64,000 bases of DNA from Arthrobacter stackebrandtii (GTDB lineage Bacteria > Actinomycetota > Actinomycetes > Actinomycetales > Micrococcaceae): contig NZ_JAGIOI010000001.1 of the NCBI RefSeq assembly GCF_017876675.1, positions 4,092,001 through 4,156,000 on the forward strand. Direction: 5' to 3'. Made by a program: the position numbers and the translations under genes. A model generated the notes under the pieces. That model did not search any database, had not been told where the DNA came from, and saw only the letters and a list, made by a program, of their open reading frames with translations. Positions 1 through 64,000 of this stretch are shown piece after piece; positions within the stretch are counted from its first letter, which is position 1; every line of letters begins with the position of its first letter.

Positions 1-1317
1 CAGGCCGTGCGGTGGAACTTGTTCCAGCTGGCGCAGGCAACAGCGCGGGCCGACGTTGCCGGCATCCCTGCCAAGGGCGTAACAGGTTCCGGCTACGAGG
101 GCCACTACTTCTGGGACCAGGAAATCTACCTGCTTCCCTACCTGAGCTACACCAACCCGGGGGCGGCCCGGGATGTGCTGCAGTTCCGGCACAACCTGCT
201 GCCGCTGGCCAGGGAGCGGGCCACCGAGTTGAGCGTGGACGGGGCCATGTTCCCCTGGCGGACCATCGCCGGACTGGAAGCCAGCGCGTATTACGCCGCA
301 GGCACGGCACAGTTCCACATCGGCGCGGCCATCGCCTTCGCGGCGAACCGCTACGTGTGGGCCACCGGCGACACGGAGTTCCGTGACCACCAGGCCACCG
401 ACCTGCTGGTCGAGACGGCCCGCATGTGGGTCTCCCTGGGCTTTTTCGGGGCGGACGGGGCGTTCCACATCCACGGCGTGACCGGCCCGGATGAGTACAC
501 GGCCGTGGTCAACGACAACCTCTACACCAACGTCATGGCCCGCTTCAACCTGCGCGCCGCCGCAGCCTGCCGCCGCGATGATGTCTCCGACGAGGAGCGC
601 GCCGTCTGGCAGGAGGCTGCCGACCGCATGCACCTGCCCTTCGACCGCACCCACAACGTGTACGCCCAGGACAACGACTTCATGACGCTCGAACCCTGGG
701 ACTGGAACACGCCCCGGGAGAAGTACCCGCTGCTGCTGCACTTCCACCCGCTGGTCATCTACCGCCACCAGGTGCTCAAGCAGGCCGACACCGTGCTGGC
801 CATGTTCCTGCAGTGGCAGGAGTTCACGGCGGATGAAAAGCGCCGCGCCTTTGAGTTCTACGACCCCATCACCACCGGCGACTCCACCCTCTCCGCCTGC
901 GTCCAGGGCATCATGGCGGCCGAGGTGGGCCATCCCATGGAGGCGCTGGAGCACTTCACCGAGGCCGTCTTCATCGATCTGGACGATTCCCACAACAACA
1001 CGGTCGACGGCGTGCACATCGCCTCCGCCGGCGGCATCTGGAGCTCCCTCGTGTCGGGCTTCGCCGGCATGCGGGACCAGGGGCTCATGCTCTACTTCGA
1101 CCCCCGCCTGCCTGCCGGATGGGACGGCATCGACTTCCAGCTGAAGGTCCGGGGCGGCCTGCTGGGCGTGTCGCTCACGCATGGGGAGATTGCGTTCACG
1201 TACGACGGCGCCAGCCGCTTGTCCCTGAAGGTCCGGGACACGGTGGTCGCCGTGGGTGCGGGGCAGCCCGCCAAGGTGGCACTGAAAGATGACGTGAAGC
1301 TGTCGTTGGCCGAGTAA
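1..1317 (+). CDS. Glycoside hydrolase family 65 protein, C-terminal part (5' end outside window)
   Basis: The reading frame is open from base 1, so the N-terminal half lies outside the window. The visible 438 residues are the (alpha/alpha)6 catalytic barrel and the C-terminal beta domain of a GH65 enzyme (maltose, trehalose or kojibiose phosphorylase type). Family hallmarks are GSGYEGHYFWDQE near the visible start and HIHGVTGPDEYT, whose Glu (codon 493-495) matches the family's general acid. FHPLVIYRHQVLKQADTV and a late HIASAGGIW stretch, in the phosphate/substrate loop of phosphorylases, are also present. GH65 phosphorylases split an alpha-glucosidic disaccharide with phosphate into beta-glucose 1-phosphate and glucose. 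The substrate cannot be read from this part, and a hydrolase is possible. The stop is followed after 58 bases by the retron RNA on the same strand. Confidence 0.9.
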   Translation, partial: QAVRWNLFQLAQATARADVAGIPAKGVTGSGYEGHYFWDQEIYLLPYLSYTNPGAARDVLQFRHNLLPLARERATELSVDGAMFPWRTIAGLEASAYYAAGTAQFHIGAAIAFAANRYVWATGDTEFRDHQATDLLVETARMWVSLGFFGADGAFHIHGVTGPDEYTAVVNDNLYTNVMARFNLRAAAACRRDDVSDEERAVWQEAADRMHLPFDRTHNVYAQDNDFMTLEPWDWNTPREKYPLLLHFHPLVIYRHQVLKQADTVLAMFLQWQEFTADEKRRAFEFYDPITTGDSTLSACVQGIMAAEVGHPMEALEHFTEAVFIDLDDSHNNTVDGVHIASAGGIWSSLVSGFAGMRDQGLMLYFDPRLPAGWDGIDFQLKVRGGLLGVSLTHGEIAFTYDGASRLSLKVRDTVVAVGAGQPAKVALKDDVKLSLAE

Positions 1318-1375
1318 CCGGCGTCGAACGTCATTTTCGCAAGAGCGGACGCAACCGTCAGTTAGCATGGCCGTA

Positions 1376-1543
1376 TGCGATGGTTTCTTCGATGAGGCGG
1401 GAAGCGGCCTTTGGCGCGCATCCCTCCCCGGGGCTACCCCGGGGCACGAAATATTGCCTGATCCATGCACCGCAGGTGCGGCACTGCGCTCCGCGCAGCT
1501 GCGCACCCGCACAGACAGCCGGGTCATCGGGGAAGCCATCGCA
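1376..1543 (+). ncRNA. Candidate retron msr-msd RNA (a1/a2 duplex with internal hairpins)
   Basis: Bases 1376-1395 and 1524-1543 pair along 20 consecutive positions (17 Watson-Crick, 3 G-U), ending where position 1396 faces 1523 (G-G). This matches the terminal a1/a2 inverted repeat that closes retron msr-msd transcripts. Inside are a perfect 8-bp hairpin (CCCCGGGG, loop CTA, CCCCGGGG; 1426-1444) and a longer interrupted hairpin at 1472-1510. In the longer one GGTGCG pairs with CGCACC, then a 3x3 internal loop, then CTGCGC pairs with GCGCAG around a TCC loop. The first resembles an msr stem and the second an msd stem. A possible branching guanosine is G1404 in an AGC eight bases after a1; this is a guess. 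The reverse transcriptase ATG follows a2 by 3 bases. The transcript ends and the reverse-transcribed part are inferred, not seen. Confidence 0.75.
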
Positions 1544-1546
1544 GCC

Positions 1547-2968
1547 ATGACCGCTCAGCCTCGCGCCAGAGCAGCCGGGCGCGCCGATCCGGCTGTGGCC
1601 CCTGTTACCGCGGCGTCGGCAACCCTGAAGCGCACGCCCCGCCCCTCGCCAACCGCCATTGCCGCGACACTGGCACAGGCCTTCCTCAGTTCCCCTGACT
1701 GGTCCAAGCCGGCCCTCATGGAGTCCGGCGCCCAAGTTTTGGGCGCCCGGCGGCGTTGGCTGGGACCGCTGGCAGCCCAGGTTCTGCGGAGCCATCCCCG
1801 CCCACCCGTGGACGCCCCGCGCGAGCTGGCCGCGCTGGTACTGGTGAGCGAACCGTTTGTGGAGGCGCTCGCCAAGTCCGTGCAGCAACGCAAACCAATC
1901 CATTTGGCCCGCTACGTGCTGGCCGCCGGCGCGGCCCGCGACAGCCAGGTCCGCGGTGCCCCGCGGATCGACACCGTGGGCGCGTTGGCCGCGCGGCTCG
2001 GGCTGGGCGTCGGGGAGCTCGACTGGTTTGCCGACCCCCGGCACTGGAACAGGCGGGCCGATGCGCGCCTGCAGCACTACCGCTACCGGTGGCTGGTGCG
2101 CCCGGGCCGCGTGCCCCGGCTGTTGGAGATCCCCCGCCCACGGCTGCGCTTCCTGCAGCGTGCCGTGCTGCGGGAACTGCTCCACCCATTGCCGCTGCAC
2201 GATGCCGCCCACGGTTTCGTGCCCGGCCGCAGTGCCGTCACAGGCGCCGCACAGCACACCGGGCGGGCCGTCGTGGTGAACCTTGACTTGGCTTCATTCT
2301 TCGCACATGTCACCGCAGGGCGCGTGTTTGGCGTACTCCGCCAGGCCGGGTTCACCGAGGCCGTGGCGCACCAGCTCACCGGCCTGTGCACGCATGTCGT
2401 GCCGCCGCGCATCCTGGTCCAGATGCCTCCCGGCGGCGACCCTGCCGACCGGCTGGCCCTGCGCCAGGCGCTCTCGCTCCCCCACCTTCCCCAGGGTGCA
2501 CCCACCTCCCCCACCCTGGCGAACCTGTCACTGCGCCGGCTGGATTCCCGCCTTGCGGGCCTCGCTGAAAAGTTCGACGGCGGCTACACCAGGTACGCCG
2601 ACGACCTCGCCTTTAGCGGCGGCCGGGACATGCTGCGCCGGGCAGACGCACTGGTCCGCGCGGCGGGCACGATTGTCGAAGATGAGGGCCACCGCCTCAA
2701 CCGCCTGAAATCCCGGGTGCGTCCGGCGGGAACGCGCCAGGCCGTCACCTCGGTCGTGGTCAACGAACGCACCAACTTGGCCCGTGACGACTTTGACCGG
2801 CTCAAGGCAATCATCCACAACTGCCGCGTGCACGGGCCGGAGTCGCAGAACCGGGACTCCGTGCCCGAATTCCGCAGCCACCTGCTGGGCCGCATTTCCT
2901 GGCTTTCGTCGCTCAACCCGGCCCGGGGCGCAAGGCTGCGGCAGGCGTTTGACCTCATCACTTGGTGA
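1547..2968 (+). CDS. Retron-type reverse transcriptase with N-terminal extension
   Basis: 473 residues. An N-terminal helical region of about 175 residues has no family I recognise. The polymerase follows: VVVNLDLASFF (first catalytic Asp at 247), LPQGAPTSPTLANL, and YTRYADDLAFSG with YADD at 350-353 (Asp352/353). QAVTSVVVN near 398-406 stands where retron enzymes carry VTG. The thumb follows to the end. The enzyme should use the RNA at 1376-1543 to prime and template a branched RNA-DNA. Myxococcal retron enzymes have a similar long N-terminal extension (from memory). I chose ATG 1547 rather than in-frame ATG 1367, because the upstream frame runs through the folded RNA and has no recognisable protein content. 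GGGGA at 1529-1533, inside a2, is the nearest ribosome-binding sequence. No effector gene adjoins it: the left neighbour is GH65 and the right one a cox operon. Confidence 0.85.
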   Translation: MTAQPRARAAGRADPAVAPVTAASATLKRTPRPSPTAIAATLAQAFLSSPDWSKPALMESGAQVLGARRRWLGPLAAQVLRSHPRPPVDAPRELAALVLVSEPFVEALAKSVQQRKPIHLARYVLAAGAARDSQVRGAPRIDTVGALAARLGLGVGELDWFADPRHWNRRADARLQHYRYRWLVRPGRVPRLLEIPRPRLRFLQRAVLRELLHPLPLHDAAHGFVPGRSAVTGAAQHTGRAVVVNLDLASFFAHVTAGRVFGVLRQAGFTEAVAHQLTGLCTHVVPPRILVQMPPGGDPADRLALRQALSLPHLPQGAPTSPTLANLSLRRLDSRLAGLAEKFDGGYTRYADDLAFSGGRDMLRRADALVRAAGTIVEDEGHRLNRLKSRVRPAGTRQAVTSVVVNERTNLARDDFDRLKAIIHNCRVHGPESQNRDSVPEFRSHLLGRISWLSSLNPARGARLRQAFDLITW

Positions 2969-3010
2969 CGGTCCGTCCCGCAAAGCCGGGGGCGTCGACG
3001 TGCAGGCTTG

Positions 3011-3115
3011 TCGCACACCGGCCTCCCGCCGCCCGCCAGCTCGCTGCGGGGCCCTCGGCCGCAATCGCACACCGGCCTCCCGCCGCTCGCCAGCTCGCGC
3101 GGGGCCCTCGGCCGC
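3011..3115 (+). repeat. Two-copy tandem repeat of about 52 bp
   Basis: Bases 3011-3062 and 3065-3115 are near-identical copies starting TCGCACACCGGCCTCCCGCC and ending GGGGCCCTCGGCCGC. They differ by one C/T change and one deleted base, and are separated by AA. The pair fills the space between the reverse transcriptase stop and the coxD start. It could result from replication slippage or form a GC-rich structure; there is no T-run typical of a terminator. Only two copies exist, so it is not a CRISPR array. Confidence 0.8.
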
Positions 3116-3128
3116 TATGCTTGGGGGC

Positions 3129-4010
3129 ATGACGACGACGTCCACTGCCTCCGCGTCCGCCCTCGCGGCCAGCCTGGCCGAAACCGGCTACCTGGCCGAC
3201 GAGGGGCTGGCCACCATCGCCTACCTCGCCATGGCCATGGAAAGGCCGCTGCTGCTGGAGGGCGAGCCCGGCACCGGCAAGACGGCCATGGCCGAAGCCA
3301 TCGCCGAAGCGTTCGGCCTGCCGCTCATCCGGCTCCAGTGCTATGAAGGGATCGACGCCGCACAGGCACTCTACGACTGGGACTTCACCGCGCAAATACT
3401 GCACCTGCGCAGCGTTGAGGCCGGCGGCGGAAACCCTGGCACGGAAGAACTCGAGAAATCGCTCTACGACGAACGGTTCCTGCTGGCCCGGCCCATACTC
3501 AAGGCGCTGCAGCAAAGCCCGGCAGTGCTGCTGATCGACGAAATTGACCGGGCCGACGACGAATTTGAGGCCTTCCTGCTTGAAGTCCTCTCCAATTACC
3601 AGGTTTCCATTCCGGAATTTGGCACGGTCAAGGCTGCCACCCCTCCCATCGTGGTGCTCACCTCAAACCGCACCCGCGACCTCCATGACGCGTTGAAGCG
3701 CCGCTGCCTTTACCACTGGATCGACCATCCAGGACTGGCCCGCGAGGTGCAGATCGTGCGCACCCGGCTCCCCCAGGTTCCCGTGCTGCTGGCCGAGCAG
3801 GTGGTCCGGGCCGTGCAGCAGATCCGGGCCACGGACGATGTCATGAAGCCGCCCGGAGTGGCCGAAACCCTCGACTGGGCCAGGGCGCTGCACCTGCTCG
3901 GCAGCGCCGAACTCGACCTGGAATCGGCCGCCGCCAGCATCGGGGCCCTGTGCAAATACCGCGAAGACACCGCACGCGTCACGGCCACGCTGGCCAGGAT
4001 CCTGGGCTGA
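3129..4010 (+). CDS. coxD: MoxR-family AAA+ ATPase, CoxD-like
   Basis: 293 residues. It has a Walker A motif (GEPGTGKTAMAEAIA), Walker B (AVLLIDEIDRADDEFEAFLLE), a sensor-1-type VLTSNRTRDLHDALKRRC and a C-terminal helical lid. MoxR ATPases remodel or insert cofactors into partner enzymes together with a VWA protein. CoxD of the CO dehydrogenase cluster is needed for assembling the CuSMoO2 centre in Oligotropha. The VWA partner starts 3 bases downstream, which supports the CoxD role. ATG 3129 is preceded by a weak GGGGG; an open frame continues upstream into the reverse transcriptase gene but codes for no conserved residues. Because the rest of the operon encodes a form II enzyme lacking the CO-specific motif, the exact cofactor it matures is uncertain. 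Confidence 0.88.
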   Translation: MTTTSTASASALAASLAETGYLADEGLATIAYLAMAMERPLLLEGEPGTGKTAMAEAIAEAFGLPLIRLQCYEGIDAAQALYDWDFTAQILHLRSVEAGGGNPGTEELEKSLYDERFLLARPILKALQQSPAVLLIDEIDRADDEFEAFLLEVLSNYQVSIPEFGTVKAATPPIVVLTSNRTRDLHDALKRRCLYHWIDHPGLAREVQIVRTRLPQVPVLLAEQVVRAVQQIRATDDVMKPPGVAETLDWARALHLLGSAELDLESAAASIGALCKYREDTARVTATLARILG

Positions 4011-4013
4011 GCC

Positions 4014-5162
4014 ATGGCGGCGGCCCATCCGGCAGCGACGGCACATGGCGGACCGGCGACGTCCGGCGCCTCCGCCGAGGAGATCCTCCTGGCCTTCGCC
4101 GCTGCCCTCCGCAATGCCGGTGTCAAGGTCACTGCGGATCGGTCGCGCAGCTTTGTCGACGCCGTGGCGCACCTGTCCATGGCGCACCGTGCCGATGTGT
4201 TTTGGGCCGGCCGGGCAACGCTGTGCGCGGCCCCCGAGGACCTCGAAACCTACCAGCGGACCTTCGAGAGCTGGTTCGCGCCGGCGCATGTGCCGGGCGG
4301 AGCACCCCAGGGCTCGCCGATCCCCGTGAAGGCCGCCTCCCTGGACGACGACAGCGGAACAGGCTCCGACACGGACGGAGAGGAGGCCCTGCAGGCGGTG
4401 GCTAGCCGCCGCGAGCTGCTGCGCCACCGCGACGTGGCCACCCTCGATGATGCTGACCGGGAACTGCTGCACCGCATGTTCGCGGATCTTCCCGTTGCTC
4501 TGCCCACCCGCCAAAGCCGGCGCAGGCACACGGCCCGCCACGGCAGCATCGACCAGGTCCGCACCTTGCGCGAACAGCTTCGTCGGGGCGGCGAACCCGG
4601 CCCGCTGAAATATGGCAGGGCCCCCCGAAAACCCCGGAGGGTGGTGTGGCTGGTGGACGTCTCCGGTTCCATGGCGCCCTACGCGGACAGCCTGCTGCGC
4701 CTGGCCCACCGCGTCCTCCAGGAGGCGCCGTCGCAGGTGGAGGTGTTTACGCTCGGCACCCGCCTGACACGGGTCACCGCCGCACTCAAACTGCCCGACC
4801 CCGACGACGCCCTGGCCCAGGCCGGGCGCACCGTGCCGGACTGGCAGGGAGGCACCCGGCTCGGCGAGGTCCTGCGGGCGTTCAACGACAGGTGGGGGCA
4901 GCGCGCGGTGGCGAGGTCCGCCGTCGTGATTGTGGCCAGTGACGGCTGGGAGCGCGGGAGTTCCGAACTGCTGGGCCGGCAGGCGGAGCGGCTGCACCAT
5001 GTGGCCCGGCGCGTCATCTGGGCCAACCCGCACCGGGGTAAAAACGGCTATGAACCCGTGCAGCAGGGAATCAGGGCCGTCCTGCCGCACGTTGATTACT
5101 TTGTAGGGGGCCACTCATTGAAGAGCTTCGAGGAGTTGTTGGGCGTGATGGGCAATGCGTGA
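4014..5162 (+). CDS. coxE: VWA domain protein, CoxE-like
   Basis: 382 residues. A variable N-terminal half with charged stretches is followed by a von Willebrand A domain, whose MIDAS motif VDVSGSMAPYADSLL binds a divalent metal. The conserved TLGTRLTRVTAAL and VIVASDGWERG segments of CoxE-type proteins are present. CoxE works with the CoxD ATPase in maturation of the molybdenum enzyme. It begins 3 bases after coxD, and its last codons overlap the start of the xdhC-like gene by 8 bases, so the three genes should be translated together. No signal peptide is seen, so it should act in the cytoplasm. Confidence 0.87.
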   Translation: MAAAHPAATAHGGPATSGASAEEILLAFAAALRNAGVKVTADRSRSFVDAVAHLSMAHRADVFWAGRATLCAAPEDLETYQRTFESWFAPAHVPGGAPQGSPIPVKAASLDDDSGTGSDTDGEEALQAVASRRELLRHRDVATLDDADRELLHRMFADLPVALPTRQSRRRHTARHGSIDQVRTLREQLRRGGEPGPLKYGRAPRKPRRVVWLVDVSGSMAPYADSLLRLAHRVLQEAPSQVEVFTLGTRLTRVTAALKLPDPDDALAQAGRTVPDWQGGTRLGEVLRAFNDRWGQRAVARSAVVIVASDGWERGSSELLGRQAERLHHVARRVIWANPHRGKNGYEPVQQGIRAVLPHVDYFVGGHSLKSFEELLGVMGNA

Positions 5163-6300
5163 AGTGTTGAAGGATTTGGTGGAGGCCGTGGAAGCCGGGC
5201 ACACGGTGGGGCTGGGGACGGTGGTGCGCACCTTCCGCTCGGCGCCGCGGCCGGCGGGCGCCTCCATGATGGTCGACGCCGGCGGGCTGGCTGTGGGGTC
5301 CGTGTCCGGCGGGTGTGTGGAGGGCGCCCTGTACGAGCTCGCCACCGAGGTCGCGGCGGACGGGACGCCGGTGCTGCAGCGCTACGGCATCAGCGACGAC
5401 GACGCCTTCGAGGTGGGGCTGACGTGCGGGGGCATCATCGACGTCTTCGTCGAGGCTGTTTCCAGGGAGACGTTTCCGGAGCTGGCCCATGTGGCCGCGG
5501 AGGTGGCTGCGGACCGGCCCGTGGCCGTGGTGACGGTGATCGAGCACCCCGACCGGGCTTGGCTGGGCCGGCACCTGGTGGTGCACCCTGACGGCTTCGA
5601 GGGAACGCTCGGTTCCGAGCGCGCCGACCATGCCGTCAGCGACGACGCCATGGGGCTGCTGGCCGCGGGCCGCAATACGACGCTCATGTACGGCCCGGAC
5701 GGCGAACGGCGCGGGGACGGCATGCGCGTGTTTGTGGCCAGTTTTGCCCCGCAGCCGCGCATGCTTGTTTTTGGTGCGATCGACTTCGCCGCCGCCGTGG
5801 CCAGGCAGGGCAGCTTCCTGGGCTACCGCGTGACGGTGTGCGACGCCCGCGCCGTGTTCGCCACGAAGGCCCGCTTCCCCGTGGCCGACGAGGTGGTGGT
5901 GGAATGGCCGCACCGCTACCTGCAGGCGCAGATCGACGCCGGGCTCATCGACGCCCGCACCGTGATCTGCGTGCTCACGCACGACCCCAAGTTCGACGTG
6001 CCCCTCCTGGAGGTGGCGCTGCGCCACGACGTCGCGTATGTGGGCGCCATGGGCTCGCGCAAGACCCACGACGACCGCCTGGACCGGCTGCGCGAGGCGG
6101 GCCTGGCCGGCGTCGAACTTGAAAGGCTCTCCAGCCCCATCGGCCTGGACCTGGGCTCGCGCACTCCGGAGGAGACGGCCGTCTCCATCGCGGCGGAGAT
6201 CATTGCCCTGCGCTGGGGCGGTGCCGGCGGGCGGCTGAGCCTCATGGACACGCGCATCCACCACGTGCCCGTGGCCGATGCCGAGCACGAGGGTGCGTGA
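5155..6300 (+). CDS. coxF: XdhC/CoxF family molybdenum-cofactor maturation protein
   Basis: 381 residues. It has an N-terminal XdhC/CoxI domain (GSVSGGCVEGALYE, with the conserved Cys) and a C-terminal Rossmann-type XdhC domain (GAIDFAAAVARQGSFLGYRVTVCD; CVLTHDPKFDVPLLEVAL; YVGAMGSRKT). XdhC binds molybdenum cofactor, protects its sulfurated form and passes it to the large subunit of xanthine dehydrogenase-type enzymes. The start codon lies inside the end of coxE. The 114-base gap to coxS contains TTTAGGAGA just before the coxS start, so coxSLM may also have its own promoter. Confidence 0.9.
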   Translation: MREVLKDLVEAVEAGHTVGLGTVVRTFRSAPRPAGASMMVDAGGLAVGSVSGGCVEGALYELATEVAADGTPVLQRYGISDDDAFEVGLTCGGIIDVFVEAVSRETFPELAHVAAEVAADRPVAVVTVIEHPDRAWLGRHLVVHPDGFEGTLGSERADHAVSDDAMGLLAAGRNTTLMYGPDGERRGDGMRVFVASFAPQPRMLVFGAIDFAAAVARQGSFLGYRVTVCDARAVFATKARFPVADEVVVEWPHRYLQAQIDAGLIDARTVICVLTHDPKFDVPLLEVALRHDVAYVGAMGSRKTHDDRLDRLREAGLAGVELERLSSPIGLDLGSRTPEETAVSIAAEIIALRWGGAGGRLSLMDTRIHHVPVADAEHEGA

Positions 6301-6414
6301 GCCGGCCGCGCCATGGGGCCTAACTTTTCCGGGGCCGCTCATGTAACGTAAGGCACATCATGGGCTGGAGCATTGCTGCTTGGCATGAGCTCCACGGATA
6401 TTTAGGAGATCTCA

Positions 6415-6950
<536 letters not shown>

Positions 6951-6954
<4 letters not shown>

Positions 6955-9335
6955 CCGCCACGGCAACCCCGAAACCGGAAATTGGCACGGCCAGGCTGCG
7001 CAAGGAAGACGCCCACCTGATCACGGGCCGCTCCCGCTTCACCGACAACATGGTGCTGCCGGGCATGCTGCACCTGGCCATGGTGCGCAGCCCGTTCGCC
7101 CACGCAAAGATCACCTCCGTTGACGTTGCCGCGGCCAAGGCCTCCCCCGGCGTCCTCGACGTCCTGACCGGCGCCGACGTGGCGCAAGAGCAGGGCTCAC
7201 TGCCCAACGCCTGGCCCATCACCCCGGACCAAAAAGCACCCGCCCACCCGTCGGTCGCCGTGGACGAGGTGGCCTTCTCCGGGGAAATCGTGGCCGTGAT
7301 CATCGCCCGCAGCGTGGCCGCCGCCCGTGACGCCGTCGAGCTTGTCGACGTGGACTACGAAGAGCTGCCGGTGGTCATGGACCTCGAGGAGGCCTACACG
7401 GACAAGGTCCTGGCCCACACCTCGCTGGACTCCAACAAGTCCGCCACCTGGGTGTTTGATTCGGCCCAGGCCGGCACGGGCACCGACGTTGACGCCGAAC
7501 TGGCCGCCTCCGACGTGGTGGTGGAGCGGACCCTGTACCAGCAGCGGCTGATCCCGGCATTCATGGAGCCCCGCTCCACCGTGGTGGACCCCACCGGCCA
7601 GCAGATCACCATGTGGAGCGCCACGCAGATCCCGCACATCCTGCGGCTCATGCTGGCCCTGACGCTGGGCATCCCCGAAGGCAAGCTGCGCGTCGTCGCC
7701 CCTGACGTGGGAGGCGGTTTCGGCGGCAAGCTGCAGGTCACGCCCGAGGAAGTCATCACCCTGCTGGCGGCCCGGCGCATGGGCAAGCCGGTCAAGTACA
7801 CCGAGACCCGCAGCGAATCCCTGCAGGCCGCCCACCACGGCAGGGCACAGGTCCAGCGGCTGAAGATCGGCGCCACGAAGGACGGCATCGTCACCGGCCT
7901 GCACGTGGACCTGCTGGCAGACATGGGCGCCTACCTGGGCCTGGTCACCTCCGGCGTCCCCATCCTGGGCGCGTTCATGTACAACTCCATCTACAAGTTC
8001 CCGTCCTACCGCTTTGAGTGCCACAACATCTTCACCAACAAGGCGTGGACGGACGCCTACCGCGGCGCCGGCCGGCCCGAAGCCACCTTTGCCATCGAGC
8101 GGATGATGGACGAGCTGGCCGTGGAGCTGGACATGGACCCCCTCGAACTGCGCGAGAAGAACTGGATCAAGCACGAGGAGTTCCCCTTCGCCACGGTGGC
8201 CGGGCTGGAATACGACACCGGCAACTACGAGGCCGCCACGGAGAAGGCCGTGGAACTCTTCGACTACGACGGCTTCCGGGCGGAGCAAAAGCGCCGCCGC
8301 GACGCCGGCGACACCGTGCAGCTGGGCATCGGCATCTCCACGTTCACGGAGATGTGCGGGCTGGCCCCGTCCCGCGTGCTCGGCTCGCTGAGCTACGGCG
8401 CCGGCGGCTGGGAACACGCCCAGGTGCGGATGCTGCCCACCGGAAACGTCGAAGTGGTCACCGGTTCCTCGGCGCACGGGCAGGGCCACGAAACCGCGTG
8501 GAGCCAGCTCGTTGCGGACCGGCTCGGCGTGCCGTTTGAGAATGTGGAGGTGCTGCACGGCGACACCCAGGTGTCCCAGCGCGGCCTCGACACCTACGGC
8601 TCCCGGTCCCTCTCCGTGGGCGGCATGGCGGTGCTGGCCGCGGCCGACAAGGTCATCGAGAAGGCCAAGGTCATTGCCGCGCACCTGATGGAGGCCAACG
8701 AGGACGACCTCGAGTTTGCCCACGGCGCCTTCACCGTCAAGGGCACGGACCAGTCCACGGCCATCGGCGAGGTTGCCCTCGCCGTGTTCGCGGCACACAA
8801 CATGCCCGACGGAGTGGAGCCCAACCTGGATTCCGAGGCCACCTTCGACCCCGTCAACTTCTCCTACCCGCACGGCACCCACCTGGCGGCCATGGAGGTG
8901 GACACCGAAACCGGCGAGGCCCGCATCCTCAAGTACGTGTGCGTGGACGATGTCGGGGTGGTGGTCAACCCCATGCTCGTGGAGGGGCAGGTGCACGGCG
9001 GCCTGGCCCAGGGCATCGCCCAGGCACTCTACGAGGAAGCCGTCTACGACGACGCCGGGACCCTCGTCTCGGGATCGTTCGTGGACTACCTCGTCCCGAG
9101 CGCACCGGACCTGCCTCACTACATCACGGCCCGCACGGAGACCCCGGCAACCAGCAACCAGCTGGGTGCGAAGGGCGTGGGCGAGGCCGGCACCATCGCC
9201 TCCACCCCCGCGATCGTCAACGGGGTGTTGGACGCCATCCGCCACCTCGGCGTGACGGACATCAAGATGCCGTGCACGCCCTCGCGTGTGTGGCATGCCC
9301 TGCAGGAAGCCAAGACCACCGGAGGTGTGCAGTGA
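6951..9335 (+). CDS. coxL: Molybdenum hydroxylase large subunit, form II CoxL-like
   Basis: 794 residues of the xanthine dehydrogenase/CO dehydrogenase large subunit. Visible motifs are the cofactor loop GGGFGGK, the form II active-site loop [24 protein letters not shown] and the late [13 protein letters not shown], whose Glu matches the family's catalytic base. True (form I) CO dehydrogenases carry AYxCSFR with a Cys that binds Cu. Here AYRGAGR lacks that Cys, so CO oxidation is doubtful and another aldehyde, purine-like or aromatic substrate is possible. It forms a dimer of trimers with CoxS and CoxM. The ATG overlaps the coxS stop, and the stop overlaps the GTG start of coxM. Confidence 0.92.
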
Positions 9336-10210
9336 TCCCCAGCGCATTTGACTATGCCGCGCCAACCACGGTCGAGGAGGCGCTGTCCCTGCTCGCCGGC
9401 GCCGACGCATCAGGTGACGACGTCAAGCTGCTCGCCGGCGGCCAGAGCCTGATCCCGGTCATGAAGCTGCGTATGGCCGACCCCTCCCTGGTGGTTGACC
9501 TGGGCAGGGTTGCCGGCCTTTCCGGCATCACGGACGACGGCGGATCCCTCACCATTGGTGCCATGACCCCGCACCACACGGTGGCCACGGACTCACTGGT
9601 GATGGCCCACGCGCCATTGCTCGCGCAGGCGGCGCAGACGGTGGCGGACCCACAGGTGCGCCACCGCGGCACCATTGGCGGGGCACTTGTCCACGCCGAC
9701 CCGGCCGGCGACATGCCCGCCCCGGTGCTGGCGCTGGACGCCACGTTCAACATCACCGGAACTAACGGCACACGCTCCGTGGCCGCCGCCGACTTCTTCC
9801 AGGGCTACTTCACCACGGCCGTGGAGGAGGGCGAGATCCTCACCAGCATCACGGTTCCGAAGTACACCGGGTGGGGCTCCCACTATGAGAAGTTCACGCG
9901 GGTCGCCCAGCAGTGGTCCATCGTGGCCGTGGCTGCCGCCATCAGGGTGGAAGGCGGCACAATCGCCGAGGCCCGGCTGGGGCTGACCAACATGTCCAGC
10001 GTGCCGCTGCGGGCAGCATCCACTGAGGCCGCGCTAGCCGGCTGCGAGCTGCGGGAGGATGCCATTGCGGCAGCCTGCGCGCATGCCGCGGATGGCACCG
10101 AGCCCGCCAGCGACCTCAACGGCGACGCCGCCTACCGGCGCCACCTCGCAACGGTGATGGCCCGGCGCGCGGTGCTGGCCGCCGTCGGACTTCACGGGCT
10201 GAAGGGGTAG
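9332..10210 (+). CDS. coxM: Molybdenum hydroxylase FAD-binding medium subunit, CoxM-like
   Basis: 292 residues starting at GTG 9332, which overlaps the coxL stop by 4 bases. The FAD-binding PCMH-type fold shows LAGGQSLIPVMKLRMADP and the second FAD motif RHRGTIGGALVHADPAGDMPA. A C-terminal CO dehydrogenase flavoprotein domain ends in YRRHLATVMARRAV. It passes electrons from the Fe-S subunit to a quinone or other acceptor. Gene order S-L-M differs from the M-S-L order of classical CO dehydrogenase operons and is common for form II sets. Confidence 0.92.
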   Translation: MIPSAFDYAAPTTVEEALSLLAGADASGDDVKLLAGGQSLIPVMKLRMADPSLVVDLGRVAGLSGITDDGGSLTIGAMTPHHTVATDSLVMAHAPLLAQAAQTVADPQVRHRGTIGGALVHADPAGDMPAPVLALDATFNITGTNGTRSVAAADFFQGYFTTAVEEGEILTSITVPKYTGWGSHYEKFTRVAQQWSIVAVAAAIRVEGGTIAEARLGLTNMSSVPLRAASTEAALAGCELREDAIAAACAHAADGTEPASDLNGDAAYRRHLATVMARRAVLAAVGLHGLKG

Positions 10211-10216
10211 ACGGAG

Positions 10217-10954
10217 ATGGAACTCAAGCACCACTTCACCGTGCCCACACCGCTGGAGGACACGTGGCACTCCTTCAACCAGCTGGAGGAGATTGCCCCG
10301 TGCTTTCCCGGCGCCACGCTGACCGGCGTGGAGGGCGACACCTTCACCGGCACGGTCAAGGTCAAGCTGGGGCCGATCGCCATGATGTATGCCGGGACCG
10401 GGCAGTTTCTGAGCCGCGACGAGGCGTCGCACACCGTGGTGATTGAGGCGCAGGGCAAGGACAAGCGCGGCAACGGCACGGCCGGTGCCACCGTGACGGC
10501 GGTGCTGTCGGCGGCCGGCAGCGGAACGCAGGTGGACGTGTCCACCGACATGAACGTCACGGGCAAGCCGGCACAGTTTGGCCGGGGCGTCATCCAGGAC
10601 ATCTCGGACAAGCTCCTGGAACAGTTTGTGCAGTGCGTCATCAAGAAGGCGGAGGAGCCGGAGGCGGCGGTGGAGGCGCCGGCCGGTTCCGTGCCGCCGC
10701 CGGTCGCCGCGGCCCCCGCGCCTGTCACCGCTGCCACGCCGGGCACGCCGGCGCCACCCGCCCCGCCGCAGGGCAGCAGTGAACCCAGGCACGCCGCTCC
10801 CCCGCCGCCCCATCCCGGGCCGCCCGCCGCTGCCGCCGAACTGGACTTGGGTTCGGCGATCCTTCCGGTGCTGGCCAAGCGGTTTGCCCCGCTGCTGGCT
10901 GCGGCAGCCGTTCTGGTGCTCGTCGTGGCCTGTTGCCGCAGAAGGCGCAAGTAG
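10217..10954 (+). CDS. coxG: CoxG-like SRPBCC protein with C-terminal membrane anchor
   Basis: 245 residues. Residues 1-150 are a CoxG/SRPBCC ligand-binding fold (MELKHHFTVPTPLEDTWH; CFPGATLTGVEGDTFTG). A proline/alanine-rich linker follows (about 155-210), then one hydrophobic helix and an arginine-rich tail (VLVLVVACCRRRRK) that should stay in the cytoplasm. CoxG proteins link CO dehydrogenase to the membrane and quinone pool. The linker and anchor seen here fit tethering of the CoxSLM complex. The gene starts 6 bases after coxM with a weak GGAG and ends the operon at a hairpin. Confidence 0.85.
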   Translation: MELKHHFTVPTPLEDTWHSFNQLEEIAPCFPGATLTGVEGDTFTGTVKVKLGPIAMMYAGTGQFLSRDEASHTVVIEAQGKDKRGNGTAGATVTAVLSAAGSGTQVDVSTDMNVTGKPAQFGRGVIQDISDKLLEQFVQCVIKKAEEPEAAVEAPAGSVPPPVAAAPAPVTAATPGTPAPPAPPQGSSEPRHAAPPPPHPGPPAAAAELDLGSAILPVLAKRFAPLLAAAAVLVLVVACCRRRRK

Positions 10955-10962
10955 CCAACCAC

Positions 10963-10989
10963 GTGGGCCGGCCATCACGGCCGGCCCAC
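10963..10989 (+). terminator. Terminator hairpin of the cox operon
   Basis: GTGGGCCGGCC (10963-10973) pairs perfectly with GGCCGGCCCAC (10979-10989) around loop ATCAC, 8 bases after the coxG stop. ACCTTT follows, a poor T-tract, as is usual in high-GC actinobacteria. Confidence 0.75.
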
Positions 10990-11649
10990 ACCTTTCGCCC
11001 CTCTTTCATTTTCATTCCCAACGCCCTCGCAGCAATGGCTGGTTTTTCCACGACGCCCGCGCAGCATTGGTCAACCTTTCCCGACTCTTGTTTCACTTGT
11101 GGCTCCACCATTGGTCCGGGCCGCCGAACCGGGGCCAAACCCGCCGCGCCTCCACGCCGCAATCACCGAACCGGGGTGAAGCTCGCGAGACAGGTGTAGG
11201 TAGCACGCCTATTTCGCGGGGTTGACCCATCTTCGGCGAAGCAGGGCCCGCGGCATGCGGTTTTGCCCCTTCCTCTGCGCGCGGCAGTGTGCCCAAGACC
11301 CGGTGGGCCGCAAAGTCTGCACCACCGCTTCCACGGAAGAGTCAGGCGGGCCGCTTCGCCCCGACGCCGTCGCATCAATGCTCACTTTCCTCCGGCTCGG
11401 TGCCACCCACGGCGGGTGTAGACTCTCACGCGTGTTGAATTTTTCTGCTGTTGCAAAGCCCTCAGGGCGTTTGGAGGTCGCCGGCATTTCCCAGGCCGGC
11501 GGCAGATAGCCCTGTCCCACCAGTGAATTGCGGCCCCTTAAGTGCAGCCGCCCGCCAGCCGCGCCTACGCCCGGCCGGCAACTCTCCACCACACCACACA
11601 GCCCGCGGCGGCACGCCCGCGCGGGCGGGACAGAATCGACACTTCAACC
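10990..11649. other. Gene-free region between cox operon and FBP gene
   Basis: About 660 bases without a convincing gene. Short open frames on both strands have arginine/proline-rich content and no motif. The direct repeat CCGAACCGGGG occurs twice near 11117 and 11167. No tRNA or riboswitch fold was recognised. The last part should contain the promoter of the FBP gene, but no clear -35/-10 pair can be picked. Confidence 0.5.
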
Positions 11650-12144
11650 ATGCTTCCCATGACCGAAAAACAAATTCGCGCCTCCTTCACCAACGCATCG
11701 ATGAGGGAGCGCAACAACCTGACCCTGCCGGAGGACTTTGAGTCCACCCGGTGGGAGGACCTTGACTTCATCGGCTGGCGCGACCGCAAGTACCCCGGCA
11801 TTGGCTACGTCATTGCCTGGGTTGACGGGACTGCCTCCGGACTGTTGTTCCGGCACGTCGAAGGCCGGATTCGTTCCCGGGCCCAATGCGCCTGGTGCGA
11901 GGACGTCACCCTGCCCAACGACGTCGTTTATTTCACCGCCAAACGACCCGGTGCCGCCGGCCGCAACGGCAACACGGTGGCCACCCTCATGTGCGCCAAC
12001 TTTGAATGCTCCACCAATGTCCGGCGGCCCGCGCCGCCGGCGTATGTTGGATTCGATGTTGACGCGGCGCGCCGGGAACGCATTGCCTCGTTGCAGTCCC
12101 AGGTCCATGACTTCATGGCAAGGATGCATGCCGAAACGGATTAG
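11650..12144 (+). CDS. FBP-domain treble-clef zinc protein
   Basis: 164 residues. It resembles actinobacterial FBP-domain proteins (C-terminal treble-clef fold related to FusB/EF-G-binding proteins). Zinc ligands are QCAWCEDV near 80 and LMCANFECSTNVR near 115. The N-terminal half has DFESTRWEDLDFIGWRD. Members of this family bind elongation factor G and can rescue it from fusidic acid; whether this one does is not shown. ATG 11650 and ATG 11659 (MLPMTEK) are both possible starts, and neither has a strong ribosome site. It stands alone and is convergent with the RidA gene. Confidence 0.75.
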   Translation: MLPMTEKQIRASFTNASMRERNNLTLPEDFESTRWEDLDFIGWRDRKYPGIGYVIAWVDGTASGLLFRHVEGRIRSRAQCAWCEDVTLPNDVVYFTAKRPGAAGRNGNTVATLMCANFECSTNVRRPAPPAYVGFDVDAARRERIASLQSQVHDFMARMHAETD

Positions 12145-12149
12145 TCCCT

Positions 12150-12190
12150 GGGTGGGGCACCAGGACACACTCTCCTGTGGTGTCCCACCC
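12150..12190. terminator. Bidirectional terminator hairpin
   Basis: GGGTGGG (12150-12156) pairs with CCCACCC (12184-12190), with further interrupted pairing inside (CACC/GGTG). It sits between the convergent stops of the FBP and RidA genes. Confidence 0.65.
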
Positions 12191-12198
12191 GGACAGTT

Positions 12199-12606
12199 TC
12201 AATCCAGCAGGGCCGTGGCCTCAATTTCCACGCGAAGGCCCGGCTCAAACAATTGCGCAACTCCTATCAGGGACGCCGGCGGCATGGGCAGCGTCAAGTT
12301 CGTGTCAGCCGCAGCCATTTCCACCCCCGCCATGAACCCCTCCATCTGGTCCGGGCTCCAGTCCGTGACATAAAACGTCAGTCTCACCACATCCTTGAAT
12401 CCGGCGCCGGCCGCTGCAAGCCCTTGGGCAACATTTCGCAGCGCCTGGGCAACTTGTGCAGCAAGCCCCGGCGGAACGTCCCGGCCATCCGACATGTGGG
12501 CAACCTGGCCGGCAACGTGGACCTGCCTGGTGCCCGTTCCGACGGCGACATGGTGGTACGGCGCATCCGGAACCAAGGCGGATGGACTCAAATACTGAAC
12601 TGGCAT
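12199..12606 (-). CDS. RidA/YjgF/UK114 family protein
   Basis: 135 residues. It has the RidA barrel with QVHVAGQVAH near the N-terminus, a central QVAQALRNVAQGLAAAG helix, VVRLTFYVTD and the C-terminal RVEIEATALLD strand. RidA enzymes hydrolyse reactive enamine/imine intermediates of PLP enzymes. The Arg normally found before the last strands (PARxxV) is not visible here (MPPASLIGV), so this member may belong to a non-deaminase Rid subgroup. It is divergent from the HxlR regulator with a 56-base shared promoter region, so joint control is likely. Confidence 0.8.
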   Translation of the reverse strand: MPVQYLSPSALVPDAPYHHVAVGTGTRQVHVAGQVAHMSDGRDVPPGLAAQVAQALRNVAQGLAAAGAGFKDVVRLTFYVTDWSPDQMEGFMAGVEMAAADTNLTLPMPPASLIGVAQLFEPGLRVEIEATALLD

Positions 12607-12625
12607 GGTCTGCTCCCTTGATGAC

Positions 12626-12655
12626 CCTGCAGGATTGCAGGTATAAAACATATAC
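12626..12655. promoter_or_regulatory. Candidate HxlR operator between RidA and HxlR genes
   Basis: Two adjacent inverted repeats lie here: CCTGCA-GGAT-TGCAGG (12626-12641) and GTATA-AAACA-TATAC (12641-12655). The AT-rich second one stands out in GC-rich DNA, ends 7 bases before the HxlR ATG, and has the size of known HxlR/YodB operators. Binding is inferred. Confidence 0.5.
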
Positions 12656-12662
12656 TTGGTGC

Positions 12663-13067
12663 ATGGAAGTCACTGCAACGAAACCTGGTTCCCCCGGGGA
12701 GACCCCCGCAGAGGTCATGACGATCTCCATGGCACACAGGGAGCTGCTTGATCAAGTACTGGACAAGTGGTCCCTGCAGGTCCTCGCGGAGCTGTGCACG
12801 GCCCCGCAGCGGTTCAATGAACTGCGCCGCGCCATTCCGGCAGTCAGCCAAAAGTCACTGACGAACACGTTGCGGCGGCTGGAGCGCAACGGCGTGGTTG
12901 AGCGGCTGGTCATCTCGTCGCGCCCCGTGGCCGTGGAGTACCGCATCACTCCGCTGGGCAAGACCATGCGGGACCCCATTGACAGGCTTCTTGAATGGGC
13001 GGCACAGCACATGATGGACATTGAAAGGGCTCGGGACCGGTTTGAGGGACTCGATCCCGGGCGCTGA
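12663..13067 (+). CDS. HxlR-family winged-helix regulator
   Basis: 134 residues. HxlR domain: LLDQVLDKWSLQVLAEL, QRFNELRRAIPAVSQKSLTNTLRRLERNGVVER and VAVEYRITPLGKTM. HxlR proteins are dimeric winged-helix factors that often sense aldehydes, quinones or oxidants; no N-terminal sensing Cys is present here. ATG 12663 follows the AT-rich palindrome. It probably controls itself and the divergent RidA gene. Confidence 0.88.
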   Translation: MEVTATKPGSPGETPAEVMTISMAHRELLDQVLDKWSLQVLAELCTAPQRFNELRRAIPAVSQKSLTNTLRRLERNGVVERLVISSRPVAVEYRITPLGKTMRDPIDRLLEWAAQHMMDIERARDRFEGLDPGR

Positions 13068-13221
13068 TGAATCCGGTGCTGCGGCAGGAAAGCAACCGAT
13101 CAGCAGGCGCAGCGTTCCGAGTGTGGGACTTGGCGGGCGCGCCCCCTCCGTGGCTGGCGTCACACTGGCGTAGAGTTGATTGAACACGCACATTCTAGGT
13201 ACGGGACTCTCACTAAAGCGC

Positions 13222-15117
13222 ATGGCGAACCACGACACGACCCTCTTTTCATCCCTGGCCCGCATCGGACCGCAACTAAGACCCATCATGTGGCGGCTCA
13301 TCTTCGGGCTCCTTTCGGCGCTCGCCGCAAGCGTCGTGGCGCTGGCCATCCCGCAGGTCTACCGCGTCCTCGTCAACAACGCCCTGCAACCTGGAAACGG
13401 CACAGGCGCATTGTGGCTGGGGACCGCCGTCGTGCTGGTCCTTGGCATCATGGAGGCCTGGCTGCTGGTGCTGCGCCGGCAGCTGGTGATCGTTCCCGCC
13501 ACCACGGTGGAAACACGCATGCGCACCAGTTTCTACCGCCACCTGCAAAACCTCTCCGTGGAATTCCATGACCGCTGGGGCTCCGGCCAGCTGCTCAGCC
13601 GCGCCATGAGCGACCTCAACTTCATGCGCCGCTGGATGGCATTCGGTGCCATCATGCTGGTGGTGACGGCCCTGACCGTGGCCATCGGCGTGGCGCTGAT
13701 GTTTTCGATGAGCTGGGAGCTTGGCCTGATTTTCCTGGCGGCAGCCGTGCCGATCGTGATTTTCGGTTTCACCTTCCGCCGCTCGTACGGCCAGGCCAGC
13801 CGCAGGAGCCAGGACCAGGCCGGCGACCTTGCCACGGTGGTGGAGGAATCCGTCCACGGCATCCGCGTGCTGAAGGCGTTTGGCCGCGGCAGGGAGGCGC
13901 TTGATTCCTTTGCCGGGCAGGCGCAGGAGCTCCAGGCCACAGAAATCCACAAGGCCAAGTCGCTGGCCACCTTCTCCCTGGTGGTCACCCTGCTGCCCGA
14001 GCTGGCGCTGGCCGCGGGCCTCGTGGTGGGCATTCTGCTGGTACACGCCGGCAGGCTCGACGTCGGCACCCTTGTTGCGTTTTTCGCCACCGCCGCCGTG
14101 GTGGCCGGGCCGGTGGAATCCATGGGGCCACTGCTGTCCATGACGCTGACCGCCAAGACTGCGTTGGATCGGCACTTTGAGGTCATGGACGCCGAAAGCA
14201 CCATCACCGATCCGGAAGAGCCGGTCCATCTGGGCGCAGTGCGCGGAACCCTGGAATTCCGGGACGTCCACTTCCGCTTCCCCGACACCCCGGAGGGCAC
14301 GGCCGACCTGCTCAACGGCATCGACCTGGAACTGCGGGCCGGGGAGACCATGGCCCTGGTGGGCGTCACCGGCAGCGGCAAGAGCACGCTGCTGAACCTG
14401 GTCCCCCGCCTGTTCGACCCCACCGGCGGGGCGCTCCTGCTGGACGGGGTGGACATCCGGCGCATCCCTTTGGCAGAACTGCGCACCCACGTCTCCGTGG
14501 CCTTCGAGGACACCACGCTGTTCTCCAACTCGGTGCGAGAGAACGTGCTGCTGGGAGCGGCCGACCACCCGGGCCTCTCCGCCGACGAGGTGCTCGAACA
14601 GGCGCTCGACGTGGCACAGGCCGGCTTTGCCCACACCCTGCCCCAGGGCGTTGACACCCTGATTGGCGAGGAAGGGCTCAGCCTGTCCGGCGGCCAGCGC
14701 CAGCGCATCGCCCTGGCCCGCGCCATTGCGGCGAAGCCGGCCGTGCTGGTGCTCGACGACCCCCTGTCTGCCCTGGACGTGAACACGGAGGAGCGCGTGT
14801 CGCGGCGGCTGCGCCAGGTGCTGGAGGGCACCACCACGCTGATTGTGGCCCACCGCCCGTCCACTGTCGCCATGGCGGACAGGGTGGCACTGCTGCAGGA
14901 CGGGCGGATTACGGCCGTAGGCACACATGCGGTACTGCTGGCCGGAAACGACCACTACCGTTACGTCCTGGCCAGCCTGGACACCGAGCCCAAGGACCTT
15001 GACAGCGGGCTCGACGACGAACTGCCGGACGACCTTGGCACCGGGCCGCTGCCCGTCGCGGTGCGCACCGGCGCACCCAACCCGGCCGCAACCACTTCAA
15101 AGGGGACCAAAGCATGA
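13222..15117 (+). CDS. ABC exporter half-transporter with degenerate ATP site
   Basis: 631 residues: an N-terminal six-helix exporter domain (about 15-320) and an ATP-binding domain. Walker A is [13 protein letters not shown], the signature [16 protein letters not shown] and Walker [13 protein letters not shown]. The second acidic residue is Asp instead of the catalytic Glu, the mark of the degenerate site in heterodimeric exporters (TM287/288 type). The next gene has the normal Glu and overlaps by 4 bases, so the two should form a heterodimer. The exported substrate (drug, lipid or peptide) cannot be told. I use ATG 13222; a TTG at 13180 is an alternative. Confidence 0.9.
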
Positions 15118-17054
15118 GCCGCAGGGACAAGCGCAGGCAAGGTCCGGCGTCGGCCGTCTCCGTGGATGCGCGCAACGCAGAGACGGCGCAGGGCACCGCC
15201 GGCGAGGACCGGGTGGAGCTGAGCCGGGCCGACAGCAAGGCCGTGCGGCAGCGTTCCGTCAGGCTGCTGCGCACCCTGCTGCGCCCGGTCCGCGTCAGAT
15301 TTGGCATCACCGTGGCGCTGGTGGTGCTCTCACAGGCGGCGAAGGTGGCCGGGCCGCTGCTGATCGCGTTTGGGATCGATTCCGCACTGCCGGCACTGGA
15401 CGACGGCGACTGGCTGCCCCTCGCGCTCACGGGCGGCGGCTACGTGGTGGCGGCCCTGGCCGCATCGTGGCTGACTGCCGCGTACCTGACGGCGACGGCG
15501 CGTTTGAGCCAGGCGATGCTGCTGGACCTGCGCATCCAGGTGTTTAGGCACACGCAGCGCCTCAGCATGGAATTCCACGAAAATTACACGTCGGGGCGCA
15601 TCATTTCCCGCCAGACCTCCGACCTTGAGGCGCTGCGGGAGCTGCTGGATTCGGGCATCTCCTCACTCGCGTCGGGTCTGGTGTTCATGGTGCTCACGGC
15701 CGCGTCCATCTTCGCGCTGGACTGGGTGACTGGCCTTTTGGTGCTGCTCTCCGGCGTGCCCATGTACTTCCTTTCGCGCTGGTACCAGGTCCGCTCCCAG
15801 GCGGCCTACCGCTCCTCGCGGGTGGTCTCGGCGCGGCTCATCGTGCACTTCATCGAGACCATGACCGGTATCCGGGCGGTCAAGGCGTTCCGCCGCGAGG
15901 AGGACAACGCCGCCCGCTACGACGAGCTGGCTGAGGACTACCGCCGGGTCACTGTCCGCTCCATCAACCTCAACGGCGTGTTCCAGCCCGGCCTGGTGCT
16001 GATTGGGAACATCGCGGTGGCCGCCGTGTTGCTGGCCGGCGGCTACCGCGTGCTCGGCGGGGCGCTCGAGGTGGGCGCGCTGCTGGCGCTGCTGCTGGCG
16101 ACGAAGCGCTTCTTCCAGCCGGTGAGCCAGATGGCCATGTTCTACAACTCCTTCCAGTCGGCGCAGGCTGCGCTGGAGAAGGTGTCCGGGCTGCTGGAGG
16201 AGGTGCCCACGGTCCGGCCGCCGCGCAATCCCGTCCCGCTCCCGCACGCCCGCGGCGACATCCGCTTCACCGGCGCCGAGTTCGGCTACGGCGACGGGCC
16301 GGTCATCCTGCCGCACCTGGACCTGCACATCCCTGCCGGGCAGACCGTGGCCGTGGTGGGTGCCACCGGTGCCGGAAAGTCCACCCTGGCCAAGCTGATG
16401 GCCCGCTTCTATGACGTACGTTCCGGTTCCCTGGCGCTCGACGGCGTGGAGTTGCGTGAGCTCTCCACCGACGACCTGCGCCGTGCGGTGGTCATGGTGA
16501 CGCAGGAGGCGTTCCTGTTCAGCGGCACCGTGGCAGACAACATTGCGCTGGGCCGGCCGTCGGCCACGCGGGCCGAGATTGAGGCCGCCGCCCGCGACGT
16601 CGGCGCCGACGAGTTCATCCGCGCCCTGCCCGACAGCTACGACACCGACGTCAACAAGCGCGGAGGGCGCGTCTCCGCCGGGCAGCGCCAGCTCATCTCC
16701 TTCGCCAGGGCGTTCCTGGCCAACCCGGCAGTGCTGATACTGGATGAAGCCACCTCCTCCCTGGACATCCCCTCCGAGCGCCTCGTGCAGGAGGGCCTGC
16801 ACCGGCTCCTCGGTTCCTCCGCCGGCGGCGGTGGCGCAGCGGCTCCCGCCACAGGCAGCGCGGGCGGCACAAGGCACGATGGCGCCCGGACAGCCGTTGT
16901 CATTGCCCACCGGCTCTCCACCGTGGCCATCGCGGACCGGGTCCTGGTGATGCACGACGGCCGCATCGTGGAGGACGGCTCCCCCGCCGAGCTGCTCGCC
17001 GGCGGAGGTCGTTTCGCGGACCTCCACGGCGCGTGGCAGGATTCCCTCGTCTGA
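15114..17054 (+). CDS. ABC exporter half-transporter with canonical ATP site
   Basis: 646 residues. A 60-residue charged N-terminal tail precedes the six-helix domain (about 60-370) and the nucleotide-binding domain. Walker A is [13 protein letters not shown], the signature [14 protein letters not shown] and Walker [14 protein letters not shown] with the catalytic Glu; the H-loop is [11 protein letters not shown]. Between Walker B and the H-loop an inserted glycine/alanine-rich stretch ([18 protein letters not shown]) is unusual for this position. It is translated together with the preceding half-transporter through an ATGA overlap. Confidence 0.9.
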
Positions 17055-17143
17055 CCTCCGCTGCTGCCGGCGGCTGCCAGGCCCGACGGCGGCCTACCTG
17101 CGGCGGGTGGGCCGGGCGCCGTCGTGCTGAAGCCCGGGCCAAG

Positions 17144-17232
17144 CGTGCTGTTCTGCGCAACGCTGGCGGCTGGCACGACGCGGAGCGCTGTTATGCGTCA
17201 CGCCGGCACCAAGCTCCGCGCAGAACAGCACG
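17144..17232. repeat. Long inverted repeat between convergent genes
   Basis: CGTGCTGTTCTGCGC (17144-17158) is the exact reverse complement of 17218-17232. The 59-base middle contains a smaller stem (GACGC/GCGTC) and a diverged direct copy of the arm (GCGCTGTTATGCGTCACGC near 17185). It lies between the ABC exporter and ECF42 stops. It may be a bidirectional terminator or a small repetitive element; the nested arms make a simple terminator less likely. Confidence 0.7.
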
Positions 17233-17258
17233 GTCGCTGCACTGCGCTGAGGGCAGGT

Positions 17259-18563
17259 TCACGCGGGGCCCATGTCCGCCGCACGGCGCAGCAGGTAGTC
17301 CCGCACCCCTGGACGGCTGGCCATGTCGGCAGCGGCGGCGAACTCGGCAGATGCTTCAGCCCTGCGGCCCGCCCCGGCCAGCAGCTCAGCCCGTGCCGCA
17401 TGGTAGGGCTGAAAACGTTCGACGGCGGAGCGCACCTCCCAAGGTGCACCGTCGCCTATGCGCTCAATCGCCGAAAGTCCCGCTGCGGGCCCATCGACCC
17501 TGCCGATGACGGCCGCCAGGGCCACACGCGCGCCCAGTCCCGGAGCCACAGCCACCAGCGCGGTGTAGAGGGTTCGCAGCGCATACCAGTCCGTGGCACC
17601 GGTGCGGGCGCGGGCGCAGTGGACGGCCTGGATGGCAGCCTCGAGCTGGAACCGGCCGGGTGCACTGCCCGGCGTGACAGTGGACGCCGCACGCCGCAGC
17701 AGTGCGTCACCCTCGGCCATCATGCGGGCATCCCACATGCCGGGGTCCTGTTCGTCGAGCGGAAGGTAGGCGGGCACCGGGCCGGCGGGGACTCGTTCCG
17801 ACCCCGTCCGGCCCCGGTCCCTTGCCACGGAAAGGGTGATGAGTGCGGCCAGTCCCCATGCCTCGGACTCGCCGGCCAGCAGCCGAGCCAGGGTCCGGGC
17901 CAGGTATTGGGCCTCCCCGCGCAGATCGACTTCAGCTCCACCCATGCCCGGCCCGTCCTGGTCCCATGCCATGGCGTAGCAGCCATAGACCGCCTCGAGC
18001 ACGGCGGGCAGCCGCTCCGGCATGGCCTGGCGCCCGGGAACCACGAACGGAATGCGGGCTTCCTTGATCCGCCGCTTCGCCCGCACCAGTCGCTGGGCCA
18101 TGGCGGAGGCGGGGACGTTGAATACGGCAGCGATCCGGGCGGCGTCGAGGCCCAGTACGGTTTGCAGCATGAGCGGGGTGCGCACGGCCGGGTCGATCGC
18201 GGGATGGGCGCAAACGAACAGCAGTTCCAGCCGCCTGTCGCCGATGGCGTCCACCTCGACCTCCTCGAGGCGTTCATCCGGGGCTCCCAGCCGGTCCGCA
18301 GCCTCCAGGGGAGCCAACGAGCGCCGGTAGGCAGACTTCCAGGAATCCCGCTGCCGGTTGCGCGCCACCGTCAGCAGCCAGGCCTCCGGGTTGCGGGGCA
18401 CCCCGCCGGCAGGCCAGCTGGCCAACGCCTGCTCATACGCTGCAGAGAGCGCATCCTCGGAGCCCGCCAAATCGCCTGTCGGCGCCGCGAGCAGTGCGAG
18501 CAGGCGGCCATGCGAGGCGCGTGCCGTCCGCCCGGCGACCCCCCACGCCTCCCCTCCGCTCAC
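17259..18563 (-). CDS. ECF42-type sigma factor with C-terminal helical extension
   Basis: 434 residues, about twice the length of a simple ECF sigma factor. Region 2 (EDALSAAYEQALASWPAGGVPRNPEAWLLTVARNR) and region 4 (LMLQTVLGLDAARIAAVFNVPASAMAQRLVRAKRRI) are followed by about 240 residues of TPR-like helices, ending in YHAARAELLAGAGRRAEASAEFAAA. This is the ECF42 group, which works without an anti-sigma factor and sits next to DGPF proteins. GTG 18563 overlaps the stop of the upstream DGPF gene (GTGA), which decides the start. Targets are usually the DGPF genes themselves and stress or antibiotic responses. Confidence 0.85.
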   Translation of the reverse strand: MSGGEAWGVAGRTARASHGRLLALLAAPTGDLAGSEDALSAAYEQALASWPAGGVPRNPEAWLLTVARNRQRDSWKSAYRRSLAPLEAADRLGAPDERLEEVEVDAIGDRRLELLFVCAHPAIDPAVRTPLMLQTVLGLDAARIAAVFNVPASAMAQRLVRAKRRIKEARIPFVVPGRQAMPERLPAVLEAVYGCYAMAWDQDGPGMGGAEVDLRGEAQYLARTLARLLAGESEAWGLAALITLSVARDRGRTGSERVPAGPVPAYLPLDEQDPGMWDARMMAEGDALLRRAASTVTPGSAPGRFQLEAAIQAVHCARARTGATDWYALRTLYTALVAVAPGLGARVALAAVIGRVDGPAAGLSAIERIGDGAPWEVRSAVERFQPYHAARAELLAGAGRRAEASAEFAAAADMASRPGVRDYLLRRAADMGPA

Positions 18564-18937
18564 GTATTGGGCACCCACGCGCCGTCGACCGTGAACACGC
18601 CTCCCGGGCGGACTTCAACGGCGCCCCATTCGATTGAGGGGGCCTGCCGCCCCCACTCGATGGCTGCGTCGAGGTCGGGGACGTCGATGACGAAGGTGCC
18701 GCCCAGCTGCTCCTTGGTGTCGGCGAACGGCCCGTCCTGCACGTGCAGTGCGCCGCCGGCCATGGTCAGCGTGGTGGTGTTGGCGGAGGGCTGGAGCACC
18801 TCGGCGGCCAGCAGCACGCCGGCCTGGTGCAGCGTGGCGGCGTAGCTGGCAAAAGCCTGCTGCCCCGCGGCCAGCACCTCCTCGCCGAGCGTGGCGGCAT
18901 CCATTTCCGGATAGTGCAAAAGCAGTGTGTATCGCAT
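18560..18937 (-). CDS. YCII-related DGPF protein, ECF42 partner
   Basis: 125 residues of the YCII/DGPF dimeric alpha-beta fold. It opens with MRYTLLLHYPEMD and holds the signature DGPFADTKEQLGGTFVIDV near 70-90. Proteins of this type are regularly encoded beside ECF42 factors and are thought to be their targets or modulators; the activity is unknown. A ribosome site GGAGAATG overlaps the start. A candidate ECF promoter lies about 100 bases upstream. Confidence 0.87.
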   Translation of the reverse strand: MRYTLLLHYPEMDAATLGEEVLAAGQQAFASYAATLHQAGVLLAAEVLQPSANTTTLTMAGGALHVQDGPFADTKEQLGGTFVIDVPDLDAAIEWGRQAPSIEWGAVEVRPGGVFTVDGAWVPNT

Positions 18938-19040
18938 GGTTCATTCTCCTTCGTGATGGTGCCGCCGTCCATGTCCGACGGCGGCCGGCCCACCAGGGCG
19001 TGTGCCCCGGCGGCTGCGCGCAGTGTGCGTGCACAGTGGT

Positions 19041-19067
19041 GACGATCGGGGCGGGGCCGGATCGACA
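19041..19067 (-). promoter_or_regulatory. Candidate ECF-type promoter upstream of the DGPF-ECF42 operon
   Basis: Read on the minus strand, TGTCGA (19067-19062) is followed by a 17-base spacer and CGTC (19044-19041). This resembles the motif proposed for ECF42 autoregulated promoters (TGTCGA ... CG-rich -10, from memory). It lies about 100 bases upstream of the DGPF start. Confidence 0.4.
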
Positions 19068-19121
19068 AGCAGACCCGGGCAGTTGCCGGCGGCTCCCTTG
19101 GCTGGCGCCTAGACTGGCCCC

Positions 19122-19700
19122 ATGGCCCAGTCCCCGGCACCGGTCATCACCGCCCTCGCCACCTCCCCTCCGCAGTGGTGGGAGGTCCTTGGGGCGCTTG
19201 GCCCGCTCGCGGTCCTGCTGGGTGCCGGGGCGGCTGCCGTCCTGGGCGCCTTTACGCTCAGGCAGCGGACACGCGCTGATGCGCTCGCACTGGCCCAAAA
19301 ACGCGAAGCGGATGAGAGGGCACTGGAACAAAAACGCCGCGCCGACGACCGCAGCGAATGGTGGCGGCGCGCCGAATGGGCGCTGGACCGTGCACTGGAC
19401 GGCCGTCCCGCGACCAGGGCCGTTGGCCTCTCCACCCTGCAGGTGCTGGCCCGCAGCACGCTGGCCCGCGCCGAGGAACTGGAACTGTTCGACACCGCCT
19501 GGGCCAGCGTCAGCGATCCCCACAGCGGGAGCGGCGGCCGCGACAACGAGGAACCTGTCCGCCCCGTGCAGGCACTGCAACCGTCCCCTGGTGAACGCCG
19601 CGTCCAGATCGCGGCGGCCAGGCTGCAGGTCACCCTCGACGACCGCCTGGGCCGGACCACTCCCGAACAGGTCAGGGCACTGGCCGGGGAAGCGTTCTAG
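19122..19700 (+). CDS. Small single-pass membrane protein with coiled coil, unknown
   Basis: 192 residues, no family recognised. One transmembrane helix at about 22-45 (LGALGPLAVLLGAGAAAVLGAF) is followed by a charged, heptad-like stretch (LALAQKREADERALEQKRRAD, about 55-78), probably a cytoplasmic coiled coil. A soluble C-terminus ends in LGRTTPEQVRALAGEAF. Such proteins are common and uncharacterised in Arthrobacter-type genomes. The start has no strong ribosome site; TAGACT eleven bases upstream may be a -10 element, which would give a nearly leaderless message. Confidence 0.6.
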   Translation: MAQSPAPVITALATSPPQWWEVLGALGPLAVLLGAGAAAVLGAFTLRQRTRADALALAQKREADERALEQKRRADDRSEWWRRAEWALDRALDGRPATRAVGLSTLQVLARSTLARAEELELFDTAWASVSDPHSGSGGRDNEEPVRPVQALQPSPGERRVQIAAARLQVTLDDRLGRTTPEQVRALAGEAF

Positions 19701-19745
19701 GTCCTGCCTCCGCGGCGCACGGGCACGCACCAGCGGCGCACATGT

Positions 19746-20399
19746 TCACCCGTCCAGAAACAGGAGCACAGCCTTGACCCGGCGGTGCCCGTCGTCCGGC
19801 ACCAGGCCGAGCTTGGCGAAGATGTTGCCGATGTGCTTGGCCACGGCGGCGTCGCCGACCACCAGTTTCTGCGCGATCGCCTGGTTCGCCAGCCCCTCCG
19901 CCATGAGCGCCAGCACTTCCCGTTCACGCGGGGTGAGCGATGCGATGGGGCTGCCGGTCTTCTTCGCGATCAGGTGCGCCACCATTTCCGGATCGATGAC
20001 GGTCCCGCCGGACGCCACGGTTTCCAGGGCGCGGGAAAAATCGGCGATCCGCCCGATCCTGTCCTTGAGCAGGTACCCCACGGCACCGTCACTCCCCGAG
20101 AGCAGTTGCGCGGCGTAGGCGTCGGCCACGTATTGCGAGAGCACCAGGACCGGCACCGGCCCGTGTACGCGCCTGATCTCCAGGGCCGCCTGCAAGCCGT
20201 CGTCCTGGTTTCGCGGGGGCATGCGCACGTCCGTGACCACCAGGTCCGGCAGGCCTCCGTCGCAATCCGCGGCCTCAACGGCGGACACCAGCCCGGGTGC
20301 GTCCACGGCGGTGGCGATGACGTCGTGCCCCATTTTTTCCAGCAGGCTGGTCAGGCTCTCCCGCAGCAGGGAGGAGTCCTCGGCCAGGATGATGCGCAT
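19746..20399 (-). CDS. NarL/LuxR-type response regulator
   Basis: 217 residues. The receiver domain begins MRIILAEDSSLLRESL, with phospho-acceptor Asp in LVVTDVRMPP and the conserved Lys in YLLKDRIG. The C-terminal LuxR helix-turn-helix is LTPREREVLALMAEGLANQAIAQ. It follows its sensor kinase after 15 bases and is divergent from an ABC transporter operon, which it likely controls. Confidence 0.9.
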   Translation of the reverse strand: MRIILAEDSSLLRESLTSLLEKMGHDVIATAVDAPGLVSAVEAADCDGGLPDLVVTDVRMPPRNQDDGLQAALEIRRVHGPVPVLVLSQYVADAYAAQLLSGSDGAVGYLLKDRIGRIADFSRALETVASGGTVIDPEMVAHLIAKKTGSPIASLTPREREVLALMAEGLANQAIAQKLVVGDAAVAKHIGNIFAKLGLVPDDGHRRVKAVLLFLDG

Positions 20400-20414
20400 G
20401 GGTGCTGCCTTCTC

Positions 20415-21683
20415 TCAGGAAATGTTCGACGCCGGATGGCCGGCTTCTGCGGGCAGGGAAAGTTCCAGCGTGGTTGGCCCGCCAACGGGGCTGCACAGGG
20501 TGAGTGAACCGCCGAGGGTTTCGGCCCGTTCACTCAAACCGCGCAGGCCGGTGCCACGGGAGGTGTCCGCCCCGCCGTGTCCATTGTCGGCCACGCTCAG
20601 CAACAGGGCGCCGCCATCATGGCGGGCCCTCACACTGACGTTCGTGGCGTTCGAGTGCTTGAGCGCATTGGCGATGGCCTCGCTGGCGGTGAAGTAGGCA
20701 CAGGCTTCCGTCGCAGCGTCCATCCGGCCCACGGTTGCTTCCAGGGTCACCGGCAGCCCGGCCCGGCCACACAGTTCGGCCAAGGCAGCCTCAAGTCCGT
20801 GGTCGGACAGAACTGCGGGGTGGATGCCACGGACCGTGGTGCGCAGGGACCGCAGGGCGTGCTCGGCCTGGTCGTGGGCGGTGGCAACCGACGCCCTGGC
20901 CTCCGCGACGGGCGCACCGGCGCGTTCGACCAGCTCAAGGTCCATCCCGGCCAGCCCCAGCGCAACGGAAAGTGCCACGAGTTCCTGCTGGACGCCGTCG
21001 TGCAGGTCCCTCTCGATCCGTTTGCGCTCCTGCTCGAACGCCGCCACGAGCGAGACCCGTGACAATGTGAGCCGCTCCAGGTTGCGCTGCAATTCCACAT
21101 TTCGCGGTGCCAGCAGGAAGCGCGCCAGCGAGGCCTGGCCGGCGGCGAACAGCATATTGATGTAGGGCAGCGCGGCCAGCAGGAGCACCCCCGCCAGACA
21201 CACAATCCACACTTGGCTGGGGGCCAGGGGTATCTGCACGTCGCCGAAAAGCGTGACCGCAGAGGGCCCGCGGGAGGCCGCCACCACCATGGTCACCATG
21301 ACCGCGAGCGCGGCAATCTCAACGGCGAGTAAAGCCAGGGCGAGCCAGCCGAGGAGCAGTGTTGTGACCAGGTTTCCTGCGGCCCGCCAGGTGGCTGCTT
21401 CGCTCATGCGGATGTTGAGCCAGATGTAGCGCTGCTCGCGGGCCACCGGCGCATGGGCGGAGGGCACCTGTGCGAAGCCGAGCAGTTGGACGCGGCGCCG
21501 CTCCAGTGCACCCAGTCCCAGTCCCCAGAAGGGGATGAAGACAAAGGTTGCCACGACGACGGGCAGCAGCACCGCCCCCAGCACCGCACTGAGCAGCATG
21601 TAGAGCAGCGCGAGCCACGGCCAGCGTGAGGCCCAGAACTGCCACGGCCTGGCTGCGAGCGCACCCCACGCCGTTGTTTTCAT
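20415..21683 (-). CDS. Membrane sensor histidine kinase (HisKA_3 type)
   Basis: 422 residues. The N-terminal half is a multi-helix sensor domain (hydrophobic segments near 20-60, 105-140 and 165-190). The dimerisation/phosphoacceptor segment RKRIERDLHDGVQQELVALS and a HATPase domain (ASEAIANALKHSNATNVSVRA; GHGGADTSRGTGLRGLSERAETLGG) follow. It should phosphorylate the regulator encoded 15 bases downstream. Kinases of this build beside FtsX-type exporters often sense cell-envelope stress. Confidence 0.88.
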   Translation of the reverse strand: MKTTAWGALAARPWQFWASRWPWLALLYMLLSAVLGAVLLPVVVATFVFIPFWGLGLGALERRRVQLLGFAQVPSAHAPVAREQRYIWLNIRMSEAATWRAAGNLVTTLLLGWLALALLAVEIAALAVMVTMVVAASRGPSAVTLFGDVQIPLAPSQVWIVCLAGVLLLAALPYINMLFAAGQASLARFLLAPRNVELQRNLERLTLSRVSLVAAFEQERKRIERDLHDGVQQELVALSVALGLAGMDLELVERAGAPVAEARASVATAHDQAEHALRSLRTTVRGIHPAVLSDHGLEAALAELCGRAGLPVTLEATVGRMDAATEACAYFTASEAIANALKHSNATNVSVRARHDGGALLLSVADNGHGGADTSRGTGLRGLSERAETLGGSLTLCSPVGGPTTLELSLPAEAGHPASNIS

Positions 21684-21797
21684 GGCTTCAGGCTATCTCG
21701 TTCCATGCCCGCTCCCGGGCAGGGTAGAGCCTGCACCACCCCCAAGTGTGGCCCCTGCTCCACTGTATTCACAGGGCATCCTTGATGGACTGTGGGC

Positions 21798-22544
21798 ATG
21801 AACCCGCCCCTCGTTGCCGCCGATTCCTTGGCCACGTCATTTCCCTCCCGTTCACGCAAGGAACCATCCGTCCCTGTGCTGTGTGGCATCTCCCTGGCCG
21901 TCATGCCCGGGGAGATGGTTTCCATTGTGGGTCCCAGCGGCTCCGGGAAGTCCACCCTCCTGTATTGCCTCTCAGGCTTGGAAAGCCCGACGTCGGGCAT
22001 GGTCACCTTGATGGGCCAAGACCTCGCAAGCCTGCGGCGTCCACGCGTGGCGGCCCTTCGTCGGGACCATGTGGGGTTTGTCTTCCAACAGTTCAACCTG
22101 GTGCCGTCCCTCTCCGCCCGTGAGAATGTTGCGCTGCCTGCCAGGCTGGCCAGGCGTCCGCTCGACGCAGCCGCTGTTACTGCCGCCTTGGCTTCCGTGG
22201 GGCTCTCGGAGCATGGGCGCAAGCGGCCCGGCGAACTGTCCGGGGGCCAGCAGCAACGGGTGGCCATTGCCCGGGTCCTGGCACACCGGCCGGACGTAGT
22301 GTTTGCCGACGAACCAACCGGCTCCCTCGACACCTCAAATGGTGCCGAGGTCCTGGCGCTGCTTCGCTCGGCAGCCGCGGCAGGCTCCACGGTTGTCCTG
22401 GTCACCCACGACCTTGAAGCTGCTGCGCTCGCAGACCGGGTGCTCGTCTTGCGTGACGGCTCCATCCACACGGAACTGCACTCCCCCACTCCTGATGCTG
22501 TGCTTGGTGCTGTTCGTTCGGCTGGATCGGCTCTCACGCGATGA
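21798..22544 (+). CDS. ABC transporter ATPase, LolD/MacB type
   Basis: 248 residues. Walker A is [19 protein letters not shown], the Q-loop FVFQQFNLVPSLSARENV, the signature LSGGQQQRVAIARVLA and Walker B VVFADEPTGSLD. This is the ATPase of a type VII ABC transporter; the permease start overlaps its stop by 4 bases. It faces away from the two-component genes across a 114-base region, which should hold both promoters. Confidence 0.93.
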   Translation: MNPPLVAADSLATSFPSRSRKEPSVPVLCGISLAVMPGEMVSIVGPSGSGKSTLLYCLSGLESPTSGMVTLMGQDLASLRRPRVAALRRDHVGFVFQQFNLVPSLSARENVALPARLARRPLDAAAVTAALASVGLSEHGRKRPGELSGGQQQRVAIARVLAHRPDVVFADEPTGSLDTSNGAEVLALLRSAAAAGSTVVLVTHDLEAAALADRVLVLRDGSIHTELHSPTPDAVLGAVRSAGSALTR

Positions 22545-23845
22545 CCCGCCTGCTGCTTGCCGACCTTCGCACCCAGTGGCGGACGTGGCTGGGCGTCCTT
22601 GTTCTCGCCGCAACGGCTGGCCTGGTGCTGTCCATTGGGGTGTCCGTGGCAGAAACGGGCTTTGTCCTGGGGGGAGAGTTCCAGGAGGGCCTTGCGGGCA
22701 TGGCCGGGATGATCCTCATGTTCAGTGGCGTCAGTGCCATGGGTGTGCTGGGCAGTGTCGCCGCCCTCACCGTCCAATTGCAGCAACGCTCTTACGCCCT
22801 GTGGCAATTGCTGGGCGCACGGTCCGGTGCCGTGGGCGCCATTGTCATGGCCCAGCTGCTGCTGGTGGCCCTTGCGGGCTCGCTGCTCGGCATTGCGGCA
22901 GCGCCGCCCCTGGCACGATCGATTTTCAGCTGGGGCTTCCCGGCAGATTCCATCCTGCACGGCATCCAGGTCGCCTTTGGCCTGCCCACCGTGGTGGGCA
23001 CCCTGTTCGCCGTGTGCCTTCTGGTCTTCGTGGGTGGGTGGCGGCCTGCACGCAGGGCCGCCCGGACCGAACCCCTGGAGGTGCTGCGCGAGGCTGAGCC
23101 CAAGGGCAGGGCCATGGGTTGGCTGCGCTGGGTGTTCTTCGCCCTTGCAGCCTCCGGCTTGTACGGCATCGCCGCCGAGATGTTCGTCCCTGACCCGGCC
23201 CCCGGCATCACGCCGCTGATCGCACCGGCGATGGCCGCCGTCGTGCTCTTCCTTGGGCCTTTCCTCTACCCTCTGGTGCTTGCGGCCTGGACCGCGCTTG
23301 TTCCGGGGAGCGTCTCCTCCGCCTGGTTCCTGGCGCGGCACCGGCTCGGTTACAGCACCGCCGCCATCACTCCCCTCTTTGTGGGGATCAGCCTGACAGG
23401 CGGGCTGCTCACGGCGGCGGCCACGCAGTTCAAGGGCGAAAGCGTTGCGGTGGAACAACTTGTCATCATGCTCGGCGGCCCAATTTTGCTGGCTGCGGTG
23501 GCATCGGCCGTGGTGGTGTTCATGGGCAGCCGCACTCGCGGGCAGGAGCTGGGACTCCTGCAGGCAAGCGGCGCGACGCATCGAACACTTGTTCTAGCCG
23601 CGCTTTTTGAGGCATTGGTTTACGTCGTCACGGCCAGCTTGTTGGCGTTCGTGGTGATTGTTGGCAGCGGCGTGGTCATTGCTGCCGGATTGAGCGTCTC
23701 GGAGCCGGGGACCGCGCCACGCTTCGCCTTCGGGGCTGCGGCTGCCGTTGCGGCCCTGGGCGGGGCTCTGGTTTTGGTGGCGACCTTGCTGCCCACGGTG
23801 TTGGGTCTGCGCAAGGACGTCATCAGCGCCCTGTCCGCGGAGTGA
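22541..23845 (+). CDS. FtsX-like ABC transporter permease
   Basis: 434 residues with about eight hydrophobic segments in two FtsX-type clusters (about 20-200 and 240-430). The motif WRPARRAARTEPLEVLREAEP sits in the first cytoplasmic loop, typical of MacB/BceB/LolE-like permeases. It uses ATP hydrolysis mechanically to expel or release a substrate, for example an antimicrobial peptide. Substrate unknown; the link to the divergent two-component system suggests a stress-induced export unit. Confidence 0.88.
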   Translation: MTRLLLADLRTQWRTWLGVLVLAATAGLVLSIGVSVAETGFVLGGEFQEGLAGMAGMILMFSGVSAMGVLGSVAALTVQLQQRSYALWQLLGARSGAVGAIVMAQLLLVALAGSLLGIAAAPPLARSIFSWGFPADSILHGIQVAFGLPTVVGTLFAVCLLVFVGGWRPARRAARTEPLEVLREAEPKGRAMGWLRWVFFALAASGLYGIAAEMFVPDPAPGITPLIAPAMAAVVLFLGPFLYPLVLAAWTALVPGSVSSAWFLARHRLGYSTAAITPLFVGISLTGGLLTAAATQFKGESVAVEQLVIMLGGPILLAAVASAVVVFMGSRTRGQELGLLQASGATHRTLVLAALFEALVYVVTASLLAFVVIVGSGVVIAAGLSVSEPGTAPRFAFGAAAAVAALGGALVLVATLLPTVLGLRKDVISALSAE

Positions 23846-23955
23846 GAACCGCCGTCGGCAAAAGTGCCGTTCGGGGTGCTGCACCGCACAGTGGGCTGGG
23901 GCCGCCACCTGGCGTAGGCTGGATCCAGCAGGCATTCCTGCGGGAGGAGGCACCC

Positions 23956-24303
23956 ATGAACACCACTGCCGGCATCGATCCCACGGTCCCGCCAAGCGGA
24001 AACGGCTGCGCCGAGTGCGAGACGGGCGGCGGGTGGTGGGTCCACCTGCGCCGCTGCGCCCAGTGCGGGCATGTCGGTTGTTGTGACAGCTCCCCTGCGC
24101 AGCACGCCTCGGCCCACGCAGCGGCCACGGGCCACCCTGTCATCCAGAGTTTTGAACCCGGCGAACACTGGTTCTGGGACTACGGCACGGAAAAATTCCT
24201 GAACGGCCCAAAACTGGCCCCTCCCGAACACCACCCGGCGGACCAGGCCGTGCCGGGCCCGGCCCACAGGCTGCCAAGGAACTGGGAAGAGCAGATCCAC
24301 TGA
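23956..24303 (+). CDS. UBP-type zinc-finger protein
   Basis: 115 residues. A ZnF-UBP fold is seen: CAECETGGGWWVHLRRCAQC, CDSSPAQHASAHAAATGHPV and FWDYGTEKF, with Cys/His zinc ligands. In eukaryotes this finger binds the ubiquitin C-terminus. Stand-alone bacterial copies are frequent in actinobacteria and have no known role. GGGAGGAGG precedes ATG 23956. Confidence 0.85.
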   Translation: MNTTAGIDPTVPPSGNGCAECETGGGWWVHLRRCAQCGHVGCCDSSPAQHASAHAAATGHPVIQSFEPGEHWFWDYGTEKFLNGPKLAPPEHHPADQAVPGPAHRLPRNWEEQIH

Positions 24304-24347
24304 CCCAGGTGGCCTGCACCTGGCCTGGAGCCTTCACAGCCCAACCC

Positions 24348-25019
24348 TCAGAATGGCTCAACCACCGAGCCCTCACCGGGCAGCCCGGATCCCCGGTCCA
24401 CTGGTCCGGAGGAACGGCGCGGCCATTCGCGGAAGCTGCTGAAACGCAGCGGCAGGCCCCGGGCCACGGCCAGGTCCATGCTGTCCATGGCCTGGACGTG
24501 GACATGCGGTTGGGTGGAGTTGCCTGAGTTTCCGCATTCGGCCAGCAGACGGCCTGCCGCAACCGTGTCCCCGACGGCGACCCGGATCGAACCGCACCTC
24601 AGGTGGACCAGGGCAACAAACACGCCCGGTTCCAGTTGCAGGACCACGTGGTTGCCCGCCAGGGCGGCGGCGCCCCGGCGCAGCCTCCCGGGCTGGCCCA
24701 GCATGTAGGGCAGCAGCGCCAGTTGCGAGCGCCGGGCCGCATGGTCCTCCTCGCCGTCGTGGGCAGCAACCACCACGCCGCCGGCAGGGGCAAGGATGGC
24801 CCGGCCAAAGGCGAAAAACCGCTCCGGCGGCTCGGTGGCGAGAACGGTGCGCCAGTCGCGCCCCGGCGCGCTCCTTCCGGAGCCGTCAACGCCCACAAAG
24901 TCAATGGCCCAGGAGCTGCCCAGCAGCTCCGTGCCATGGCTGGGCACCCGCCGGGCCGGGCTGTTCTGCACCAGCCAGGTCCCCGTGAACGGCAGGCGCA
25001 GCCGGACGGTGCGGTTCAC
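24348..25019 (-). CDS. M23-family (LytM-like) metallopeptidase domain protein
   Basis: 223 residues without a signal peptide. Metal-binding residues fit the M23 pattern: His in RRVPSHGTELLGSSWAIDF with Asp downstream, and the HxH motif GNSGNSTQPHVHVQ near 180. VVAGRLLAECG-like strands typical of the fold are present. M23 enzymes cut peptidoglycan cross-bridges, but the lack of an export signal makes a cell-wall role doubtful. The start overlaps the stop of the aldo/keto reductase gene upstream by 4 bases. Confidence 0.75.
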   Translation of the reverse strand: MNRTVRLRLPFTGTWLVQNSPARRVPSHGTELLGSSWAIDFVGVDGSGRSAPGRDWRTVLATEPPERFFAFGRAILAPAGGVVVAAHDGEEDHAARRSQLALLPYMLGQPGRLRRGAAALAGNHVVLQLEPGVFVALVHLRCGSIRVAVGDTVAAGRLLAECGNSGNSTQPHVHVQAMDSMDLAVARGLPLRFSSFREWPRRSSGPVDRGSGLPGEGSVVEPF

Positions 25020-26047
25020 CGGCCGCCGGCGATCTTCCTGCTGCGCTGCTCCTGCGCCTTCGGACCGTACGGGTAAACGCCCAGGTCCGGTTCGCTGACC
25101 AGGGTGAGCTGGTCGACTTCGCGGGCCGTCAGGGCCAGTTCGGCGGCACCAAGGTTGTCGGCCAGCTGCCCCGTGGTGCGCGCCCCCAGAATCACCGAAG
25201 TCACCCCGGGCCGCCCGGCCACCCAGGCCAGGGCCACCTGCGACGGGGAGGTTCCGCGCGCCGCGGCAATGTCAGAGACCGCCGCGACCACGTCCCACGT
25301 GTGCGGGTTGGCATTGCGCTCGGCCCAGGCTTCCATGCCCCGCTGCGGGTTTTCGCCCAGGCGGGTGGCACCGGCCGGCGCCTGGTCCCGCACGTACTTG
25401 CCGCTCAGCCAGCCTCCGCCCAGCGGCGACCACGGAAGCAGCCCCATGCCGGCGTCTTGGGCCGCCGGCACAATTTCCGCCTCGATGCCCCGCACCAGCA
25501 GGCTGTACTGGGGCTGCAGTGTAACCGGCAGGTTCCAGCCGTGGGAGCGGGCCACGTGCACCGCCTTGGTCAGCTGCCAGCCGAGGAAGTTGGAAAAGCC
25601 GTAGTAGCCGATCTTCCCGGCCGTGACGGCGTCATGCAGGAACCGCAGCGTCTCCTCGACCGGGGTGATGGGGTCCCAGGCGTGCATCTGGTACAGGTCT
25701 ATATGGTCCACGCCGAGCCTGCGCAGGGAATCATCCAGGGCACGGGTGAGGTGCCTCCTTGACGTCCCGACATCGTTCGGAAGGCCTCCCATGGGGAAGC
25801 GGCCCTTGCTGGCCAGCACGACGGCGTCCCTCACCCCGGGGCGTGCGGCAAGCCAGCGCCCGATAATCTCCTCCGAGGCGCCGGCGGTGTAGACGTCTGC
25901 CGTGTCGATGAAGTTGCCGCCTGCGGCCAGGTAGTTGTCAAGGATGGCGTGTGAGGCCGCCTCATCAGCCTCCGCACCGAAGGTCATGGTCCCCAGCGCG
26001 TAGTTTGAAACGACGGCGCCGCTGTTGCCCAATGTCCGGTATTCCAT
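25016..26047 (-). CDS. Aldo/keto reductase
   Basis: 343 residues, an AKR (beta/alpha)8 barrel. The catalytic tetrad is visible: Asp48 and Tyr53 (NFIDTADVY), Lys81 (LASKGRF) and His122 (LYQMHAWD). The NADPH-binding end shows GARTTGQLADNLGA. It reduces aldehydes or ketones with NADPH; the length fits the AKR11-15 group. ATG 26047 is preceded by AAAGGAGA. It is translationally coupled to the M23 gene. Confidence 0.92.
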   Translation of the reverse strand: MEYRTLGNSGAVVSNYALGTMTFGAEADEAASHAILDNYLAAGGNFIDTADVYTAGASEEIIGRWLAARPGVRDAVVLASKGRFPMGGLPNDVGTSRRHLTRALDDSLRRLGVDHIDLYQMHAWDPITPVEETLRFLHDAVTAGKIGYYGFSNFLGWQLTKAVHVARSHGWNLPVTLQPQYSLLVRGIEAEIVPAAQDAGMGLLPWSPLGGGWLSGKYVRDQAPAGATRLGENPQRGMEAWAERNANPHTWDVVAAVSDIAAARGTSPSQVALAWVAGRPGVTSVILGARTTGQLADNLGAAELALTAREVDQLTLVSEPDLGVYPYGPKAQEQRSRKIAGGR

Positions 26048-26085
26048 GGTTCTCCTCTTTTCGTGGTGTGCTGCGGATCCGCAGC

Positions 26086-26955
26086 TCAGTCCCAGCCGCC
26101 CGGGGCCGCTTCCCGGGCCGTGCGCCAACTGTGTTCGGGCTCCCAGCCGAGCAGGCGGCGTGCCTTGTCAATGCACAGCAGGGTTTCGTGTTCCCCCAGC
26201 TCCCGACGCACCTCGACGCCAGGGAAGACTTCGGCCGCGAGGCTGGCGCTGTGCCGGGACATGACGGTGTCGGCGTTGGCGATGATGTAGGCCTCAAATC
26301 CCGGCCGTGCCGTGGCCAGCGCACAGGCCACCGCCCGTGCGCCGTCGCGCCCGTCAATGTAACCCCACAGATTCCATTTCCGGGCCAGCGGGTCGGCGTC
26401 ATATCCGGGAAATGCTGCATAGTCGGCCTCGTCCATGACGTTGGAGAAGCGCAAGGCGCAGATGGACAGTGCCGGATCCCAGCGCACCAGCTCCCGCGCC
26501 ATGGTCTCTTCCAGGTGCTTGACCAGCGAGTAGGTGCTTTCTGGGCGGGCCGGGTATTCCTCGTCCACGGGCAGGTAGGGAGGGGCGGTGTCGAACGGCA
26601 GCCCCAGCACCGTCTCGCTTGACGCATAGGCGATTTTTTTGATCCCGGCGCGGCGCGCGGCCTGGAACACGTTGTAGGTGGACAGCATGTTGTTTTCAAA
26701 GGTTGCCGCGTCCGGGGCCAGTCCGGGTGCTGGAATGGCCGCCAGGTGCACGAGTGCGTCAAAGCCGTTGTGGCGGTCGTCCAGGCCAAGGAGCACATCC
26801 AGCACCTGGCCGTAGTTGCGCAGGTCAACTGCCACCGTGCCGGGGCCGCGCTCCCCCGCCCGGTCCAGGTTGAACACCTGGTGGCCGTCCGCGGCCAGTC
26901 CGCGCACCACGTGCCGTCCCAGCTTTCCGCTGCCGCCGGTTACTGCAATTCTCAT
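26086..26955 (-). CDS. NAD-dependent epimerase/dehydratase family protein
   Basis: 289 residues, extended SDR. The Rossmann motif GGSGKLGRHVVRGL (VTGGSGKLG) begins at residue 6; the active-site YSLVKHLEE (YxxxK) and the upstream SSE are present. RWDPALSICALRFSNVMD lines the substrate pocket. Proteins of this type act on nucleotide sugars or uronates; the substrate is unknown. ATG 26955 with GAGGGGAAG upstream is preferred to longer frames. It runs in the same direction as the AKR and M23 genes 38 bases downstream, so the three may form an operon. Confidence 0.85.
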   Translation of the reverse strand: MRIAVTGGSGKLGRHVVRGLAADGHQVFNLDRAGERGPGTVAVDLRNYGQVLDVLLGLDDRHNGFDALVHLAAIPAPGLAPDAATFENNMLSTYNVFQAARRAGIKKIAYASSETVLGLPFDTAPPYLPVDEEYPARPESTYSLVKHLEETMARELVRWDPALSICALRFSNVMDEADYAAFPGYDADPLARKWNLWGYIDGRDGARAVACALATARPGFEAYIIANADTVMSRHSASLAAEVFPGVEVRRELGEHETLLCIDKARRLLGWEPEHSWRTAREAAPGGWD

Positions 26956-27037
26956 GAGCTTCCCCTCGTTACGATGCCTTCTTCCCCTCCACTCTAGGAC
27001 CCTGTTGCAGGCCGGCGCGAGGGTGGGTCGCCAAGAA

Positions 27038-27874
27038 TCACGGGCGGTGTACCGGCCGGCGGCGCCCACAATGGGTACACACAGCCCGCCGGCCACCCGT
27101 GGGCCGGGACATGGCGCTGCCCGCCTGCACCTGCAGGCGCGTGCGGCCGCGCCGGGGTGTCCACTGTTCCCGGTTGGGTGCCTCTGGGTCGCGGCGCGGC
27201 GCCGGCTTCCAAGCCGAGACGACGCGGGCCATGGCGATCACCAGGAACAGGGTGCCCACCACGGCTTCCAGGATGGCCATGCTCTGGACCACAGGCCCCA
27301 CGGGCACCTTGTCGCCGTAGCCTGTCGTGGTCAGCGTGGTGAAGGAGAAAAACGACTGGCTGGTCAAGGAGTTCGGTTCGCCGCTGCTGAAGAGCGGCAC
27401 TTGCATCACCAGGGCAATGAAGTTGTATACGAAGGCAAACACGATCCCGAGGAGCACGTACATGGCGACGGCGGCCAGCAGCGTCTGCCCGTCCACGCGG
27501 CTCTTGTGCGACTCATGCACGCCAATTGCCACGGCCGCCAGCATGTAGGCCACGATGGGCGTTGCCGAGAGCATGGCATCCAGCAGGTGCCCGGTGGAGC
27601 CGGCAACCGCAACGCCCAGAACCGCCACCCCGGCCGCGAAGGCCGTCAGCGCGGCCAGGCGCATCACCAGTGTCCTGACGTCCGTCACCCGGAGGATGAC
27701 CACCACAGTCACCAGTTGAAAAAGGAGTGCGACCTCGCTCGGCTCCGGGCTGTCCTGGGCCGCGCTGAAACCGTAGGAACAGGCCAACAGCAGCAGCGCC
27801 ACCCCGGACCCCAGGTTGTGGGCGGACTTGCGCTGCCTGAAGGCAGCCCATCCCGTCAAAGCCCTTCCGGTCAT
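27038..27874 (-). CDS. Two-pore-helix type potassium channel protein
   Basis: 278 residues. Hydrophobic helices occur near 25-45, 50-70, 75-95 and 105-125. The ion-channel unit is VAMYVLLGIVFAFVYNFI, the filter TTLTTTGYGDKVP and a last helix AILEAVVGTLFLVIAMARVV. TTTGYGD is the K+ selectivity filter. The basic C-terminal tail (about 235-278) includes CTHCGRRR and has no RCK domain. It probably conducts K+ passively; the gating signal is unknown. Confidence 0.88.
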   Translation of the reverse strand: MTGRALTGWAAFRQRKSAHNLGSGVALLLLACSYGFSAAQDSPEPSEVALLFQLVTVVVILRVTDVRTLVMRLAALTAFAAGVAVLGVAVAGSTGHLLDAMLSATPIVAYMLAAVAIGVHESHKSRVDGQTLLAAVAMYVLLGIVFAFVYNFIALVMQVPLFSSGEPNSLTSQSFFSFTTLTTTGYGDKVPVGPVVQSMAILEAVVGTLFLVIAMARVVSAWKPAPRRDPEAPNREQWTPRRGRTRLQVQAGSAMSRPTGGRRAVCTHCGRRRPVHRP

Positions 27875-28101
27875 GCCAGCTCCTCCCCCTGCAGCCTGCC
27901 GTAGCAAGCCGCCTCCCATGTCCAGTGCACAGCGTGACTACACCGCGGGCGGGCCGGACTTCACCCCTGTTTCGTCCCGGCGACGGCCGCGCTGCAACCG
28001 TGCACACAATCTTCATCCGCTGCGGGTGATGCCTTGAGGTCTTCTGCCGCGGTACATTCAGCACGGAGGTGCACGCGGCACCGTCCCGGAGCGGAGATGA
28101 C

Positions 28102-29514
28102 GTGGCTACTCGAATGCACCCCAACGGGGAAACACCGGGCCGCGCGGATGGGCCGGCCCGGCCGCGGAAGGAAAACGCAGCCTTGACCGGGGCCCTCGGC
28201 GGACAAGGTGCACGGCAGGCGCCCGGCGGCACGGAGGGACACACGCGGGGCAGAAGGGCGCGGACGCGGGGCTGGACCCTGCTGGCCGCTGTTTTGCTCA
28301 CCTTCGGTTCGCTCCTGGCACCGATGGCCGTGGCCGCGTCGTGGGCAAAGGTGCAGTTGAGCGACACCCAGCGGTTCGTCGTAAGCTACTCGCCGCTGGC
28401 CCGGGACGGGCGGATCCAGACGTTCATCACGGCAGAAACGCTGGCCGTGATCGAAGAACATGTGGACATCGCGGAGCTGACGGACCAGGTGTTTGACGGC
28501 ATCACCGAGCTCGGCACCGGTCCCGCGGCGACGAAGGCACTCGAGGCGCTGAAGGGGCCCGCCGCACAGGGCGTGACGTCGCTGGTGGAATCGACAGTTG
28601 CATCATTTGTGGCCTCCGACGCGTTTGCGCAGACCTGGGAGGACGCCCTGAGGCTGACCCATGCGCAATTGACAGCCACCTTGCAAAACGATCCGCGGGC
28701 TGCCGTGGCCATTGGGCAGGACGGCTCGGTCGGCGTTCAGCTGGGCCCAATCGTGGAGCGCGTCAAGTCAGAATTGCTGCAGCGCGGCATGACGTTTGCC
28801 GAGCAGATACCGGCCGTCAACCGCACCATCACGGTGACGCATGCCGAGCAGCTCCCCTCCCTCCAGCTTGTCTACAATCTTGCCTTGGCGGCCGGTGCCT
28901 GGCTGCCATGGACCGCCTTGCTGTTCCTGGCTGCCGGGGTGCTGGTGGCGCGGCGGCGCCACGCCGCCCTGGTGTGGGCCGGCCTCGGCCTTGCCCTGGC
29001 CATGGTGATGCTGCTCGGCGGGCTGGCGGTGGGCCGCACATTTTTCGTGGGATCAGTTTCACCCGCCTTGATTCCGGTCGATGTGGCCCGGCTTCTTTTT
29101 GGGACGGTGACTTCCGGCATGGCAGCAACCGGCGTGTCCGCGCTGGTGCTGGCTGTGTGTGTTGCCGTGGCCGCATGGTTTTCCGGGCCGTTTCCGCCGG
29201 CCCGGGGCCTGCGCAGCCTCTTCGTGTCCGGGGCCGCCTGGGTGCGCAGCAGCGCCGAAGGCCACGGTGTCAGCACGGGCAGGACGGGTACCTGGCTGCA
29301 CAGCCATCGGACGCTGGTGCGCGCCGCCATCGCAACAGGGGCCGCGGCGATCATCCTGTTTGTCCGGCCGCTGGGCGTGGGCGTGATCCTGTGGACCGTG
29401 GCGGGGGCCGTGGCCGCCGTGGCCGCCGTCGAACTCATGCGCCGGCCCCCGGCTGGCACCGTTGGAGGAGACCAGCCCGGCGACGGCGCCGCTGCAGTAT
29501 CAGCGCCCGGCTGA
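28102..29514 (+). CDS. Integral membrane protein, unknown
   Basis: About 470 residues. An N-terminal basic tail precedes a helix (WTLLAAVLLTFGSLLAPMAVAA). A soluble outer domain of about 185 residues follows (WAKVQLSDTQRFVVSYSPLARD ... QIPAVNRTITVTHAEQLPSLQ), then five or so hydrophobic helices to the end. Actinobacterial proteins of this pattern are annotated as integral membrane proteins without a function. GTG 28102 with GGAGA upstream and ATG 28114 are both possible starts. Its 3' end overlaps the convergent MocR gene by 15 bases. Confidence 0.75.
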   Translation: MATRMHPNGETPGRADGPARPRKENAALTGALGGQGARQAPGGTEGHTRGRRARTRGWTLLAAVLLTFGSLLAPMAVAASWAKVQLSDTQRFVVSYSPLARDGRIQTFITAETLAVIEEHVDIAELTDQVFDGITELGTGPAATKALEALKGPAAQGVTSLVESTVASFVASDAFAQTWEDALRLTHAQLTATLQNDPRAAVAIGQDGSVGVQLGPIVERVKSELLQRGMTFAEQIPAVNRTITVTHAEQLPSLQLVYNLALAAGAWLPWTALLFLAAGVLVARRRHAALVWAGLGLALAMVMLLGGLAVGRTFFVGSVSPALIPVDVARLLFGTVTSGMAATGVSALVLAVCVAVAAWFSGPFPPARGLRSLFVSGAAWVRSSAEGHGVSTGRTGTWLHSHRTLVRAAIATGAAAIILFVRPLGVGVILWTVAGAVAAVAAVELMRRPPAGTVGGDQPGDGAAAVSAPG

Positions 29515-30942
29515 GCCCTGCAGTTCCAGCAGGCCGGCAACGCGCTGGATACCGGCCCGGATCTGCCGGATCGAGGCGGCACTGTAGGAGAGGCGGATGT
29601 ACGGGGCAGGGGGTTCGTCGACGTAGTACTGCCGACCGTCACCGATCATGACGCCGGCAGCGCTTGCGGCGGCGGCCAGGGCGGTGGAGTCCGCACCCAC
29701 CGGCAACCGGACCCACAGGTGGATGCCGGAGGCCGGGACCGTGGCAACACGCGTGCCGGGCATGGCGCCGTGAACTTCGGCGACCATGGCGTCACGGCGT
29801 TCCAACAGTCCCGAGCGCAGGCGCCCGAGGTGGCGCGGCCAGGCTGCCGAGCTGAGCAGGGCAAGAGCAATTTCCTGGGTCAGCGCGGGCACGCACATGT
29901 CGTCGGCGATGCGTGCCGTGCGCAGCCGCTCACCTGCCGGGCCGCGGGCGGCTATGGCTCCCACGCGCAGCCCGGGGGCGGCCGGCTTGCTCAGCGTGGC
30001 GACGGTGACCACGTGTCCGTCGGTGTCCTGGGTGAACAGCTGGGGCGCGGCGGCACCGTCGAGCGACATGTTGCGGGCCCAGTCGTCCTCGATAATGAAG
30101 GCCCCGTGTTTCGTCGCCAGTGCCAGCACCTGCTCCCGGCGTTCCGGGCTGAGCACGGCGCCTGTGGGGTTGGAGCAGCCGGGCTGCAGGTAGATCAGCC
30201 TGGCACGGGTGCGTTCCAGTGCGTCGGCCAGCTGGGCGGGGATGATGCCCTCGGCGTCGGCCTGCACGGCGGCAATGTTGAGCCCGGCCGCCTGCGCAGC
30301 AATCGTTGCTCCCGGGTAGCCTGGGCTTTCGGTGATCAGTGTTGAGCCGGGGTCCGCAAGGGTGCGCATGGCAAACGCGAGCGACTGCTGGCCGCCGGGC
30401 ATGACCAGAACCTCGTCCCGGTGGGCGCCCAGTTCCGAGGCAAAGGCCTCCCGCAGGCTGGGCAGGCCCATGGGAGGCGCCATGGTCCATGCGCGGTGGC
30501 TTTTGGCGCAGCGGGAGCCAATGGTGCGCAGCTCGTCGAAGGGCTGGAGTTCCGGCGCCAGGTAGCCCCAGGAGAGCTGGACGTGTCCGGCGGTTCCCGC
30601 CGAGCCAAAGCGACCGGCCCGGCCCGGATCCACCCGGGTGCGGCCCAGCGTGGACGACTGCCAGGCATAGTCCGGTTCATCGGCGGTCCCCGGGAGGGAG
30701 CCGGACCTTTCCTCCGGTTCCGGCCGGGGCGCCACGAAGGTGCCGCGCCCTGGCTCCGGGCGCACGATCCCGTCCTCGGCCAGCATGGTGATGGCCGCCG
30801 TGATGGTGACGGGGCTCGCCCCGTAGGCCTTGGCGAGGGTGCGCACCGAAGGCAGCTTGTCCCCCGAGTCCATTGCTGCCGCCTGCTGCCTTAGTTTCTC
30901 GGCGATGTCGCCGGCCCTGTCATTGCTCACAACGGCAAGCAT
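29500..30942 (-). CDS. MocR-type GntR regulator with aminotransferase domain
   Basis: 480 residues. The N-terminal GntR winged helix (KLPSVRTLAKAYGASPVTITAAITMLAEDGIVRPEPGRGTFV) is joined to a fold-type I PLP domain. The Schiff-base Lys is in VATLSKPAAPGLRVG, the phosphate/ring contacts are CSNPTGAVLSPERRE and IEDDWARN, and the C-terminal PYIRLSYSAAS Arg binds carboxylate. MocR proteins use PLP or an amino acid as effector and usually control a neighbouring gene, often a PLP or vitamin B6 pathway. No such gene adjoins here, so the target is open. Confidence 0.92.
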   Translation of the reverse strand: MLAVVSNDRAGDIAEKLRQQAAAMDSGDKLPSVRTLAKAYGASPVTITAAITMLAEDGIVRPEPGRGTFVAPRPEPEERSGSLPGTADEPDYAWQSSTLGRTRVDPGRAGRFGSAGTAGHVQLSWGYLAPELQPFDELRTIGSRCAKSHRAWTMAPPMGLPSLREAFASELGAHRDEVLVMPGGQQSLAFAMRTLADPGSTLITESPGYPGATIAAQAAGLNIAAVQADAEGIIPAQLADALERTRARLIYLQPGCSNPTGAVLSPERREQVLALATKHGAFIIEDDWARNMSLDGAAAPQLFTQDTDGHVVTVATLSKPAAPGLRVGAIAARGPAGERLRTARIADDMCVPALTQEIALALLSSAAWPRHLGRLRSGLLERRDAMVAEVHGAMPGTRVATVPASGIHLWVRLPVGADSTALAAAASAAGVMIGDGRQYYVDEPPAPYIRLSYSAASIRQIRAGIQRVAGLLELQGSAGR

Positions 30943-30997
30943 AGATAGCGTTACTGCGAATGTCGCCTAAGTGTTACTGCACGTTGCGCGGACCCGG

Positions 30998-32173
30998 TCA
31001 GGAAAAGACCACGAGGCCGTAGACCGCAAAGACGGCCAGGTGGGCCGCGCCGTGCATGGCCGTGGCCTTCTTCGACGCGAAGGTGGTGATGGAAAGCAGC
31101 AGTGTGACACCTAGCAGCAGCAGGTTGGCCGGGGACTCGGCGAGCGTGACGGCCTGGCCTGTGAACAGCCCGATCAGCAGCACTGCCGGGATGGTCAGGC
31201 CCACGGTGGAGACGAGTGCGCCGTGGCACAGGTTGCTGACGCGTTGCGCCTCCCCCGCCAGGGCTGCCCGGATCGTGGTGATGGTCTCCGGCAGGAACAC
31301 GATCATCGCAATCAGGATGCCCGAGAGGGCGACAGGTGCGCCGGCCCGGCCGAGCCCGTCGTCCAGGAGGGCGGCCATGTCATGCGAGAGCAGCACGATG
31401 GGCAGCACCGTGACCACCAGGACGCCCAGGCGCAGCAGCACCTCGGCGCGGTGCTCGGCGAGAATCTCGGTGATGGGCCGGCGCTGGGCGGGGACCTGGG
31501 CGCCTGAGGCGGTGCCGGCGTCGGACGTGGCAGCAGCGGCAGGCAGGCGGGGGTCCACCTCGGTGAAGTCGCCGGCCTGGGCGCCCATTTGGCGGACCAG
31601 GAAAAACGCGTAGAGGCCCATGGACAGCAGGATGATCGGGCTTTCCTGGCCCGTGGTGTAGGACCCGCCGGTCCCGATCAGCGCGGGAAGTGCGAATGCG
31701 AGCGAGGCCAGCACGATGATCATGGCGAAGTATGCGGACGTGCCGGTGCGGTTGTGGCGCAGGCCGCCGTGCCGCAGCCCGCCCAACAGGAGGGACAGGC
31801 CGATCACGCCGTTGAGGATGATCATGGACACCGCGAACACGGAGTCGCGGGCGATCGTGGCATGTTCGCCGGGTCCGAGCATGACGGCGGAGATCAGCAC
31901 CACCTCGATCAGCACGATCGAAAGCGTCAGGACCAGTGAGCCGTAGGGGTCGCCGAGGCGGCGGGCCAGGTGTTCGGCCTCGTGGACCACACCGAAGGAA
32001 CAGAGGAGGATGACCGCGATGATGGCGGCCAGCGCGGTGGCCAGCAGGGGCGTGGGCACGGGCGGTTCCAGCAGCGGCGCGGCAAGCATGAGTGCGGCCA
32101 CGGCACCCCAGCCGACAATGATCCGCATGATGGCGGTGCGCGTAAAAATGGAGCGTGCAGTTTGGGAGACCAT
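30998..32173 (-). CDS. ChaA-like calcium/cation:proton antiporter
   Basis: 391 residues, about eleven hydrophobic segments. The two alpha repeats of the CaCA superfamily are present: EHLARRLGDPYGSLVLTLSIVLIEV and VFLPETITTIRAALAGEAQRVSNLCHGALVSTVG, with the acidic residues that bind cations. The cytoplasmic loop (about 205-235) is Ala/Asp-rich. ChaA exchanges Ca2+, Na+ or K+ for protons at high pH. It stands alone. Confidence 0.88.
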   Translation of the reverse strand: MVSQTARSIFTRTAIMRIIVGWGAVAALMLAAPLLEPPVPTPLLATALAAIIAVILLCSFGVVHEAEHLARRLGDPYGSLVLTLSIVLIEVVLISAVMLGPGEHATIARDSVFAVSMIILNGVIGLSLLLGGLRHGGLRHNRTGTSAYFAMIIVLASLAFALPALIGTGGSYTTGQESPIILLSMGLYAFFLVRQMGAQAGDFTEVDPRLPAAAATSDAGTASGAQVPAQRRPITEILAEHRAEVLLRLGVLVVTVLPIVLLSHDMAALLDDGLGRAGAPVALSGILIAMIVFLPETITTIRAALAGEAQRVSNLCHGALVSTVGLTIPAVLLIGLFTGQAVTLAESPANLLLLGVTLLLSITTFASKKATAMHGAAHLAVFAVYGLVVFS

Positions 32174-32392
32174 GGGGCTACCTGTTCCACGGGGCCGTCC
32201 CCGTGTCGCATGAACAGACGGGCCGTCCCGTCCGTGAATCTGGCAGGGCTGCCGTCAAGGGCAGCCCCAACCCAGAGTAGGCCACGGAGTTGACGAAAGG
32301 CCAGCCGCCCGCGGGACAGGGCTAAAATGGAAGGCAGCGCCCGGCGGCACGGAGACAGTCCTGCCGCACCTCCCACCCCTGAAGGCTAAAAC

Positions 32393-32860
32393 ATGAACCC
32401 CGAACGCATGAACGTGGAGTCGTTCAACCTCGACCACCGCACGGTGGCGGCACCCTACATCCGCGTCGCGGACCGCAAGCAGCTCCCGCTCGGGGATGTC
32501 ATTACCAAATATGACGTGCGCTTCACCCAGCCCAACGCGGCACACCTGGAGATGGCTGCCATCCACTCGCTGGAGCACCTGTTTGCCGAGCACTCCCGCA
32601 ACCACTCCGGCGCCGTCATCGACTTCTCCCCCATGGGCTGCCAGACCGGCTATTACCTCATCCTGGCGGGCGAGCCGGACCTGCCCGCCGTCATGGACCT
32701 GGTCGAGGCCACCCTGACCGACGTCCTGGGCGCCGCCGAGGTGCCCGCCGCCAATGAGATCCAGTGCGGCTGGGGTGCCAACCACTCGCTCGCCGGCGCA
32801 CAGGATGCCGCCCGGGCATTCCTGGCCAAGCGTGCCGAATGGGAGCAGGTCACCGCATGA
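32393..32860 (+). CDS. luxS: S-ribosylhomocysteine lyase (LuxS)
   Basis: 155 residues, usual LuxS length. Metal site [15 protein letters not shown] (HxxEH, 58-72) with the late Cys in [11 protein letters not shown]; catalytic Cys region [12 protein letters not shown]. LuxS splits S-ribosylhomocysteine into homocysteine and DPD, the precursor of autoinducer 2. The nucleosidase that makes its substrate starts in the luxS stop codon (ATGA), so the two act in sequence. GAAGG lies about 8 bases before ATG 32393. A TAAAAT (32323-32328) may be the -10 element. Confidence 0.96.
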
Positions 32861-33642
32861 GCACCCTGTCCCCCTCAGCCGTAGACGTCGTCATCATCGC
32901 CGCCATGGAGGAGGAAATCACCCCCTTCCTGGAGCGCGCCGATTCCGTCGGCACCCCCGTCCGGGTGGGCCATTCCATCCAGCGCACGGGCCTGCTCGGC
33001 GGTGCCCGCACCTTGTTCGTCCAGGGCGGGATCGGCCTGGTGAACGCCGCCGGAGCCGCCACGTCCGCACTGCTCCACGCCGCACGCACCAACGGTGACG
33101 GCGTCCTGCCGCTGGTCATCAGCGCCGGCACCGCCGGGGGCCTGGGCGATGAAGTCCGCGTGGGCGACGTCGTCATCGGCACCGACACCATCAATGCCGA
33201 CGCCGACGCACAGGCCTTCGGCTACAAGCTGGGCCAGGTTCCGGGCATGCCGGTTTCCTACCCTGTGCCGGATGCCCTGCTCGCCGCCTTCGATGTGGAC
33301 CTGTCCGCGCCGCGGCTGGTCGAGACCGTGCACCGCGGGCTCATGGTCTCCAGCTACAAGTTCGTGGACCAGGAACGCGCCGTGGCCATCAAGGACCACT
33401 TTGACCAGGTGCTCTCCACCGACATGGAATCCTCCGCCATCGCCCAGACGGCCCACGTCCACGGGGCCCCGTTCCTGGCCATCCGCGGCATCTCCGACCT
33501 CTGCGGCCCGGCAGCCAATGCCGACTTTGCCACGCATGTCGACGACGCCGCCGAGCGTTCGGCCGAGATCGCCGCGGCGGTTGTGGCCGCATGGTTCGCG
33601 GCAAGGGCCGCCACCCGGGACACAACACCGGCCGCTTCCTAG
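32857..33642 (+). CDS. mtnN: 5'-methylthioadenosine/S-adenosylhomocysteine nucleosidase
   Basis: 261 residues, PNP/UDP phosphorylase fold. It opens with [19 protein letters not shown] (the early Glu belongs to the catalytic pair), then [37 protein letters not shown] and [30 protein letters not shown]. In the last, Met-Glu binds the ribose and Asp is the catalytic acid. It removes adenine from SAH, MTA and 5'-deoxyadenosine. Coupled with luxS it completes the activated methyl cycle. Confidence 0.93.
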
Positions 33643-33660
33643 CCCTTCCATCCCGGCATT

Positions 33661-33724
33661 CCCAAAAAGTACGACGGCGGCAGGCGCCCTTCGCTGGAAG
33701 GGCGCCTGCCGCCGTCGAACTTGG
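33661..33724. terminator. Strong bidirectional terminator
   Basis: A perfect 21-bp stem (33672-33692 with 33697-33717, starting CGACGGCGGCAGG) closes a GCTG tetraloop. Flanking CCCAA...AAGT and ACTT...GGG extend the symmetry to 33661-33724. It separates the convergent mtnN and tetR-family genes. Confidence 0.9.
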
Positions 33725-33736
33725 GAAAGGCTGTGC

Positions 33737-34387
33737 CTACCCAGGCGGGCAGGTTCCGGTCATGCGCACGATGACCTTGGCCACCTGCTCAATGAATTCG
33801 GCCGTGGGTTCGCGCTGGGACGGTTTGGTCTCCACCCGCTGCACGAGCGCCTCGGTGATGCCCCCGATCAGGATGAGGCTGGTCAGCCCCTTCGGGGCGG
33901 CGTCGATCAGGCCCGCGGCGGCGATGTCCTCGAAGGCCGCATCGACGGCCGATGCCATCCGCCGCGTGGTGAGGCGGCGCTCCCGGGCGAGGGCCTGCGA
34001 GACGCCGACCACCTCAACCTGGAGCACGCGCGCCTTCCGTTCGTCCGCCAGCATGGGCCCGAGCGCGGCGGCAACCAACTGCTTCACGGCGCTGAGCGCA
34101 TCCGGGGCCGGCAGCACGGTGCGGGCGGCGATGGCGGCGAGGACCTCGTTGTTCAGGTCGTGGTAAAGCTGGGTCAGCAGCTCGCCCTGGTCGGCATAAA
34201 GCTCGTAGAAGGAGCGCGTGGAAACCCTGGCGCCCTGGCACACGGCATGGACAGTGGTGGCGCGGTAGCCTTGGGTGCCGTAGAGCTCCAGCGCCGCATC
34301 GAGCAGCCGGCGCCGGCGTTCCTGGTCCCGCACATTGCGTTCAGTGCCATGCCACAGGACGTGGTCAACGGGAAAATCTGGCCTCAT
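33737..34387 (-). CDS. TetR-family regulator
   Basis: 216 residues. The helix-turn-helix is DQERRRRLLDAALELYGTQGYRATTVHAVCQGARVSTRSFYELYADQGELL at about 20-70, followed by a helical ligand domain. It is divergent from an FMO-SDR operon across 65 bases containing an AT-rich palindrome, so it is probably the repressor of that operon and of itself. Confidence 0.9.
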   Translation of the reverse strand: MRPDFPVDHVLWHGTERNVRDQERRRRLLDAALELYGTQGYRATTVHAVCQGARVSTRSFYELYADQGELLTQLYHDLNNEVLAAIAARTVLPAPDALSAVKQLVAAALGPMLADERKARVLQVEVVGVSQALARERRLTTRRMASAVDAAFEDIAAAGLIDAAPKGLTSLILIGGITEALVQRVETKPSQREPTAEFIEQVAKVIVRMTGTCPPG

Positions 34388-34427
34388 GCGCGGTCTTCCT
34401 TTCGGCGGAAAAACTAATTGGAAACCT

Positions 34428-34445
34428 GTATTTTCAGTGTAATAC
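34428..34445. promoter_or_regulatory. Candidate TetR operator in the tetR/FMO gap
   Basis: GTATT (34428-34432) and AATAC (34441-34445) are inverted arms with an 8-base spacer, 7 bases before the FMO start, in a gap that is otherwise AT-rich. Size and position suit a TetR operator overlapping the FMO promoter. Confidence 0.45.
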
Positions 34446-34452
34446 TTATCAC

Positions 34453-35883
34453 ATGGCGTACCTTGTAAAACCCGGCGACCTGGCCGATCCGCTCACCGCA
34501 CCGGTCCCCGTCGACGAATCCCTGCCACGCACGGCCGTGATCGGCGCGGGACCGTCCGGGATCGCCGCCGCCAAGGCCCTGCACGCCGCCGGGATCCCCT
34601 TCGACTGCTTTGAGCGCGGCAGCGAGATCGGCGGAAACTGGCTGCTAGACAACCCCAACGGCCAGTCCGCCTGCTACGAGACCCTGGAAATCAACACCTC
34701 CGGGCCCCGCATGGCGTTCTCCGATTTTCCCATGCCCGCCGATTACCCACCCTATCCCCGGCACGACCTAGTGCACGCTTATTTTGAGCGGTATGTTGAC
34801 CATTTCAACGTCCGCCGCACCATCACCTTCAACACCTCGGTGGAGGAAGTTTCCCGGGACGACGACGGCGGCTGGCTCGTGCGCACGGCCGGCCCCGCCG
34901 GGGAGGCCACCGGCCGCTACGACGCCGTCCTCGTGGCCAACGGGCACCATTGGGACCCGCAGTGGCCGGACCCCGGCTACCCCGGAACCTTCGACGGGGA
35001 GCAGATCCACGCCCACAGCTACCGCTCCGGTGCACAGCTGGAGGGGAAGGACGTGGTGGTGGTTGGCGCCGGGAATTCCGCCATGGACATTGCAGTGGAA
35101 GGTTCGTTCCGTGCCAACAATGTGGCCCTGTCGATCCGCCGAGGCCAGTGGGTGCTGCGGAAATCATTTCTGGGCAAGCCCAGCGACCAGGTGGCACTGC
35201 CCGGCTGGATGCCGTGGTGGGTGACGGGCCTGCGCCTGCGCATGGGCGCCCTGACCTCCGGGCCGCTGCGCCGCTACGGCCTGCCGGTTCCAGCCCACAA
35301 ACCAGGCCAGTCGCACCCGGTGCAGTCGGATTCAATCCGGGCACGCATCGCCGCCGGCAAGGTGACCGTGCATCCGGGGATCGAGCGATTTGAGGGACGG
35401 GAGGTGGTGTTTGTCGACGGCACGCGGGCGCCGGCGGACCTGCTCGTCTGGGCCACCGGCTACAAGGTCTCCTTCCCGTTCTTCGACCCTTCCCTGGTCT
35501 CGGCCAAGAGCAATGACCTGCCGCTGTGGAAGCGCACCGTCCACCCGGACCTGCCGGGACTGTACTTCATTGGACTGGTCCAGCCGGTTGGCGCCGTCAT
35601 GCCGGTGGCCGAGGCCCAGGCATCCTGGGTTGCCGAGATCCTGTCCGGGCGGTGCGCGCTGCCTCCGGCGCACGACATCCGCGTCCGGATGGAACGCGAC
35701 CACCGGCGCAACAAGCGCCAGTTTTACGCCTCGCCCCGGCACACCATGGAGGTGGACTTCGACCGCTACCTCTGGGACCTGGGGCGGGAGCGGCGGCGCG
35801 GGCGCCGGCAAGCCGGCTCCGGGCTGGTGCCGGCGGAAGCCCCCGGCACGTCCCTGCAGCATCCGGCGGTTGCGTGGAAATGA
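34453..35883 (+). CDS. Flavin-containing monooxygenase (class B)
   Basis: 476 residues. The FAD-binding GxGxxG (VIGAGPSGIAAAKAL, Gly31-36), the FMO/BVMO fingerprint FDGEQIHAHSYR (FxGxxxHxxxY type) and the NADPH Rossmann motif VVVVGAGNSAMDIA are visible. RAPADLLVWATGYK is near residue 330. Class B enzymes add oxygen to S/N atoms or convert ketones to esters. The adjoining SDR, overlapping by 4 bases, could supply or remove a carbonyl substrate. A TetR-type gene is divergent. Confidence 0.9.
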   Translation: MAYLVKPGDLADPLTAPVPVDESLPRTAVIGAGPSGIAAAKALHAAGIPFDCFERGSEIGGNWLLDNPNGQSACYETLEINTSGPRMAFSDFPMPADYPPYPRHDLVHAYFERYVDHFNVRRTITFNTSVEEVSRDDDGGWLVRTAGPAGEATGRYDAVLVANGHHWDPQWPDPGYPGTFDGEQIHAHSYRSGAQLEGKDVVVVGAGNSAMDIAVEGSFRANNVALSIRRGQWVLRKSFLGKPSDQVALPGWMPWWVTGLRLRMGALTSGPLRRYGLPVPAHKPGQSHPVQSDSIRARIAAGKVTVHPGIERFEGREVVFVDGTRAPADLLVWATGYKVSFPFFDPSLVSAKSNDLPLWKRTVHPDLPGLYFIGLVQPVGAVMPVAEAQASWVAEILSGRCALPPAHDIRVRMERDHRRNKRQFYASPRHTMEVDFDRYLWDLGRERRRGRRQAGSGLVPAEAPGTSLQHPAVAWK

Positions 35884-36704
35884 GCGGCGGCTACAACCTC
35901 TCCGGGAAGACCGCGGCAGTCACCGGCGGCGCCAGGGGCATCGGCCGCGACATCGCCTTGGCCCTGGCCGCTGCCGGGGCCAAGGTGGCCATCGGAGACC
36001 TGAACCTGGACGAGGTCCGCGCCACGGCCAAGGCACTCGGGGGCACCGTGATCGGCCTGAAACTCGATGTGACCAGCCCGGCCTCCTATGCCGCCTTCCT
36101 TGCCACGGCGCGGTCGGAGCTGGGCGACATCGACATCCTGGTCAACAACGCCGGCATCATGTGGGTGGGGAAATTCGACGACGAGCCCGACGCCGTTGCC
36201 GGCGCACAGATTGCCGTCAACCTTTTGGGCGTCATCCGCGGCGTGAAGCTCGTGGCCCCTGGCATGGCTGCCCGCGGCAGCGGCCACATAATCACGATTG
36301 CCTCGGCGTCGGCGGTCCTGCCCACACCGGGCGAGGCCAGCTACGGGGCCAGCAAGCACGGCGTCCTGGGCTACGTTAAGTCGGTGCGCGCGGAACTGCA
36401 CCGCTCCGGCGTCAGGATTTCCGTAATCATGCCAGCTGTTGTGGATACCGAACTGGCGGCCGGAACAGGCACGGGCGCCGCCAGGCAGCTGGCACCCGCG
36501 GACGTTGCAGCCGCCGTGCTGCGCACCCTCGAACGGCCCCGCTTCGAAGTCACTGTGCCCGGCTACATCGGTCCGCTGAACCGGGCGGTCAACATTCTTC
36601 CGCGCCCCCTGAGGGACGTCGTGTACCGGCAGATGGTCCCCAACCAGGTCAAACAGGTGGACCGCGCCGCCCGTGCGGGATACGAGTCCCAGTTCGGGGA
36701 ATAG
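35880..36704 (+). CDS. Short-chain dehydrogenase/reductase
   Basis: 274 residues. Cofactor motif TGGARGIGRDIAL at 15-27, Asp-containing GDLNLDE after strand 2 (NAD preference), NNAGIMWVG, Ser in IASASAV and YGASKHGVLGY (YxxxK). A C-terminal extension of about 45 residues (IGPLNRAVNILPRPLRDVVYRQM) is seen in SDRs acting on lipophilic alcohols. Its start overlaps the FMO stop (ATGA), suggesting that an alcohol is oxidised to the ketone the FMO attacks. Confidence 0.9.
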   Translation: MSGGYNLSGKTAAVTGGARGIGRDIALALAAAGAKVAIGDLNLDEVRATAKALGGTVIGLKLDVTSPASYAAFLATARSELGDIDILVNNAGIMWVGKFDDEPDAVAGAQIAVNLLGVIRGVKLVAPGMAARGSGHIITIASASAVLPTPGEASYGASKHGVLGYVKSVRAELHRSGVRISVIMPAVVDTELAAGTGTGAARQLAPADVAAAVLRTLERPRFEVTVPGYIGPLNRAVNILPRPLRDVVYRQMVPNQVKQVDRAARAGYESQFGE

Positions 36705-36896
36705 GGGCAGCCCAGGACCGGGCGCGCGTGGCGGGAGCCGCTCCCTTCGGGCACAGTGGCAGCCCATCCCCCAGGCGGGCGGGCCGCCGTCGTGCCCATC
36801 TCCGAGCCAACTGCATTAAGTATCACTACGCCTCCGCGGGCTTCGAAGGCACAAAGCTGGGAAGATTGAAGGGCAGCGCAATCCCCTGGAGGCTCC

Positions 36897-37865
36897 ATGA
36901 ACACCCTGATCCGTAAATTTCTCGACTTCTTCACCTCTTCCGGGCAGGAACCGCCGGCGGCAGTTGCCATCTTGGGCGAACCCGACGGCATGCCGCTGGC
37001 CAGCGCCGCATACCTGCGCGAATTTGCGCACCGGCTGGGTCTCGAGGTTGATGACCTGTCGCCGGCCGAGCAGTCCGAGTTGAAGCGGCGCCTGGACGAT
37101 TCCATGGACTTCCGAGAAGAAAACTACAGCCGCCTGTACCACGGGGTCTACGAGCTGGGCCACGGCTACTCGCTGGACGATGCCCAGCGCGTCAGTGCCC
37201 GCATCAATGAAATCAGCGCAGAACCAGCGGCCGGAGCCTACCTCGACTACCGGGAAAATGCCGTGGCGGCCGAGGCACTGATGGCTGCCGGGGCGCTCCT
37301 GCGCCAGGAGGGGGATCTGGCTGCCGGGGCGCGGCTGTTCCAGCTGGCCGACGCCCGCCGGCACCGCAGTTCCCTGCTGTCCACGTCCGTGGCAGCACTC
37401 ACGGCGGGCGGAACCGCACAGCTTGCGGAAGGTGCCGGACAGGCCACGGCCGTTGGCGCAGGCGCCACGGCTGATGCAGGCATCGTGTCGGCAGACAAGG
37501 CACCCGGCGAACCAGCCGGCACTTCCTCAGGATCAGGCACGGCCCGGGACGGTTCCGGCGACGCGGCGGCGCAATCCGGCATTGCCATGCTCATGGCAGA
37601 CCGGAGCAAGGATGCCGGCGATTCCGCACCGGAGATTTCCGAGCCCACCCCGCCTCACGCTGCTGCAGGCACACCGGGCCAGGCTCCGAAGCCGGCCTCC
37701 AGCTCCGGTGCCGCCTCTGACGCCACAGCAGGCGGCGACGGCGGACCTGCCGCGGCAGCCGGCACCTCAACCGGGACGGCAGGCAGTAGCCCTGTTTCCA
37801 ACAACGCACCCAAGGCCGCGCCCAAGGCGGCCCCGGGGCAGAAGCCTGTCAAGAAGAACCGATAG
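36897..37865 (+). CDS. Uncharacterised protein with long Ala/Gly/Ser-rich tail
   Basis: 322 residues, no family recognised. Residues 1-160 are helical and charged, with YLREFAHRLGLEVDDLSPAEQSELKRRLDDS and repeated NYSRLYHGVYELGHGYSLDDAQR-type helices. From about 160 on the sequence is low-complexity Ala/Gly/Ser/Thr/Pro and likely disordered, ending in a basic KAAPGQKPVKKNR. No signal peptide or membrane helix. CCTGGAGG lies shortly before ATG 36897. The gene is flanked by a terminator downstream and stands alone. Confidence 0.65.
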   Translation: MNTLIRKFLDFFTSSGQEPPAAVAILGEPDGMPLASAAYLREFAHRLGLEVDDLSPAEQSELKRRLDDSMDFREENYSRLYHGVYELGHGYSLDDAQRVSARINEISAEPAAGAYLDYRENAVAAEALMAAGALLRQEGDLAAGARLFQLADARRHRSSLLSTSVAALTAGGTAQLAEGAGQATAVGAGATADAGIVSADKAPGEPAGTSSGSGTARDGSGDAAAQSGIAMLMADRSKDAGDSAPEISEPTPPHAAAGTPGQAPKPASSSGAASDATAGGDGGPAAAAGTSTGTAGSSPVSNNAPKAAPKAAPGQKPVKKNR

Positions 37866-37891
37866 CCGGCCCCGGCCACATCCGGCACTGT

Positions 37892-37960
37892 GGCGCCGGC
37901 CCTCCCTCAAGGACACCGCATGCGCGATGTTCGCCAGGGACGGCCGGCGCCATTTTTGTT
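37892..37960 (+). terminator. Terminator-like inverted repeat with T-tract
   Basis: GGCGCCGGCC (37892-37901) pairs perfectly with GGCCGGCGCC (37942-37951), followed directly by ATTTTTGTT. The loop of 40 bases is long for a terminator but the T-run is clear. Confidence 0.55.
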
Positions 37961-38234
37961 GGGACCAAACTCGCGGCGTGTCACCAAACAGGCGGCGGGC
38001 TGGGCAAGGGCGGTTCCGTCACCTTGTTCGATGGTGAGGAACGAATTCACCGGCACTTGGGTGTGCATCGACTCCGGCGACGGCGACCACGGCCACCACG
38101 TCGACCCGGCCCACCTGATGCGGAGCGCCATGGCCCGGCGCGGCCCTGCACCGCACGCCCCACATTTCCTGATCTGCTGTGCTGGTGCGAGTCCAACTCT
38201 GGTATGACTGGTAGCTGGACTTCAAGGAGACGGT
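37961..38234. other. Gene-poor gap before the small membrane protein gene
   Basis: After the terminator about 270 bases remain. A 58-codon frame at 38031-38207 on the plus strand lacks a ribosome site and recognisable content, and I do not call it a gene. The region ends in CAAGGAGA, the ribosome site of the next gene. Confidence 0.5.
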
Positions 38235-38822
38235 GTGGAGAACAACAACGGCGGCCAGGCTGTCAAAAGCAACAAACGGGCCGGAAAGCGCACCACCACC
38301 AGGGCATTAACCATAAAAATATTGTGGTCTTCGACGGTCCTGGCGGCGGTCCTTTCTGCTGTGGCTGGGGCCGCGGTATTTCTTTTCGCCATGCCGCAGA
38401 CACCGGGTGGGGGCAATCCGGCGCTGCTTTACCCGGCGTATGCCCTCAGCTGGCTCGGCGCTCTGGCACTTCTGGCCATTGCCATCCTGTCCATGCCGTT
38501 CAGCAGCGAGGACGACGAATGGGATGCCGGACTGGAGCAGCTGCATCCGTTCTGGCGTCCGGTGATAAAAATCGGTGCCTGGATTGGTCTCGGACTTCTC
38601 CTCGTGGCGCACATCGCCGCCGCCCTCGGCTCCGACGGTGGCGGCATCCTGCCGGGCAGGCCACGATTCACCATGTCGCTGCTGGCCATCCTTGGCGCCG
38701 CCGGGGCACTTCTTGCCGGCAGCGCCCTCGGACTGCCGGCCACCATCGCCCTGCTGGCCGCCTGGGGTTTGTCGCTCGTGCTGTTCCTCGTCCGCGGGAT
38801 CGTAGGGTTGTTCGTCGAGTAG
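38235..38822 (+). CDS. Small integral membrane protein, unknown
   Basis: 195 residues starting at GTG 38235 after CAAGGAGACG. A basic N-terminus (KSNKRAGKRTTTRALTIK) is followed by four or five hydrophobic helices at about 28-52, 65-85, 110-130, 145-165 and 168-193. An acidic loop (SSEDDEWDAGLEQLHP) lies between helices 2 and 3. No family recognised. Confidence 0.7.
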   Translation: MENNNGGQAVKSNKRAGKRTTTRALTIKILWSSTVLAAVLSAVAGAAVFLFAMPQTPGGGNPALLYPAYALSWLGALALLAIAILSMPFSSEDDEWDAGLEQLHPFWRPVIKIGAWIGLGLLLVAHIAAALGSDGGGILPGRPRFTMSLLAILGAAGALLAGSALGLPATIALLAAWGLSLVLFLVRGIVGLFVE

Positions 38823-38842
38823 CAGTGGCGGCTTTCGTCAGG

Positions 38843-39304
38843 TCAGCCCATCCGCTTCGGCCTGTAGCTGGCAGGCGTGAACGCACCATCCTCCGCCACA
38901 TGCGTCTCCGCACCCGGCACCCTGTCCGTGTTGTGGGCGCTGACACACAGCCAACCGCCGTCGCCCTGCTTGGCCATCACGAAGCTGAAGACTCCCCTGC
39001 GCCGGCCCGCCGGTTTCCCGTCCGGCGTGACCTGCCCGGTGACCACCCAGGCTGCGTGGACCACGGCGGTGTCGGCCCCGATGCGCCGCACCGTCACTTT
39101 TCCCAGCGACATGGATGAGTGTGGAAATATGTGTGCAAAGCCGTACGCGTGTGCGTCCCTGATCTGTCCGCGGGTACTCCACCACAGGCCCACCACGTTG
39201 ACAAAGGCGGCATCGTCGGTGAACAGCGCCGCGAGGTCGTCGGCGTCGGCGTCATTCCAAGCGGAGGCAAAGCCGGCTGCCACGTCTTCTGGCCGGTCAA
39301 GCAT
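38843..39304 (-). CDS. SnoaL-like / SgcJ-EcaC family protein
   Basis: 153 residues, NTF2-like fold: DVAAGFASAWNDADADDLAALFTDDAAFVNVVGLWWSTRGQIRDAH, then a strand-rich half ending VFSFVMAKQGDGGWLCVSAHNTDRVPGA. Proteins of this group are small isomerases, cyclases or hydrolases; the reaction is unknown. ATG 39304 is chosen since the fold starts there, although the frame is open further upstream. Confidence 0.8.
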   Translation of the reverse strand: MLDRPEDVAAGFASAWNDADADDLAALFTDDAAFVNVVGLWWSTRGQIRDAHAYGFAHIFPHSSMSLGKVTVRRIGADTAVVHAAWVVTGQVTPDGKPAGRRRGVFSFVMAKQGDGGWLCVSAHNTDRVPGAETHVAEDGAFTPASYRPKRMG

Positions 39305-39476
39305 GGATCGTGCCCTCCATTCCGGTGCAGGCAGCCCGTTGGCGCCCTCCGGCAACCGTATCAACCCCGCGGCAGCCGGCAGCTTGGTGGACTTCAATCC
39401 CGGTGATTCCCGCCAAGCAATTCGGCGCCGGCTTTTTGGCCAGACATGGACCAAAAGCCTTGGCCACGAACAACGC

Positions 39477-40622
39477 TCATGTCCCTGCGTCCGGAAGGTG
39501 GCCATGTGCGCCATACCGGCCCGCAGCCACCGTGGCCACCGCGATGGTTACCAGTGCACCGAGGACGAGGGCTGCGGGTTCCCCTGGCGCCAGCAAACCT
39601 TGCTGTATCCCGATGGTGGCCGCTGCCACCGGGACTCCCAGCTGCGAGGCAGCCAGCAGGCCGAGAGCGAGGTCCTGTCCCAGCAGTCTCATGCAGGCGT
39701 GCACTGCCAAGGCGCCCAGCCCCAAAAACAGTCCCAGCACGATCATCCTCGGATGGCCACCGAATGCCTGCAACTGTAGGGAGGCGCCGAGCCAGACGAA
39801 GAACAGGGGCCCCAGGAAGCCCTCGGTAATGGCAAATAGCTGCCGGGCCAACCGGCGGGGCTCCCCCACGGCAGCGACGGCCAGCCCAAAGGAGAAACCG
39901 ACCAGCATGATGGACACATGACCCCAAACCGCCACGCCGGACAGGGTAAACAGGACCACCAACTGCAGCCGCAGCTCCAGCGCAAACTTCCGCTTCTCGG
40001 ACACCCTGTGGATTCGCTGCTGCGTGCCCCTGCGTTCACCCTCTCTCAAAACAAGATAGACGACGCCGGCGCCCGCCAACACGGCAGCCACACCCAGCGC
40101 GGTCCGGCCCGCCGCCGACGGATCCATGGCCAGCGGCAACGCGACAATGGCCACGACATCAGCCAGTGCCACCTGGGCCATTGTGGCCAAAATCCGGGGA
40201 CCCCGGAGACCCAGGGACGTGACTATGGGCAGCACCATTGCCGCCGAGGACGAGGCCATCAAGACAGCATAAAGTGGCGCCTGTCCTGTACCAAACAGCA
40301 AAGCAACCCCGATTCCAGCAACGGCCGCCAGCACAGTGACGGCCGCTTGCCGGACTGCTGCCGCGGACAGGGAGGCCCGCAGCGAAGTGTCGCGCACGGG
40401 TACGTGGCTGCCGGCAACAAACATGACCAGGGCAAAGCCGACGTCGGCAAGAAACACAAACGCCGGTTCAGCCGGGTCCACCAGATTCATTCCAGAGCGG
40501 CCAATGAGAATCCCAGCCACCAGTTCCCCGACCACTATCGGCACCCGCCACTGGCGCGGCAGTGCCAGCAACGGCCCAAGCAGCGCCGCGGCACAAATGA
40601 CGGCCAGTAGGGGAAAAGTCAT
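39477..40622 (-). CDS. Kef/NhaP-type cation:proton antiporter
   Basis: 381 residues, about eleven to twelve hydrophobic segments with the CPA2 pattern: VPIVVGELVAGILIGRSGMNLVD, LADVGFALVMFVAGSHV, ASSSAAMVLPIVTSLGL, MAQVALADVVAIVALPLAM (family Asp in ALADVV) and GPLFFVWLGASLQL. No C-terminal TrkA domain. It likely exchanges Na+ or K+ for H+. It is the first gene of the stress island and points away from the universal stress protein gene upstream. Confidence 0.87.
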   Translation of the reverse strand: MTFPLLAVICAAALLGPLLALPRQWRVPIVVGELVAGILIGRSGMNLVDPAEPAFVFLADVGFALVMFVAGSHVPVRDTSLRASLSAAAVRQAAVTVLAAVAGIGVALLFGTGQAPLYAVLMASSSAAMVLPIVTSLGLRGPRILATMAQVALADVVAIVALPLAMDPSAAGRTALGVAAVLAGAGVVYLVLREGERRGTQQRIHRVSEKRKFALELRLQLVVLFTLSGVAVWGHVSIMLVGFSFGLAVAAVGEPRRLARQLFAITEGFLGPLFFVWLGASLQLQAFGGHPRMIVLGLFLGLGALAVHACMRLLGQDLALGLLAASQLGVPVAAATIGIQQGLLAPGEPAALVLGALVTIAVATVAAGRYGAHGHLPDAGT

Positions 40623-40887
40623 GCCATGATCCTTGCCTTCTGCATTCCGTCGGCGTAGCCCGCTGGCGTCCCCTTGAGGGAATCCAATGGCAGGGGGCAT
40701 TCAATTCCCGGCAGGCCAGCCAAACCGCTTGACACCAAGACCCGGTCCCATCACGGATGGCGGCAACTGCCAGCAGCAGCGGGCCGCATTGGTAATGCCG
40801 TTGTCCGGATACGACGCCCCGCCGGGACGGGATAACCCGGCCGACACGCTTTCCACAAGCATGTCCAGCCCGGCCGAAGCCCTTTCC

Positions 40888-41352
40888 TCACGAGTCTTTC
40901 CCGGGCCTGTCGGCTTCCTCGCCCGTATTCACCACCAACACGGGACAGTGAGCATGTGCCACACAGGCCTGGCTGACCGAACCGAGCAGGAGCCCCGCGA
41001 AGCCCCCATATCCCCTGCGTCCGACAACAAGCATGTCCGAGCCGTCGCTCATTTCTATGAGCTTCTGCCGTGGCTGGCCATGGACCAAGGTCGTTGACAT
41101 GTTGGCAGGCAGTGGCTGGCCAAAGGTGTCGGTGACGGTGGCCTGGAGAAGTTGCCTGGCACCTTCTTCGAACTCCACCGTGCCCAAGGCATAGGGAACG
41201 GCCAAGGACGTGGGGACATTCCAGCAGGCCACCACTTCAAGCCACGAGCCGGTCGCATTTGCCATGCGTGCAGCTTCCTTGAGCGCCGCAATGGACCCGG
41301 CAGACCCATCAACACCGACGACAATTTTGCCCATTTCCTGATTGGTGCTCAC
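40888..41352 (-). CDS. Universal stress protein (single domain)
   Basis: 154 residues. The ATP-binding pattern of UspA proteins is complete: VVGVDGSAGSIAALKEA at the start and VVGRRGYGGFAGLLLGSVSQACVAHAHCPVLVV (G-2x-G-9x-G-S type) at the end. GTG 41352 is preceded by AAGGAAGG at 8 bases and is preferred over ATG further in. Single-domain USPs sit beside dosRS in Mycobacterium (Rv3134c); here it is one of four intact USP genes in the island. Confidence 0.9.
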   Translation of the reverse strand: MSTNQEMGKIVVGVDGSAGSIAALKEAARMANATGSWLEVVACWNVPTSLAVPYALGTVEFEEGARQLLQATVTDTFGQPLPANMSTTLVHGQPRQKLIEMSDGSDMLVVGRRGYGGFAGLLLGSVSQACVAHAHCPVLVVNTGEEADRPGKDS

Positions 41353-41470
41353 TGTAGATACCTTCCTTCGACGCCATGTCCATCTGGCTTCCATGCTGCA
41401 GTGCCCCGGCACCGGTGCATAGGGTCCAACGGCACCAAATTCATTGCCGGCTCCGAAGCCTTGCCAGGTA

Positions 41471-41516
41471 TTCGGGACCTATGGCTCTGTGGTCCGCCAC
41501 ATTGGCGGAATACTCT
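41471..41516 (+). promoter_or_regulatory. DosR-box-like site plus -10 upstream of the AarF gene
   Basis: TTCGGGACCTATGGCTCT (41471-41488) is a diverged palindrome. The hexamer TACTCT (41511-41516) follows at the same 21-nt distance from the box end as at the PPOX promoters. The AarF ATG lies 7 bases after the hexamer, predicting a leaderless transcript. Confidence 0.4.
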
Positions 41517-41523
41517 GGCTGAC

Positions 41524-43248
41524 ATGAAGTCAGGCTTGGCCTTGCAACCGCCTGGGTTGTTAGGCATTAGACCAAGCCCACATGATCAACCCTTGGAGCT
41601 GGCAGTGGCCAACCATTTTGAACGCTACGTGGAAGTCGCGGAAATTTTGATCCGGCACGGATTCGGCCAGATCGCCCCGTTGCTGGGGCTCGGACAGATG
41701 CACCTGGGGCCCACACCTCGCAGGGCCGGCACACGGGCCACGCCCGAACGGCTGGTTGTGGCTTTGGAGGAACTAGGTCCCACATTCATCAAGCTGGGCC
41801 AGTTGCTCTCAACACGCCCGGATATTTTGCCCCGTCCCTACATTGCCGCGCTGGCACGGCTTCAAGATGATGCCCCTCCCGTGGCGACGGAACAAGTCCG
41901 CATCATCGTCGAACAGGAATTGGGAGCCGGCATTGACGTTGTTTTCAGCACTTTTGTGGATGCACCGCTCGCCAGTGCCTCGATCGGCCAGGCCCACGCG
42001 GCAACCTTGATCGACGGCACCTCCGTCGTCGTGAAGGTGCGCCGTCCCGGAGTCGTTGCCCAAGTCCAGGAGGATCTGGAGATACTGCAGAATCTGGCCC
42101 ACCACGCCAGCCGCAACTGGGCGGCCTTGGCTGACTACAACGTGGAGGCCGTGGTCTCTACCTTCGCCGCCACGCTGCGGGCAGAACTGGACTATCTCGT
42201 TGAGGGACGGAACGCGGAGCGGTTTGCCCGAAATTTTGCCCATGACACCGGCATCCACATACCAAAAATTCATTGGGCGACCACCACGTCCAGGGTGTTG
42301 ACCATGGAGAGGATCTACGGACGGCGGATCGATGACGCACAGGTTGCCTCCCTGCCCCTGGCAGACAGGGACCGGCTCGCCACCACGGCGGCCAAGGCTG
42401 CAGCCAAGATGATTTTCGAAGACGGCTTCTTCCATGCCGACCCGCATCCCGGGAATTTGTTCGTGGAGTCCAACGGCCGGATTGCCCTGATCGACTTCGG
42501 CATGGTGGGAGAGGTGGATGAACAACTCCGCCAACGGCTCGGCACGCTCCTGCTCGCCTTCAGCCGCAACGACCCCGAACGAATCAGCCGTGCACTGCTG
42601 GGACTTTCCGTCAACGGGGCTGCCCCCGACCGCGGACGGCTCCGGCAGGACATGGCCGTTTTTATGAAGCAGTACCAGGGCCGGAGTCTGGGCGAGATCC
42701 AGCTTGCACCGCTGATCGTCGAAATGTTGGCCATCCTGCGAAACCACCACATCCAACTACCTGGCAGCATTGCCCTGCTCGCAAAAATGGTCATCATGAC
42801 CGAAGGCATGGGGGTGGGCCTCAACCCTGGCTTCAACCTCGGCAAGGTACTCAAGCCCTACGCCGGGCGGTTGGCCCTTGAACGAATCAACCCGCGAAAG
42901 CTGCCAGCACTGCTGAGACAACTCGGCCTGGACGCCGCCGCCCTTGGTGCGGACATGCCGGAAAGGCTGGAACGACTGTTGCAGCAACTCGACGACGGCC
43001 TCGAAGTGCATCTGCGCACCGAGGAGATCACTCCGCTTGTGGCAAGGGCCGAACGCATTGGCAACCGGCTGGTGGCCGGCCTAATTCTCGCCGCCTTTAT
43101 TCGCGGCATCGGTGATCTGACGGCCGCTGACCGCCGGCACCTGCAAAACTGGCAGAACACGCTGCTGGCCACCGGTGTTGGTGCAATGGGAGCCATGGGC
43201 GGTTTCCTTGCATGGACGTCCCGACCCGGGCTCCGCATCCGCCGCTAA
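41524..43248 (+). CDS. AarF/ABC1/UbiB-family atypical kinase
   Basis: 574 residues. The ABC1 family motifs are all present: LGPTFIKLGQLLSTRPD (KxGQ), the Ala-rich loop ASIGQAHAATL with VVVKVRRPG (Lys), the ExD-like ELDYLVEGRNAERF, GFFHADPHPGN and LIDFGMVGEVD. Two C-terminal hydrophobic helices near 515-565 anchor it to the membrane. UbiB proteins are ATPases that help quinone biosynthesis or lipid traffic; in an actinomycete the quinone is menaquinone. No ribosome site precedes ATG 41524, which agrees with the leaderless promoter predicted there. The 3' end overlaps the convergent PPOX gene by 4 bases. Confidence 0.87.
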   Translation: MKSGLALQPPGLLGIRPSPHDQPLELAVANHFERYVEVAEILIRHGFGQIAPLLGLGQMHLGPTPRRAGTRATPERLVVALEELGPTFIKLGQLLSTRPDILPRPYIAALARLQDDAPPVATEQVRIIVEQELGAGIDVVFSTFVDAPLASASIGQAHAATLIDGTSVVVKVRRPGVVAQVQEDLEILQNLAHHASRNWAALADYNVEAVVSTFAATLRAELDYLVEGRNAERFARNFAHDTGIHIPKIHWATTTSRVLTMERIYGRRIDDAQVASLPLADRDRLATTAAKAAAKMIFEDGFFHADPHPGNLFVESNGRIALIDFGMVGEVDEQLRQRLGTLLLAFSRNDPERISRALLGLSVNGAAPDRGRLRQDMAVFMKQYQGRSLGEIQLAPLIVEMLAILRNHHIQLPGSIALLAKMVIMTEGMGVGLNPGFNLGKVLKPYAGRLALERINPRKLPALLRQLGLDAAALGADMPERLERLLQQLDDGLEVHLRTEEITPLVARAERIGNRLVAGLILAAFIRGIGDLTAADRRHLQNWQNTLLATGVGAMGAMGGFLAWTSRPGLRIRR

Positions 43249-43667
43249 TCTCCGTCAGGCTCGCCGCCGAGAACAAACTTTCGGCCGTCGACACTCGCCG
43301 GGGTGATCTCCACGTAGGTCCATTTCCGTGTCCTGGTCCAGGATTCAAGGTGGAGCAGGTCGGCAGCATCAATCTCCGTCTGGGACTCCACCGCCCTGGC
43401 CGTCCCCTTGACCACGATGCTCCATGCTTCCCCGTCGCCTACTTCGTCGCATTCCAGGGCCACCAAGGGATTGATCGCCATCTCTGCAAGCTTGGTGCCC
43501 GGATTGGTCCTGATCCATATCTTGTCTGTGGTTGCGATAAAGTTCAGCGGAAAAATGTCCGGCTGGTTGGCGACGCTGACGGCCAACCTGCCAAAACGGC
43601 TGCCCCGCAGCAACTCCCACGCTTCGTTCCATGGCAACACTGCCCCTGGTTCTTCATCACTAGTCAT
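43245..43667 (-). CDS. Pyridoxamine 5'-phosphate oxidase-fold protein (PPOX copy 1)
   Basis: 140 residues, split-barrel flavin/F420-binding fold: LPWNEAWELLRGSRFGRLAVSVANQPDIFPLNF, IWIRTNPGTKLAEMA, VALECDEV and WSIVVKGTARAV. This group is small and binds FMN, F420 or heme; the mycobacterial DosR regulon contains similar proteins. It has two paralogues in the window (47085-47555 and 55716-56186). The start is 33 nt beyond a DosR-box-like site and 6 nt beyond a -10-like hexamer. Confidence 0.85.
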   Translation of the reverse strand: MTSDEEPGAVLPWNEAWELLRGSRFGRLAVSVANQPDIFPLNFIATTDKIWIRTNPGTKLAEMAINPLVALECDEVGDGEAWSIVVKGTARAVESQTEIDAADLLHLESWTRTRKWTYVEITPASVDGRKFVLGGEPDGD

Positions 43668-43673
43668 GATCCG

Positions 43674-43718
43674 ATCATCTCCCTGTTCCGTGCCGCTTGG
43701 TAGGGCCCAAAGACCGTG
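43674..43718 (-). promoter_or_regulatory. DosR-box-like site plus -10 of PPOX copy 1
   Basis: Read on the minus strand, CACGGTCTTTGGGCCCTA (43718-43701) is followed by 21 nt and GATGAT (43679-43674), then the ATG after 6 nt. It shares GGTCTTTGGGCCCTA exactly with the site before PPOX copy 3 at 55.7 kb. Confidence 0.6.
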
Positions 43719-44081
43719 TTGGGCCACCGCACCACTTCCCGCGGACAGCCGGCTGCAAAACTTGGGACTTTGGACCGTGGTCTCAGGCCCGGGATGGGGT
43801 GACCATGTTTGTAACCCGCACACGTGCGGGACTCGAACAAGGAGATTAGTTCCAGTGACAAGACAGGCACGCTGGCAGGACGGTGGTTGCAGACCCACCA
43901 TGGCGCACTCACAACTGACGCATACGCGGCCGGTCCCTGCGACGTCACCATGCCCCAAGGACAGGGAGGGACCCGCCACACGCCACTCCCCCTTGCGATT
44001 GAGAACCCAGCTGCCGGCTGGCACCTGGATCTTGCCGTCCCGATCCCAACACATCGCAACAAGAACCGGAGGAAGTTTGTC
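43719..44081. other. Upstream region of the DUF3040 gene, with a second box
   Basis: About 360 bases without a confident gene. TTGGGACTTTGGACCGTG (43762-43779) is a further DosR-box-like site; a weak hexamer GACCAT follows at 43801. A 14-codon frame from ATG 43805 ends TAG at 43849 (MFVTRTRAGLEQGD) after such a promoter and could be a leader peptide. Nothing else is recognised. Confidence 0.45.
43762..43779 (+). promoter_or_regulatory. DosR-box-like site upstream of DUF3040 gene
   Basis: TTGGGACTTTGGACCGTG fits the mycobacterial DosR consensus (TTSGGGACTWWAGTCCCSAA) at GGGACT and the following CC positions. It lies 303 bases before the DUF3040 start and about 95 before PPOX copy 1. Confidence 0.5.
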
Positions 44082-44408
44082 ATGGAACTGTCGGAGCACG
44101 AATCACTGATCCTCCAAGAGATCGAGCAAACCTTGACGGCCGGCGACCCGCGGCTTGCGAGGGCCCTGTCCACCGCCACGCTCAAGCGCACGGCAGTCCA
44201 GCACCTGCTGCTTGGCGCCACCATCATGGGGTTGGGCGTCGGAGTGATGGTCTTCGCCCTCGCACTCGGTTCGATGCCCGTAGGTGCGGTCGCCTTCGCT
44301 TCCATGACGGCAGGTGCCTATGTCTCTTCAGCCAGGGTTTTTCGGCTCAGGACGAAGAATGCTCTCAAACGAAAATCAGGCAAGTCCCAGAATGAGCCCG
44401 ACCAGTAG
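44082..44408 (+). CDS. DUF3040 family small membrane protein
   Basis: 108 residues. The N-terminal MELSEHESLILQEIEQTLTAGDPRLARAL is the hallmark of actinobacterial DUF3040. Two transmembrane helices follow (HLLLGATIMGLGVGVMVFALAL and MPVGAVAFASMTAGAYVSS), then a basic tail. Function unknown. Ribosome site GGAGGAAG. The dosR-like gene follows in the same direction after 136 bases. Confidence 0.85.
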   Translation: MELSEHESLILQEIEQTLTAGDPRLARALSTATLKRTAVQHLLLGATIMGLGVGVMVFALALGSMPVGAVAFASMTAGAYVSSARVFRLRTKNALKRKSGKSQNEPDQ

Positions 44409-44544
44409 CCTCATGCGTTGCCTGCCCGGTGCAACCACCAAACGGGTGGCCGAGCTCCTAGACTGGCTTGAGACGGGCCACGCGGTTCGGTGTTTCTTCT
44501 TGCGTCATGAGTTCGGTGGATCAATCCAGGAGATGAAGGCAGTT

Positions 44545-47078
<2,534 letters not shown>

Positions 47079-47084
47079 CAATCC

Positions 47085-47555
47085 ATGAATGAGAAAGCAG
47101 CCGCCGCACGGGCGGAGAACCTCCCGGTCCACGAATGTTGGGCACAACTCCGGGTTGTCTCAGTAGGCAGGCTGGCTGTTTGGGACACGGACCATCCAGA
47201 CATCTTCCCGGTCAATTACACGGTGGATCACGGCACTCTCGTCTTCCGGACAGGCGAAGGCACGAAGCTCTCTGCACTGCTCCGTGGCCACCCCGTGGCT
47301 CTTGAGGCCGACGGCGTCGATCCTGACACCGGTGTTGCCTGGAGCGTGGTGGTCAAGGGGCCGGCCGAGGTTCTGTCCACAACTGATGACCTTGTGGACA
47401 GTTTTTCGCTGCGACTTTTCCCCTGGCATGCAGGTCACAAGGACAACTTTGTGCGCATCCAGCCAACTTCGGTCACGGGTCGACGATTCAAGGTCACCCC
47501 TCCGGCGGACTGGTGGACCGCGTATGCCAATGCCCCTCACTCTTCACCCGAGTGA
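47085..47555 (+). CDS. Pyridoxamine 5'-phosphate oxidase-fold protein (PPOX copy 2)
   Basis: 156 residues. VHECWAQLRVVSVGRLAVWDTDHPDIFPVNYTVD, LVFRTGEGTKLSALL, VALEADGV, AWSVVVKGPAEV and FVRIQPTSVTGRRF follow the pattern of copies 1 and 3, with longer N- and C-termini than copy 1. No ribosome site precedes ATG 47085; the -10-like hexamer 6 nt upstream predicts leaderless translation. A universal stress protein gene follows after 66 bases in the same direction. Confidence 0.85.
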   Translation: MNEKAAAARAENLPVHECWAQLRVVSVGRLAVWDTDHPDIFPVNYTVDHGTLVFRTGEGTKLSALLRGHPVALEADGVDPDTGVAWSVVVKGPAEVLSTTDDLVDSFSLRLFPWHAGHKDNFVRIQPTSVTGRRFKVTPPADWWTAYANAPHSSPE

Positions 47556-47621
47556 CACCTGCCACAGGGCGGCCCGCCGTCAACCGGCGCATTCCCCTGC
47601 AGGCCCTTCCTGAGGAGCCCG

Positions 47622-48089
47622 ATGGACACTCCCTCCACCCATGCCGGCCGCGTCATCGCTGGGGTTGACGGCTCGGTCCACTCCGCGCGCGTCTTGAGAA
47701 CGGCGGCAGTCCTCGCCGGTGCCCTGAACCTTCGGCTCGACGTCTTCACCTGCTGGGAGCGGTCCGAGATCGACCTTGCGGCGCATATTCCCACCGGTGT
47801 GGTTGCGGAAGGCGACCCGCTGGAAGCGGAGGCAGCCCGCTTGGTGGAGGACGCCGTCGAACGCGTCTTTGGCTTGGAACGCCCAAGAACACTGGCCACT
47901 TTCGTCAGGTACGGCCATCCTTCCCAAATTCTTGTGCAGGAAAGCGCCAGCGCCTGCCTGCTTGTCGTGGGCCGGCGCGGACAGGGCGGTTTTGCCGGCC
48001 TCCGCCTGGGATCTGTGTCATCCGCGTGCATCGCCCATGCCCGTTGTCCGGTACTCGTCGTCAACAGCGACGTGCGGCCGCGGGGCTAG
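47622..48089 (+). CDS. Universal stress protein (single domain)
   Basis: 155 residues. VIAGVDGSVHSARVLRTA and the ATP-loop LLVVGRRGQGGFAGLRLGSVSSACIAHARCPVLVV are complete. CCTGAGGAGCCCG provides the ribosome site. Probably co-transcribed with PPOX copy 2. Confidence 0.9.
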   Translation: MDTPSTHAGRVIAGVDGSVHSARVLRTAAVLAGALNLRLDVFTCWERSEIDLAAHIPTGVVAEGDPLEAEAARLVEDAVERVFGLERPRTLATFVRYGHPSQILVQESASACLLVVGRRGQGGFAGLRLGSVSSACIAHARCPVLVVNSDVRPRG

Positions 48090-48133
48090 CCACACACCGG
48101 GCCAACCGTCCAGTGTCCGGACACCGGCCCACA

Positions 48134-49000
48134 TCACCGACCCGGCAGTCGATCGCCCACAGTCCCGTGGGTCACCGCCATGGGGCAGGCGATTCGCGCG
48201 AGCACCAGTGAGCCAATGGCCCCGGGGCTCATGTGCTTCACGCCTTCGTGGCCGCGGCTGCCGACTACAAGAAGTACGGCTCCTTCCGCTGCGGCGGCAA
48301 GTGCCTCGGCGGCAGGGTTGCGCGTGTCCAGCACGCAACGGACAGCCAGGCGCGGGTGCCTGGCAGAGACAACCTTGGCTGCCGCGGCCAGAATCATTTC
48401 ACCTTCTCCTGCTGCTGCCTCCCCGGTCCGGTCCTTCTGTTTCCCCCGAGGCGCAGCCGCAGCACCGCAAGCGGAATGCACGATGGTGAGCGGCTGCTTC
48501 AAGACCTCTGCCTCCCCGGCAGCAACGCGCACGGCGCGATCCGATTCGGGATCGCCGTCGACACCCACAACCACGCCTCTTCCGGGTGCGGTGATTCGCG
48601 GAATGATGGCCACTGTGCAGCGGCTGCGGATCACGAGGGGCAGGACAACTGCGCCAAAGCCTTCCCCGTGGGTGTCGCCAGGTTTGTCCCGGCCCACCAC
48701 CATGGCCGCACCGGAGGAGAGCCCATCAAGCACCTCGGCCACTTCACCCTGCCTCACGGTCACGTGAATGGTCTCCAAGGGAAGAGAGCCCGAAATCCTT
48801 TCCCGTTCAGCGTCCAGCCCACGGGCTGCCGTATCAAGCGCCGTCTCGGCCAGTCTGGGCATTCCAGGACCCCAGGCATCCGGCAGGATACGCACTAGGT
48901 TCACGTCGCAGCCCAACCGTTGGGCGCGGCTGGCCGCCCAATCCACCGCGGCAGACGATGCCGGTGAGCCGTCAAATCCCACCACGATGGTGCTGGGCAT
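48134..49000 (-). CDS. Tandem-domain universal stress protein
   Basis: 288 residues with two USP folds. The first (1-140) begins IVVGFDGSPASSAAVDWA but its ATP loop is altered (VVGRDKPGDTHGEGFGAVVLPLVIRSRCTVAII). The second (about 143-288) begins GVVVGVDGDPESDRAVRVA and keeps VVGSRGHEGVKHMSPGAIGSLVLARIACPMAVT. The build resembles Rv2623 of the mycobacterial DosR regulon. A hairpin and AAGGGAGGG stand directly upstream. It follows the ATPase gene after 134 bases. Confidence 0.88.
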   Translation of the reverse strand: MPSTIVVGFDGSPASSAAVDWAASRAQRLGCDVNLVRILPDAWGPGMPRLAETALDTAARGLDAERERISGSLPLETIHVTVRQGEVAEVLDGLSSGAAMVVGRDKPGDTHGEGFGAVVLPLVIRSRCTVAIIPRITAPGRGVVVGVDGDPESDRAVRVAAGEAEVLKQPLTIVHSACGAAAAPRGKQKDRTGEAAAGEGEMILAAAAKVVSARHPRLAVRCVLDTRNPAAEALAAAAEGAVLLVVGSRGHEGVKHMSPGAIGSLVLARIACPMAVTHGTVGDRLPGR

Positions 49001-49013
49001 GTTCCCTCCCTTT

Positions 49014-49037
49014 CAGCACGGGAAGGACCCCGTGCTG
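49014..49037 (-). terminator. Hairpin between the ATPase and tandem USP genes
   Basis: CAGCACGGG (49014-49022) pairs with CCCGTGCTG (49029-49037) around AAGGAC. It sits downstream of the ATPase stop and directly before the ribosome site of the tandem USP gene, so it may end the first transcript or control the second. Confidence 0.5.
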
Positions 49038-49134
49038 GTCTCTGATAATTATGTATTGAATTTCCGGGATTGAAGTTATCTCCCCTCTCCGAAACATGTC
49101 CCCCTCCATCCTCGTATCTGGCTTGTGCCCGGCC

Positions 49135-51786
49135 TCAACCGGGCACCAGTGGGTGTGGAACGCTGAACCGCGCTGCCCGGCGGTGGACGCGGTGGCTGTG
49201 TCCCCGCAACCGGGCAGGGGAAGGCAGCGGGAGCTGGCGGGAAAAGAACCACTTCTTGGCTATCTCCACCAGGACGAGGTAAACAACGACCATGGCAAGC
49301 AGCGCCGCGAAGAACAACGGTGGCAACGGGTCGAATCCGAGTGCGGTGCCCACAGGCGAGAGCGGCAGCAGCACGCCCACACCGACCACCCCCAGGGACG
49401 CCCACAGCAGCCCTGCCGACGGACGGCTGCGCAGGAACGGCACCCTCCGGGTGCGGATCGCAAAGATGATCAGTGTCTGGGTGGCAATGGATTCAATGAA
49501 CCAACCGGCACGGAACTCGCCCGGCACAGCGTGAAACGCCAGCAACATCAGGGCGAAGGTGGCGAAGTCGAACAGGGAGCTGATGGGTCCGAAAACCAAC
49601 ATGAACCGCCGGATGAAAGCAATGTTCCAATGTGACGGGGCGAGGAGCTGCTCCTTGTCCACCCGGTCACCCGGTATGGCCAGTTGTCCCGTGTCGTAAA
49701 GCAGGTTGTTGAGCAGGATCTGTCCCGGGAGCATGGGCAGGAAGCTCAACACCACCGACGCTGTTGCGGCGCTGAACATGTTGCCGAAATTGCTGGAGGT
49801 TCCCATGAGCACGTATTTGATCGTGTTGGCAAAGATGCGTCTGCCCTCACGCACCCCTTCAGCCAGGACTGCCAGGTCCTTGTCCATCAGGACTATGTCC
49901 GCCGCATCCTTGGCAACATCGGTGGCGCTGTCCACTGAGATGCCAACATCAGCGTGGTGCAGGGCCAGGGCGTCGTTGACGCCGTCACCCAAAAATCCCA
50001 CGGACCGCCCCTGTTGTCGCAACAGGCTGATGACGCGTGCCTTCTGCTCCGGAGATACGCGGGCAAAGATTCCGGTCTCCCCCAGCGCCGCTGTGAGTTC
50101 GACATCCGAGAACCCATCAATTTGTGCGCCTGTCAGCGTCCTTCCGGACTTCAAGCCCAGGTCTGTGCACACCTTTTCGGCCACGCGGGCGTTGTCTCCG
50201 GTGGCAATCTTGACGGTGATGCCGAGATCGAACAGGTCCAGCAGGGCGTCCTTTGCATTGGCCTTGGGCTTGTCCAGGAAGACCAGGAATCCAGCCAGTT
50301 CCAGGCCGCGCTCATCCGCCGCATCTAAGGATTCCCTGCCCACAGCGGTACGTGAGGCTACAGCAACGACCCGGGATCCGGCGTCGTACTCATGGTCGAG
50401 CAGGGCCTGCGCTGCCTTCGGGACTTCGCGGCAAAGTGGCAGGACATCCTCCGGCGAACCCTTGGTGACAAGGACCCGGTTGCCGTCCGCGCCGGTCACG
50501 AGCGCAGTGGTTCGACGGCGGCGGTGGTCGAAGGGGACGATGTCCAGCCTGTGGTGGTCTGCCGGGTTGAAATGGAGGGCCTGCGGGGCTTCCCAGAGCG
50601 CCGCGTCAAGAGGATTCTGTGCCGCGGACGTGACAACCCCCTGGGAATAGTCGGCTTCGGTGGACACCAGCCCCAGCGTAAAGAGGGCTGCCTCCGTGAT
50701 TTCCGGGCGGATAGGAAGTGCAGCGGTGAAGCTGATGTGCCCCTGCGTGAGTGTGCCCGTCTTGTCCGTGACGAGCACGTCCATGTCGCCGAGATCCTCA
50801 ATGCAGACCAGACGCTTTACGAGCACCTGGCGGCGGGCCAGCATGCGGGTTCCGGCGGCAAGGCAGGTACTGACGACGGCCGGCAGCAGCTGCGGCGTGA
50901 TGCCGACGGCGATGGCCAAAGAAAACAGCAGGGAATCGAACAGGGGGCGCCCAAGAAGGAGATTGGCAACAAAAATGAGTGTGGTCAGGACCACGGCCAC
51001 CTGCAGCAGCAGGAACGAGAATCGTTTCAGGCCCACTTGGAATTCCGTCTGGGGCTGCTGCTCTCCCAGCCCCAATGCTATGCGGCCAAACTCGGCCCTG
51101 CCGCCCGTGGCAACCACAACTCCGGTGCAGCTCCCCGTCTGAACAATGGTTCCCATGAAGACGCAGCAGGACAGGTCGCCCAAGGCTGCATCCCCCGTGA
51201 CGGGAACAGGCAGCTTGTCCACGGGCAGTGACTCGCCCGTGAGGATGCTCTCGTCACACTGCAGACCCTCGCTGTCCAACAATCGGATGTCAGCCGGGAT
51301 GACTGAGCCCAGACCCAGCCGGACGACGTCGCCGGGCACCAGATCCACTACGCCGATTTGGCACTCCGTGCCGTCCCGAAGGACAACCACAGTGTGCGTG
51401 ACGCGGGAGTGAAGTGCTTCGGCGGCACGTTCGGCCCGGAATTCGTTGCTGAATCCCAGCCCGACGCTGGCAAGCAAGATGACTCCGATAACTGTCGAAT
51501 TCGTCGCATCCCCCAAAAACAAGGACACACCGGCAGTGACAACCAGGAGAATCAAGATGGGGCTGCGCAGTTGGCGCCACAGCACCGGCCAAGGACTGGC
51601 TTCGTGCGTTCTCAGCGCATTGGGGCCAACCGCCTCCAACCGCCGACGCGCCTCGGCGGTGGCAATCCCCCGGCTGGTGGACCCCAATTCCTTGAGCGAC
51701 TGCTCCGGCGTCAACCGTGCAGCTTCTTCGATGGAGAGAATCCGGGCAGTTATCCCGGCTGATTTAGGCGTCGCCAGTTGGCTCAT
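49135..51786 (-). CDS. mgtA: MgtA-type (P3B) magnesium-translocating P-type ATPase
   Basis: 883 residues. Actuator loop SILTGESLPVDKLPV, P-type phosphorylation site VLVTDKTGTLTQG, VTKGSPEDVLPLC in the nucleotide domain, ATGDNARVAEKV, and FLGDGVNDALALHHADVGISVDSATDVAKDAAD. The helix 4 sequence LAIAVGITPQLLPAVVSTCLAAG (not PEGL) and GQILLNNLLYDTGQLAIPGD mark the MgtA/MgtB Mg2+ importers rather than Ca2+ pumps. About ten helices. It overlaps the preceding USP gene by 23 bases, recalling the USP-ATPase pair Rv1996-ctpF of the mycobacterial DosR regulon, although CtpF belongs to another ATPase class. Confidence 0.9.
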   Translation of the reverse strand: MSQLATPKSAGITARILSIEEAARLTPEQSLKELGSTSRGIATAEARRRLEAVGPNALRTHEASPWPVLWRQLRSPILILLVVTAGVSLFLGDATNSTVIGVILLASVGLGFSNEFRAERAAEALHSRVTHTVVVLRDGTECQIGVVDLVPGDVVRLGLGSVIPADIRLLDSEGLQCDESILTGESLPVDKLPVPVTGDAALGDLSCCVFMGTIVQTGSCTGVVVATGGRAEFGRIALGLGEQQPQTEFQVGLKRFSFLLLQVAVVLTTLIFVANLLLGRPLFDSLLFSLAIAVGITPQLLPAVVSTCLAAGTRMLARRQVLVKRLVCIEDLGDMDVLVTDKTGTLTQGHISFTAALPIRPEITEAALFTLGLVSTEADYSQGVVTSAAQNPLDAALWEAPQALHFNPADHHRLDIVPFDHRRRRTTALVTGADGNRVLVTKGSPEDVLPLCREVPKAAQALLDHEYDAGSRVVAVASRTAVGRESLDAADERGLELAGFLVFLDKPKANAKDALLDLFDLGITVKIATGDNARVAEKVCTDLGLKSGRTLTGAQIDGFSDVELTAALGETGIFARVSPEQKARVISLLRQQGRSVGFLGDGVNDALALHHADVGISVDSATDVAKDAADIVLMDKDLAVLAEGVREGRRIFANTIKYVLMGTSSNFGNMFSAATASVVLSFLPMLPGQILLNNLLYDTGQLAIPGDRVDKEQLLAPSHWNIAFIRRFMLVFGPISSLFDFATFALMLLAFHAVPGEFRAGWFIESIATQTLIIFAIRTRRVPFLRSRPSAGLLWASLGVVGVGVLLPLSPVGTALGFDPLPPLFFAALLAMVVVYLVLVEIAKKWFFSRQLPLPSPARLRGHSHRVHRRAARFSVPHPLVPG

Positions 51787-52279
51787 CGACGTCCTGCCCC
51801 TGCGATCGCTGCACCGCCATCGCCTGGGCAGGGCCCGGCGCCTGAGCAGCATGGACGACAAGGACCGGGCACTGGGCATGGGCAGCACAAGCTGAACTGA
51901 CCGAACCCAACAGCAGGCCGGCAAACCCCCCGTGGCCGCGTGAACCGAGAATGAGCATTTGTGCGGACTGTGCCAGGTTGAGCAGTATCTGGACCGGCCG
52001 CCCGCGACGGACCTCAGCAACCATGCCCTCGGGGCGATCTGCGCCGAAAGCCTCATCAAGCGCCTGATCCAGCAACTGTTGCGCCTCTGATTCGCCGTCC
52101 CAATCGGAAACGGGATATGGCCCGTACACGGTTTCGAGATGCCACGCGGAAATGGCCAAGATGGTGCAGCCAAGGGCAGCAGCGAGAGTCTGCGCCCACT
52201 GCAACGCCAAGATCGATTCCGGCGAACCGTCCACACCGACGACAACGGCTGCCGCCTTGCGAGGTGTCTCATCGGCCAT
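51764..52279 (-). CDS. Universal stress protein (single domain)
   Basis: 171 residues. VVVGVDGSPESILALQWAQTLA and LILGSRGHGGFAGLLLGSVSSACAAHAQCPVLVV are complete. A 25-residue polar tail overlaps the ATPase start. ATG 52279 has AAGGGA directly upstream. A DosR-box-like site lies about 125 bases upstream, so this gene probably leads the USP-ATPase operon. Confidence 0.9.
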   Translation of the reverse strand: MADETPRKAAAVVVGVDGSPESILALQWAQTLAAALGCTILAISAWHLETVYGPYPVSDWDGESEAQQLLDQALDEAFGADRPEGMVAEVRRGRPVQILLNLAQSAQMLILGSRGHGGFAGLLLGSVSSACAAHAQCPVLVVHAAQAPGPAQAMAVQRSQGQDVDEPTGDA

Positions 52280-52374
52280 GTCCCTTACCAACTTTCAGTC
52301 GCCTGCTCCGGGTCCGGGCCCATGGGGCGTTTGCCGCCGATTTCCCTGCACGGCCCGGCCATCATTCCGCTTCC

Positions 52375-52419
52375 ATGCTTGCCGCTGCCGACGGCGCTGC
52401 ACAGGGTACAAGGTCCCTA
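52375..52419 (-). promoter_or_regulatory. DosR-box-like site plus -10 of the USP-ATPase operon
   Basis: AGGGTACAAGGTCCCTA (52403-52419, plus-strand reading) recurs exactly at 52754-52770. On the minus strand the hexamer AAGCAT (52380-52375) follows 21 nt after the box end. Confidence 0.5.
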
Positions 52420-52450
52420 ACGTCCGGCCGGCCAGGGCTGGCGGGCCGGC

Positions 52451-52666
52451 TCAGCTGATGTGTTGCATGGCACCCCAGCGCTTGGGTGGCGGGTAGACGA
52501 ATCTGGCGATGGTCGTCGAGACCCAGCCGATGCAGAATCTTCCGAAGACCAGCAGGAACACCCGCCCGGTTGCCGGGCCGCGGCTTGCAAAGATGATCAG
52601 CAGGGCTATCGCCCAAACAACGCCCAGTCCGGCACTGTAAATCCAGTAGTTTCGCAATCGCAGCAT
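52451..52666 (-). CDS. Small two-helix membrane protein
   Basis: 71 residues: MLRLRNYWIYSAGLGVVWAIALLIIFASR, then VFLLVFGRFCIGWVSTTIARFVYPPPKRWG. Two transmembrane helices. GGGAG six bases before ATG 52666 supports the start; the frame is open further upstream but crosses the divergent promoter region. It lies between two identical 17-base box sequences. Function unknown. Confidence 0.65.
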   Translation of the reverse strand: MLRLRNYWIYSAGLGVVWAIALLIIFASRGPATGRVFLLVFGRFCIGWVSTTIARFVYPPPKRWGAMQHIS

Positions 52667-52753
52667 CTGTTGCTCCCATGTTCCCTCGCGCAGCAAATTC
52701 GGCAGACTCCACTCAGCCTGTAGCGCCCGGCAGGAGTCACCACGGTGCGGTGT

Positions 52754-52797
52754 AGGGTACAAGGTCCCTACTGCCGCATCCGGCCGGGTGCAAGGCT
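52754..52797 (+). promoter_or_regulatory. DosR-box-like site plus -10 upstream of phosphoketolase
   Basis: AGGGTACAAGGTCCCTA (52754-52770), 21 nt, then AAGGCT (52792-52797), 61 bases before the xfp ATG. Identical to the box before the USP-ATPase operon. It could also serve the divergent small membrane protein gene. Confidence 0.5.
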
Positions 52798-52858
52798 GGT
52801 AGACAAACGGGCGGCGTTGTGTCACTTTGATCCGCGAACCCGCAGGCGACTCGTAGAC

Positions 52859-55315
52859 ATGGAGCACATCTTGGCCAGTCAACAGTTTCACGGCACCACA
52901 CCCCCGCCACAAGAGGCCTGGCAAACTGACACGGCACTAGGGCACGAGGAACTGGGACTCCTCAACCGGTATTGGAATGCCGCCAACTACCTTACGGTGG
53001 CGCAGATATATCTTCAGGAGAATGTCCTCCTGCATGAACCACTGAGGCCCGGCCACATCAAGCCGCGCTTGCTGGGGCACTGGGGCACCAGCCCGGGCCT
53101 GTCGCTCATCTATGTTCATTTGAACCGGCTGATCCGCAGGACAGCTGCCAAGGTGCTTTTTGTTGCCGGCCCTGGCCACGGCGGCCCGGCAGTTGTTGCC
53201 AACCTGTATCTTGAGGGCAGTTACTCCGAAATCTACCCGGCCGTCAGCCAGGATGCGGCGGGCCTGCGCAGGTTGGTCCGGCAGTTCTCCACACCGGGAG
53301 GCATTCCAAGCCATGTTGGTCCGGCTACGCCAGGTTCCATCCATGAAGGCGGTGAACTGGGATATTCCCTGGCCCACGCCACCGGCACCGTCATGGACAA
53401 CCCGGACCTGCTGGTGGCTTGCGTGGTTGGAGACGGCGAGGCTGAAACGGGGCCCTTGGCGGCTTCCTGGAAGGCTCCGGCATTCCTGAATCCCGCCCGG
53501 GACGGGGCCGTGCTGCCCATCCTCCACCTCAATGGCTACAAGATCTCCGGCCCCACCGTGCTGGGCCGCCAATCGGATGAACAAGTCTCGGCATTGCTGG
53601 CGGCCCATGGCTGGGATCCAGTTGTCGTCTCCGGCGCCGATCCCGCCGCGGTGCACCGCCAGCTGGCAATGGCATTGGATTATGCATTTGCCCGAATCCG
53701 GCGGTTCCAGGACAGTGCCCGCAACCACGGCGCATCGGAGCCGGCCCGGTGGCCGGCGATCATTCTGCGCACCCCCAAGGGCTGGACCGGGCCGGGCATC
53801 GTTGATGGAATTCATGTGGAAGGAACCTTTCGCTCCCATCAGGTCCCACTGTCAGGAGTGCGGGAAAACCCCGAACACCTAGCCCTGCTGGAAAGCTGGC
53901 TGCGGTCATACAAACCGGAGGCACTCTTTGACGACGACGGGCGGCTGCTGCCGGAGCTGGCTGCTTTGGCCCCGGCCGGGAGCCTGCGCATGGGGGTAGG
54001 CCCTTGGGCCCATGGTTCCACCGTGAAACCACTGCCCCTGCGGCCGCTTGAGGACTATGCCTTGGAGATTGGTGTGCCGGGGGCAACCAAGCACGAGACT
54101 ACCCGCCCGCTGGGCGAAATGCTCAGGGATATCTATCTGGACACGGCACAGGATCCGCGGTTCCGGCTCTTCAGCCCGGACGAGACCAACAGCAACCGCC
54201 TGGGAGCGGTCTTCGAAGCCACCGAACGGTGCCTTATGGAACCGGTGCTCGCCGGCGATGACCACCTGTCACCCGACGGGCGTGTGATGGAAGTCCTCTC
54301 CGAACACCTCTGCCAGGGCTGGTTGGAAGGGTACGTCCTGACAGGCCGGCACGGTCTGTTTGCCACGTATGAGGCGTTCGCCATGGTGAGCGCATCCATG
54401 ACAGTCCAACACGCCAAATGGTTGCAGCATGCTCGCGAACTTCCGTGGCGGAACCCTGTGCCAAGCCTGAATATCCTGCTTACCTCAACATGCTGGCGCA
54501 ATGACCACAACGGTTTCAGCCATCAGGGGCCGGGCCTGATCGACACTGTGCTGTCCCTGTCCGGATCGGTCATCCGCGTCTACCTCCCGCCAGACTCCAA
54601 CACATTGCTGGCCACGGCCGAGCATGTCCTGCAAAGCAAGGACTACGTGAATCTGGTGGTCGTAGACAAGCAGGAACACCCCCAGTACCTCCCCCTTGAG
54701 GAGGCACGGCGGCACGCTGCGGCCGGCGCATCCACGTGGCGGTGGGCCGGCAACGAGCAGCAGGGTTCGAGCTCCGGCCCGGACATCGTCATGGCATGTG
54801 CCGGTGACGTGCCCACGGAGGAAGCACTCGCAGCAGCCTGGCTGCTCCAGCGCCACGTTCCCGGGCTGACCGTGCGCGTTGTCAACGTCATGGACGCGTT
54901 GGTGCTGCCACCTCCGGACGTCCACCCTCACGGCCTCTCCGAAGCGGCCTTTGAGGAGCTGTTTACCCAGGACACGCACGTCATTGTGGCCTGGCACGGC
55001 TACGCCCGTACGGTCCACCAGCTCCTGCACGGCCGGCGTAATCCGGGTCGATTCCACGTCCGCGGCTACAACGAGCAAGGAACCACAACCACCCCTTTCG
55101 ACATGGTGGTACTGAACCGCATGAGCCGCTACCACCTGGCTGTGGAAGCCCTGCACCGGGCAGGCGGCCAGCATCAGGGCGCCCAGGAACTGGCCACATA
55201 TTGCCAGGAGATGCTCACCAAACACGAAGAGTACGTCCTGGCCCACCTGGAAGACCTCCCGGAAATACGCGACTGGGTTTGGTCTCCCCCACAGCAACAA
55301 AGGACAGACGGATGA
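52859..55315 (+). CDS. xfp: Phosphoketolase (D-xylulose 5-phosphate/D-fructose 6-phosphate)
   Basis: 818 residues, usual length. GHWGTSPGLSLIYVHLNRLI, GPGHGGPAVVANLYLEGSYSEIYP, SHVGPATPGSIHEGGELGYSL, the TPP/Mg site VVGDGEAETGPLAASWKAPAFLN and LHLNGYKISGPTVL, HQGPGLIDTVL and a C-terminal GYNEQGTTTTPFDMVVLN. The enzyme splits xylulose 5-phosphate (or fructose 6-phosphate) with phosphate into acetyl phosphate plus glyceraldehyde 3-phosphate (or erythrose 4-phosphate), giving ATP through acetate kinase without oxygen. Together with the box upstream this suggests a fermentative energy route under hypoxia. It is followed with a 4-base overlap by a decayed USP gene. Confidence 0.95.
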   Translation: MEHILASQQFHGTTPPPQEAWQTDTALGHEELGLLNRYWNAANYLTVAQIYLQENVLLHEPLRPGHIKPRLLGHWGTSPGLSLIYVHLNRLIRRTAAKVLFVAGPGHGGPAVVANLYLEGSYSEIYPAVSQDAAGLRRLVRQFSTPGGIPSHVGPATPGSIHEGGELGYSLAHATGTVMDNPDLLVACVVGDGEAETGPLAASWKAPAFLNPARDGAVLPILHLNGYKISGPTVLGRQSDEQVSALLAAHGWDPVVVSGADPAAVHRQLAMALDYAFARIRRFQDSARNHGASEPARWPAIILRTPKGWTGPGIVDGIHVEGTFRSHQVPLSGVRENPEHLALLESWLRSYKPEALFDDDGRLLPELAALAPAGSLRMGVGPWAHGSTVKPLPLRPLEDYALEIGVPGATKHETTRPLGEMLRDIYLDTAQDPRFRLFSPDETNSNRLGAVFEATERCLMEPVLAGDDHLSPDGRVMEVLSEHLCQGWLEGYVLTGRHGLFATYEAFAMVSASMTVQHAKWLQHARELPWRNPVPSLNILLTSTCWRNDHNGFSHQGPGLIDTVLSLSGSVIRVYLPPDSNTLLATAEHVLQSKDYVNLVVVDKQEHPQYLPLEEARRHAAAGASTWRWAGNEQQGSSSGPDIVMACAGDVPTEEALAAAWLLQRHVPGLTVRVVNVMDALVLPPPDVHPHGLSEAAFEELFTQDTHVIVAWHGYARTVHQLLHGRRNPGRFHVRGYNEQGTTTTPFDMVVLNRMSRYHLAVEALHRAGGQHQGAQELATYCQEMLTKHEEYVLAHLEDLPEIRDWVWSPPQQQRTDG

Positions 55316-55682
55316 GCAGCGCACATCACCCATTTCCCATCATCGTGCGTGTGGACGGATCCGAATCCTCCGTCGCGGAAACCGAAATGCTCGCAAGCGG
55401 GCTGCGCACTCCCCTTCAGGCCCTGTTGTGCTGGAACTACCCACGCGCTTCATCGGTGCCCCACGGGCCGGGTTCCTTCGATTTCAGGGGTGCCGCCCAA
55501 CAGATCCTGGACACCGCAGTCGAGGACGCCTTTGGCTTGAATTGGCCAAAGAACCTCACCATCCGGCTGGAGCAGGGGCTCCCCGGGCAACCCTCATTGA
55601 AGCCAGCAAGGATGCGGCACTGCTTGTGCTGGCGTTCTGCCGGGGTTTCACGGCCTTGGAGTTTCGGGTCTTTGGGCCCTAG
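55312..55682 (+). pseudogene. Decayed universal stress protein gene
   Basis: ATG 55312 overlaps the xfp stop. The frame codes for IIVRVDGSESSVAETEMLASG, a CWNYPRA segment and QQILDTAVEDAFGLNWPKNL like the intact USPs. Near 55580 the homology jumps to another frame (ATLIEASKDAALLVLAFC), so a frameshift has occurred. The ATP loop and last strand are then lost: after LLVLAFCRGF the sequence runs into RVFGP and a stop. The remnant ends inside the DosR-box-like site of the next gene, so the region may now serve mainly as promoter DNA. Confidence 0.8.
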
Positions 55683-55709
55683 TTCCGGCAACCGGGGTTT
55701 CCATAGGAT
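55663..55709 (+). promoter_or_regulatory. DosR-box-like site plus -10 of PPOX copy 3
   Basis: TTCGGGTCTTTGGGCCCTAG (55663-55682) shows 15 of 20 matches to the mycobacterial consensus by my count. TAGGAT (55704-55709) follows 22 nt after the CCCTA, and the ATG 6 nt later. Confidence 0.6.
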
Positions 55710-55715
55710 CAAGGC

Positions 55716-56186
55716 ATGAGAGACAACGAAGTTGCACCCAAAGCAGAAGTCCTGACCACCGCACAGTGCTGGAAGCTCCTTTCAGAAACATCCGTTGGGC
55801 GGCTTGCAGTGAATGTGGACGGCCGCCCTGATGTGTTCCCGGTAAATTACAGGGTGGACGGCGAGACACTGATCTTCCGCACTGGTGGCGGCACCAAGAT
55901 CAACGCCATGAACGAGGACGCAAACGTAGCGCTGGAATCCGATGCAGTAAGCGGCGAGTTCGGTCTTGCGTGGAGTGTGGTGGTCAAGGGTCGTGCGGAG
56001 GCTGCCGCTGTGGACAACCCCGCGCTAAATTCCAAGGTTCACGGATTCTTTCCCTGGCAGGGGGTCGGCAAAGAACGCCTCATCCGCATTGTGCCCGAGA
56101 CAGTGACCGGCAGGCGCTTCACATTGGATGCGTCCATGACGTGGAATGTTCCGCTCGATGCCGCTATTCGGGCCGGGCTCGAATAG
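55716..56186 (+). CDS. Pyridoxamine 5'-phosphate oxidase-fold protein (PPOX copy 3)
   Basis: 156 residues. LTTAQCWKLLSETSVGRLAVNVDGRPDVFPVNYRVD, LIFRTGGGTKINAM, VALESDAV, AWSVVVKGRAEA and LIRIVPETVTGRRF match copy 2 closely. Flavin or F420 binding is inferred from the fold. The start lies directly behind a -10-like hexamer, with only AAGG touching the ATG, so the message may be leaderless. Confidence 0.85.
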   Translation: MRDNEVAPKAEVLTTAQCWKLLSETSVGRLAVNVDGRPDVFPVNYRVDGETLIFRTGGGTKINAMNEDANVALESDAVSGEFGLAWSVVVKGRAEAAAVDNPALNSKVHGFFPWQGVGKERLIRIVPETVTGRRFTLDASMTWNVPLDAAIRAGLE

Positions 56187-56400
56187 GCGGCCCCAACCGC
56201 AAAGCGGCACGCAGCGCAAGATGCCGCGGCTACCGCGGAGTCGTCCGCTCTGGGCCGGAAGAGTGCGGGGTCTTTGAATTCTCGCGGGTATGGCCCGCTG
56301 TCGTGTCGGTCCATGGCACATGCAGGAGGATGGTTGACGCCATGGACGGCCACGGACACGATAGCGGCGCGAAAACCCGCCATCGCAATCAAAAGGAAGT

Positions 56401-57442
56401 GTGGCTGCGCCACAGGAACATACCCCGACGCCACCTTCCACGCCGGTCATGCGCACCCTGCCAAATATCCGTCGACATCGCCGGATTCCCGGGTGGATGA
56501 TCGGGCTCGCCTCAACCCTTCTATTGGCAGGGGCAATCTGGTGGGTCATCGCGCCCCAATATGCGGGCGCGGTTAACACGCTCCAGTCCCTGGAACGTAT
56601 CTCCTTCACGCTGGTCCTCGTGGCAGGGGCCCTGGACCTGGCGTCCTTGGCCGCCTATTCGGCGCTTACGGCCTCGATACTGGGTTCGGGCCGGCCACAC
56701 TTTTTCACCATCGTGGGCATCGACCTCTCAGGGCTGGCCGTCAACCACCTTGTGCCCGGCGGCGGCGCCACTGCCACCGCCATCGAAGTGACGGTGTCAA
56801 AACTGCTGCTCGGGGTCCTTTTTTGCTTTGGGTCTGCTCCTGTCGTTGACGTTGGTTGAGGCCAGCGGGTACTACCGCACGGCAGCAATTGCTGCGCTTG
56901 CAGCCCTGTTGGCCACTGGGCTTGCCGCCTGGTTCCTGACCCAGCGCACGGGCAGGACAGTCCAGCTCGCCCGTTCATTGGCAAGACATGTTCCGCTGCT
57001 GAACGCGGACTCCGCCGAATCGTTTCTTCGCATGATGGCCCAGCAAGTGGGAATGCTGGGCAGGGATCCGCGCAGGTTGGGCATTGACGTCTTGTTTGCG
57101 GCCTTGAATTGGTTGCTGGACGCGGCTGCGCTGTGGGTGCTTTTGGCAGCGTTGGGGCACCCGCTGGGGCCTGGCCCGCTGCTTACCCTCTACTCGGTGG
57201 GGAACATTCTTGCCACGCTGCCACTAACCCCGGGTGGCCTGGGAATCGTGGAGGGTGTCATGGCCCCGGCACTGGTCGGCTTGGCGTCCCTTCCGCCATT
57301 GCAGTCTTGGCAGTCATCGGCTGGCGGCTGTTCCAGTTCTGGATGCCACTCCCCCTTGGTGCCGCGGCCTATGCATCACTTCGATTTGGGGCCATTTCGC
57401 CGGAGGTTGGTCAGTTCCCCTTGGGGATGGGCCCAACAGTGA
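56401..57442 (+). pseudogene. Decayed YbhN/AglD-type (UPF0104) membrane protein gene
   Basis: Homology to flippase-like UPF0104 proteins is spread over three frames. The first is 56401 to about 56830: IPGWMIGLASTLLLAGAIWWV, LAVNHLVPGGGATATAIEV. The second, about 56830-57300, has YYRTAAIAALAALLATGLAAW and TLPLTPGGLGIVEGVMAPALVG. The third, from about 57290, has PSAIAVLAVIGWRLFQFWMPLPLGAAAYASL. At least two frameshifts and an apparent deletion after GGGATATA interrupt it. The intact protein would have about 330 residues and seven to eight helices. A ribosome-like AAGGA precedes GTG 56401. A sequencing error could explain single-base shifts, but two events plus the deletion suggest real decay. 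Confidence 0.75.
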
Positions 57443-57483
57443 AAGACAGCGACTTCCGGGCCGCAGGCAAATGGTTCAGATGC

Positions 57484-57526
57484 AGGCCCTTTGGCCCTAA
57501 CCACCACTCTCGGCCGGCAGTAGCGT
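57484..57526 (+). promoter_or_regulatory. DosR-box-like site plus -10 upstream of alcohol dehydrogenase
   Basis: AGGCCCTTTGGCCCTA (57484-57499) is followed after exactly 21 nt by TAGCGT (57521-57526). The gene starts 68 bases further on and has its own ribosome site, so this one is a leadered transcript. Confidence 0.5.
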
Positions 57527-57594
57527 CTACTGTGCGAGCCGGATCAACCGGCCTGAAGCAGCAAGCACACAGCAGAACATCGGGAGGACATGTT

Positions 57595-58656
57595 ATGAAA
57601 GCTCTGGTGTACCAAGGCCCAGGCGAGAAGGAGTGGAAAGACGTTCCGATGCCACAGCTGGCCAACTCCGGCGACGTCATTGTCCGCGTGGACACCACCA
57701 CTATTTGCGGTACAGACCTGCACATCCTAAAGGGTGACGTTCCCGCGGTCACGCCGGGCCGGATTCTGGGCCATGAAGGCGTGGGAACAGTCACGGAGAC
57801 CGGCACAGGAGTCAAGGACTTTGCTGTCGGCGACCGCGTCATCATCTCCTGCATCAAGTCCTGCGGGCACTGCATCAACTGCCGCAGCGGTTTGTATTCA
57901 CACTGTCTCGGGGACGAAGGTGCCGCCGGCATTGGCTGGGTATTTGGGCACCTCATCGATGGAACCCAGGCAGAATATGTCCGTGTTCCCTACGCCGACA
58001 ACTCGCTGCACAAGCTGCCCGACGGCGTGAGTGATGTTCAGGCTGTCATGCTCTCTGACATTCTGCCCACCGGATTCGAGATCGGGGTCCTTGCCGGGGC
58101 GGTCAAGCCGGGCGATGTGGTGGCGGTCATCGGCGCCGGCCCCGTGGGGCTCGCTGCCATGATGACCGCCGGGTTGTGCGGCGCGGCCAAGGTTATCGCC
58201 CTTGACCTGGACAAGGGCAGGTTGGAGCAGGCGAGGAAATTTGGTGCCACAGACGCCGTCGACTCCGGCGACGCAGACTGGAAGGATCAGGTCTTTGCCC
58301 TCACCGACGGGGCGGGGGTGGATGTTGCCATCGAAGCCGTTGGCCTTCCAGCTACATTCGAGATGGCTGTGGACACGGTGCGCCCCGGCGGCCATGTGGC
58401 CAATGTCGGCGTTCATGGAAAGCCCGTCGAACTGCACCTGGACGAGCTGTGGATTCGCAACATCACCATCACCATGGGCCTGGTCAACGCCAACTCCACG
58501 CCGATGCTGCTCAAGCTTGTTGCCGCACATAAGATCCCGGCCGAACAGTTCGCAACCCACTTCTTCAACTTTGACCAAATGCTGGATGCCTATGAGACGT
58601 TTGCGAATGCGGCCACCACCAAGGCCCTCAAGGTCATCATTTCACGCGCTGGCTGA
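57595..58656 (+). CDS. Zinc-dependent alcohol dehydrogenase
   Basis: 353 residues, medium-chain dehydrogenase. Catalytic zinc: Cys in TTICGTDLHI and GHEGVG. Structural zinc: CGHCINCRSGLYSHC (four Cys). NAD site VAVIGAGPVGLAAMMTAGL with Asp in IALDLDKGR. SDILPTGFEIGVLAGAV is typical of the group acting on simple alcohols or aldehydes. In low oxygen it could reoxidise NADH by making alcohol. GGGAGG seven to twelve bases before ATG 57595 is the ribosome site. Confidence 0.93.
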   Translation: MKALVYQGPGEKEWKDVPMPQLANSGDVIVRVDTTTICGTDLHILKGDVPAVTPGRILGHEGVGTVTETGTGVKDFAVGDRVIISCIKSCGHCINCRSGLYSHCLGDEGAAGIGWVFGHLIDGTQAEYVRVPYADNSLHKLPDGVSDVQAVMLSDILPTGFEIGVLAGAVKPGDVVAVIGAGPVGLAAMMTAGLCGAAKVIALDLDKGRLEQARKFGATDAVDSGDADWKDQVFALTDGAGVDVAIEAVGLPATFEMAVDTVRPGGHVANVGVHGKPVELHLDELWIRNITITMGLVNANSTPMLLKLVAAHKIPAEQFATHFFNFDQMLDAYETFANAATTKALKVIISRAG

Positions 58657-58722
58657 ACGCCGCGGAGCAAGAAAATCCGGCGGGAGCACGTGTCTTCTCG
58701 CCACAATGAAAGGAAGAGAACC

Positions 58723-59364
58723 ATGTCCCAGGTAACCATCATCGGCAACGGACACATGGCCAGGGCCATAGCTGTGCGCATGATCCATGCCCGCCATTCA
58801 GTCCAGATCCTTGGCCGTGACGGAGAAAGAACCCGTGAACTGGTCGAAGACCTCGGCGCCGGCGCCACGGGTGGCGGAGAGGAGGCAGTGATCGAAGGCG
58901 GCATCGTCATTCTGGCGGTCCCCTACGAGGAAGCAGTAAGGGTGGTGCTCCTGTACGGCGAAACCTTGGCCGGCAAGGTCGTGGTCGACATCAGCAACCC
59001 AGTGAACCTGGCTGACTTTGACTCAATGCGCACCCCTGCCGGGTCGTCCGCAGCCGAGCAGGTTGCCCTGCATGCGTCCAAGGGTGCCTTGGTTGTCAAG
59101 GCATTCAACACGTGTTTCGCAGCAACCCTTGAAGCCGGACATGTTGCCGGCCAGCCCTTGGATGTTTTCATTGCCGGGGACTCACAGGATGCCAAGCTGA
59201 AGGTCAGCGCCGTGGTCGCCGCATCCGGCCTTCGCCCCATCGACGTCGGCCCCCTCCGCCGGGCGCGGGAATTGGAGGCCATGATGTTGATGCTGATGGG
59301 GTTGCAGGTGGACCCAAGCCATGAGAACTTCAATTGGGACACCGCAATCAAGCTTCTTCCGTGA
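58723..59364 (+). CDS. NADP(F420)-oxidoreductase-like Rossmann protein
   Basis: 213 residues. N-terminal VTIIGNGHMARAIAVRM dinucleotide motif, then VILAVPYEEAVRVV, VVDISNPVNLADF, VVKAFNTCFAATLEAG and a helical C-terminus. This is the fold of F420-dependent NADP reductases and related predicted dinucleotide-binding proteins. Whether it binds F420 or only NADP is not shown. AGGAAGAG precedes the ATG. It is 66 bases downstream of the alcohol dehydrogenase gene, probably the same operon, and ends at a strong terminator. Confidence 0.82.
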   Translation: MSQVTIIGNGHMARAIAVRMIHARHSVQILGRDGERTRELVEDLGAGATGGGEEAVIEGGIVILAVPYEEAVRVVLLYGETLAGKVVVDISNPVNLADFDSMRTPAGSSAAEQVALHASKGALVVKAFNTCFAATLEAGHVAGQPLDVFIAGDSQDAKLKVSAVVAASGLRPIDVGPLRRARELEAMMLMLMGLQVDPSHENFNWDTAIKLLP

Positions 59365-59450
59365 TCCATGGCGACTGGGTTGGCTGTGGATTTCGCCGCA
59401 TACGCCCGGTCCAGGTGATCAACAACGAAGCCTCACCATCAAGATAGGCG

Positions 59451-59490
59451 CAGCTGGAGGCGGGGCCCGCGATGGCCCCGCCTCCAGCTG
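59451..59490. terminator. Strong bidirectional terminator
   Basis: CAGCTGGAGGCGGGGCC (59451-59467) pairs perfectly with 59474-59490 around CGCGAT, a 17-bp stem. It separates the convergent reductase and beta-CASP genes. Confidence 0.9.
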
Positions 59491-59503
59491 TGTCCCGCTG
59501 CGT

Positions 59504-60889
59504 TCAGCGGGGATCCGCCAGGGAAACAGTCTCCAGATACTCTGCGGCCCGGGCGTTCCAGTCCAGTTCGTGCTTGATACGCAGGCGCAGTGCATCTGAC
59601 GCATCGGGCTCACCGTGGACTATGTAGCTCATGCGCGGAGCTTCCGGGGCGGCCCGCAACCACTCCATGATGGCATCGGCATCGGCGTGGGCTGAAAACG
59701 CCTCCGTCTGGAAAACCTCTGCCCGGACGGGGATGTCCTGCCCGTAGATGCGCAGCTGGCGATTTCCCGATGCCAGGGAAGCCCCTCGAGTTCCGCCCGC
59801 CTGGTAGCCGGCCAGGACAATGGCGTTCCTTCGGTCCTGCCCATAGCTTGCCACGTGGTGAAGGATCCGTCCGCCGGTGAGCATGCCGCTGGCCGAGATG
59901 ATGATCATGGGCCCACCCCGGAGATTGAGCAGCTTGGATTCATCCACTGTCCGGGTCATGGTTGCCAGCTTGTACATCTGGCTGAACTCCGCATCGCTGA
60001 TCCGGTGCTCGTCACGGTGCCGCTGGTACATAAGTGAGGCGTCAATTGCCATCGGGCTGTTCAGAAAAATCGGGACCTCAGGGAAGGCGCCGTGGCGGCG
60101 CAGCCTCGCCAGGCTCAACAGTATGCTTTCGGTCCGCCCCACTGCGAAGGCGGCAATCATTACCACGCCGCCACGCTTGACCACCCGGTTGATCAGCTCA
60201 CCCAGTCCGTCGTCGGCGTTTCCGGTCGGATGGGTGCGGTTTCCGTAGGTCGATTCGGTGACCAGCACCTCCACCGGCTCAAGGTCTCGGGGAGGGTACA
60301 TCAGCGGATCGTCCGCCCGGCCCAAGTCTCCCGTGAAATGGACGCTGTGGCCGGCAATCGACAGGCGAATCTGTGCAGCTCCTAGAATGTGTCCCGCCGG
60401 CACCAAGGTGGCGCTGATACCAGCGCCTACGTCGAATGGCCTGTCAAAGTCATGCGTCCGGAAACTCTTGAGCGAGCGGACCGCGTCCGCGGCCGTGTAC
60501 AGCGGCACGGGCGGGGTGTGGGTTGATGAGCCCCGGTGTTCGGCGTAGTGGGCCTCTTCTTCGAGCAGGTGCCCGCTATCAGGAAGCAGCAGGGTGCACA
60601 GCTCCTGCGTTCCCTCGGTGGCGTGGATCGGTCCGCGAAACCCGTCACGAACCAGCGCTGGCAAATATCCGGTGTGGTCAAGATGGGCGTGGGTGACAAT
60701 GACGGCGTCGACCGACGCGGCAGGGACGGGCAGCCTGGCACGGTTTCTCTCACGGAGGTACTTGTAGCCTTGAAAAAGGCCGCAGTCCACCAAGATCCGC
60801 CGACCTCCAGCTTCCAAAAGGTATTTCGAACCTGTGACTGTGCCGGCGGCGCCGAGAAAACGCAGGGTGGGGCTGTTGTCGCGACTCAT
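59504..60889 (-). CDS. MBL-fold beta-CASP ribonuclease-type protein
   Basis: 461 residues. Metallo-beta-lactamase motifs: FLGAAGTVTGSKYLLE, THAHLDHTG (HxHxDH), VPAGHILGAAQI and FTGDLGR. Beta-CASP domain with GRTESILLSLARL, then ASGMLTGGRILHH (motif B/C) and FSAHADADAIMEWL. Related enzymes are 5'-3' exo- and endoribonucleases or CPSF-like proteins. Its presence among stress genes fits RNA turnover in dormancy. The ATG is 2 bases after the stop of a small upstream frame, whose GGGAG is its ribosome site. Confidence 0.88.
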   Translation of the reverse strand: MSRDNSPTLRFLGAAGTVTGSKYLLEAGGRRILVDCGLFQGYKYLRERNRARLPVPAASVDAVIVTHAHLDHTGYLPALVRDGFRGPIHATEGTQELCTLLLPDSGHLLEEEAHYAEHRGSSTHTPPVPLYTAADAVRSLKSFRTHDFDRPFDVGAGISATLVPAGHILGAAQIRLSIAGHSVHFTGDLGRADDPLMYPPRDLEPVEVLVTESTYGNRTHPTGNADDGLGELINRVVKRGGVVMIAAFAVGRTESILLSLARLRRHGAFPEVPIFLNSPMAIDASLMYQRHRDEHRISDAEFSQMYKLATMTRTVDESKLLNLRGGPMIIISASGMLTGGRILHHVASYGQDRRNAIVLAGYQAGGTRGASLASGNRQLRIYGQDIPVRAEVFQTEAFSAHADADAIMEWLRAAPEAPRMSYIVHGEPDASDALRLRIKHELDWNARAAEYLETVSLADPR

Positions 60890-60891
60890 GT

Positions 60892-61257
60892 TTACTCCCG
60901 ATGGGTTTTGCCTGCCGGCCTTGGACAGACCATTGGCTGGTCCTGTCCGTTCAGGACCGCAAGATCAGCTGCAGAAAGTGCCGCCACGCCGCCCTGTTCG
61001 ACTGTGGCGGGGCCGGAATAGCCGCCACTGACAATGTTTACCGGGGTCCGGGGCAAGACACGGCACCCCGAGTTCTGCCGGAGCCAGTCATTGGTGTCCT
61101 GGCCAGGCCCATCCCAAACCCTTTGCAGCAACCTCGGATTCACGCCCTGTTCAGAGAGTTCATTTTCCTTTGGTCCAGAGCATGCGCCGCCATCGCGACC
61201 TCGTGGAGGGGCCAAGGCCGGGCACTGGCCGTGGGCCTCGACCACACGGCTGGTCAT
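60892..61257 (-). CDS. Small protein of unknown nature, possibly a gene remnant
   Basis: 121 codons: MTSRVVEAHGQCPALAPP at the start, VWDGPGQDTNDWLRQNSG in the middle, PATVEQGGVAALSAADLAVL near the end. No family recognised. It lies in a chain of coupled frames: its ATG overlaps the stop of a 19-codon frame, its stop is 2 bases before the beta-CASP ATG, and a DosR-box-like promoter stands at the head. It may be a real leader gene, or part of a broken longer one. Confidence 0.4.
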   Translation of the reverse strand: MTSRVVEAHGQCPALAPPRGRDGGACSGPKENELSEQGVNPRLLQRVWDGPGQDTNDWLRQNSGCRVLPRTPVNIVSGGYSGPATVEQGGVAALSAADLAVLNGQDQPMVCPRPAGKTHRE

Positions 61258-61348
61258 GGGAGCCGTCTTTTCACAGGTGCATCCTCGAAGCCGTGGCGCA
61301 GGTGGTGCCTCATCATTGCCAATCAGAACCCTTCCTGGAGCGAGTCAT
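61254..61348 (-). other. Two short coupled frames at the head of the beta-CASP transcript
   Basis: ATG 61348 follows AAGGGGAAGGT and codes 11 residues (MTRSRKGSDWQ). Its TGA overlaps the next ATG at 61313 (TGATG), which codes 19 residues (MRHHLRHGFEDAPVKRRLP) and whose TGA overlaps the 121-codon frame (ATGA). This could be a leader-peptide cascade or a frameshifted gene. Confidence 0.35.
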
Positions 61349-61362
61349 ACCTTCCCCTTTCA

Positions 61363-61407
61363 AGGTTAGGGCGGGCAAGTCTGCAGGCGACAGGGCCCTA
61401 AGTCCCG
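61363..61407 (-). promoter_or_regulatory. DosR-box-like site plus -10, minus strand
   Basis: GGGCCCTAAGTCCC (61393-61406) has 12 of 14 matches to the DosR core by my count. On the minus strand TAACCT (61368-61363) follows 22 nt after the CCCTG. It would drive the short frames and the beta-CASP gene. The 205 bases between this site and the ppsA stop hold no recognised feature. Confidence 0.45.
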
Positions 61408-61612
61408 TCCCTCGGGTTACCAGGCACCAGGGTCGGCCTTGGCCTGCAGTGCGTTGATGGCAACCGTGCGGTGTCCATGGCGATTCCGGCCGGCTGTTCA
61501 CAAGTCGGCACAGGCATCACGGCGCCAACATGGAGCCCAAACAGTGCGGGAAGGGTCTTTCAAGTCCCTCCTTTGTTGCGGACTCGGCGATGGTCCTGCC
61601 ATCCCCAATGCC

Positions 61613-64000
61613 CTATCTTCCAGGCAGGGTCGTCCCCACCATGTCATGCTTCATCACTGCTTCTGCCGCCGCAATGGTGGGGACGGTGCGCAGGAAGCTG
61701 TCCGGATTCAGCGAGATTGAATCAATGCCCGCTGCCACCAGGAACTGTGCAAAATCCGGGTGGTTGCTGGGTCCCTGCCCGCAGATCCCAATGTGGATGC
61801 CCGCCGCGTGGGCAGCGGCGACCGCCGCACCGATCATGTCCATCACGGCCTCGTCACGTTCGTCAAAAAGCGGTGCAAGTGCCGCAGAGTCCCGATCAAC
61901 GCCGAGGACCAGCTGGGTGAGATCGTTGGATCCGATGGAGAAGCCGTCAAATTTGGCAGCGAACTTTTCAGCCAGGACAACATTCGCAGGGACTTCACAC
62001 ATCATGTACACCTTGAGCCCGTCCCGGCCACGGACCAAGCCATTGTCGGCCATGACGGCCAGGACACGGTCAGCCTCACCCAGTGTGCGGCAAAACGGCA
62101 CCATGACAATGACGTTGGAGAAGCCGCAGTAGTTGCGCAGGCGCTGGATGGCCCGGCACTCGAGCTCAAAGCCGTCTTTGTAGCGCGGGTCGTAGTAGCG
62201 TGAGGCTCCCCGGAACCCGATCATCGGGTTGGACTCCTCATCCTCGAAGGCTGAACCGCCCACCAGGTGGGCGTACTCGTTCGTTTTGAAGTCACTAAAC
62301 CGCACCACTGCCGGTGCCGGGTAGAACGGCGCAGCCAGTTTGGCCAGGCCCCGTGCCAATGTGTGCACAAAATAGTCTGCTGGGTTTTCAAAGCCGCGCG
62401 TGAGCTCCTTGATTCTGGACTGCTCCGCCGGGTCCGTGACACGTTCCGGATGGGCCAGTGCCATGGGGTGCACTTGGATCATGTCGTTGATGACGAACTC
62501 CATGCGCGCCAGTCCAATGCCCTTGGCCGGAAGACGCCACCATTTGAATGCCTCGGAGGGGCTGGCCAGGTTGAGCATGACTTCCGTTCGCGTGGCCGGC
62601 ATCTCGCCGAGGTCCACATCGTCTTGGGCACTTCCCAGGAGACCCTCATAGACATGTCCGGTGTCGCCGTCCGCGCAGGAGACCGTGATGGCCTGCCCAT
62701 CGGCAATCGTGCTGGTGGCGTTGGAGGTTCCGACGACGGCGGTGATCCCCAGTTCCCGGCTGACGATGGCCGCATGGCTGGTTGCCCCGCCCCTGTCCGT
62801 GACGATGGCCTTGGCCCGTTTCATGACCGGGACCCAGTCTGGATCGGTTTGTTCGGCTACCAGTACGGAACCGTCCACAAAGCTGCCGATGTCAGCGGCG
62901 CTCTTGATCACGCAGGCGGTCCCCGAGGCAATCGAATCACCCACTGCGGCGCCTTCGGCCAGCAGCGGTCCTTCCTCGGTCAGCCGGTGCGTGCTCATCA
63001 CGGTGCCGCTCTTGCGGGCCTGGACAGTTTCAGGCCGTGCCTGGACGATGAACAGCTCGCCGCTCACCCCGTCCTTGGCCCATTCCATGTCCATCGGCCG
63101 GCCATAGTGGTTCTCGATCTGGATGGCCCACCTGCCCAACTGGACAATTTCTGCGTCGTCCAGGCAAAAGGAGGCCCGTTCCGCATCACTGCTGTCAACC
63201 ATGAGCGTTCCCGCACCGCCGCTGGCCGGGTACGTCAGTTTGCGCGTCTTGGACCCGAGCGTCTTTTCGATCACCGGTGAGAACGCCTCGGTGTCCAGGA
63301 GTGGTTTGAAGACCCCGTATTTGTCTGGGTTCACCATGCCCAGGACCACTGTCTCGCCCAGCCCCCAGTTTGCGCTGATGACGGCGGCCCTGGGAAAACC
63401 GGTTTCGGTGTCAATCGAGAACATGACACCGGCGGCGCCCACATCGGAGCGGACCATGAGCTGAACACCCACCGACAATGCCACCTCAAGCTGTCCGTAG
63501 TGCATGATCTGGCGGTAGCTGATGGCCCGGTCGGTGAAGAGGGAGGCATAGCAGCGAAGGCAGGCATCCACCAGCTGCTGCTCGCCCCTGACGTTCAGGA
63601 ACGTTTCCTGTTGGCCGGCAAAGCTGGCGTCGGGCAGGTCTTCGGCAGTGGCGCTGCTGCGGACGGCGACGGCGGGTTCTTCCTCTCCGCTGCGCTCGGC
63701 CAGCTCACGGTAGAAGGAACGGATTTGGGCGGCCGTTTCATCCGGAAACTTACCGCTGAGGATCAGTGCCCGAATCTCGCTTCCGATGTCCCGCCAGTTG
63801 GAGTCGCTGCCGTTCTTGCCTGCGAGTATCCGCGCCAGCTTGGGCGCCATGTTGTTCGCCACGATGAATTCGCGGTAGGCCGAAGCTGTGAGGGCGAAAC
63901 CGCCTGGCACCCTGACCCCTTCGGCGGACAGCGAATGGAGCATCTCACCCAGGGAGGCATTTTTTCCGCCGACATCGGCAACGTCCTTAATGCCAACATC
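61613..64000 (-). CDS. ppsA: Phosphoenolpyruvate synthase (5' end outside window)
   Basis: 795 codons are visible and the frame is open to base 64000, so only a short N-terminal piece is missing. Order: VGGKNASLGEML and a pyruvate/PEP-synthase ATP-binding domain (RSSATAEDLPDASFAGQQETFLN; PMDMEWAKDG). The swivelling phosphohistidine domain follows with His in GGATSHAAIVSRELGI. The PEP/pyruvate barrel ends in GICGQGPSNHPDFAQFLVAAGIDSISLNPDS with the active-site Cys-Gly-Gln. It makes PEP from pyruvate and ATP. In the island it may keep gluconeogenic flow when glycolysis is bypassed by phosphoketolase. Its promoter lies outside the window. Confidence 0.95.
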   Translation of the reverse strand, partial: DVGIKDVADVGGKNASLGEMLHSLSAEGVRVPGGFALTASAYREFIVANNMAPKLARILAGKNGSDSNWRDIGSEIRALILSGKFPDETAAQIRSFYRELAERSGEEEPAVAVRSSATAEDLPDASFAGQQETFLNVRGEQQLVDACLRCYASLFTDRAISYRQIMHYGQLEVALSVGVQLMVRSDVGAAGVMFSIDTETGFPRAAVISANWGLGETVVLGMVNPDKYGVFKPLLDTEAFSPVIEKTLGSKTRKLTYPASGGAGTLMVDSSDAERASFCLDDAEIVQLGRWAIQIENHYGRPMDMEWAKDGVSGELFIVQARPETVQARKSGTVMSTHRLTEEGPLLAEGAAVGDSIASGTACVIKSAADIGSFVDGSVLVAEQTDPDWVPVMKRAKAIVTDRGGATSHAAIVSRELGITAVVGTSNATSTIADGQAITVSCADGDTGHVYEGLLGSAQDDVDLGEMPATRTEVMLNLASPSEAFKWWRLPAKGIGLARMEFVINDMIQVHPMALAHPERVTDPAEQSRIKELTRGFENPADYFVHTLARGLAKLAAPFYPAPAVVRFSDFKTNEYAHLVGGSAFEDEESNPMIGFRGASRYYDPRYKDGFELECRAIQRLRNYCGFSNVIVMVPFCRTLGEADRVLAVMADNGLVRGRDGLKVYMMCEVPANVVLAEKFAAKFDGFSIGSNDLTQLVLGVDRDSAALAPLFDERDEAVMDMIGAAVAAAHAAGIHIGICGQGPSNHPDFAQFLVAAGIDSISLNPDSFLRTVPTIAAAEAVMKHDMVGTTLPGR

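Follow-up and report, generated by a model that had tools for sequence, protein, structure and literature searches.

Do the inverted repeat and the reverse transcriptase (RT) gene that adjoin each other in the actinobacterium Arthrobacter stackebrandtii form a retron, and, if they do, what might such a retron be for? An earlier sequence-only reading, made from the letters of this DNA, had proposed a candidate actinobacterial retron here. We have followed that proposal through a window of 64,000 nt (the whole stretch of DNA analysed, to whose first letter the positions below refer) and through related genomes, plasmids, phage records and viral contigs.

Retron RTs with experimental validation came only from the Gamma- and Deltaproteobacteria in the relevant part of a 2019 review, which also refers to putative Actinobacteria retrons catalogued in bioinformatic surveys (PMC6868368). 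A 2022 review adds msDNA from Alphaproteobacteria and Bacteroides, and mentions some retrons without a clear association with an effector gene (PMC8867640). A literature search, beyond whose reach lay the main retron-type and census papers, returned no account of the present RNA or of an Arthrobacter retron. Retrons as such are a known kind of element, and RTs of this group are already present, untyped, in PADLOC; the RNA belongs to no Rfam 15 family (E ≤ 1).

The proposal is upheld by RNA covariation, RNA-RT linkage, and RT profile scores and fold. Taken with a conserved promoter box and an invariant guanosine, these lead us to regard the locus as very probably a retron, consisting of a structured RNA and an RT only.

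Structured RNA 5′ of the reverse transcriptase

The sequence-only reading had described a 20-pair duplex enclosing an 8-bp perfect hairpin and a 14-pair interrupted hairpin, with a YADD-bearing RT beginning 3 bases further on. The duplex is exactly as described: its arms, a1 and a2 (Table 1), form 20 ungapped pairs, 17 Watson-Crick and three G-U, with no mismatches. The perfect hairpin was found at 1426-1433/1437-1444, with the loop CTA, and the RT does begin 3 bases 3′ of a2. The interrupted hairpin is also present, although its minimum-energy fold has 16 pairs and not 14. When 1318-1560 was folded, as had been suggested, the minimum-energy structure (−121.8 kcal/mol, z −4.53) contained all 20 a1/a2 pairs, and none of 200 shuffles folded as well. 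Folded as DNA, the putative msd strand is unremarkable (z −1.82, with 11/200 shuffles as good).

Table 1. Features of the locus, with positions in the window and the basis for each
Feature	Position	Strand	Basis
-10-like promoter box, TAGCAT	1363..1368	+	6 nt before the first base of the RNA; TANNNT in 35/35
Structured ncRNA, putative msr-msd transcript	1375..1545	+	covariance model, 162.9 bits (window sequence itself among the model's training rows); compensatory changes
a1, 5′ arm of closing duplex	1376..1395	+	13/16 consensus helix pairs changed on both sides
Putative priming (branch) guanosine	1396..1396	+	first base past a1; G in 54/54 relatives
First msr stem-loop, variable in sequence	1399..1424	+	consensus helix 3: 3/5 pairs changed on both sides, 89.0% of cells paired
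Second msr stem-loop, 8 bp with 3-nt loop	1426..1444	+	100% of cells paired in 33 relatives
Putative msd hairpin	1472..1510	+	consensus helices 5 and 6: 7/11 pairs compensated
a2, 3′ arm of closing duplex	1524..1543	+	20-bp pairing with a1; covariation
Retron RT, 473 aa	1547..2968	+	RVT_1, PADLOC profiles, fold matches; YADD at 2594-2605
RT N-terminal helical domain	1610..1885	+	five helices predicted; no relative found in Pfam or PDB

Such a helix might be a chance inverted repeat beside an RT pseudogene, and the high G+C content, which favours long G-C helices, and the frames open on both strands would suit that explanation. However, none of 1,000 dinucleotide-preserving shuffles of 1318-1560 reached 20 pairs in an ungapped helix, the best having 18. 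The covariation described below, in training and held-out relatives alike, and RT dN/dS values well below 1 likewise oppose it, and together with the shuffles they leave this explanation a vanishingly small probability; we treat it as ruled out.

The window was also scanned for ungapped helices in 128 segments of 243 nt, one per 500 nt, and a single segment (score 21) outscored the 20-pair duplex. It contains an inverted repeat at 33667-33722 (26 nt, with a 4-nt loop and 96% complementarity), which follows a frame ending at 33642, precedes an opposite-strand frame ending at 33737, and is probably an ordinary terminator.

For comparison among relatives, we aligned the region 5′ of the RT from 33 distinct family members and derived a consensus with RNAalifold. 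This consensus has 43 pairs, 24 of which show compensatory change on both sides; 95.6% of cells pair, and the covariation score of 0.383 compares with 0.154 for shuffled alignments and with no more than 0.090 once the partner is slid. A covariance model built on these 33 relatives was then run, at E ≤ 1e-4, on loci outside the set, and it matched RNA 5′ of 21 of the 24 held-out RTs that have upstream DNA. The matched loci include Microbacterium, Cryobacterium, all 11 order-level loci, three of four phylum-level loci, plasmids of Tsukamurella and Dietzia, two Burkholderia replicons and a gammaproteobacterial MAG. Among the three RTs at which the model found no RNA, L054 and L006 each have a similar GGG/CCC hairpin enclosed by a closing helix, of 17 bp in the former and 11 bp in the latter; L101 shows nothing clear.

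In the 21 held-out relatives, 34/43 pairs changed on both sides and 94.1% of cells paired (34-46% in slid controls), figures in which a bias towards pairing is to be expected because this alignment follows the structure of the model. The second msr stem-loop had 98.8% of cells paired and 4/8 pairs compensated in this set, and the msd hairpin (helices 8-10) had 9/11 pairs compensated. Thus the two marks by which the sequence-only reading was to be judged, compensatory change and an inverted repeat conserved in relatives, are both present, the closing helix included. On this comparative evidence, the folded RNA 5′ of the RT is real and is conserved as a structure.

The model gave no RNA match at three loci whose RTs have about 27-29% identity (L052, L053 and L096), at the RT remnants L075, L093 and L095, at L097, which has no RT match at E ≤ 1e-15, or at L007, where the contig begins just 5′ of the RT. 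Two weak matches at 59448-59493 in the window (E 0.24 and 0.57), together with others that fall on the strand opposite the RNA or at L003, were treated as chance hits or palindrome echoes. A known Rfam family as the identity of the RNA was rejected after an Rfam 15 search of window positions 1-6000 had yielded none at E ≤ 1; the search thus recognised neither an intron nor any other known RNA. A coding sequence was rejected as well: the frame 5′ of 1547 is open from an ATG at 1367, yet this stretch varies among relatives as paired RNA. The sequence-only reading had attributed the missing protein signal there to the RNA.

Upstream of a1, the motif TANNNT stands at one aligned place in every one of 35 family members and at none of 1,009 other upstream positions in the same stretches, with a G two bases 5′ of the box in 94%. 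These counts suggest that the RNA is most likely transcribed from a promoter of its own, with a start near 1375. The base immediately past a1 is G in all 33 training and all 21 held-out relatives, and is preceded by A in 33/33 and 19/21 of them, respectively. This is the place, at the inner end of a1, that section 6 of PMC6868368 defines for the priming guanosine; the context here, GAG[G/A], is absent from the five contexts given in that source. In the consensus structure this G has a downstream C as its partner, in a pair that is invariant and hence uninformative.

A different reading takes the RNA for an autoregulatory or RT-binding element that is not reverse transcribed into msDNA. A Shine-Dalgarno-like GGGGAAG lies inside a2 at 1529-1535, 11 nt 5′ of the RT start; a1/a2 pairing could thus throttle RT translation in the window strain. 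Among relatives, however, the spacing between the conserved stem and the aligned start of the RT varies between about 5 and about 243 nt (with starts extrapolated from protein matches and not taken from mapped start codons), and the full set of retron features is kept, including the msd-like hairpin and the invariant G at the priming place. We therefore think purely regulatory use of the RNA improbable, and return to its reading as the msr-msd transcript of a retron.

Reverse transcriptase and its N-terminal domain

The RT matches RVT_1 in Pfam, and its best PADLOC models, RT_other (PDLC02949, 584 bits) and RT_outgroup (PDLC03740, 542 bits), align over nearly its full length. Both labels are without a type, and their top scores imply that RTs of this kind have already been collected in PADLOC. 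The best typed retron model is that of type XIII, at 278 bits half the score of RT_other, and the present locus differs from that type also in having no partner gene common between lineages. NCBIfam retron families score 128-143 bits, below their cut-offs (the St85 RT family, for example, scores 143 against a cut-off of 235), and the non-retron families for group II intron RT and Drt2 score 46 and 33 bits. By sequence, the closest PDB entry is the Ec86 RT (7v9u, E 3.2e-25). An AlphaFold2 model of the protein (pLDDT 89.3) was compared with known folds by Foldseek, in which ranks 1-18 are all retron RTs; a group II RT follows at rank 19, DRT2 at 24 and a DGR at 25.

Motifs expected of retron RTs are YADD, an NAxxH-like X motif and a VTG-like Y motif, according to the portion of PMC4244168 that treats them. 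In the family, YADD occurs in 36/37 RTs, and the H of the X motif in all 37, with G in place of N in 30 of them (the window sequence is GAAQH, not NAxxH); VTG occurs in 24/37, the window having VTS.

By profile score and fold rank, then, the RT groups with retron RTs and not with those of group II introns, DGRs or DRTs, in keeping with the candidate retron of the sequence-only reading. The point bears on a further explanation, namely, that the locus is some other RT system with an ncRNA, of DRT type, or a derivative of a group II intron or DGR. DRT2 likewise has an ncRNA adjoining its RT (PMC12039810), but both rankings favour retron RTs, and no Rfam family was found over positions 1-6000 at E ≤ 1; we consider this explanation very improbable indeed.

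Judged by dN/dS, which is 0.12-0.28 in nine of ten pairs, the RT is under purifying selection; the tenth value, 0.37, comes from a near-identical pair too similar to judge. In G+C content the gene, at 0.71 (0.83 at third positions), resembles its neighbours, at 0.66-0.71 (0.83-0.92).

Residues 22-113 of the RT form a helical domain that is conserved in the family; modelled on its own, it has five predicted helices and a pLDDT of 84.2. Three members of the family gave no Pfam match to this domain up to E 5, and none of the 48 PDB matches listed for its fold was at E ≤ 0.001. As far as these comparisons with Pfam and PDB extend, the predicted domain resembles no known effector.

Retron features and proposed working

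The layout of the locus agrees with descriptions of retrons. The ends of a retron RNA are complementary over about 8-30 bases, the msr has one to three hairpins of about 7-10 bp with loops of 3-10 nt, and the msd is a single hairpin with a long interrupted stem of about 10-50 bp, in the parts of PMC6868368 that deal with RNA structure. The 20-bp closing duplex falls inside the first range; the msr region has the stem of 8 bp with its 3-nt loop and a variable stem of 5 consensus pairs; and the msd region has a hairpin of 11 consensus pairs, with 16 in the window fold. The gene order is also that of a retron: the structured RNA immediately precedes the RT on the same strand, and its msr comes before its msd. 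Tripartite defence retrons, the typed retrons of PADLOC and Mestre, have in addition an effector gene or a fused effector domain. Here no neighbour of at least 60 aa within 5 kb is common to the lineages compared, a generic ABC transporter ATPase apart, and the fused domain has no relative in Pfam or among the PDB folds listed.

Two sets of known retrons invite comparison. Binding by the RT of Retron Eco1 (Ec86) needs an msr core with an 8-bp stem and a three-base loop (section 6 of PMC6868368), and the most conserved stem of the present RNA has the same size; because its dimensions match that core, the stem at 1426-1444 is a likely RT recognition site. In the fold comparison, too, the closest solved structure is that of Eco1 (7v9x, E 4.5e-18). 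Eco1 differs in having a separate effector (7v9x), whereas none is common at the present locus; the RT here carries an additional N-terminal domain, and identity in the fold alignment is about 25%.

The second comparison is with the myxobacterial retrons, in which the RT has an extended N-terminus, msDNA was found in 27/28 strains and inheritance is likely vertical, by the account in PMC6868368. The Arthrobacter-type retron resembles those named Mxa1 (Mx162), Mxa2 (Mx65), Sau1 (Sa163) and Nex2 (Ne144) in its RT N-terminal extension, a likeness in presence only that does not imply homology, and in its presence across the host group. To our knowledge, these four also have no neighbouring effector. 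They belong to another phylum, and they differ in RNA size (the transcript of Mx162 has 241 nt, the RNA here about 170) and in priming context (CAGC or GAGC, as against GAG[G/A]), where PMC6868368 gives these values.

From these parallels we propose the following working. A transcript would start near 1375 from an extended -10 promoter at 1363-1368, and its ends, a1 and a2, would close into the 20-bp helix. The RT would dock on the conserved stem at 1426-1444, prime at the 2′-OH of G1396 and, beginning at about 1523, copy leftward across the msd hairpin, halting before that stem. After trimming by RNase H, the product would be a branched molecule of RNA and DNA, its DNA part very roughly 60-75 nt long. 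For the place of docking, the priming, the branch, the limits of copying and the length of the product, we reason here by analogy with known retrons.

Distribution, inheritance and possible role

A search of the same genus with the RT gave a match in 20/23 genomes, full-length in 18, and among these sampled species the RNA and the full RT occur in the identical 18/23 genomes; since the 18 RNAs are themselves training rows, the joint absence in the other five is the informative part of this figure. In wider searches the RT had matches in 64/395 genomes of the family at E ≤ 0.001 (37 at E ≤ 1e-100), 15/396 of the order at E ≤ 1e-20 (13 at E ≤ 1e-100) and 5/396 of the phylum at E ≤ 1e-20, the own genome counted. 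A search of the order with the RNA alone, under stricter filters by which weak matches are lost, found it in 12/297 genomes (ten of them outside the training set), at one place in each and every time at an RT. The genomes of order and genus searched in this way held no orphan copies of the RNA. The own genome has a single copy of the RT and a single copy of the RNA.

Several degraded copies were seen. One (L094) has an intact RNA and an RT that matches only as two separate pieces, and two RT remnants (L075 and L093) lie at the chromosomal place of intact copies in related genomes.

Plasmid records with an RT match number 90; the best six have 38-50% RT identity, and the analysis took in the sequence of five of the 90. 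The RNA-RT unit is present on a Tsukamurella plasmid (L099) and a Dietzia plasmid (L100), and so can ride on plasmids. A phage-borne family was rejected as an explanation: the eight phage records with an RT match have at most 30% identity, and the best 80 of 168 confirmed viral contigs have 25-40%, so that no close relative was seen in either.

Neighbouring genes were compared at 57 loci as frames of at least 60 aa within 5 kb of the RT, and the loci were assigned to 18 lineage groups by genus labels and record names; loci at contig ends contributed less flank. RT-overlapping frames aside, no protein family recurs in more than three of the 18 groups except an ABC transporter ATPase (ABC_tran), found in six groups at varying places and on varying strands. 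A shared effector at the locus is therefore rejected within that range. Flanks are common within some lineages (in most genomes of group g31, and in another set spanning g1, g28 and g29, where the RT remnants L075 and L093 occupy the corresponding place) and differ between lineages.

Distances between RTs correlate with those between RpoB sequences (a piece of about 1.8 kb, incompletely matched in two genomes) over 30 genomes, with a Pearson coefficient of 0.50 that was reached in 0/2000 permutations. This agreement is only partial, and one conflict is clear, the RTs of g23 nesting among those of g1; inheritance has therefore not been purely vertical. We infer that the element has persisted in its lineages over long spans of time and has occasionally moved. 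Set beside the vertical pattern of the myxobacterial type, its record is one of presence in 18/23 genus genomes, of sites common within lineages and differing between them, and of g23 RTs placed within g1.

What the retron does may be read in two ways. It may be an anti-phage retron, the effector of which is unlinked or is the fused N-terminal domain, and the RNA-DNA complex of which restrains that effector until a phage disturbs it. Retrons of known function are phage defence systems (PMC12548924, PMC8867640), some PADLOC types are named with fused effectors, and the family here conserves its N-terminal domain. Against defence, the ABC transporter ATPase is the only family in more than three of 18 groups within 5 kb, the N-terminal domain is like no known effector in Pfam or among PDB folds, and neither the phage records nor the 80 viral contigs listed hold a close relative. 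Defence modules are typically patchy and phage-carried, and presence in 18/23 genomes of a genus is unlike that pattern. Defence is for us a serious possibility that falls short of being probable.

The reading we prefer is that of a long-retained chromosomal retron of the myxobacterial kind, which would act through the RT N-terminal domain or an unlinked factor and not through a neighbouring toxin. A long-retained role is attractive because there is no linked effector, presence in the genus is wide, the RT is under selection and the N-terminal domain has no known relatives. Stated in full, this would be a domesticated, effector-less retron lineage with one RNA fold, one RT architecture and a new N-terminal domain, near-core in the genus and present in several actinomycete lineages, in Burkholderia and in a gammaproteobacterium, the msDNA of which serves housekeeping and not the guarding of a toxin. 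That full proposal we advance tentatively, at somewhat less than an even chance.

The absence of a shared effector, the breadth of presence in the genus, the conserved promoter box, and the related RNAs in other actinobacteria, Burkholderia and a gammaproteobacterial MAG all go beyond the sequence-only reading. An RNA family that covaries so strongly makes msDNA testable in easily grown soil actinobacteria, and a locus of this type does the same for the role of retrons without a neighbouring toxin. A retron adapted to high G+C could also supply single-stranded DNA in actinobacteria.

Two further observations concern the surroundings of the locus and the remainder of the genome. Downstream, at 3129-9335, lie genes for an AAA ATPase, VWA_CoxE, XdhC_CoxI, a [2Fe-2S] subunit and a molybdopterin-binding large subunit, which look like a molybdenum hydroxylase operon of the CO dehydrogenase/xanthine dehydrogenase type. 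Elsewhere in the same genome, a second RT (C1:324805-325476) carries a group II intron maturase domain (GIIM) and lies inside a region that reads by eye as an IS3-type transposase.
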